NCBI GenBank assembly: GCA_024220525.1
Contig: JAMYWO010000195.1
Span: 1-43,138 of the forward strand
Length of the DNA: 43,138 bases
Direction of reading: 5' to 3'
Origin: Cochliopodium minus
Taxonomy: Eukaryota; Discosea; Himatismenida; Cochliopodiidae
In this document: positions 1 through 43,138 of the stretch, piece after piece
How positions within the stretch are numbered: the stretch's first letter is position 1
How the letters are laid out: each line of letters begins with the position of its first letter
The notes under the pieces: generated by a model
Database searches by the model: none
What the model was told of the DNA's origin: nothing
The model's input: the letters and a program-made list of their open reading frames with translations, nothing else
Position numbers and translations under genes: made by a program

Positions 1-1
1 A

Positions 2-831
2 TACAGTTCCAAGTTTTTTGCAGAATCTGAAGATAAATCCCCTGAATGGGTACTTTTTAATATTTTTATTTAATATTTATTTAATATTTATTAATTTATA
101 TTTAAGATTAATTTAATTTATTTAATTTTTTTTTATTATTTTTAATATTTTTATTTAATTTTTTTTAATCTTTATTTAATATTTTTATAATAATATTAAA
201 TTGCAGAAAGTATAAAAGACAAGCAAATATTGGTATTTAATATATTTAACAATAATTTAAGATATTTTATTTTTTATTTTTTTATTTTTAATATTGTTTT
301 AATAATAGTGTTATTTAATTAATTTTTATAGGTAAAAGAGATAGTGGAGGGATCTGATGGATTTGCAGAAGTATTTCCAGAACATAAATTTGCAATAGTA
401 GATGTTTTACAACAACATGGTCATCTTGTTGGTATGACAGGTGATGGTGTTAATGATGCTCCTGCTTTAAAAAGGGCTAATGTCGGGTATGATTAAGATT
501 GAATTTTTTAATTATAAATTATTTAAATTATTTAATGAATTATTTCAGAATAAATTATTTAATAAATTATTTAATGAATTATTTCAGAATAAATTATTTA
601 ATGAATTATTTCAGAATGTGTTATTTAATAAATTATTTAATATTAAATTATTTAATCATTTAATAAGGGGAGTACTCCTTTTTCATATTTTAATTCCTTT
701 TTGTTCACAGAATTGCAGTAAAAGGAGCAACAGATGCGGCAAGGTATTGTTTCATTTGATTTATTTTGATCACTTTATTAGTTTTTTTTTGTATTTTATT
801 ATTATTAATATCATTATTAATATTATTAATA

Positions 832-863
<32 letters not shown>

Positions 864-1056
864 GTTAATATTATTAATATTGTTATTATTATTATTATTA
901 TTATTAATATTATTAATATTATTTAATTGTTCATTCAAATTGAATAAAGAGCGGCAGCAGACATAATATTGTTTACAAGTGGGTTGGGAGTAATAGTGAC
1001 AGCAATATCAATAAGTAGAATGATTTTTCAAAGAATGAAAAACTACATCATTTATC
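2..1056 (+). CDS. P3A plasma-membrane H+-ATPase, middle part only
   Basis: ATP-driven proton export at the plasma membrane. Visible exons are about 2-49, 207-232, 332-486, 711-743 and 950-1056. They encode the end of the nucleotide-binding/P domain: a stretch like the NMYPS region, then [11 protein letters not shown], the hinge motif [24 protein letters not shown], and RMKNYIIYR at the start of transmembrane segment 5. The order and spacing fit the P3A family. The phosphorylation site and N-terminal half lie before the window, and the last membrane segments are lost at the N at 1218. The first two exons do not join in frame by one base as written, so either the start of the window carries an error or that boundary is wrong. 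Introns hold tandem repeats. Family certain, exon 1-2 junction uncertain. Confidence 0.88.
519..640. repeat. Tandem A/T-rich repeat in intron, unit about 27 bp
   Basis: About three copies of a unit built on GAATTATTTCAGAATAAATT lie inside the intron between the GDGVNDAP exon and the [11 protein letters not shown] exon. Each unit carries a TTTCAG that resembles a 3' splice site, but no coding sequence follows it. Confidence 0.7.
785..925. repeat. (ATT)n microsatellite in P-type ATPase intron
   Basis: Imperfect ATT/AAT triplet run in the intron before the [10 protein letters not shown] exon. Read on the minus strand it would give an Asn run, but it lies between two well-matched exons and is not coding. 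Confidence 0.8.
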
Positions 1057-1129
1057 GTATCAATGATACCACTTCCATTTTGGGGTATTTCTTTTCTTTC
1101 TTTTTCATTTTTCATATTTACTTTAAATT

Positions 1130-1217
1130 TTTCATATTTATTTCATATTTATTTCATATTTATTTCATATTTATTTCATATTTATTTCATATTTATTTCA
1201 TATTTATTTCATATTTA
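1130..1217. repeat. Eight perfect copies of an 11-bp unit ending at the first N
   Basis: TTTCATATTTA is repeated exactly eight times and runs straight into the undetermined base at 1218. A repeat at a contig edge fits a break in the assembly here. Confidence 0.9.
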
Positions 1218-1218
1218 N
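1218..1218. other. Single N, probable contig join
   Basis: The H+-ATPase to the left is cut within its membrane domain, and nothing of it appears on the right. 1219-1440 contains no recognisable coding sequence, only the A/T-rich 3' flank of the collagen-like gene. Confidence 0.75.
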
Positions 1219-1440
1219 TATCATTAAAAAAAAATTTTATTTATAATCTTTGGGTTCTATGATCTGGATAAATATTAATTGCAACTAGCTCATTATTGTT
1301 ATTATTTTCTTTCATTTCCTCAAGTTTTTTTTTTTTATTTTTTATATTATATTATATTTTAAGAAAATCTTAATAAAAATCCTCTTAACAAAATCATTTT
1401 TAAAATAAAATTTGTATTTATTTATTTTCACTAGAGTATT

Positions 1441-3317
1441 TTAAATGAATTTTTTTCTTCCAATTCTTTTTATTTCCTTATCAAGATTCCTTCTGTGTTC
1501 TTTTTCTTTTTCATCTTGCAATAAAAGCTCGGATTCAATAGAATTGATTTCATTAATGATGCTATCCTTTTCATTTTTCAATTCGAGTTTTTCATTTTCA
1601 ATGTTTTTAAATTCATTTTCTCTGATGATTTCAAATTCATGAATTTCATTTTGTTCCTCCTTTTTTTCAATGGCAAGCTCTTCTTTGAGAATTTCATTTT
1701 GATTTTCTGTATCTTTCAATTCGGATATAAACTCTTCATTCTCTTGGATGGTTGTAATTAACTTTCTTCTAAATATCTCTCCACCATCTTGAGAATTATC
1801 TTGTTGATAGACATGAAAAACATAACCAGGATTTCCTCTTCCTCCATTGAATCCTTTATCTCCTTTGTTACCCCTTTCTCCTTTGTCTCCCTTGCTACCC
1901 ACCAACTCCCCTGCATCTCCATTGTCTCCTTTGTCTCCATTATCACCTTTGTCACCTTCAATTCCTTTGTCACCTTGGTTTCCTTTATCTCCTTTGTCAC
2001 CCTTATCTCCTTTATTACCTTTGTCTCCTTTTTCCCCTTTATCTCCTATAGTTCCTCTCATTCCTTTGAAACCTTTTTCTCCCTTTACAGCAGAAGGATC
2101 TCCCACTTCTCCTTTCAAACCACGAAAACCAACATTTCCATTACTTCCTTTGTCTCCTTTATTTCCTTTGTCTCCTTTACTACCTTTATCTCCTTTATTT
2201 CCCTTGTCTCCTTTACTACCTTTTATACCTTTATCTCCTTGGTCTCCTTTATCACCCTTACTACCCTTGTCTCCTTTACTACCTTTATCTCCTTTACTAC
2301 CCTTATCTCCTTTGTCACCTTTATCACCTTTGTCTCCTTTATTTCCTTTATCACCCTTGTCTCCTTTTGATCCTTTGTCACCTTTATCACCCTTACTACC
2401 CTTATCTCCCTTATTTCCTTTGTCACCTTTGTCTCCCTTGCTTCCTTTATCTCCCTTACTCCCCTTATCTCCCTTTATCCCTTTGATGCCCTTCTCTCCT
2501 ATCTCTCCTTGGTCACCTTTATTTCCTTTGTCACCTTTGCTCCCTTTGTCTCCTTTATTTCCTTTGTCTCCCTTTGATCCTTTGTCTCCTTTCTCACCTT
2601 GATCTCCTTTATTTCCAGCATCTCCTTTATCCCTTTTTTTTTTTTATTCAATTTAGAAGAAAATTAACTTTAAATGTTGAGAATAAAATACCTGTTGACA
2701 TATGTTACTTCTATTGTCACTGAAAACACATTTGGTCTACCTTGTCCTGTATCCCTATTTGCTACCAAGTTGATAGCTGGACCAGAATTGAAATCATCAG
2801 TAGGAAAAAAAAGATTATCAGAGCACAAAGTGGAGACTGTTCCATATCTACAATCTTTCAATCTGATATTATTACCTCCACTCGTTATGGAGATCTATTA
2901 ATTTGTTTCGTTAATATATCGAAATTTTAATCGAAAAAAAAACTTACAGTCATATTTTGAGTTCCTGCAGTTGCAGATGCAGTAACATTTACTCTAATAT
3001 CTTTGATAATTGATTCAATACTTATGCTCAAAAATTTGAATTTATAGTTTACCATATATGACGGAGGATGAGGGTATCTGGTTTGCAGGATAAGAAATGA
3101 CCAAAATATTTGTTGAAGATACAGGAATAAACCCAGTTGTTCCAATGTTGGAAGAGGTTGATGCAGCTGTCAATGAACTTCCATCACATGCATTTCCCAA
3201 ATTTGTCCATGGTGCAGTTAAAATTAAAGATGTTTGGGATGTTCCAGAGCATGTTAATTGCTGTTTAACACATAAACAATATACGATTAACATCAAAATA
3301 AATACCAATCCCTTCAT
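1441..3317 (-). CDS. Secreted collagen-like protein with head domain, Gly-X-Y stalk and coiled-coil tail
   Basis: Probably a secreted or surface structural protein. The start at 3317 gives a hydrophobic signal peptide (MKGLVFILMLIVYCLCV). Exons 1-3, joined by introns of about 60 bp, make a head of roughly 150 residues with the pattern PWTNLGNA, FKFLSIS.ESIIKDIRVNV, GGNNIRLKD and VFSVTIEVTYV. This matches a beta-sandwich head seen in many secreted and phage-tail-like proteins. After a short intron near 2632-2684 comes one uninterrupted frame of about 87 Gly-X-Y triplets down to about 1845, mostly G-D-K, G-S-K and G-N-K with almost no proline. The tail (about 125 residues) is a Glu/Lys-rich coiled coil, which could nucleate trimers. 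There are a few triplet breaks (near GDPSAVKG and GELVG). Exact head splice sites are inferred from frame and family spacing. Confidence 0.85.
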
Positions 3318-3514
3318 ATTTTTTTATTTCAAAAAAAAAAATTAAAAAAATATTCCAATCAATCCTAAAGTAAAATTGACACCAAAATGACACACAAAAA
3401 AAAAATATTTCTTTATTTGTGAAATAAAATTATGAATTTGGAATCATTGTTGATTTTTAAAGAAATTTTAATTTTTTGGATAGAAAATACGATCAAAAAG
3501 AAAAAAGATGGTTG

Positions 3515-5065
3515 TTAGAAAAATTTATGATTGAAAGGAATATGCTGATACTCATCAGGGTTCATTGAAGCGGACAAAAATTTGGGAGAAGAAGCAACTA
3601 ACTGGGCACCAAGCCAAGAAGAATTTTCAGGGGCAATGTAAACATTAATGTCATATTGAGGAACCATTGCTTTAAGTTGAGATTTAAGTCTGTTAGCTAA
3701 ACCAGGGAGCTTTGAAACACCCCCACTCAAAACTATGTTTGACAATAAATGTTGTTGCAACTCTTTAGGTGATGAAGCTACTGCTTGGTAGACCATTGTG
3801 TGAAGAGGGTAGCTTTGAGAGGTTTGTGAGAAAAGTTTTGGTTGGAAAAATAGTTCTCCTATTATTTAGAATAAACGAAATGATAAATTGACAAACAATA
3901 AAAATTTAAAAAAAATAACAAACCCGCTAAAAATCTTTCTACTCCCAAAGTAGCTCCTGAGCTGTCTGGAATTTCCACTTTTTGTTCAATTTTTGGACTG
4001 GATTGAGTCCATCCTTTTTAGAAGAAAAAATTGAAGATATTTTAAAACAATTAAAACGATTTAGAAAAATATAAACACTTTTAGAAAAAGTTTATTTACC
4101 TTCTACAATAGAACGAGAATTAAGAGTGGAAACAGAAGGGGAGTAACCATTTTTCTTCATTTCATTGAGGAAAGAAGTGGAAACATAACAAATACTTCTG
4201 AGAGCATTGTAAAGGGTGGAGGAGACTTTTTTGGTTTTTTTACTGTTTGAGTTGAAATTTTCTCTCATAGATGTCATTTTCTCCAAAAACAACAATAATT
4301 CTTCTCCTGATAAAATACTTTCTTGTGTCGCATATTCAACACATTGTCCATAATACACTGGCACTATTTTTGCTATTAATAAAAAAAAAGTTAACAAAAT
4401 TTCTTTTCGTATGAAACATAAGTTGATATTTATCTATTAGTTAATATAAATTATAAATATAAATTATAAATATAAATATAAATATAAATATAATAAATAT
4501 AAATATAAATATAAATATAAATAAATAAATATGAAAGATTTTTTTTATAAGAGGTTACTGGAACGATGACCAAACTCAACGATGAGACCACAAGCATCAA
4601 GAGTACCAGAAGTGGCAATGAGAGACAAAGAAGGGGAGTAACCGAAATAAAAGTGAGAGGGAATATCATTAGAAAATTCAGAGTCCATTAATTTGTCCAA
4701 AATGCTCACATTAGATCTGCACTGAAGGGGTAAGGAAGAAACAATGATCAATGCTTTCTCTTCTGTTAATTCACTCACTTCCAAAATGTTGGAGAAAAGA
4801 GAATCGAAAGAATGATTGTTTAATGCAAAATTGGAATTTCTCGAATCAATGGGATATTCATCTAATTGAAAAGATGTTGTGTTTGTGTTGTAGGAGCTGG
4901 AGGATGGTCTTATGTATGGCTCCTTTTCAAATATGCTTCCGTATTTTATGTAGAAACTTCCCAACTCTATTATCACCACTTCTTTCAGTTCTGACAAGTT
5001 GTTTATTGTTTCTCTTGGTACGTTTTTCTTGCTTATTGAAAGATGTTTAAGATCTTCCAACAACT
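3515..5065 (-). CDS. Divergent actin-related protein (5' end unresolved)
   Basis: Actin-fold protein, probably cytoskeletal or in a dynactin- or chromatin-type complex; the ARP class is not clear. Exons 5065-4559, 4372-4100, 4013-3924 and 3858-3515 join in compatible phases. Landmarks of the fold appear in order: VVIIELGSFYIKYG (phosphate-1-like), GLIVEFGHRSTKIVPVYYG (phosphate-2-like), GVERFLAGELFFQPKL, NIVLSGGVSKLPGLANRL (adenosine-loop-like), and SSWLGAQLVAS...PDEYQ at the C-terminus. Compared with actin, the phosphate-1 glycines and subdomain 2 are poorly conserved. The first visible exon begins with two spare bases after TTTTTTTAG and has no suitable Met, so a short upstream exon is missing. 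A candidate ATG lies within 5150-5265 on this strand but no clean donor is seen. The 186-bp first intron contains ATAAAT repeats. Confidence 0.82.
4444..4533. repeat. ATAAAT/TATAAA repeat inside actin-related gene intron
   Basis: A run of 6-bp A/T units fills most of the first visible intron of the actin-related gene, which explains why this intron is longer than its neighbours. Confidence 0.8.
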
Positions 5066-5402
5066 CTAAAAAAAAAAGGATTTTAATTTAATGAAGATTG
5101 AATTTAAAAAAGAAGAATGATTTCGTTAACAAATGAAATTTTTTTATAAACTTTATCTCTTAACGCATTGAAATTAAATGTTTTAATTTAAACATATAAT
5201 GTATCTTTTTTTTAATAAAGTATTCTGGGTCACACAATGAGCATCCCCAAAAAATCATTTGAATGTAAAAAAATATAATATTATTTCAAATCAAAAAAAT
5301 AAAATATAATTTTCTTGAAACCCTTTAATTTTCTTGAAACACTTCAAAGAGATTCTTATTATTTATAATTACATTTGCTTTTATCATTGATATTAAGAAA
5401 TA
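5066..5402. other. A/T-rich intergenic region
   Basis: Lies between two minus-strand genes. It probably contains the undetected first exon of the actin-related gene and the 3' flank of the zinc-ribbon gene. No other feature is seen. Confidence 0.4.
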
Positions 5403-7043
5403 TTAAAAAATTTCACATATATTTGATGAAAAATATATATGTTTAAAAATGAAAGTAAAAAATTCATTTATTAAATTACCTAATTCTTGTTCATCAGGAA
5501 TCTCTTCCATTAGCTCATCAAATTCATTCATCTCTTCTTCAATTTCACCCAAAGTTTCTCCTTCACCTTCCCATTCACCTTCACCTTCTCCCATTCCGCT
5601 CATCTCCTCCAACATTTCTTCCAACAATTCGCCAGTACCCACTTCATCCTCAAGAGGATATTGTTCTTCATTGTTGTTGATGGATTCTTCAAATTCGGAT
5701 TTGGGAACCATTTCACTTCCACAATTACCACAGAAGGCATCCATTCCTTCTTCTCTACAATCCAAGCAAATTTTGGGTTCTTCTTTTACTTTTTGTTCGA
5801 TTTTCACGGCTTCAATTTTACCACCACAATTACCACAAAAAGCATCCTCTCCTCGAGTGCCACAATCAACACAGATTTTTTCAAAATCATTTTTTTTTTG
5901 TTGGTTGAGTTGTTCAAGGATTTGTTGTTGTTTTTGATTGAACATTATTGTTTTTTTTCTTTCTTTGATCATTTGATTTTGAATTTCTAATTTTTCCTTT
6001 TTGATTTCCTCTACTTGCACTATCGTCCTCGTTCTTGGCTTTGCCTGTCTCTTTACCGGGGTTGTTTCGACCATCTTGATTGGCAATGGAGGAGCTTCAG
6101 GAGGAGAAATAACAGAGATTCTGGAAGTACGAGTATTCACATTCACAGATTGCACCGTTTCTACTTTGATTGGTGTCACTTCGACTTTTATTGGTTGAAT
6201 TTTTGTTGCTGTTTTGATGGGGACTGGTTCTCTTTTGATAGGAGGAGAATCTGTTCCGCTCAATTTTGTTGGTATTTTAAATGGAACCAATTGTTTGATT
6301 ACTGTGCCTGATCTACCTGGTCTTTGGATACTTGTATCTGTGTTTTTGATTTTTACTTTTACAAGACCATTATTTTTCATGGGCAAATCTTTGCTTGGAA
6401 TTTTTTTTACCATCATCTTTTGAGGTACATTATTCGTTTTTACAGGATTATTCAATGGTGAATTTGTTTTTACAAGATTATTTGAAGATATATTTGTTTT
6501 TATTGGCGATGGAGGGGTAGTTGTTTTCAAAGGAGGATTGATGTTATTGCTCGATTTTGTGAGATTATTTGTGGAGGTCATTGTCTTGATTGGTGTTGTA
6601 TTTGTTGTTGTTTTTACAGGATTGTTTAGAGGTGAAGGTGATGATTTAACTGGTGAAAACCCTGGTGATTTCAATGGTGTATTATCCATTGAAGTTCTCA
6701 CCAAATTGGGTGATGGTGTGTTTTTTACAGGATTTACATTATCCGTTGATTGTCTCATCAAACCACGAGGTGATTTTAATGGTAAATTTTCATTTGATTT
6801 TTGGGGTGGTAAACCTTGAACTTTAATAGGCACATTATCGGTTGATTGCCTCAAAGAGGTTTTTGTGACTTTATTAATTTGAATGTTATCTGTTGATTTT
6901 AGAAGATTATTATTTCCAGGTGTTTTTTGTGGTTGTATTGTTTTTATAGGTGGTGTTTTAACTAGATTGGGTATAGGATTTGTTCCAACCGGATTATTGG
7001 GCATTGGATTTGTTTTTACCACCAATTTTGTATTATTATTCAT
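5403..7043 (-). CDS. Low-complexity protein with two zinc ribbons
   Basis: Not a recognised family. The first two thirds are a basic, Pro/Thr/Asn/Lys-rich disordered region built from loose repeats such as PIKT, NLVKT and LRQSTDN. A charged, probably helical segment (EIKKEKLEIQNQMIKERKK, then a Gln-rich stretch) follows. Two C-x2-C-x8-C-x2-C zinc ribbons come next, CVDCGTRGEDAFCGNC and CLDCREEGMDAFCGNC, about 20 residues apart. An acidic Glu/Gly/Met-rich tail ends the protein. Paired ribbons often bind nucleic acid or protein partners, and the layout would suit a scaffold, but no role can be assigned. The last about 25 residues (after EQELG) could instead be intronic, because a GTAATTT donor-like site occurs there. 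The start at 7043 is the only good Met. Confidence 0.75.
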   Translation of the reverse strand: MNNNTKLVVKTNPMPNNPVGTNPIPNLVKTPPIKTIQPQKTPGNNNLLKSTDNIQINKVTKTSLRQSTDNVPIKVQGLPPQKSNENLPLKSPRGLMRQSTDNVNPVKNTPSPNLVRTSMDNTPLKSPGFSPVKSSPSPLNNPVKTTTNTTPIKTMTSTNNLTKSSNNINPPLKTTTPPSPIKTNISSNNLVKTNSPLNNPVKTNNVPQKMMVKKIPSKDLPMKNNGLVKVKIKNTDTSIQRPGRSGTVIKQLVPFKIPTKLSGTDSPPIKREPVPIKTATKIQPIKVEVTPIKVETVQSVNVNTRTSRISVISPPEAPPLPIKMVETTPVKRQAKPRTRTIVQVEEIKKEKLEIQNQMIKERKKTIMFNQKQQQILEQLNQQKKNDFEKICVDCGTRGEDAFCGNCGGKIEAVKIEQKVKEEPKICLDCREEGMDAFCGNCGSEMVPKSEFEESINNNEEQYPLEDEVGTGELLEEMLEEMSGMGEGEGEWEGEGETLGEIEEEMNEFDELMEEIPDEQELGNLINEFFTFIFKHIYFSSNICEIF

Positions 7044-7236
7044 ATTGAAAGGTATAATATAATATTATTTTGTTCTTTTGATGTTATTGAAATGTGGGTT
7101 AATATTTGAGGTTTCTTTCTGTTGTGAATAAATTAAACTTCAAATTTTTTAAATATTATTATATTAAATTACAATAATATTTTTATTTTTGTTGAACTGA
7201 AAAAATAAAAAAATATCGTTAAAGTGATAGCAGTGA

Positions 7237-8108
7237 ATGATCTTGATTTATTCAATATTTTTCATTCTTTTCATATATTTGATTCAAAAGTATATAGACA
7301 AAATTTTTAATTCAACTCGAAAAATGGAAGATACCATTATTAATCAAAATGAATTTAAATACAAAGGAAATTGCATGATACAAGTTGTTGGTTCAGCAGG
7401 AACAGGTAACCAATTTAATGTGAAATTTCCTTAAAAAAATAATCAAATGAACTGTTTAAATTCTCTTTGATTTATATATTTCGATATCGAAATTAGGCAA
7501 AAGCACTCTTAGCATTGATTTGTCCGCTAAATATAATTTCAATTATCTGCGATTTGATGACTATAAACGCAAATACAAATTTTGGAAATCAAAAGAAAAA
7601 GAAATCTTTGAAAATGAAATATTATCAAAATTATCTTCTGGAGGTAATTGGATATTGGATGGAAATTACCACAGTTTGATAAATCAGGAGTTGACAAAAG
7701 ATTTCAATATAATCATTTACCTTGATTATAATGCTTTGGGTAAATTTTGTAATGAAACAATAAATCTAAAATTAAGAACCAGAATCAGTATTTTTTTCAA
7801 GATTGATCAAGAGGTCGATACAAAAAACAAAATTCTCTTTTTTAACTATAATCTTGCTTTCTATCTCTCCAATCTTGGGTAAGTGGAACAATCACTTTTA
7901 ACTTTTTTCTTATCTCTTTTTCCCGACAAAAAAAGGATTAATTCTTTTAATTCATCAATACTACATCAATCTCAAAAGGAGAAGAAGATATCACTCTGAT
8001 ATAAAACATTTACTCAAATCAAACAAAGAATCTCCACTTATCATTGTATTTAACACCCCCAAAGAATGTCAACTGTTTGCAAAACAAATAATTAATATGT
8101 ACTCTTGA
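7237..8108 (+). CDS. P-loop nucleotide/adenylate kinase-like protein
   Basis: Small P-loop kinase resembling adenylate-kinase-like and topology-modulation proteins; the substrate is unknown. Exon 1 (to 7405) ends inside the Walker A motif. The 91-bp intron splits the second Gly of GSAGTGKST, and exon 2 starts at 7497. Further landmarks are FDDYKRKY, GGNWILDGNYHS (typical of this kinase group) and IIIYLDYNAL. Exon 3 (about 7936-8108) gives the usual C-terminal part ending FAKQIINMYS. The start may be ATG 7237, adding a hydrophobic, possibly membrane-anchoring N-terminus, or ATG 7324, which gives a soluble protein. With the obvious GTAAGT donor at 7879 and the only nearby acceptor at 7935, exon 3 is off by one base, so there is an indel in the GGG at 7877-7879 or a real frameshift. 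Confidence 0.75.
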
Positions 8109-8210
8109 TTTTCAAAAAGAGTCTCATTTTAACTTTATCTTAATATTCAAACAAATTTTAATTATAAAATTTTAAAAACTTAAATGACTGAAAAATATAA
8201 AAAATAATCA

Positions 8211-8267
8211 TTTCTTGTTTGACAAAGACTAAATTCCACGATCAATCAAACTTTGTCAAACAAGAAA
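8211..8267. repeat. Perfect 17-bp inverted repeat with 23-nt loop
   Basis: Arms 8211-8227 and 8251-8267 are exact reverse complements (TTTCTTGTTTGACAAAG and its complement), followed by an A run. It lies about 100 bp past the kinase stop codon. It could shape the 3' end of that transcript or be the footprint of a small mobile element. No protein is encoded. Confidence 0.85.
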
Positions 8268-8744
8268 AAAATTTTAGATTTAGTTATAAATTGTTTTTAT
8301 TGGTTTTCTGGTAAGGAAAGAAGAATTAATTGTCAGACACAATGTAAGAATCCATAGGTAAATCATTATCCTAAATGAAAGAAATTAATGGTTTTTGAGG
8401 ATTCTCTTTCTTTTGTGGATTTTTCTTTGTGTTAGCTTGATGTTAGGAACTAAAAATATCATTTTGCTTTTCATCAAATAATAAGTTTCTGTATTACATG
8501 AAATATTGACATACAAACTGAGTATATGGATATATAATCCACCAAGAAAAAGAAAACAAAAATAAATGGAATATCTAGAAGTGATTGATTTCCTTTCCAT
8601 TCCAGATCCAGCAGTCAAACCAAGCAATGTTGCAGAGAATCTTTTTGAGGATTTAAATCTTCAAACATTTCTTTGATTTCTCTTTCTAAACTCAACAAGT
8701 CTTATTCCTATCAAGTGATTCATGAAATTTGTCTTCTATCATCC

Positions 8745-8880
8745 AAAATTATCATTTACTTAAATCAAAACAAGAATCTCCACTTTTCATTGTATTTAAC
8801 ACCCAAAGAATGTCAACTGTTTGCAAAACAAATAATTAACAAGTACTCTTGATTTCAAAAGAGTCTCATTTTTACTTAAT
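8745..8880 (+). pseudogene. Partial, frameshifted copy of the kinase last exon
   Basis: About 135 bp closely matches 8010-8140, the end of the kinase gene and its 3' flank. It shares AGAATCTCCACTT, ATTGTATTTAACACCC, AAAGAATGTCAACTGTTTGC and GTACTCTTGATTT. The run ACACCCCCAAAG in the gene is ACACCCAAAG here, a 2-bp loss that breaks the frame, and AACAAAG has become AACAAG. No Walker A exon accompanies it. It is best explained as the remnant of a tandem duplication. Confidence 0.8.
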
Positions 8881-8949
8881 TCAAACAAACTAAAAATATT
8901 TTATTCCTCAAATAAATTTTTTATATTTTATTGAAGAATTAAAAAAAAA

Positions 8950-9802
8950 ATGATTGATCAAAGTGAAGAAACCAGCGAAGATCAAGTAATCAATGACAAA
9001 AACAATTTCCTTGATAAATTTGACAATGATCCAAATCTTGGTTAGAAATAGAAATAAACAATAAATAACAGTATTATTAAATAAATAACAGGAGATGGTA
9101 AAAAATACGATCATAGTGGATATACAAGATATGGAGAAACATCATATGGGACATTTCTATCTTTTTCAGCATTGAAAATGAAAGATAGAACATTGAAAGT
9201 CAATGAAATTGTTTCTTTGACAAGTGATAATGATCCAATTGTATTAGCAGTTCTTTTTAAACCAAATAGGAGAGGTGGAACATATAAAGGGAGAACAATT
9301 TGCATGAAAAATGGAAAAGTTGCCGATATCAGTTGTTGTCATTTAAAACCGTTAGATCTTGTTGCCACTGAGCAAGAGATTTCAGAATCTAAAAGGACTG
9401 CTATCGAATGTACTTTCTTATTTCAAATATAATATTTTTTTTTTGTTAACATTCTCAACAATATTAGGGCAAAATGAGCAACAAAGTAATACTGAGCCAA
9501 CAAAGAAGGTTATTAAAAAGAGAATAAAATCTGATGAAGTAGATTCTATTCCAAAAAGAGCCAAGAGGTCTATGGATACTCTCATACAACAAACTTCCAA
9601 AAGGGAGATTGACTATGAAGCAAACACAGATCATTTAGGAAAGCTAGAAATCTCAAAATTAAAAGACGATCAACTAGATCAAAAAGATCATATCATAAAG
9701 CTTAAGGATCAAATTATAGAACTCAAGGATGATAAAATCTTCGATCTAGAATCAGAAATAAAGAAATTGACAGAATATTTAGATGATTTGAAAAAGAAAT
9801 AA
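8950..9802 (+). CDS. Unrecognised family, one alpha/beta-type domain plus coiled coil (paralogue 1)
   Basis: Function unknown. Three exons (8950-9040, 9092-9409, 9468-9802) join in phase. A short acidic N-terminus is followed by a domain of about 95 residues with YGETSYGTFLSFSALKMKD, LKVNEIVSL, IVLAVLFKPNRRGGTYKGR and VADISCCHLKPLD. The pattern (an entry strand, a 'kVNe.V.l' strand, then a strand and '..CCHLkP') loosely recalls BAH or Tudor-like chromatin readers, but this is only a resemblance. A basic linker (KKVIKKRIKSDE, possibly a nuclear localisation signal) leads to a C-terminal coiled coil with the repeat KLKDQIIELKDDKI. The next gene downstream is a clear paralogue with two copies of the domain. 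Confidence 0.8.
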
Positions 9803-10060
9803 CATATTCATTAAAAAATAAAAAACAAACTTCTTCAATTGATTTCATTGGACAAAGAATATATATTTTTAAAATTTGTCCAACATCAATAATTTATATT
9901 GAAATAAAGAAATCAAATCAAAAAATTAAAGTCGTTTTGTAGTTTCGAGTCACAGGGCTTGTTAATCTGAAAAGAATTTTTGATTTTTTGGTATTTTTGA
10001 GAAGAATTAAACAATTTAAAATAAAAAAAAATTCAAGAATCCTGTTTCTTTAACAAAAAT

Positions 10061-11866
10061 ATGTACGATCATTTCAATTTAGATGATAATCCTCTTGCAA
10101 AGCAAATTTCCTCTAGAGCCAATAACAACAAAAAAGAAGATAAAAAATCACCAAAAACAGAAGTGAAGAAAGGAGCAAACAAAGGTATGAGTTTTTTTAA
10201 TAATCAAAAGGATATAATTCTTTTCTGAATAAAATTGTACAATTCTTTCTCTCTTTATTAAATAATAAAAAATAAGAATCAACAACCCCCAATACTCTTG
10301 TGAAACACAAAAAAAATTCTCCATATACAGTAGAATATCATAATCCTGTCCAATATATTGGGCAGTATGTAATGTATGCATCTGTAAAAGCAAGAGGAAA
10401 AGAATGGAAAACATATACATGGATGGAGTACATTCTCTACAAAAAAGTGAAATGCATAGGATTGATGCAAAGTAAAAATCATCATTATCTGGGACTAATA
10501 ATAATCGAGTCTCATTATAAAATCGTTCCTATCAAAGATCTCAATCCATTGGCAGAAGATTTGGTGGCCCATGATTTGGAAGAGGCCTTGGAAATCTTTG
10601 AGAAATGGAAAAACGAGGGAATTACCGCACCTGAGAAGAAACACGATACCCGAACAAGAAAGAGCATCAATTACAAAGAAGAAGAAGTTGTTGAACCTTT
10701 CGAAGAAAATAACAGTGACAATTCCTACGAAGTCAAAAAAGGAACCCCCAAAAGAAAATCTACCTCCACCCCTTCCACTGTTAATGCTATTGGCAGCAAT
10801 AGTAATGGTAATGGTAGTGGAAATAAAAATGATAAAAAATACAATCATCTCAGATACACCAAGATTGGCGAACAACAGTGCGGAGAATATTTGATTTATA
10901 GTGCTTTGAAAATGAAGGATAATAGAATGCTCAGAGTTAATGATCTTGTTGTCCTTAATGAATCTAAGGATGATATTGATCCCAAAGTTTTGATCCTCCT
11001 TTTCAAGTTAAATAAAAGAGGTAAAAGACATTTTTCCCCCTTTATTCTCTTTTTTTTTTTTTAAATTAAATTATTTACATAATTAAAGTCAAGCAGACAT
11101 GAATTTAATTATTAAATTTTTATCTTAAAAAACATATTATTTCGTTAAAAATGTTTACAAAAAAATAATAAATAAAAAACAATAAATAATAAATTAATAA
11201 AAATAATAAATAATAAATAATAAGTAAATAAATAAGAATTAAGACAGAAGTAGAAAAAATAATAAATAAAATAAAATTAAAAATATGAACGATTTTTTGT
11301 TTTAATTTTAAAATAATAAAAACAAAATAAAATGGAAATAAGAATATTTTAACAAAAAAAAAAAAGGGGAAACATACAAAGCAAAAATATTGACAGAAGG
11401 AAAGATGGTAGAAGTGTCATGTTGTCATTTGAGACCAGCAGAAGGAACAGCAAGCACAGAAGAAACAAATGAAGCAATAAAACTCGCAGAAAATTGGAAA
11501 AAAGAACATTCAAAAGTAATAAAACCCTCCACCCTTCTCCCCCTCCATAAAGAGACCCTCAGTGATCATAATTACGAAAATGACGAATCTGATTATGTTG
11601 AACCTGTTACAAGAAAAAAAAAACAAAGAAGAGACTTTTCTCCTGAAAAATCTTCTCTTTTTCTCTCTCCTTCTCTTTCTCTTTCTTTTGATATAAAATA
11701 TATTGATGAAATTACCAAAATCAAAGACGAAAACATCAAACAAAAAGATGAGATCATCCGCCTCAAAGATCAAATCATTCAGCTTAAAGATGAAAAAATT
11801 TGCGAAAGAGAAGAAAAAATCAAAAATTTAAAACGGGAAATTGAAGAATTTAAAAAAACTAATTAA
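10061..11866 (+). CDS. Unrecognised family, two copies of the domain plus coiled coil (paralogue 2)
   Basis: Function unknown; paralogue of the gene ending at 9802. Exons 10061-10184, 10277-11020 and 11367-11866 join in phase; the last intron is an A/T-rich 346 bp. The protein carries the family domain twice. The first, degenerate copy runs from IGQYVMYASVKA to IVPIKDLNPLAED and ends in EALEIFEKWKNEG. The second, closer to the paralogue, runs from CGEYLIYSALKMKD through LRVNDLVVL to MVEVSCCHLRPAE and ends in EAIKLAENWKKE. Both copies thus end in the same helix. A basic/acidic linker with RKKKQRR and a C-terminal coiled coil (RLKDQIIQLKDEK) follow. The shared coiled coil suggests the two paralogues could pair. 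A chromatin-reader role is only a guess. Confidence 0.8.
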
Positions 11867-12056
11867 AAGTCTACTTCAATTCTTTTAATTTTTGAATATT
11901 TTGACTTTTTCGACAATGTCATTCTTTAATTTTCTTTTATATGAATTAGATATTGGAATTAATTTTTGTTAGTGTTTGGTAGACTTACAATCTATTGGAA
12001 AGATTTTTTGAAATATAGAAAAATATGAATTTTTAAATTTTTTAATAAAAAAAAAA

Positions 12057-13061
12057 TTAATTTTTATTCAATAAAAAAGCTCTATGTTCTTTTAAATCTT
12101 CCAATTTTTTGAGCAGAACATTGTACTCACTGCTGGTATCTGTGATTTCTACGTTGGTTTTTAAAGACTTTGACTCAATTGATTTGATTGCTTTTTCCCA
12201 TTTTTCATTCAAATCTTCAAACTCTCCATTCAAAGAGATTTCTCCATAAGTGAAGTCTCCTTTGATCATTAAAGAGTATTTTTGTTCCAATCTCTTGAGT
12301 TCTTTATCTCTTTTAATTTTAAGAGAAGAAAGTTGATTTTTGGCAAAAATACATCTCACAAAATTTTGGATTTTGACTACCGCTACCTCCTTTGAGTTTT
12401 CTTCTTCTACTTTGTTTAAGTGATTTTTGCAAAAGGTGTCTAAACAAATCCTTGTCTCTGTTTCTGTTTTATGTTTGAGGTGGTTTTGGAAAAAAGAGGA
12501 GAGAGTTTCTTTTATCTGTTCTTTGTTTTCAACAAAATAAGGTACTTCAATGAGAGTCTCCACCGAAGCAGAATCTGAATCAATATTCCTTTTTGGGGAA
12601 AATATGTTTGTGTTTTCAGTTAACTCTATGTCACTTTCAAAAACATTTTCGGTTATCTGTGATTCTTCACTCAAAGTAGAACTCAAAAGCACCAAATTTT
12701 CTTTTTTTTCAGTTTTATTTACAAAGTCTTCAAACTTCCTCTCATTTTCTATCTCAATGTTTTCTTCATTTGTGCGGTCACTAGGTTCATTGTCATTTTC
12801 ATTATCAACATTTTTAAATGCATTGTCATTCTCATTGTGAGATTTCTTGTTATTCATATTATTATCGTTTTCACTGCCAAATTCATTGAAGATATTCTTG
12901 TTGATGTGTTGATCATTTTCAGTTTCTTTGTCACCAGACATATTGAGATTGATAGAAACAGGAACAAAAAGAGGGTAAGAGTCGAGGGAAGCACTTAAAG
13001 GTGAATTTTTGGGAGAAGAAAGAAGAATCTTCATCATATTTTTCTCTATTTTTATATCTTC

Positions 13062-13100
<39 letters not shown>

Positions 13101-14912
13101 ATTATTATTAATATTATTATTAATATTATTATTATTATTATTAATACTATTATTAATACTCTTATTAATACTATAATTAATACTCTCATCATTCTCATTC
13201 TTGCTATTATAGTAGTTGAGTTGTTTAGGTGAAATTTTGTTAGAAAGGGGGGTACTATAGACATCAGGAGAAGAAAAACTGTTGGATAAAGGAACAGAGA
13301 CAGGTGTAAATAAAGGATGTTTTATATCTTTATCTTCAACTATTTCATCTACTTCATCTTCTTCTACTTCTTCTTCATCTACTTTATCTTCTTTATCTTC
13401 TTCATATTTATCTTCTTTATCATCTTTGCCAAGATTTACTTCTATCTCTTTATCTTCTTCTACTTCCAAATTTACAACCAAATCATCATCAAAATAATCT
13501 TCATCGTCATCCAAATCTTCTTCTAAATCTTTTAGATCATTTTCACCAAGATTTACTTGAACTTCTTCTTCAACTTCATCATCCATATCTGACTTTTCCT
13601 CTTGATCTTCCACTTGATTGTTTCCATCTACATTTGCATCTTCTGCTTCATTAATTTGATCTTCCAAAACAATATTTTCTTTTTTAAAAGGTTGGTTGTT
13701 AGGATTGGAGGGGAGTTGAAGAGGAAGTGGGAGTGTTGGTGTTGGGGAAATAGGTGAAGAAGAAAGTGAGGAGAGCGAAAGAGAAGAAGGAGGAGAAATA
13801 AAAGGAGCAGTAGTGGCAGTAGTAGCAGTAGTTGTTGTAGTATTATTAGTAGTAGGAGTAGAAATAGAAGAAATAGAAGGAGAAAAGGTAATGTTTTCAC
13901 TGGATAAAAGAGTACTTTGAACAAGAGAGTTTCTGTTTTTGTTTTTGTTGGAAGAAGGATGAGAAAGGAGAGAAGGAGAGATTATTTTTGAAAGAGAAAG
14001 TCTGATTTGTTTTTTGTTAGGATCTTTCATAGTTTGAAGTAAAGTATCTTTATTGTTAAAAGGTGAAGGGTTGGGTGTATTGTTACTAGAGTTGGAGAGG
14101 GAAGAGTTGGAGGAAAAAGAATTTCTGTGTTGAGGAGTATTTTTGGAGAGGGGAGTGGATTCATATGATAAACGGTTCTTGGAAGGGAGTGGAGTGGAAA
14201 TAGGGGTAGAGAGAGGGGTGGAAAGGAGAGATTGATCATTTTGAAAAGATAATCTAGGATTTTTGGAAAGATTGTAAATTCTTTGAAAGTTTTTGGAATT
14301 GCTGTTGGTTTTTTCTTGGGAAGAAGGAGAATTTGAATCAGAATTGTGTTTCTGGATTGTATTGTCCATATTTATAGAATTGTTGTTATTCAATAAATCT
14401 TTATCCAAGATTATTTCTTCGGGCAAATCATCCAAATGTATGCTATCATTCATATTTGAATCCTCTTCATCCATAAAATCTTCATTGTTTCCTTCATCTT
14501 TGCTATCTTCGAGATTGACAATAATAGAATCATCTTTACTTTCTATTTCGTTTCTTTCACTAAAAGGGGTGGAATTAATTTTGTTTGTGGTACTTTCTTT
14601 GTAATTAATTGAATTTTTTGGAATGAATTCCTCATTTTTTTTTATTTCTTCTCTTTTTAGGGGTGTTATGAAGGGTGTTTTGAAGGGTGTTTGCAAAGGA
14701 CCAAGTTCAACACTAATCATGATTTCATCATCGATTATCTTGTGCTGTTTTTTTGGAGTATAGAGGAAGTTATTGAATTGATTTTTATTTTCTTTATTTT
14801 CTTTATTCTCATTTTTGATTGTCTCCTTTTTATATTTATTTCCAAATTTTTTTTCTAATTTCTTCTCAACATCATCAGGGAGTACAACTAAAGTCCTTCT
14901 TCTATTTTGCAT
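12057..14912 (-). CDS. Large Asn/Ser-rich protein with IQ motif and C-terminal coiled coil
   Basis: A single open frame of 951 codons with no evident intron. The start is MQNRRRTLVVLPDD, followed by a Lys/Asn-rich stretch and several Thr-Pro repeats (LGPLQTPFKTPF, LSTPLSTPISTPL) that look like proline-directed phosphorylation sites. Acidic blocks and an Asn run (about 13060-13150, encoded by AAT repeats) come next. The conserved part is the last 200 residues, with KIQNFVRCIFAKNQL, a fit to the IQ calmodulin-binding consensus, then a charged coiled coil (LKIKRDKELKRLEQKY) to the end. This may be a cytoskeletal or centrosomal scaffold, but no family is recognised. Confidence 0.8.
13062..13150. 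repeat. ATT triplet run coding for Asn on the minus strand
   Basis: Imperfect ATT/AAT triplets within the IQ-motif gene translate as Asn runs broken by Ile. They stay in frame, so length change here would alter only the homopolymer. Confidence 0.85.
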
Positions 14913-14982
14913 TTTTTTTTATTTATTTATTATATATAACGTTTTTATATTTTTCAATAAATTGGCGCAAAAAAAAAACGAT

Positions 14983-16393
14983 TTAATTAAACTTTGGGAA
15001 AAGTTTTTGGTTAATTAAAAAAGCACTCTTCTTTGAATAAGTATCTTTTTGATTGGAAGCAAGGTTATAATAATGGAGAGCCAATTTCATATCTTTTTCA
15101 ACACCAATACCTTTTTCTAACATGTGTGCAACGTGTTTTTGGGAAATCAGATCTCCCAAATCTGCCGCTTTTTTAAAATAAATAAAAGCTTTCTTCTCAT
15201 CTTTTTTGAGACTCTTTTCTTCATCTTTTTTTATGGGATTGAATGAATCATAAACCCCATTCATATAAAGAAATGCCAGGTTTTTAAAAGAAAGAGGAGC
15301 AATCTTTGAAAAAACAGACCCCTCTCTTTCCTCTTTTTCTTCTTTTTTGATAAAATCATTTTTACTGTTATTACTACTACTTTCACTGTTATTATTGTGG
15401 GTGTTGTTAAGGTTATGAGAAGAAAGAGAAGAAGAGAGGTAGAGAGAAATAGAGGTTTTAATATTCGGGGAAACACCCCATCCCTTTTCATACATCATTG
15501 CCAAGAAATATTCTGCTGTTTTGTCTCCTTCTTTTCTTGATCTTTCAAAATATTTCACGGCTTCCTCATAATCTTTTTTTACTCCATTTTTTCCTTTATA
15601 AAAATGTATATTAAAAAAACTTTAAATTTGATAATTTAGAATTTTTTGAAAACCTTTTAAATATAAATAGGCAAGATGAGAAGAAGCTTTGGTGAATCCA
15701 CTATCAGATGCTAACTTAAAATAATGAAGAGATTTAATAAAGTTTTTTTCAACAGATATTCCTTTTTCATACATTTCTCCCAATAAAAAATAACTTTTTG
15801 CTTCTTTTGATGCTTTTTCCAAATATTCTACTGCCTTTTTCCCATCTTTTTTAACTAAAATCAAAATTATTTGAACAGAATTGTTAAAATATATTTAAAG
15901 ATTTACCATCTCTATAAATAAGTGCAAGGTTTATCAAAGAAAGGGTATCTCCTAAAATAACATTTTTTTCATAATAGAGAATAGATCGTTCATAATCTTT
16001 TGGTATTCCTGTTCTGTAATGAAATCCCAAAGCATTATTTGCAATGCTATCTCCCAATTCTGATGATTTTTGATAATAGAACAAAGATTTTTGGTCATCT
16101 TGTCGAATTCCTATTCCTTTTTTATAAATATATCCTAAATTATTCAATGAAATTGTATTTCCATCATTCCCAGATTTTTCATACAATTCAATTGCTTTAT
16201 TTATATCTTTTTCAACCCCATTCCCCAATAAATAAGAATTTGCAAGATTATTTAATTTAGATGATGAATTCTCTTCCCATAATGGAAAATTTCTATATTT
16301 TTCAAAATCATAATATGAATTGTTTGAACTGATTGATCTTATACAATTCTGAAATCTATTAATTTTTAGGAAAATTTTTTTGAAAGATTTCAT
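14983..16393 (-). CDS. Sel1-repeat protein with likely mitochondrial presequence
   Basis: Helical-repeat protein-interaction scaffold of the Sel1 (TPR-related) class. Exons 16393-15907, 15854-15654 and 15593-14983 join in phase. The repeats follow the usual pattern, e.g. NNLANSYLLGNGVEKDINKA, LGYIYKKGIGIRQDDQKS, LGEMYEKGISVEKNFIKS, and VAHMLEKGIGVEKDMKLALH near the end. There are about nine to ten units, with an insert rich in Ser/Asn between two of them near 15330-15440. The N-terminus MKSFKKIFLKINRFQNCIRS is basic, amphipathic and without acidic residues, which suggests import into mitochondria. Partners are unknown. Confidence 0.87.
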
Positions 16394-16561
16394 TTTTTTA
16401 TTTATTTTTTTTGTTTTCCAATTAGATTTAGATTGGTAGATCTTTCTTTGGTTAGCTTTGGAATCTCCTAAAATTCAATTTTTCATTTTTCTTGTTTCCC
16501 GAAACATCTAAATTATTAGAAAAAACTTTTAGATCAATAAAAAAAAAAAATTGAAAGAATA

Positions 16562-17958
16562 ATGAAATCTCCTTTATTTTCGATTTTACTTGTCTCCATT
16601 TTTTTTATCTCTTTCATTTATTCAAGAGAAATTCGATACAGAAGAAATATCGAAACCCTTTCTAATGAAGAATTGGATGACCTTGCTATTGCTCTTAAAA
16701 AAATGGGATCTCTTAATAGGGTAAACAACACATTAATTTTTTGGAAATAATAAAAAAATTAATATATTTTTTCAATTAAAAGGATAATAGTCAGTCCAAA
16801 TTTCAAATCATTGGAGGATACCATGGAGAACCAAACAGATGGTGTCATTTTGGAGAAGATGGAGATATGGATGAGACCAGATTTTTATCATGGCACAGAG
16901 CATATCTTTTGAGATTTGAAAATTATTTGAGGGAAGCTAGTGGGAAAAATATCTCTATCCCTTATTATGATTGTGCAAGTGATTATTCAGTTTTTAACAA
17001 TGAATTGCCACAAAGACTCACAAGAAGACCCTTTAATGCAGGATGGGTATCCATGGCAGAAAGATATACCCAAAGAGAAATGGGATTGGATGAATTGAAT
17101 TTGGGTACCTGCAGAGATAAAGTAAGAAGAACATTCAGAAAGAGATATTCAAGCACCCTCGATTTTCAAGAGGATTTGAGAAAGGGAATCCATAATTTTT
17201 TGCATTTATGGCTTGGAAGTGATATGGCAGATTTATCTTATTCTTCCTTTGATCCTATTTTCTGGTTCCATCATGCCAATATTGATAGATTATGGCAGAT
17301 ATGGCAAAAGAGTGAAGGAAAAAGAGTCCAAGAAAGAGAAATAGCTAATAGGGAAGAATTTTTGGATTGGGATTTTTCAAGAAGAGGATTCAGAGGTTCC
17401 AAATATGGACATTTCATGGATAGTGACCAACTCCCTTCTTTGGGTGGGGCATCTGGAAGAATCACTGTTGTTTATGATGATGAGTCCAATATTTTTTCAT
17501 CCTCTCAAGGAGAAGACAAGAGAGAAATAAATGAGGAAGCGGGAGAAAAAAAAGATATCAACATTGTTCTCAAAAATTTGGCTCCAACTGCCGATTCTTA
17601 TATCATTCGTGCTTCTTCAAAGATTGATAATAAGACCATCCCACTTGGAGATTTTACCATTATGGGTTATGGTGCATGTTGTGAACATAATATTTGCTCC
17701 TCAAAAAAGAATGAAACAATTCAAGAATCTATTGATGTCTCTGATGTATGGAATCAAATCAACAAAAAGGAAAAACTCAATATTTCTCTCCATATTTTTA
17801 ATCTTTCCAAGAAAAAAAAAATTGATCTCAATGAATTGCAATCAATTTTCAAAACCACTATCCAACAGATCAAAAATGTTGAGTTTATTTGGGAAGAAGA
17901 TAACAACAATTCTAGAAATTCTGAAAGTTACCCACAAATCGTTGTCGAAAATAATTAA
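16562..17958 (+). CDS. Secreted tyrosinase (type 3 copper oxidase)
   Basis: Oxidises monophenols and/or o-diphenols to quinones. Two exons (16562-16720 and 16783-17958) give about 444 residues. A signal peptide (MKSPLFSILLVSIFFISFIYS) sends it to the secretory route. All six copper ligands appear to be present. CuA has His67 (GGYHGEPN), His75 (WCHFGED) and His91 (FLSWHRAYLLRFE). CuB has His190 and His194 (IHNFLHLWLG) and a His of DPIFWFHHANIDRLW at 216/217. The C-terminal about 170 residues contain a beta-rich region with a GYGACCEHNICSS cysteine cluster and no membrane anchor. Likely uses are wall or cyst-coat cross-linking or pigment, which the sequence does not show. It is transcribed towards the H+-ATPase that follows. 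Confidence 0.93.
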
Positions 17959-18176
17959 AACAATCTTGATTTCATCCTTTAATAAAGATATTTTAAATAA
18001 TTTTTGTATTTAAAAATATATCTTAAATTAAATATTTGATTGGATTGTCTGCAAGATTGCATTCTTTTTATCAAACAACAGCCATTTTTCTTTTGAAGAA
18101 GTGTGTTTTAGTTTAATTCTATTTTTTAAATTCAAAAAAAAAAATTTAAAAAAAATTAGAATCTTACGTATAAAAA

Positions 18177-19901
18177 ATGGAAAAGGGAGATCTTAAAAAA
18201 CCTCTTCTAGAGGATTCTACAAACAGCCTTTTTTTGAATCTGGAGGACAATGATGATATTTCACTCACAATTAAAAATTGGGAGGAATATAAAGGATTAA
18301 CTGAAGATGAAGCCACTGAAAGAATATTGAAATATGGAAAAAATGTGATAGAAGAAAAGAAAATATCAATTTGGTGGAAAATATTCCAATATTTCATCAC
18401 TCCTATGGCCATTATGATGGAAATTGCACTTATTATTTCAATAGCGTAATTTCAATTTAAAAAAATTAATCAAACTTTAAACTGATATCCTTGGTTAACA
18501 AAGTGTTGGTGATTATATTGATTTTATTGTAATATTATTTCTTTTGATTTTGAATGGGGTGATTGGATTTGTCGAAGAAAGGAGAGCAGGAGATGCGATT
18601 TCTGCACTGAAAAGTACTCTGGCACAACAGGCATCAGTTTGTAGAAATGGAAGATGGTATACTATTGAAGCAGCAGAATTAGTGCCTGGTGATTTAGTCA
18701 GATTATGTATTGGTGATTTGGTTCCTGCTGATTGTGTTTTACACGGAGGAAAAAAATTGGTTGTTGATCAATCAGGTAAAATTTCAATTTACGAAAACCA
18801 AAAATTTTATTAATTTCATTTTAATAACTAAATTAACTTACATTATTTTTGTTAACTTAAATCCAAAAAAATTAAGGAATAACTGGAGAATCAATACCCG
18901 TAAATAAAAAATTAAAGGAATTTGTTTTTTGTGGATCAACAATCAAGAGCGGAGAAATGACAGCCATCGTCGATAAAACAGGTTATAGAACCACACATGG
19001 AAGGTTTTTTTTTTTCATTATATTTCCTTTGATTTTTCAATTATTTGTATCCTATATAGATCCGCCAAATTGATACAAACTGTGGAAAATCAAGGTATAA
19101 GAAATTATTGAAATGAATTCTTTTAGATTTAATTTCTTTTTTTATTTATTTTTATTTACAAAGGTCATTTTCAAAAAGTGGTGTTTACCATTGCTTTGTT
19201 GTTGATGATAATCTCTATAATATTGGTGACAATTATATTGATTGTCGGATTGACAGTGAAAGAAAGCACAAAGAATGATCCTATCAAACTTGTTGAGCTT
19301 TGTTTGGTTATCATCGTTGCTTCCATTCCAATTGCTCTTCCAGCTGTTACTACTGGAACAATGGCCGGTAAAAAGTTTTATATTTTAATTTATTATTTAT
19401 TATATTTTTTATTTTTACATATTTATTTTTATTTAATTCCTATTCTATTTTCTATTTTTTATTTTATTTTATTCTTAGATTTTTTATTTAACTTTAATTT
19501 TTAAAGTTGGAGCAAGAACACTTGCATCAGAAGGAGCAGTGACACGCAGATTGACGGCTATTGAGGAATTGGCAGGAATGGAAATTTTGTGTGTTGATAA
19601 AACTGGTACTCTCACCAAAAATGAGTTAACCATTGATGTACCTCTTTTCCCCTTTATATTCTTATTTTATCAAATTTAATTAATTTATTTAATTTATTTC
19701 ATTTAATTTATTTAATTCAATTTAGTTTATTTTGATTAATATTATTTTGATTAATTATTTAATTTATAAAAGGAACCATGGTTAAATGAGGGAATAAGAA
19801 AAGAAGAGTTGTTGTTGTACGCAGCATTGTCAGCATCAGATCATAGTAAAGAACCAATAGAAATGATATTGGCAGGGTGTGTGGAAGGAGTAGTGAAAAG
19901 T
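18177..19901 (+). CDS. P3A plasma-membrane H+-ATPase, N-terminal half
   Basis: Proton pump of the plasma membrane. The start at 18177 gives MEKGDLKKPLLEDS. Seven exons join in phase: cytoplasmic N-terminus with GLTEDEATERILKYGKN; TM1-2 region (FQYFITPMAIMMEIALIISIA, then DYIDFIVILFLLILNGVIGF); actuator domain with LVPGDLVRL and the TGES loop (GITGESIPV); TM3-4 with VASIPIALPAV; then the phosphorylation site CVDKTGTLTKNEL. The last exon, YAALSASDHSKEPIEMILAG, is cut at the N at 19902. What follows that N does not match the expected continuation. Length and motifs fit P3A pumps. It covers exactly the half that the fragment at 1-1056 lacks, but the two need not be one gene. Confidence 0.93.
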
Positions 19902-19902
19902 N
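19902..19902. other. Single N, probable contig join
   Basis: A proton-pump exon ends abruptly at the left, and an unrelated exon of a SPRY-like gene starts in mid-coding at the right. This shows discontinuity rather than a simple base ambiguity. Confidence 0.8.
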
Positions 19903-21421
19903 TGATCTATTTCAAAGAGTATGTCAAAAGAGAACAAAGAGAAGATCTTTTGCAAGAAAGTAGTTTGGGACTCCCCAATAATTTTAACTGTTGGAAAAAT
20001 TATTTTTTGAACAGATTTTTCAACTTTTGGGATGAAAAAAGATTTGAAGGTTTACAATTCTTTAAACTTTTTTTTTAACAAAATTTTTTATTTTTATTTT
20101 AATTTTTTATTTTTTTAAATTTTTTCTTTAAAAAACCTTGGTCATTCTCATTAAAAAGAATTTATTAAATTTTATTAAAATTTTTATTTCATAAATTTAT
20201 TGAATATTTTTTTACTTTTTTAAAAGCTTTTTTTTTTAATTTTCTATTTTTGTTTTAAAAAAACTTTCATATTGATTAAAACAAAATTTTTTATAAGAAT
20301 TTTTTTTACAATACTCAGAAAAATTTATTTTCTGTATTAATTATTTAAATTGGCCAATTTATTTTTTTTAAAAAAAATTTTTTATCATTTTTTTGGTTTA
20401 AAATTTGTCTTAAATTTAATTTAATAAATTAATTTTTTACCACACAAAAAGGTACCACTTTTTATGTGGGCGAAAAAGACCGAAGAATATTGAATTCTGT
20501 TATTAAAAATGATTATCATTGGAAAGCAGCCCTCACTAATTCTCATCTTATTGAAGGTTTACTGTATCCTTTTGAGGTATTATTCAATTATTTAATTATT
20601 TATAATTTTTTATCAATTTATGTTTATATCCAATAAATTTTCATTTTTAATTATTTTTTCAATTAAAAAATTTTTTTTTTATTTTTATTTACATGATATT
20701 TTTTATTTTTATTTTGTTAGATCATCAAATATTCTTTCATGCACGTTGTTTTTGGTGTCACAAGAGAAGAAGTTAACGTAAATTCAAATGCATCGTACGG
20801 CACATGTAAAAATAGATTTGGTAATTTAATTTTATATCTAATTATTTTTTTTATTTATTTTTTTTAAATCATTTCCATATTTAATTATAATCATCAACTG
20901 ACAAATATGTTTATTTAAAAAATTCCATTCCATTTTAAATTTATAATTTAATAATTATAATTTTTAAACAGGATACATGGTCTATGAAAATACTGTGTAC
21001 CGCTGTCATGATGGAAAAGGAGTTCCTGTCACAGAGTAATTTTTTCATTTATTATCAAATTTATTTTCGTTTTTATTTTATCTTCTGTTAACTATTACTT
21101 TGATTGCTTTAATTTTTTTTTTTTCGTTATAAAAGACATTTACCATTGGAAAAAGGTTCAATAGTGTATATAATGGTACACGAAAATTCATACAACAGCC
21201 AAAAAGAAACATTGGCCAAAGCAAGCATCTTTGTAAAAGCTCCCTCATCTGAAAAGATCGAATATCAATTAACCTTTTCCAAAATTCCCTTGTCTCCTGG
21301 CAAAAAGTTGTTTGGATTCGTCACTATTTTGAACTCTTATTATGAGATCAAGAAGTTGGATTCTATAGGCAATGGAAACAGTTACTTGCCCAAAAATTTA
21401 TTGGAGATAAAGTTTGATTAA
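19903..21421 (+). CDS. SPRY-like protein, 5' end missing
   Basis: Exons 19904-20049, 20452-20576, 20721-20820, 20972-about 21038 and about 21136-21421 join in phase (for example the Gly at DEKRFEG is split GG/T in the expected way). The first visible part (YVKREQREDLLQESS, NCWKNYFLNRF) may be the end of an F-box-like or helical module. The rest has the rhythm of a SPRY/B30.2-type beta-sandwich: LLYPFEIIKYSFMHVVFGVT, FGYMVYENTVYRCHDGKG, LEKGSIVYIMVHE, KLFGFVTILNSYYEIKKLD. SPRY identity is moderate only. The N-terminus is lost at the join. It would act as a protein-binding module, perhaps of a ubiquitin-ligase adaptor. Introns are long and nearly pure A/T. Confidence 0.65.
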
Positions 21422-21668
21422 AACTAGAGTTATTCGGAAAAAATTAAAGATCTACTTTTTCTTTTCTTTCCTTTCAATTTGAGAAATTCTTTAATAACAG
21501 TCTTATTTTTCAAAAAAAAAAAAAAAAATTAATTTATTATATGAGCGGGATTAAGTTCGGAAATGAAATCAAATTTAATTTTTCAATATTGTTCTTATTC
21601 GGGACTAAATTGAGGACTTTCCTGATGATATTTGCCATACATTTAATATCAAAAAAAAATAAAAAAAA

Positions 21669-23255
21669 ATGGAAACCAATATTGAAAAAAAAAAACTTGA
21701 TAAAAGATCGGTTCGGTTTTATATGAAGAGAACAAAAAGATTGGAAGATGAGAATGATCAACTCAAAGTAGAATTGAAAGATATGAGAAAGCAGATAAAA
21801 ATAGACAAGATAATCTCAATTCTGCCCAGAATCAGGGATACTGATCATCTATCAGAAACAATGGAACAAAAGAATGGTAAAAAATAAATTGAATTTTCTT
21901 TTTTATATCAAATTTCACCTAAATGATTTAAATAATTTAATTTAAATTAAATATAAAATAAAAATAAATAAAATTCACAGAAAAGTTTATCACGTCATTC
22001 AAATTGAAGTACGGTATTGGTTGTGCAATAGATAAAGAGAAAGCGATCCATCTAGGAACTGAAAGCAGCATGGAAGGGAACAAAGTATCAGAAGCAATGA
22101 TGATCTACATCCAGAGAAAAAAGCAGAGCACATCAAATCTATCAAAAGCACTTCGCATCTTGTCGAGGAGAATCGCAAGGGATGCGAAGGGTGAAAAGAT
22201 AGAGACATCTTTTTGTATGTATTTCTTGGCGAGGATGCATCAAAAAGGGATTGGCATTCAAAAAAATCTGAATAAAGGTAAAAAATATATAAATCATCAG
22301 ATTTTCATTCTTTAATACAAAATTATTTCAAGCGATTGAAATATACCAAAGATCCATCCTTTTGAAAAATCCCATCTCCATGTTTCAACTTGCAAGCATA
22401 TATCATCACTCTGAAGAGAAAATGGAAGATGTGAACAAGGCGATTGAGCTCTATAAACTGGCATCTGAAAGGGCACATTCCACATCGATGTATGTCCTTG
22501 CGAATATCTATTTCTATGGACACAAAAATATCAAAAAGAATCTCCCCGCTGCTATTTATCTCTATAAGAAAGCATGTGAATATAAAAATCCTGAAGCACT
22601 TAACAAGTTGGGTTTTATTTATTATCATGGTGAACAGGGAATCAAAAAAGATGAGAATATTGCTATTCGTCTTTACAAGAAGGCCATGTTGATGAATAAT
22701 TCTGATTCAATGGTCAATCTCGCCAATCATTATTTTTGCAGGGAGGATTTGGGTGATTCTGAGGTTTCTTTGGCAATGTATCTTTATAGCAGGGCATCTC
22801 AAATGAATCATTCGTATGCTAATCTCAAAATGGCCATCATCTACGAAAATGGGGAAAGAGGGATACAAAAAGATCTCAAAAAGGGTATTATTTTGAGTTT
22901 TAAACATTTTTTTTTTATTTATTTTTTTGTATTAAAAGCATTGGAGTGTTATCATAAGGCAATCAAACTCAATAATACCACTGCAATGATCTATTTGGGA
23001 TACATATATGAACATGGAAAGGAGGATATCCCCAAAAACATCAAACAAGCCCACAAACTTTATCATCAAGCCTCTGAATTACAAGATTCTGAAGCAATGC
23101 TCCTCCTTGCCAATCTTTATGAAAATGGAAACGACAATTTTCCAAAGGATATAAAGAATTCTATTGAATTCTACACCAAATCTGCTAATCTTGGAAATGA
23201 AGAGGCTCATAAAAATCTTTTGAGGTTGTTAGAAGGAATGTTGGATCATATTTAA
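21669..23255 (+). CDS. Coiled-coil and Sel1-repeat protein
   Basis: Start at 21669 (METNIEKKKLDKRS). Four exons: N-terminal exon with a coiled coil (RLEDENDQLKVELKDMRKQ), then exons starting near 21981, 22334 and 22939. From the second exon onward there are about eight Sel1 units, e.g. LKYGIGCAIDKEKAIHLG, LARMHQKGIGIQKNLNKG, LGFIYYHGEQGIKKDENIA, LGYIYEHGKEDIPKNIKQ, LANLYENGNDNFPKDIKN. The unit length of about 37 residues is slightly longer than classical Sel1 (36) because of extra residues in the loop. The intron positions fall near repeat ends (KKG|A). No signal peptide is seen, so the protein is probably cytosolic. Function unknown beyond protein binding. Confidence 0.85.
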
Positions 23256-23344
23256 AAAAAAACTTTTTATTATCATTTTTCAGTTATTTTTATTATTTAT
23301 TATTTATTGGCGCTAGAAAAATAATATAAAAAAAATTCAAAGCA

Positions 23345-26200
<2,856 letters not shown>

Positions 26201-26510
26201 TTTTTTTTTTTTTTTTTCAAAAAAATTGACACCAAAAAAAAAATTAATTTTTTTTTTCTTGGTTTGATAAATAAAATAAAAAAAATATTAAATAATAATA
26301 TTTTGAAGAATTAAATAATATTTCGATAAGAGTCTTTGGAAGATTACCTTTAAGTTTGTAAGACTTTCATCTTACAATTTCACTGGTTTATCAACATGAA
26401 TTCAAATCTGATGGATCAAAAATAAATAATAAAGAAAGCTGGTGATTACTAAGACTATCACATAACATCTTTTCCCAAATTTAAATATATCCTTTCTGAA
26501 AAAAAAAAAA
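26201..26510. other. A/T-rich intergenic region
   Basis: Separates katanin from the SPRY gene. 26330-26470 is more complex in base composition than its surroundings, but no tRNA fold or reading frame is recognised. Confidence 0.4.
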
Positions 26511-28181
26511 ATGAGTTTATCTGAATCTCTAATAATATGCGATTTAAAATTCGACCATAAATCTATGGTGCAAAAAAATAATACGAATATAGATAATGAG
26601 AAGAAAGGTATGTCACTTGAATTAAATGATGTGAAATAAAAAAATTTATTTTTTAATCTTCTCGACAAAAAAATAGCGACAGTATCAACAAATGGATATG
26701 CAACAATAGTGCCAAATTATGAATTCTTGCCAAATAAATATTATTATTTCTCTGTAATGAATATAAAAAAAAAAAAAATTAAAAAATTAATAAATTTTGA
26801 TTTTTTTTTTTTAAAAGGCGTTTTTCCAATTCAGTGAAATTTTTTTTACAAAATTTATTGAAAAAGGTATTTATTTTTTTTTTGTTCTTATTAGGATCTC
26901 AATATGGGGGTATTGGTGTCAAAGACATGAGCGAGGTTTTTGAAGGTTGTCTATGGTTCAACAAATCGTCTCATTGCTGGGTTTCTACATCTGGTATTTG
27001 GTGGTAAAAAAAAAAATTACAAATTTTTTTAAAAAAAAATTAAAAATTTGATAGCCAAGACAGACCAGGTAGAATCTATGAAAGAAATCAATTTTCAAAA
27101 TTTTAAAATAAAATTTACCTAAGAAATAAAAAAATATCAAAAAAAATGTTGAATAAAAAATTAAAAAATGAATCCTTGAAAAAAATTAGAATAAAAAGAT
27201 TCATTTAGAATAAAAAAAAAAATTGAATTGAATTTTTTTTATTTTTATTTATATTGATTTTATTATTTTTTAATTTTTATAATATTTAATCATTTTTTAT
27301 TTTATTTTATTTTATTTTTTTTCTAATTTTTATTTTTTTTTATAAGGAATGTATGATGAAGAATTCAAATCAGGGAAGGGATCTTTTCATGTGAATTTCA
27401 AAAACCAAAAGGTGGGAGTTATGTTGGACATGTTTAAATCCAAAATTTTTTTTTTTCATGATGGAAAATACATCAATAGATTCACCTACCTCATGCCTAA
27501 TTTCAAATTCTCTCCTGCTTTTTCTCTTAATGATGGTTTTAAAAAAATAATATTAAAAAATAAAAAATCAAAAATAATATTAAATAAAAAATAAAAAATA
27601 AAAAAAATAAAAAAAATAAAAATAAAAAATAAAAAATAAAAAATAAAAATAAAATTAAAAATTAAAAATTAAAAATAAAAAATAAAAAATAAAAAATGAA
27701 AACAAATAAAAAGAATGAACAAAATATAAAAAATAAAATATTTTATTTATTTTTATTTTAAAATAGAAATTAAAAAATAAAAAGTAAAATAAAAAATTTA
27801 CCTTTGAATTTTACACATCAATCAAAAACATCTTTTAAAAAATGAAAGTAAAATATGATAAAATTAAAATAAAAAATAAAATACAAAAAAAGAATTAATT
27901 AAAAATAAATAAGTAAATGTAAATTCTTTAAAAATTAGTCATTTTTTAATAAATAAAAAGGATGTGTCGAGTTAATCAATGAGTTACCTGTGGAACTCCC
28001 TGAAGAATATTTTTTTTTGTATAAATGGAGCGAAAACAACTTTTCCCTTTATCCCAAGCACATCAAAACAACAGTAATTTTCATGCTCGTTTTCAGAAAA
28101 TATTTCAACTCCATAAACAAACGTCCTTTACCCAAATTTGTTCTTTATCTCATTTTCACTTTTTTACTTTCGTTGAAATAA
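26511..28181 (+). CDS. SPRY-domain protein with C-terminal SOCS/F-box-like helices
   Basis: About 244 residues. Six exons: 26511-26607, 26677-26753, 26818-26866, 26895-26993, 27347-about 27540 and about 27962-28181, all in compatible phase. SPRY features in order are FLPNKYYYFS, KGSQYGGIGVKDMSEVF, CWVSTSGMYDEEF, VGVMLDMFKSKIFFFHDGK and PNFKFSPAFSLNDG. The tail (TVIFMLVFRKYFNS...LPKFVLYLIFTFL) resembles the end helices of SOCS- or F-box-type adaptors, so a ubiquitin-ligase substrate-adaptor role is plausible but inferred. The small size, the 49-nt third exon and nearly pure A/T introns make this gene easy to miss. It may be a relative of the SPRY-like gene at 19903-21421. Confidence 0.78.
27541..27960. 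repeat. A-rich simple-sequence intron of SPRY gene
   Basis: Long run of AAAAAT/AAAATAAA units between the fifth and sixth exons. No coding sequence is seen; apparent reading frames here are Lys/Asn/Ile only. Confidence 0.8.
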
Positions 28182-28331
28182 ATAAAAAAAAAATTTTCGT
28201 TTTGAAATAAATTTTTCTATTTTAAAAATTTTTTTTTTTTTGATTTTAAATAATAAATTAATTTGTTGATTCAATTTAATTAAAATTTTGTGAAAAAAAA
28301 TAAAATTTTATATTTTAATATCAGTTTTTAT

Positions 28332-29458
28332 TTAATCAACTTTAATTTTGATACTTCTCATTGGTAACATTATTGCTACAAATAGTGCTGCAAAGGAAGA
28401 GAAAAGGTGCTTCAGAGAGTTTCCACTGATGTTGTGTGCTGTCCACTTGTAAATTTGGGTGTCGAGAACTTCACACATTTTGGCAATCAAATGGAATCCG
28501 TAACAATAGTAATAGTACTGGTGGTGAGAGTACCTGGATCCAAAAAAGTAAATAATGAAAGGTGAAACAAGATTCATTGTAAATTGCAACAAAATGAATA
28601 AATCTCCTCTGTAATTCATTTCTTTAAAATAAAATAAAATGAATTAAAAAAATTAAAATATATAATATATAATATATTAAAAATAATTATAAATTTATTC
28701 GAAAAATTTTTTTTTTTGACCTTTGAAAATCCAATAAACAATTGTGATGAATCCAAATACAATGAGTGGTCCAATGAATGATCTGCCTGATCTTGTATCG
28801 ATCTTTTCTGTTACCAAAATGTAGAATAAAGATGTGAAAGCCAGTGCTCTGGGTAATCTGTCCCAGTAGAGTCTTTGGGTGTTTGGGCTGAGGTAATAGT
28901 ATCCGCTTCCAAAAAAAATCAAAACTTTCAAAAAAAAAAAAAATAAGCTGAAATTTTCAAATAAAAAAAGCCTATTTACTCGATGATATGAAAAAAATCA
29001 GATAATTAATTCTCTCATGTGCATATTCTATTCTCTCATTTGATACTTTCCAAGTGATCAACATTCCTAGAATTCCTATCTGTTTTGTTTTTTTTTTTTG
29101 GCGCCAAAAATTTAGCAATCAAATTTTTTTAATAGAAAGAGGAATTTACCAGCAAAAAAGGCAAGTTTGAAAGGACATCCATTGTATTTGGAATCAAAGC
29201 TATTAATTTCCTATTATCTGCGTAATTATGATTGAAAAAATCAAACTGTCCTATCCTATCTGTTGTAGATACCAATGCACACAACATGACTATCAGTACT
29301 ATTATAAAAACTAACCTGAATGTAAATGTCAAAGGATCGAATTTAAGTTTGGACTGTTGGTTGTTATCTGTGTTTGTAACTTCATTTATTTCCTCTTCAT
29401 GTGGCACATTCTCTTCTGTTTGCAAATCTTTTTTTTTTACAGAAATTTCTGTTGTCAT
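28332..29458 (-). CDS. Ceramidase-fold membrane protein, zinc site degenerate
   Basis: Seven-helix membrane protein of the alkaline-ceramidase superfamily, close to the bacterial-type branch. Exons 29458-29150, 29079-about 28974, about 28927-28725 and 28623-28332 join in phase. Landmarks are NYADNRKLIALIPNTMDVLS and NLPFLL, FGSGYYYLSPNTQRLYWDRL, VTEKID, FITIVYWIFKG, GDLFILLQFTMNL, AKMCEVLDTQIYKW, and SGNSLKHLFSSFAAL. In the family the first and last of these sites read S-x3-H with D after WDRLP, and H-x3-H. Here Ser, Asp and the last His are kept, but the first His is Tyr and the second is Asn. Zinc-dependent amide hydrolysis is therefore doubtful. It may be a non-catalytic receptor or sensor, or may use other ligands. 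The N-terminal about 45 residues are acidic and cytosolic-looking. Confidence 0.85.
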
Positions 29459-29697
29459 TTTTTTTTTTTACTAAATGATGTTTTTTTTATTTTTTTTGTT
29501 TTTCAAACATTAAATTAATCAAACTAATTTGCTATGAAAATCGCTTAAAAACAAAAGGGCTGAATTAAAACAAAAAGAAACATTTAATCAATAAAATCAA
29601 ACTTTTTAATTTTTTCAATGAATAATTATAATTTAAATACTTTGGTTAATTTTAACAAAATTTATTTTATATACAAAAATCATCACTCAGAATATTT

Positions 29698-30498
29698 TTA
29701 CAATAAAAAACATTTCATTGGCTCCTTTCTCGGCTTGATATTCTTTTTGATATTTCTTATTTTATGAACCAAATCCATGAAAGCTTCATCCACATTGAAT
29801 CTGTTTTTGGCTGATGCTTCATAGAAAGTGAGCCCTTCACACTTGGAAAAATTGATTGCTTCGACAATAGATACTCTCCTTTGGTGGATCAAATCACATT
29901 TATTGCCTATAATCAAAATGGGAACTTTCTCTCCCTCCCTCACTCTTCTGATATCTTCAATGAAGGTTTGTAACATTTGAAATGAAGAGTAGGATGTGAT
30001 TGAATAGAGGATCATAAATCCTTCACAATGTTTGATCCAATGATCTCTCAAACAAACAAATTCTATTAATTAATGAAATAATTTAATTAAATAATTTTTC
30101 AGAGAAAGTTGGATAATATATTTTTTTTTTAAAAAAAACCTTCTTGTCCTGCAGTGTCCAGTATTTCCAATCTGGTCACTATTCCATCCACTTCAATTTG
30201 TTTTGTGTAAGAATCTTCAATCGTAGGATCATAAACTTTGTTGTAAAGATTAAATAAAAATTCAAACATTAAATCGATTTTTACTTTCTACAAAATGAGC
30301 TGTGAGGGGGATTTTCATTTAAAATAAATAAAAATTATTTAAAAATTGAAAAAGGAGATACAAGAACAGAACTGTTTTTCCAAAAAAATTTTAATTTAAA
30401 CTTTTTTCCTTTTATTTTAATTTTACCATTATTGTAAATGCAGTTTTTCCAACTCCACCATCTCCCATTATACACAGTTTGTAGTTTGAAGAGTACAT
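29698..30498 (-). CDS. Ras-family small GTPase (Rap/Ras type) with micro-exon
   Basis: Molecular switch at membranes. Exons: 30498-30427, 30371-30362 (10 nt), 30299-30285 (15 nt), 30235-30140 and 30062-29698. When joined they give a gap-free Ras: P-loop [13 protein letters not shown], then [20 protein letters not shown] (effector loop), [15 protein letters not shown] (switch 2), IGNKCDL (NKxD), and [14 protein letters not shown] (SAK). The C-terminus [12 protein letters not shown] is a basic stretch with a CAAX box ending in Leu, which predicts geranylgeranylation. Gly12, Gly13 and Gln61 equivalents are all wild-type, so normal GTP hydrolysis is expected. The gene lies about 4 kb from a RapGAP gene on the same strand, though no functional link is shown. 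Confidence 0.93.
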
Positions 30499-30607
30499 GA
30501 AAAGAAAATCAAGATTTTTTTTTTTAATTTATCAAATTTAAATTTTAAAATAATTCCTCTTCTAAGTTCCAAAAATAGATTGAAATTAGGCTCTAATATT
30601 GATTAAA

Positions 30608-30808
30608 ATGGATCATCAAAAACAAGATAAAAAACTGGTCAAGATAATCCAAACATTTGCGAGCAAGAAAATAGAAAAAATCATATTAATTTCAATTTCA
30701 TTTTTTAAGATAGAAAATCTTCATTTTTCAATGAATGTGCCTGTCTTGGATATAAAAACAATTTATGGCAAGAGATCTCTTAAAGATCAAAATAATATTC
30801 CTTTTTGA
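30608..30808 (+). CDS. Short hypothetical open frame
   Basis: 66 codons, starting MDHQKQDKKLVKIIQTF and ending DQNNIPF. No family is recognised. The last codons (CAAAATAATATTCC) recur just ahead of the second copy of the tandem Sel1-like gene, so this could be a 5' exon or leader of that gene rather than a gene of its own. Confidence 0.3.
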   Translation: MDHQKQDKKLVKIIQTFASKKIEKIILISISFFKIENLHFSMNVPVLDIKTIYGKRSLKDQNNIPF

Positions 30809-30819
30809 AAATTTACCTT

Positions 30820-32046
30820 TTTGAAAAATTTATGCACCATTTGAATGTTGAATGGACAAAAATTAAAAAAAAAATGGATCCCAACGAAGATAATGATGAT
30901 TCAGAAGGAGATTCTATTATTGATTCCAGATATTCTGAAGATGAGGAGGAATTCGATGATGAGGTAATTTCAAAAAATATTTTTGAAATAAAGAATTTAT
31001 TGAAATTAAGTTGGAAATTTTTATATAGATAACAGAAAAAGATAACATAAAGAATGAATATAATAAAGATGAAGATGATGTAGAAGAAAGGGTTGTGGAA
31101 ATTAACATCAAAGATTTGGAAATGACAGATTGTGAATCAATAATTTTTATTATTGAAAACTTATATGGAATCAATATTCCAAAAAACAAAAGAATTGCGA
31201 GAAATTTTTGTACTATATTAGCAAGAAAAGGAAATAAATTGGCGATGGCTCTTATTCTTCATTTCACAAAAATTTCACCAATAAAATGGGTGCATATTAA
31301 AGAATTGATTGAATTTAATGGGAAGACTGTTATTCAATTGATTTGCGAGTTTATAACAAGCATTATCTTGGAAAGATCGGAAAAAAAAAAAACCGTTTTT
31401 GCTTTTTGTAATTATTTTTTGGGAGAATGTTATCTTTACGAAAAAGGTTTAGAAAATATTGTTGTAAATTATTTCCTAATGGCTTCAAAACTGTATTGTT
31501 TTTTATAATTTTTTAAATAAATTAATAATTTTTTGATACTTTGTTAGAGGAGACAGCCTTGCATCTGCTAGATTGGGCAAGTTTTTTCACTTGATTAATG
31601 AAACCAATATTTCAATAATTTTCTATAAGAAGTCTGTGGAAAGGGGTAACAGTCTTGCAATGTACGAGTTGGGAATCATTTATTTAAAAATAGACTTAAA
31701 TAAAGGAATTGAACTTTTAAAAAAATCTGAACGTTTAAACAGAAGAAAGGCTACGAATGAATTAAAAGAACTCTCAAGTGGAAAATCTATCTATTTGATT
31801 TTTCAAAGAAGTATCAAACCTTGGTGGATTGAAAAAACATCAGATTTTAGGATAATATATAACAAAATAAAATGGTATGAACTCAATGAGAAAATAATTC
31901 TTTTACTTCTCGTTTCTAAGTTCAAAAACTTACTCCCTGCTCATTTACAAATCCCAAGATTAATTTGGATAAAGATAATTGGTTACCTATGTCAAATATT
32001 TGAACAAATGATGATGTGAGTAAAATTCTACCCAATTACTTGGTCA
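30820..32046 (+). repeat. Direct repeat, copy 1 (1227 bp)
   Basis: Matches 32661-33887 at a constant offset of 1841 bp with no indels. The only mismatch noticed is at 30863 (T here, A at 32704). Identity spans exons and introns and stops sharply after CCAATTACTTGGTCA. Confidence 0.95.
30832..32019 (+). CDS. Divergent Sel1-like protein, tandem copy 1
   Basis: Exons 30832-30963, about 31029-31493 and about 31549-32019; the start may be ATG 30832 (MHHLNVEWTKIKKK) or ATG 30874 (MDPNEDNDDSEGD). The N-terminus is acidic and disordered. The middle, EMTDCESIIFIIENLYGI, ARNFCTILARKGNKLAMAL, CNYFLGECYLYEKGLENI and ARLGKFFHLINETNISI, has the helix-turn-helix rhythm of degenerate Sel1 units, with a better one at RGNSLAMYELGIIYLKIDLN. 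The C-terminal about 100 residues (SIKPWWIEKTSDFR, PAHLQIPRLIWIKIIGYLC) are predicted helical and may be a short F-box-like end. Function unknown. A second, virtually identical copy follows. Confidence 0.72.
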
Positions 32047-32660
32047 ATAAAATTTTTTAAATTAATTTTGCAATTTTTTTTTTGAGCAAACAGAATTATT
32101 AAAAAAATTCGAATAAAAAAAATCATACTTAATTAAGGATAATTTTTTGTTTGAGTTCCACCCACATTAACATTTATATTCCGGAAACTTGTGGGATTTT
32201 TATTTGGATTTCTTTCATGCTAAGGCCAATCTTTTAGCAGTAAACGAAAATTGATTTTTACCTCTTTCATTGATCATGTTTCTGAACTTACTTTCTACTT
32301 AATGAGAAGCTCTTTCTTTTTAACCTTAGCCAATCCCATTACCATTCAACCAATTACACAATTTCCTTGTTTGCTAATACCTCAAAAAGTATTGATCGCA
32401 AACAAGATGCTATTATCAAGGAATGATTTCTTCTTGGTTTTATTTCTCAATCTTTTTATCCAATCCATCAATTAGGAGGATATCTTCAAAAGCAAGGTCA
32501 AGATTATAGGGTGAAATTGGTCCCTGACTTTTTCTTACTACCTCATACTTTCTATTTCCCAACCTTTTTCAAAAACAAAGAGGAAAAAATATTCTTAATT
32601 TAAAATTTTATCTAAAGACTGATTTAGAAATCACTAGACTTATTCAAAATAATATCCCTA
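32047..32660. other. Spacer between duplicated genes, decayed coding traces
   Basis: Base composition is much less biased than other intergenic DNA here. Frames 32480-32605 read like a protein end (GGYLQKQGQDYRVKLVPDFF, then HTFYFPTFFKNKEEK) and another frame of 32520-32660 ends LEITRLIQNNIPI, but each is interrupted by stops or needs frameshifts. This may be the relic of a gene; no family is recognised. Confidence 0.45.
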
Positions 32661-33887
32661 TTTGAAAAATTTATGCACCATTTGAATGTTGAATGGACAA
32701 AAAATAAAAAAAAAATGGATCCCAACGAAGATAATGATGATTCAGAAGGAGATTCTATTATTGATTCCAGATATTCTGAAGATGAGGAGGAATTCGATGA
32801 TGAGGTAATTTCAAAAAATATTTTTGAAATAAAGAATTTATTGAAATTAAGTTGGAAATTTTTATATAGATAACAGAAAAAGATAACATAAAGAATGAAT
32901 ATAATAAAGATGAAGATGATGTAGAAGAAAGGGTTGTGGAAATTAACATCAAAGATTTGGAAATGACAGATTGTGAATCAATAATTTTTATTATTGAAAA
33001 CTTATATGGAATCAATATTCCAAAAAACAAAAGAATTGCGAGAAATTTTTGTACTATATTAGCAAGAAAAGGAAATAAATTGGCGATGGCTCTTATTCTT
33101 CATTTCACAAAAATTTCACCAATAAAATGGGTGCATATTAAAGAATTGATTGAATTTAATGGGAAGACTGTTATTCAATTGATTTGCGAGTTTATAACAA
33201 GCATTATCTTGGAAAGATCGGAAAAAAAAAAAACCGTTTTTGCTTTTTGTAATTATTTTTTGGGAGAATGTTATCTTTACGAAAAAGGTTTAGAAAATAT
33301 TGTTGTAAATTATTTCCTAATGGCTTCAAAACTGTATTGTTTTTTATAATTTTTTAAATAAATTAATAATTTTTTGATACTTTGTTAGAGGAGACAGCCT
33401 TGCATCTGCTAGATTGGGCAAGTTTTTTCACTTGATTAATGAAACCAATATTTCAATAATTTTCTATAAGAAGTCTGTGGAAAGGGGTAACAGTCTTGCA
33501 ATGTACGAGTTGGGAATCATTTATTTAAAAATAGACTTAAATAAAGGAATTGAACTTTTAAAAAAATCTGAACGTTTAAACAGAAGAAAGGCTACGAATG
33601 AATTAAAAGAACTCTCAAGTGGAAAATCTATCTATTTGATTTTTCAAAGAAGTATCAAACCTTGGTGGATTGAAAAAACATCAGATTTTAGGATAATATA
33701 TAACAAAATAAAATGGTATGAACTCAATGAGAAAATAATTCTTTTACTTCTCGTTTCTAAGTTCAAAAACTTACTCCCTGCTCATTTACAAATCCCAAGA
33801 TTAATTTGGATAAAGATAATTGGTTACCTATGTCAAATATTTGAACAAATGATGATGTGAGTAAAATTCTACCCAATTACTTGGTCA
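32661..33887 (+). repeat. Direct repeat, copy 2 (1227 bp)
   Basis: Second copy of 30820-32046. The left border is preceded by CAAAATAATATCCCT, itself similar to sequence just upstream of copy 1. Past 33887 the two flanks differ completely. Confidence 0.95.
32673..33860 (+). CDS. Divergent Sel1-like protein, tandem copy 2
   Basis: Same three-exon structure as copy 1 at 30832-32019, with identical predicted protein except Asn for Ile in the leader MHHLNVEWTKNKKK. Introns are identical too, so the duplication is very recent, under gene conversion, or an assembly artefact. No frame damage, so both copies look functional if real. Confidence 0.72.
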
Positions 33888-34002
33888 CCTTTGTCAACAA
33901 ATGGAAATATTTATTATTAATAAATAATTTTTAAAAAAATTTTAAATTAAGAATTTCTTCCGAGTCATTGAAATTGTTTAATAAATAAATAATGATTTCC
34001 TT

Positions 34003-34511
34003 TTATTCAGTTGAATCATCTTCTTTTTTGACTTCATCATCTTTGGAAGATTTATCTTCTTCGGATTTTATTTCAGATTCTATCCTCTTTCTCTTTTTCA
34101 TATTTTCTTCAGAAGAATCCGCAACATCTTTTTTCTCATCCTTTTTGATCTTTTTTTTAATATCATTGGTCTCCACATTCTTTCCTTTTTTTTTAGTTTC
34201 TTGATTGTTATCTTCCTTGTTCAAATTTTTCTTTGGTGGTCTTCCAACTTGTTTTCTATCAAAGTTTTCTAGACATTCCAAATTTCTATGTCTACAATAT
34301 GTACATGGTTTTTGTGTATCGCACTTCTATCTCCCCAAACATAAAAGTAAAATCAAAAATAAAAAATAGAAAAAATTAACAAAAATTATTTAACAAAAAT
34401 TAATTTTAATATTTAAAAATCAGTTACCTTATGATTTTTCTTACAATTTGTGCATGCATATACTTTGTCTTTCTTTTCAACATCTTTTTTCTGTTTTTTT
34501 TTACTGCTCAT
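34003..34511 (-). CDS. Zn2Cys6 (Gal4-type) DNA-binding protein with AT-hook-like motif
   Basis: Probable transcription regulator. Two exons (34511-34429 and about 34326-34003). The binuclear cluster spans the splice site: ACTNCKKNHK from exon 1 and KCDTQKPCTYCRHRNLEC from exon 2. The spacing C-x2-C-x6-C-x5-C-x2-C-x6-C is exactly that of fungal-type Zn2Cys6 domains. GRPPKKN follows, an AT-hook-like minor-groove motif. The remaining about 75 residues are a charged Lys/Glu tail without a recognisable activation or dimerisation domain. At about 130 residues it is far shorter than most fungal relatives. The family is known outside fungi in amoebae and some other protists. Confidence 0.88.
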
Positions 34512-34614
34512 TTTTTTTTTTTTTTGAATTCACATCAAAGCCTAAAATAATAAGTTCCTTTTCAAAAAAAATTTAATTTTTATTTGTTCAATATAACGAT
34601 TGTTTGATTATCTT

Positions 34615-36879
34615 TCAAAATTGATCCAGATTTTGTTTGAGAATGTTCTGATATCTTTGTGCGATGATATCAATCATATATCGGAAGAATTTGAGAGCAA
34701 GCAAAGAACATCTGTTGAAAATCATGATCATATCAACCCTTGAGAAAGAGATCTTTGAAAAGAATTTGAATAAAATTAGGATAAAATTAAGAAAAAAATA
34801 AATTGAAAATATTACAATTTCACAACCCTCTTCAGCAACAATCTCAAACAGATTATATTTGTCTTCCATAAAACCCATTTCATTAAAAAAAGTACCTCTT
34901 TGACATTAATTAATTTAATTAATAAAAAATAATTTTTTATTGAATAATCTTACGATCTGATAGAAGATAAATTGTGAACTTGATTGTATTTGGCTTTGAT
35001 GCTCACTTTACAACTTCCACTGCAAAGAAAAAAAATTTTGTCCGAAACCTCACCAGATTTCAAAATAACTTTTCCTTTCTCGTGAATTTCTCTTACAGAT
35101 CCCATCAATAATATTTTCCAATCTATTTTAATTTTGGAAAAAAATTAAATTCAATCAAAAAAAAAAATAAATATTGAATTCAATATTTATTCAATTTAAT
35201 TTAATTTATTTTAAATTTTGAAATTTTAATTTACCATTGTGAGACAAAAATAAATCATTTGTAGTACAGAAGGGAGTTTGTAAGAGCAGGTCTTCTATGG
35301 GGTTATTCTTTTTGAGGGCCAATGTCAAAATCAAATTTTTGGCGGTAACAACATCGACAATATCTTTGCCAAAAAAATTTAAAAATAAAAAATAAAAAAT
35401 GAAAAATGAAAAATGAAAAATGAAAAATGAAAAATGAAAAAAATAAAATAAAAATTTTTTTATACTGTAAAAATTATGGGTCATGTTGGAGGTGTAAATT
35501 TCGATTGATTTTTTGGGGAGATTGGATTTGATGTTTTTTATTTTGGAGATTTCGATGATCTGTCTGGAATCTTTCGAAAAATTGTTTCCGACAAAACAAA
35601 CATAATTGAGGGAAATGTAGAGGATGCCATGAGTAGTCAAGATTTTTTTAGTTTTGCACGTAAAATTGTACAGAAAATGTTCTGTTTTAGGCAAATTGAA
35701 AAGATTGGCAAACTTTTCATTTTCTTTTGTTTCTTCTTCGTTTGTTTCTGCAACAGGCTATTCATGAATTAAAATTTTTTATTTTTATTTTAATTTTATT
35801 TTAATTTTTAATTTTATTTTAATTCAATTTTTAAACATTTGTTTATTTTAAATTTTAATTAATATTTATTTTTTTTTTACCACAGCATCATTGTTGGTGA
35901 GACAGTTTCTGAAAAAAATTTTCTGGAGTGATTTGGAAGTGGGGATGTGAATGAAGTTTTGAATAAGCTTTCTTGTTGCTTTTATGTACTTTAGGCCTAT
36001 AAAAAAATAAAAAAAAAATTTAAAACCATAAAAAAAAAAGTTTAAAAAAAAATGTTATTAAAATACTATTAAAAAATCAAAATTAAAAAAATAAAAAATT
36101 AAAAAATTAAAAAATTAAAAAATTAAAAATTAAAAAATGTTATGATTTACAAAATTTTTGATAAAATTTTTTTCCGAGATTGGGTTGTGTATAAAACATA
36201 GAATCAAGGTCATTTGCTGCAAAAAAAGTAAGGGAGGTTCCTTCATCAATGGAAATAAAGTTTGAACGCAACAAAGAAGAATGGTGAACCACAAAAAAAT
36301 TGTCCGCTTTGTATTCTCTTATTGTGTTGTTTGATGTGTTCACATTCACATTTTTAATGTTTATTATGTTCACTGTTTTTACATTGTTATTGTTACTACT
36401 AATACTGTTGCTCACACTATTTAAAAATAAAGAAATAAAAATAAAATAAATAAAATAAATAAAATAAATAAAATAAATAAAATAAATAAAAATAAAAAAT
36501 AAAAATATAAATTAAATAAAAATATAAATTATAAATTATAATCCAAAATAATTTTAATAAAAATAATTTTAATAAATAAAATACTCTAAAAAAATAAATT
36601 ATTGAATTGGAAAAAAAAAGGAAACCTTGTTTTCTTGAGAGTGGAAAAGTTTTCGTCGGTCTCATTAGGAGCAAGGAAGGAGTAGCTATAGTTGTAGTTG
36701 TAAATGTTGTTGTAGAGGTTGGTGATTTCAGTGGTGTGAATGTTGTTGTTGTGGTAATAATTCAAAATGGGATTCGAAACGAAAAAATTTTTGTCATTTT
36801 TGCTAACATTGCTTCCATTGCCTCCATTGTTATCATTGCTTTTACTATTTTTATTATGATTTAAATTAATATTATTATC

Positions 36880-36956
<77 letters not shown>

Positions 36957-38715
36957 CTTTTTTATTATTGTTATTATCGTTATCGTTATCGGAGATTATG
37001 TTTTCTTGTTTGTTTTCGTTTGTGGATTCTCTTACTCTCCCTTTGTTGATTCTTACAAAGTACTTGTGTTGGTGGGTGGCGGGGAGAATTAGCTCGTATT
37101 TCGAGTACACTTTTTGCGTTCCTATCATTGACAGTAGTTGCCATTCCTTCTGTGTTATCCCCTCTATCCACCAAACCTTTTTTTTCACATTAAAAAATAT
37201 ACGAAATAAAAATTTTTTTAAAAAAAAAATTAAAAGTAATAAAATAAAATAATCAAAAAATAAAAGAATTTTAGAATGAACATTATTAAATTTTATTTCA
37301 AAATCAATAAAAATAAAAACAATGATGCTTTAAAAAAAAAAAGATATTATAAAAAAAATAATCAAAAGATTATGTAAAAAAATAAAAGAAAAAATAATTC
37401 AGTTTTAAAGAATGAAAAAAAAAAAAAATTGGAAAGAAAATTTTTTTTTTACTTTTTCGTTTTCGAGGAGATAATCAGAAAACAAAGAAGAGTTGTTGAA
37501 ATAAAAGGAAAGGGGTTTGGGAAGATACTCTCGTTTGACTTGAGAAAAGGGGAGGGAAAGTTTGCTTTTTTCGATAGACTCCTTTATTTTGATCGATAAT
37601 TCCGCCAACAGTGACTTTCTCGTTTTTATTATCCTCTTGTAGAAATCTGGTGCAAACATTGCTGCTCTCTCACTGTTTATCACTGTTCAAAAAAAAAAAA
37701 ATTTAAAAAGTTTAATTATTTCGTTAAATTTTTAAATGATATTTTTTTTATTTTTATTTTTTTTTTTGTTAAAGTGTTGAATTATTTGAATTTATTATTT
37801 TTATCATTAATATATTTTATTTTAATATAATTTATTTATCATTTAAACTATTTTGATTTTTTTATAATAATTTGTTTTTCTTTAAAAATATTTTTCGTTT
37901 TTTCTTTTTAACTTTGTTTAATTATTTTCATGAATAAAAAAAATTTAGTTTAATTTTAGTTTAATTTAATTTTATCTAATTTAATTTTAGTTTAATTTGA
38001 TTTTTAAATTTTTTATTTTAAATTTTACATTTGGTGAGAAGGAAATTGGTGAACTCGGGCCCTTCTCTGAAAACAGGGGGATCAGGGAGGAGAGGTTGTA
38101 TGGGCTTCACTCCCTCTTTCGTTATCACTGACACTCTGTAGTAGGTCGTTCCTTTTTCCACATGATCCACTGCCACCACTAAAATAAAAAATTATTAAAA
38201 AAAAAAAAGATAAAATTAAGGGACTATAATATAAAACAAAAAAAATAATTAAAAATAAAATAAAAATAAAATTAAAAATAAAATAAAGAAAATAAAAAAA
38301 GATAAAATTAAATAAAAAATAAAAAATAAAAAATAAAAATTAAAAAAAAAAAAATAAAAATTAAAAAAAAAAAAATGAATAAAAAATAAAAAATAAAAAA
38401 TAAAAAAATAAAAAATAAAAAATAAAAAAATTTAAATTATAATTAATAAAATAAAAATACCAATGAAAACATGAATGAACTGAGAAGTAAAGACTTTGGG
38501 GTCAAACTCTAAATCATTGGATTCACTAAAAATGAGAGCAACAACATCATTACCTATGTGCTTTTTTTTGGCAATTCTTTGTTTATCATTTTTGTCATCA
38601 GGTAACAAAGTGGAGACGTGAAACATTATTTTTGTTGATTCGTATATTGTGAAATAGGAGTGCTCCCCTGTTGAATCTTTTGTCACATTCAATCCCCCGT
38701 TGTAATCCTTCCAAT
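34615..38715 (-). CDS. RapGAP fused to cNMP-binding, GRAM and cNMP-binding domains (5' end missing)
   Basis: Predicted GTPase-activating protein for Rap, with a regulatory module. Eleven exons, in order from 38715, 38178, 37682, 37176, 36416, 35996, 35757, 35363, 35122, 34897 and 34752, all joining in compatible phase (about 790 residues visible). RapGAP: IMFHVSTLLP, KKHIGNDVVALIF (with the catalytic Asn), FTSQFIHVFIVVAVDH, FLLTKLINSERAAMFAPDF. First cNMP-binding-like domain: WQLLSMIGTQKVYSKYELIL to YFVRINKGRVR, split by a long Asn run. GRAM: LPKTEHFLYNFTCKTKK, HGILYISLNYVCFVGNN. Second cNMP-binding domain: EKGKVILKSGEVSDKIFFLC, GTFFNEMGFMEDK. The phosphate-binding Arg is not evident in either cNMP domain. 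Upstream exons are cut off at the N at 38988. Confidence 0.85.
35394..35445. repeat. 7-bp tandem repeat in intron
   Basis: Six or so copies of GAAAAAT (read on plus) within the intron splitting the GRAM domain of the RapGAP gene. Confidence 0.85.
36427..36500. repeat. A/T simple repeat in intron
   Basis: Repeats of AAATAAAAT/AAATAAATAA in the intron that splits the first cNMP-binding-like domain of the RapGAP gene. Confidence 0.75.
36878..36972. repeat. ATT triplet run coding for Asn
   Basis: Nearly perfect ATT run on plus, an uninterrupted Asn homopolymer of over 20 residues in the RapGAP gene, sitting as a loop insertion within the first cNMP-binding-like domain. Confidence 0.9.
37740..38020. 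other. Long A/T intron inside RapGAP catalytic domain
   Basis: Sits between the exon ending FLLTK and the exon beginning INSERAAM. Nothing other than A/T-rich low-complexity DNA is seen. Confidence 0.7.
38220..38455. repeat. A-rich simple repeats in RapGAP intron
   Basis: AAAAAT/AAAATTAAA units fill the intron between the first two visible RapGAP exons. Confidence 0.75.
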
Positions 38716-39116
38716 CTAAAAAAATAAAAATAAAATAAAATAAATATAAAATCAAAATCAAAAATTAAAAAATAAAAAAATAAAAAATAAAAAACATTAA
38801 ATAAAAATAAAAAATAAAAAATAAAAAACAAATTAATAAAAATAAAAAATAAAAAACAAATTAATAAAAATAATTTAAAAATAATAAATCAGGTCAAAAT
38901 AAAAATCTGATAAAATAATCTAAAAAATAAGAATAAAAATTAACATAGAATAAAAAAATGAAATAAAATAAACTAAATAAATAAAAANAAATTTTTTTAA
39001 TTTTTATTTTAAAAACCAATTTTTTTTTTTTGGGAATTTTTTATTGATTTTTAAACATATTAAATTTATTATTAAAAAATTTTCATTTGTAATTTTAATT
39101 TAAATTATTTTTGTAG
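38716..39116. other. A/T-rich flank with the third single N at 38988
   Basis: The RapGAP gene loses its 5' exons on the left of 38988 and the ClpB gene loses its 5' exons on the right. The two genes point away from each other, so both N-termini are missing at the same base. This is a likely contig join. No further coding sequence is seen. Confidence 0.75.
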
Positions 39117-41207
39117 GAGTGGGCAAAACACAACTTTGCAAGTCATTAAACAACTTCCTTTTCAGCGACTCCAAGAGCGTGTTGAGAATTGATATGGCGG
39201 AGTATTCTGAGAAACACTCTTCATCTCGATTGATTGGTTCTCCTCCCGGTTACATAGGCTATGACGATGGTAAAAAAAAAATTAAAAAAATTAAAATAAA
39301 TGAACAAAAAAAAAATAAAAATAAAAAAAAGTAAAAAAATATTTTAAATATTTACAAATATTTTTTATTTTTAAAATAAAATACATCTATAGAAATAAAA
39401 AATAAAATGATTTTATTTTTTAATTTTTAGGTGGTCAGTTGACAGAAGCTGTTAGAAGAAGGCCTTACAGTGTCATATTGCTCGATGAATTCGAAAAAGT
39501 ATTATTCCCATTTTTTTTATTTTTATTTTTTTGTTATTATTAATTTTAATTTTTTTTTTTAATTTTTATTTAATTTTTTTTTTATTTTTTTTATTTTTTT
39601 TATTTTAATTATTTTAATTATTTTAATTATTTTTTTTTATTTTAATTATTTTTTTTTATTTTTTATTAGTCTCACCCAGAAATCAGCAACTTGATGTTGT
39701 CCGTGTTCGACGAAGGGAGACTCACAGACAGCCACGGAAGAACAGTGGACTTCAAAAACACAGTGATGGTGATGACTTCCAACTTGGGTGGCGAAATCCT
39801 CGCTAACTTGCCTGAAAACATACCTACTGAAGAAGTAAACACTTTTTATTTATAATCCTCCTTTTATTTTTTTATTTTTTTTATTTTTTTTATTTTTTTA
39901 TTTTTTAATTTTTACTTTTTTTATATTATTATTTCTTGTTTCTTTTTTTCATTTTTATTTTTTATTTGTTTATTAATTTTATTTTAATTTGGAAGAATCA
40001 TTTTAATTTTAAGACTTTTTTATTTTTTTTTTATTTTTATTTAATTTTTTATTTTCATTTTTATTTTCATTTTTATTTTTATTTTTATTTTCATTTTATT
40101 TTCATTTTATTTTTATTTTATTTGATTCGTTTTATTTAGAATTTAGAAATTATTAAATTTCATTTTTTTTTTTTCATTTTAAAATAATATTTAAATATTG
40201 CACTGTAAAATTTATTTTCAAATTTTTTTATTTTATTTTAAAAATTAAATTATATTATTTTTTTATTATTTATTTTGAAAATTTTTTTTTTTTTATCAAG
40301 GTGAGAGAAGAAGTGATGAGTGTTGTGAGAAGAAGATTCCCACCAGAGTTCCTCAACAGAATCGACGATATCGTCCTCTTCAACAGACTTCAAAAGAATG
40401 ACATCGTCAGCATCCTCGACATCCAACTCAACCACGTCAGAGATCTTTTGGCAGAAAGAAAATGCACCATCACTGTTTCTCAATCTGCCAAAAACTTTCT
40501 GGTTGAAAATGGTAAATTAAAACTTTATTTTTTTTATCATTTTTTTATTATTTTTTTAATATTTTTTATTTTTTATTTTTTTATTTTTAATTTTTTATTT
40601 TTTAATCTTTTTATTTTATTTTCTTTTTTTTGATTTATTGGTAAATATCAATTATAAATTAAAGATATCTCTCCAATATAGAGATGAATGATTTTTTTTT
40701 CTACTGTTAAAAATATGTGTCAGGATATATACATATTGCATAACACAAATATATATTTTTTTGTTGAAAAATTTGTTTATTGATTGGATCAATATTAATC
40801 AACATATACAAATGATAATATCTCATTGATCAATTATATAGAATCTTATGTTTAGATATAAAAATTGATCCAAATTATATGCGCAGATCAAATTCACATG
40901 AACATCTTAAATTAAAACGTGGAGAAATAAATATTTAATTATTTTTCAATTAAAAAATCATTCTTAAATCTTTAAATTCAATTTCAATTTAATTTTCTAA
41001 TCTTCTTAAAAAAAAGGATATGATCCTTCTTATGGTGCCAGACCTATCAAAAGATCCATCTACAACCACCTCCTCACTCCTTTGTCCACTTACCTCATAA
41101 ACAACAATGTTCCTTTTGGATCCCTCATTAACGTAGATGTCAATCCTCACAACAATTCTCAACTATCCATATCTCACACTCAAATTTTGAACGAACTAAC
41201 TAATTAA
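39117..41207 (+). CDS. clpB: ClpB/Hsp104-type disaggregase, C-terminal AAA domain only
   Basis: Protein disaggregase of the Hsp100 family. Six exons remain (39117-39269, 39431-39498, 39670-39834, 40301-40511, 41017-41207, joined in phase, with one more expected upstream). They cover the second AAA domain: [10 protein letters not shown] (end of Walker A, whose first residues are in the missing exon), [39 protein letters not shown], Walker [62 protein letters not shown], and the C-terminal beta strand. The first AAA domain and middle domain are absent because of the join at 38988. No acidic Hsp104/Hsp101-type tail (such as EEVD- or DDLD-like) is seen, which points to a mitochondrial or bacterial-type ClpB. 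Confidence 0.9.
40512..41016. other. Longest intron of ClpB gene, unusually complex
   Basis: 505-bp intron between ENG and YDPSYGARP. Its middle (about 40660-40920) is less A/T-monotonous than other introns and holds small palindromes such as TATTGATTGGATCAATA. No reading frame or RNA gene is recognised. Confidence 0.5.
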
Positions 41208-41566
41208 AAATTATATTAAAAATTTAATTTTATTTTGTATTTTGTGTGAAAAGAATTATTTTTTAATGAATTTACTTTGAATTTCAAAAAATATTTTTTT
41301 TCTTATATTTCACTTCACCTATACTATAATTAAAATTTTTCCTCTTCAATTTTATCTTCCTGTCGAGTAAAATATAAAAATCCTTTCTAAATTGTTATCT
41401 CAAAAAAAAAAAACTTAATTTAACCATTCAAATTGGATCAGAATTTTTATCGCCAAGTTGAAAGAATTTTTTTTGAGTGAACAAAGATAAATTTTGAATA
41501 TTAAAAAAATAAATAATTAAATAAAATAATAAAATTAAAATAAAAAAAAAATTTAAAATTAAAATT
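41208..41566. other. A/T-rich intergenic region
   Basis: Between the ClpB stop and the first SAM-like gene. Nothing recognisable. Confidence 0.5.
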
Positions 41567-41992
41567 ATGAATCATAACAAGAGAAGAACGAAAACATCAT
41601 TGAGAATTAAATTATTGAGCTTCAATTTTTGCAAAATGAATAGCAGGTTATTGAATTTAAAGCAAATGGATTCAAAGGATATGTATGTATTCCCAATTTA
41701 AAAATTTTATCTTTAAAAATTATATATTGAATTTTTATCACAAAGATATTACTTTCTGAGAGATAATGATTTAAAAGATATTGCAAGACATTTATATCAT
41801 GAATGTATAGGTGGTCCAGAATTCATATTTCTTCTCGCTGAAGAAATAGGAGAGGAGTTGTTGAAACTTGACTTCAATTTTGACAAGGATCAGATAGAGA
41901 GATTGAGACTATTTTATAGTTGTGTATACAAGATCAGGAGAATTCATTCAAAGGATTTTACTGATGAGGAGATTCCCTTTATGTATAAATAA
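41567..41992 (+). CDS. Small SAM-like domain protein, paralogue 1
   Basis: Two exons (41567-41682 and 41756-41992) give about 117 residues. A basic N-terminus (MNHNKRRTKTSLRIKLL) leads to a helical domain: LKDIARHLYHECIGGPEFIF, LLAEEIGEELLKLDF, DKDQIERLRLFYSCVYKIRR. The pattern (helix, 'I.G.eFi.Ll', helix, 'e..klr.fy..i') resembles SAM or SAM-like (pointed-type) domains that form dimers or polymers. Not confidently a canonical SAM. The gene downstream at 42363-42746 is a clear paralogue, though its domain lies in a single exon. Confidence 0.65.
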
Positions 41993-42362
41993 TCTTCCTC
42001 CTTAATTTTTGAAAAACACAAAGAATATAAGAGTTGCGAATTTGTTTATTTAAAATAAAAATTTTTTCGATAGAATGCTTACAAATTTTATACATCCTTT
42101 ATCATTTATATCATCGCTTTGTTGTGATTAAATTTAATAAATTAATTTATTTTTTATTTTTTGCCAAAAAAAAATAAAACTCTTTTTTTTGATTTTGAAA
42201 ATGGAATTTGATAAGGATTTTTAGATCAAATTCGTCAATAAATTAAAAAAAAAAGAAAAATTAAAATTAGTTCAATTTCTTTGTCAAACAAAGCCAACAA
42301 AAAAAAAAATCAGAATTGAAAAAAAAATATTCAAAAAAATTAAACCCAAGACTGAACCAAAG
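41993..42362. other. Intergenic region between SAM-like paralogues
   Basis: A/T-rich. Contains the short hairpin CTTTGT-CAA-ACAAAG at 42279-42293, which shares a 13-mer with the inverted repeat at 8251-8267. Nothing else seen. Confidence 0.5.
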
Positions 42363-42746
42363 ATGATTTATGACCAAGAGATGAAAAATAATAATAATTC
42401 CAAAAAGAAAATGAAATTAGAAAAGATACTTCTGATAAAAAATTTTCTCAACAAGAATAAATGGATTTTGTACCTCAAAAGACTTTCTCCTAGAAAATTG
42501 AATATCTTTTTGATAGAGAAAGGAATGATCAAAGAAGCAGATATCTTCCTAAAAGCTAATATAAGTGGCAGGGAGTTTATTCTTTTGTTCACCAAAATAT
42601 TCGGGGCAGATTTATTGAAGGATTTATCATTCGAGGAACCCGAAATCAAAAAGCTCCAAACATTCTACCTGGAAATCTATAATTTCAGAAAGAGATACGT
42701 TAAAGATATTGAAGAAGATGAAAGGCCTTATGAGATAAAAAAATAA
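42363..42746 (+). CDS. Small SAM-like domain protein, paralogue 2
   Basis: Single exon, 127 residues. A basic, Asn/Lys-rich N-terminus (NNNNSKKKMKLEKILL) precedes LNIFLIEKGMIKEADIFLKA, then NISGREFILLFTKIFGADLL, EEPEIKKLQTFYLEIYNFRK and an acidic tail RYVKDIEEDERPYEIKK. It aligns along its last 80 residues with the gene at 41567-41992 (SGREFILL with GGPEFIFL; LQTFYLEIYNFRKR with LRLFYSCVYKIRRI). A tandem pair of small interaction modules is likely. Function unknown. Confidence 0.68.
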   Translation: MIYDQEMKNNNNSKKKMKLEKILLIKNFLNKNKWILYLKRLSPRKLNIFLIEKGMIKEADIFLKANISGREFILLFTKIFGADLLKDLSFEEPEIKKLQTFYLEIYNFRKRYVKDIEEDERPYEIKK

Positions 42747-43138
42747 TCAACAATTTTGAAATTTGGCGAAAGAATGTACACAATAAAAAAAATTTTTTTT
42801 TTGATTTATAAAAAAGAGCCTCTTTATTTGATTTTTTAATAAAATAAAAAAAAAGAAATAAAATAAGATTCACTTAGAAAAGCAAGAAATGGAAAAATAC
42901 AAAAGTTTATTTAGTCAAACATTTGTTAAAACAATATATTTTAGATCAAAAAAAAGTCCAAAATTTTTTAAGTAAGAATAATTAAAATTTGGTCAAAATA
43001 CAGAGAAAGTTTTCTTAAAATTTTTTTTTTTATTTACAATTCAAAACTTTCAAAAAAAGTTAAATAAATATGTGAAGAATAAGTTTTTAAACTTTCACAA
43101 AATATTGCAATTTCCACAAGAAATTTTTTTGTTTTCAA
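42747..43138. other. A/T-rich region at window end
   Basis: No coding sequence or RNA gene is recognised; poly-A and poly-T runs dominate. Confidence 0.5.

Follow-up and report, generated by a model that had tools for sequence, protein, structure and literature searches.

Two Dictyostelium proteins, GbpC and GbpD, carry a C-terminal tail in which a GRAM domain lies between two cNMP-binding (cNB) domains. In the available excerpts of the papers cited here, GbpD is described as a Rap1 GEF whose cNMP domains 'bind cGMP' (PMC11988041), while a second source calls these domains 'not functional' (PMC3188802). For GbpC, GRAM is required for membrane association and a DEP domain lies near the RasGEF (PMC6320773). 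GbpD strengthens attachment of Dictyostelium cells, which also becomes stronger when RapGAP1 or RapGAPB is lost (PMC9197732). In Physarum, cNMP proteins with a RhoGEF have been reported in addition to homologues of GbpC and GbpD (PMC4758236).

The gene described here lies in a stretch of 43,138 nucleotides of Cochliopodium minus DNA (hereafter the window), and its product combines a RapGAP domain with such a tail (Table 1). Like GbpD (RasGEF-cNB-GRAM-cNB), it has the C-terminal order cNB-GRAM-cNB, a predicted target in the Rap family, and cNMP sites that are open to question; the catalytic domain is a GEF in GbpD (Rap on), whereas it is a RapGAP here (Rap off). GbpC (a Roco kinase with DEP, RasGEF and cNB-GRAM-cNB) shares the tail, with a DEP near the catalytic domain, as is probably the case in two paralogues of the window gene (C90 and C454). 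Unlike in GbpC, however, RapGAP takes the place of RasGEF, and no LRR, Roc, COR or kinase domain was reported in the paralogues scanned. With human Rap1GAP the window gene has the RapGAP domain in common; to our knowledge, the human Rap1GAP family has no cNB or GRAM domain. The Physarum proteins resemble another gene of the present genome (C75, see below) in joining a cNMP domain to another GTPase regulator; the excerpts of PMC4758236 mention no RapGAP and do not state whether a GRAM lies in between. In the literature searched, part of it in excerpt form, no protein combining RapGAP with cNMP or GRAM domains was found, in keeping with a preliminary description of this DNA, which knew of no report of the order; the order may be annotated in architecture databases or other protist genomes without a paper. 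Judged from the sequences, both the presence of a RapGAP with a GbpC/GbpD-type tail and its reading as a new domain combination made of known parts are well supported.

Table 1. Position and composition of the window gene, its domains and related genes
Feature	Position	Strand	Exons and residues	Evidence or remark
Whole gene model	34615..38715	-	11 exons	stop TGA at 34615-34617
RapGAP domain, first part beyond assembly gap	37615..38713	-	exons 1-3, residues 1-157	Pfam 2.7e-47
cNB1, first half	37024..37170	-	exon 4, residues 214-262	50.5 bits versus 9.7 for best of 2000 decoys
Asn-rich low-complexity insert splitting cNB1	36314..37023	-	end of exon 4, intron 4, start of exon 5	sequence
cNB1, second half	35932..36313	-	end of exon 5, intron 5, start of exon 6	30.4 bits; alignments; FGE absent (NFFVVHH)
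GRAM domain	35320..35718	-	exons 7-8, residues 536-634	Pfam 1.3e-9
cNB2	34618..35122	-	exons 9-11, residues 663-791	Pfam 1.1e-12 (residues 677-759); PDB alignments to PKA-R and PKG
Single N	38988..38988	.		probable assembly gap of unspecified length
C75, RhoGEF-cNB-GRAM-cNB gene	L072, about 43937-46622	+		
C454			8 exons, 1073 aa	
C90			8 exons, 1022 aa	
C132			15 exons, 892 aa	one GC-AG intron
C378			17 exons, 927 aa	

The exons join in phase on the minus strand (38715-34615) into 791 residues, as had been claimed at the outset, and frames are open throughout. All 10 introns are GT-AG; they measure 56 to 346 bases and are poor in GC (4 to 14%, compared to 30 to 49% in the preceding exon); the window as a whole is 74% A+T, and the genome comprises 44.65 Mb in 598 contigs. 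The model in use was built by hand, the automatic gene finder having stopped after exon 9. At the 5' end, the first part of RapGAP and all that lies upstream of it are absent at the single N at 38988, which we infer to be a gap in the assembly. This N separates the gene from a divergent AAA/ClpB-like gene (39104 onward), which by reading of its sequence appears to start at its own second Walker A (AAA_2 match); the 5' parts of both genes appear to be missing at this point. Single N letters occur in the window at 1218, 19902 and 38988 and are probably assembly gaps of unspecified length.

The Rap_GAP profile (PF02145) matched the product with 161.2 bits against a gathering score of 27, over profile positions 29-185 of 185, and the GRAM profile (PF02893) with 38.3 bits against 23.6. 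The closest solved structures to the RapGAP domain were two chains of human Rap1GAP (3brw and 1srq; E 3.1e-37 over 162 residues); other PDB matches were much weaker (a GTPase activator-like chain at 8e-11, Tuberin at 2e-8, RalGAP at 1e-5). A HIGND motif aligns with that of Rap1GAP and reads HTGND in all four complete paralogues (C132, C378, C90 and C454); we take the Asn of this H-x-G-N-D motif to be the catalytic Asn of RapGAP. The window product is expected to stimulate GTP hydrolysis by Rap, its specificity for Rap being predicted from similarity.

No Pfam cNMP match was found for cNB1 in the window gene, where the domain is divided by about 165 Asn-rich residues that are absent from C132, C378, C90 and C454. 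When cNB1 sequences were scanned alone, none of five matched Pfam, including that of the window with the insert cut out (C454 gave no match as part of its exon either), and single cNB1 sequences gave no cNB match in the PDB with phmmer. The two window halves, scored with a profile built without the window sequence, nevertheless gave 50.5 and 30.4 bits, compared to 9.7 for the top decoy of 2000 shuffled ones. By hhalign, a profile of the six RapGAP-linked cNB1 sequences matched the non-RapGAP cNB1 set with a probability of 98.3 (E 2.5e-14), and cNB1 matched cNB2 with a probability of 94.4 (E 9.3e-8); in 200 column shuffles each, the best scores were 18.5 against a real 83.5 for the former comparison and 19.9 against 47.7 for the latter. 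In the PDB, the six-row cNB1 profile (with C145) reached yeast PKA-R (3e-6) and PKG (6e-6), these being whole-chain values, and no stretch within a PKG chain passed by itself; the five-row profile (without C145) reached 3of1 at 0.0011, the two domains of which gave 1.3 and 36 singly. Both lists also contained unrelated BlaI/MecI repressor chains at weaker E values (best 0.041 and 0.067). Since profile-profile comparison, shuffles and decoys agree despite the absence of a Pfam match, cNB1 is best regarded as a real but diverged cNB. The preliminary description had read from this DNA a RapGAP with its catalytic Asn (HIGND), followed by cNB-GRAM-cNB, and this order holds: RapGAP (Pfam 2.7e-47, Rap1GAP at about 3e-37), GRAM and cNB2 (1.1e-12) lie above the Pfam cut-offs and cNB1, which has no Pfam match, is recovered by profiles, shuffles and decoys, so that both sides of GRAM match a cNMP-binding fold.

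The complete RapGAP-cNB-GRAM-cNB arrangement, with open frames, was found in the four paralogues listed in Table 1. Since their starts reach the edge of the available sequence, C454 and C90 may be longer, and the end of exon 12 of C378 may be frame-shifted relative to C132, with which the window gene shares 45.0% identity over 616 aligned residues. Elsewhere, a complete cassette follows a RapGAP-like tail too weak for the Pfam model (C145), RapGAP and half of cNB1 are followed by apparently unrelated DNA (C518), and GRAM and cNB2 stand behind a stretch of N (C58). Exon 8 of C454 (565 residues) includes the RapGAP tail and continues without a break up to the stop, and exon 7 of C90 (374 residues) contains the RapGAP tail together with cNB1, GRAM and the beginning of cNB2. 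Four of the 10 window introns (2, 5, 7 and 8) recur in paralogues at an identical column and phase: intron 2 is common to all four paralogues, and introns 5, 7 and 8 are shared with C132 and C378. For the remaining six, these genes offer no counterpart within 3 columns. A GC-AG intron was seen in C132 (L012+L007, between 72493 and 72689), the other 53 of the 54 introns of the five genes beginning with GT.

The same cassette occurs behind other domains in this genome. It follows a RasGEF in C459 (2.9e-62), the end of a RasGEF in C284 (6.2e-6; GRAM at 0.0014 is below cut-off), a RhoGEF in C75 and a probable DEP in C10 (5.5e-6, below its cut-off); C426 appears, on reading, to hold a RasGEF and a cNB fragment. 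The RhoGEF of C75 scored 5.3e-9 in the gene model and 2.3e-28 in a piece to which an upstream stretch had been joined; its PH match was weak (0.0016). In each of the four non-RapGAP cassettes (C459, C284, C75 and C10), Pfam recognises two cNMP stretches. The models of C75, C145, C10, C284, C459 and C426 come unedited from the automatic gene finder, and the last exon of C459 is cut by the end of the available stretch. In a tree of 402 columns, these four non-RapGAP cassettes split from the RapGAP ones and C58 with a support of 93.2/79; the position of C145 is weak (48.1/53). Pfam found no RasGEF in C132, C378, C90 or C454, the window's own 5' end being missing; a probable DEP precedes RapGAP in C90 (2.6e-5) and C454 (6.3e-4), both values being below the Pfam cut-off, while C132 and C378, the starts of which are uncertain, gave none. 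A scan of viral contigs with the cNB2 alignment gave 10 pattern matches, none of which was confirmed. The exchange of RasGEF for RapGAP, and the parallel with GbpC and GbpD proposed on first inspection, are therefore borne out by full paralogues and by GbpD-like RasGEF versions in the same genome; the RhoGEF and DEP cassettes, and the probable DEP before RapGAP, had not been anticipated. The RhoGEF version has a partial precedent, because cNMP-RhoGEF proteins are reported from Physarum in the excerpts of PMC4758236.

The ligand sites of the two cNB domains differ in their state. Leaving aside C518 (RapGAP and half of cNB1) and C58 (GRAM and cNB2 behind an assembly gap), the phosphate-binding FGE of cNB1 is present in none of six RapGAP genes (window, C132, C378, C90, C454 and C145, the last counted as such on a RapGAP-like tail below the Pfam model), and it is kept in five of five other cassettes (C459, C284, C75, C10 and C426, the last being a cNB1 fragment only). 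In cNB2, the Glu is retained in all six RapGAP genes, as FGE in five and as FNE in the window, where FFNE replaces FGE. An Arg of known cNB domains contacts and holds the phosphate. At its usual place, five of the six cNB2 sequences in one alignment (with C58, without C145) have Thr, and that of the window has Asn, as is also read from its PDB alignment; a separate alignment places Thr there in C145. By reading of the alignment, the four RasGEF, RhoGEF and DEP cassettes appear likewise to be without the cNB2 Arg, so its loss would not be special to the RapGAP branch. The impression that the cNMP sites are degenerate was thus correct for cNB1 and only partly so for cNB2, which has kept the Glu and is missing the Arg. 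The 11 cyclase matches of the genome, spread over 5 contigs and with five in a single open frame, suggest that the organism is able to make cyclic nucleotides. Cyclic-nucleotide control of RapGAP via cNB1 is unlikely, and control by cyclic nucleotides or lipids as a whole is a candidate that is not well supported, less so than the architecture.

The interpretation we favour, and hold to be probable on balance, is that of a Rap GTPase-activating protein whose activity or cellular place is governed by its C-terminal GbpC/GbpD-type cassette. It takes its start from the observed domain order, the conservation in the family, the RapGAP catalytic Asn motif and the loss of FGE from cNB1, and from these it extends to GRAM targeting, a scaffold role of cNB1 and a sensor role of cNB2. 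GRAM would direct the GAP to the site of Rap-GTP at the membrane or cortex, in the manner reported for GbpC (PMC6320773, in excerpt); cNB1 would be a non-binding structural scaffold; and cNB2 would be the only remaining possible sensor, either binding a cyclic nucleotide at an altered affinity or serving as a unit of folding and interaction that has no ligand. Such a membrane-directed GAP, governed by GRAM and cNB2, would lower Rap-GTP and act like Dictyostelium RapGAP1 or RapGAPB, in opposition to GbpD-type RapGEFs bearing the same kind of tail.

Alternatively, the tail might be a true cyclic-nucleotide sensor, in which cNB2, although it has no Arg at the usual place, binds cGMP or cAMP and turns the GAP on or off. 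The Glu of cNB2, the cyclases of the genome and the four non-RapGAP cassettes, whose apparent similar lack of Arg would mean that its absence is not RapGAP-specific, are consistent with this; however, the Arg place holds Thr or Asn in all six aligned cNB2 sequences, and that of the window has lost the Gly as well, which leaves this reading doubtful. If neither cNB bound a ligand, the tail would only place the GAP, via GRAM and protein contacts. This pure scaffold overlaps with the interpretation we favour, from which it differs in giving cNB2 no ligand, and it is quite plausible without being the more probable case: FGE is lost from cNB1 in all six genes, the window cNB1 is broken by the Asn-rich insert, and the GbpD cNMP domains are called not functional in the excerpts of PMC3188802. 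The conservation of cNB2, which has 17 invariant columns in 6 rows and passes the Pfam cut-off, argues against it. The role of the tail is in any case extrapolated, because PMC3188802 and PMC11988041 disagree on cNMP binding by GbpD.

Two further explanations concern the gene itself. Had two neighbouring genes been wrongly joined, one could understand the six introns without partner in the paralogues and the automatic model ending early, after exon 9; yet single exons cross the junctions in C454 and C90, five genes have an identical domain order, and no stop codon occurs at any exon join. We rejected this reading, which is extremely improbable, on account of these single-exon junctions and the shared introns, and for the same reasons RapGAP and cNB-GRAM-cNB are taken, as far as sequence can tell, to be one gene, a member of a small family. 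It is also improbable, though to a lesser degree, that the copy in the window is decaying within an otherwise functional family: the insert in cNB1, FNE replacing FGE in cNB2 and the unseen 5' part would fit, but the gene is open over 11 exons, its catalytic motif is intact, and it is 45.0% identical to C132 over the aligned residues.

With GbpD as a Rap activator that bears this tail and the window family as probable Rap inactivators that bear one of its kind, the cNB-GRAM-cNB tail is not bound to RasGEFs. The family makes it possible to test whether one membrane or second-messenger input controls both the activating and the inactivating arm of the Rap cycle, and what role is left to cNB domains after the loss of a ligand site. 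More tentatively, and as a proposal that is somewhat unlikely in its full extent, cNB-GRAM-cNB may be a portable control cassette placed in this lineage on both on- and off-switches of small GTPases (RasGEF, RhoGEF and RapGAP), such that one signal could push a GEF and pull a GAP that both serve a single Rap pool; the loss of its first ligand site would then have rewired the RapGAP branch.

Some minor observations were made in the course of this analysis. The five cyclase domain matches in one open frame belong to a tandem-cyclase gene of 1940 residues (G000 C1:261696-266636). Directly downstream of the window gene, on the minus strand (34003-34511), lies a small two-exon gene, the start of which is Zn2Cys6-like (0.0029 for Pfam Zn_clus, which is below cut-off). 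Further on, the plus strand carries tandem copies (about 30796-32019 and about 32628-33860) of a gene whose Sel1-like match is weak (0.0093, which does not reach the cut-off). Over 300 bases the copies are 99% identical (30810-31109 compared to 32651-32950, spacing 1841), indicating a recent duplication.
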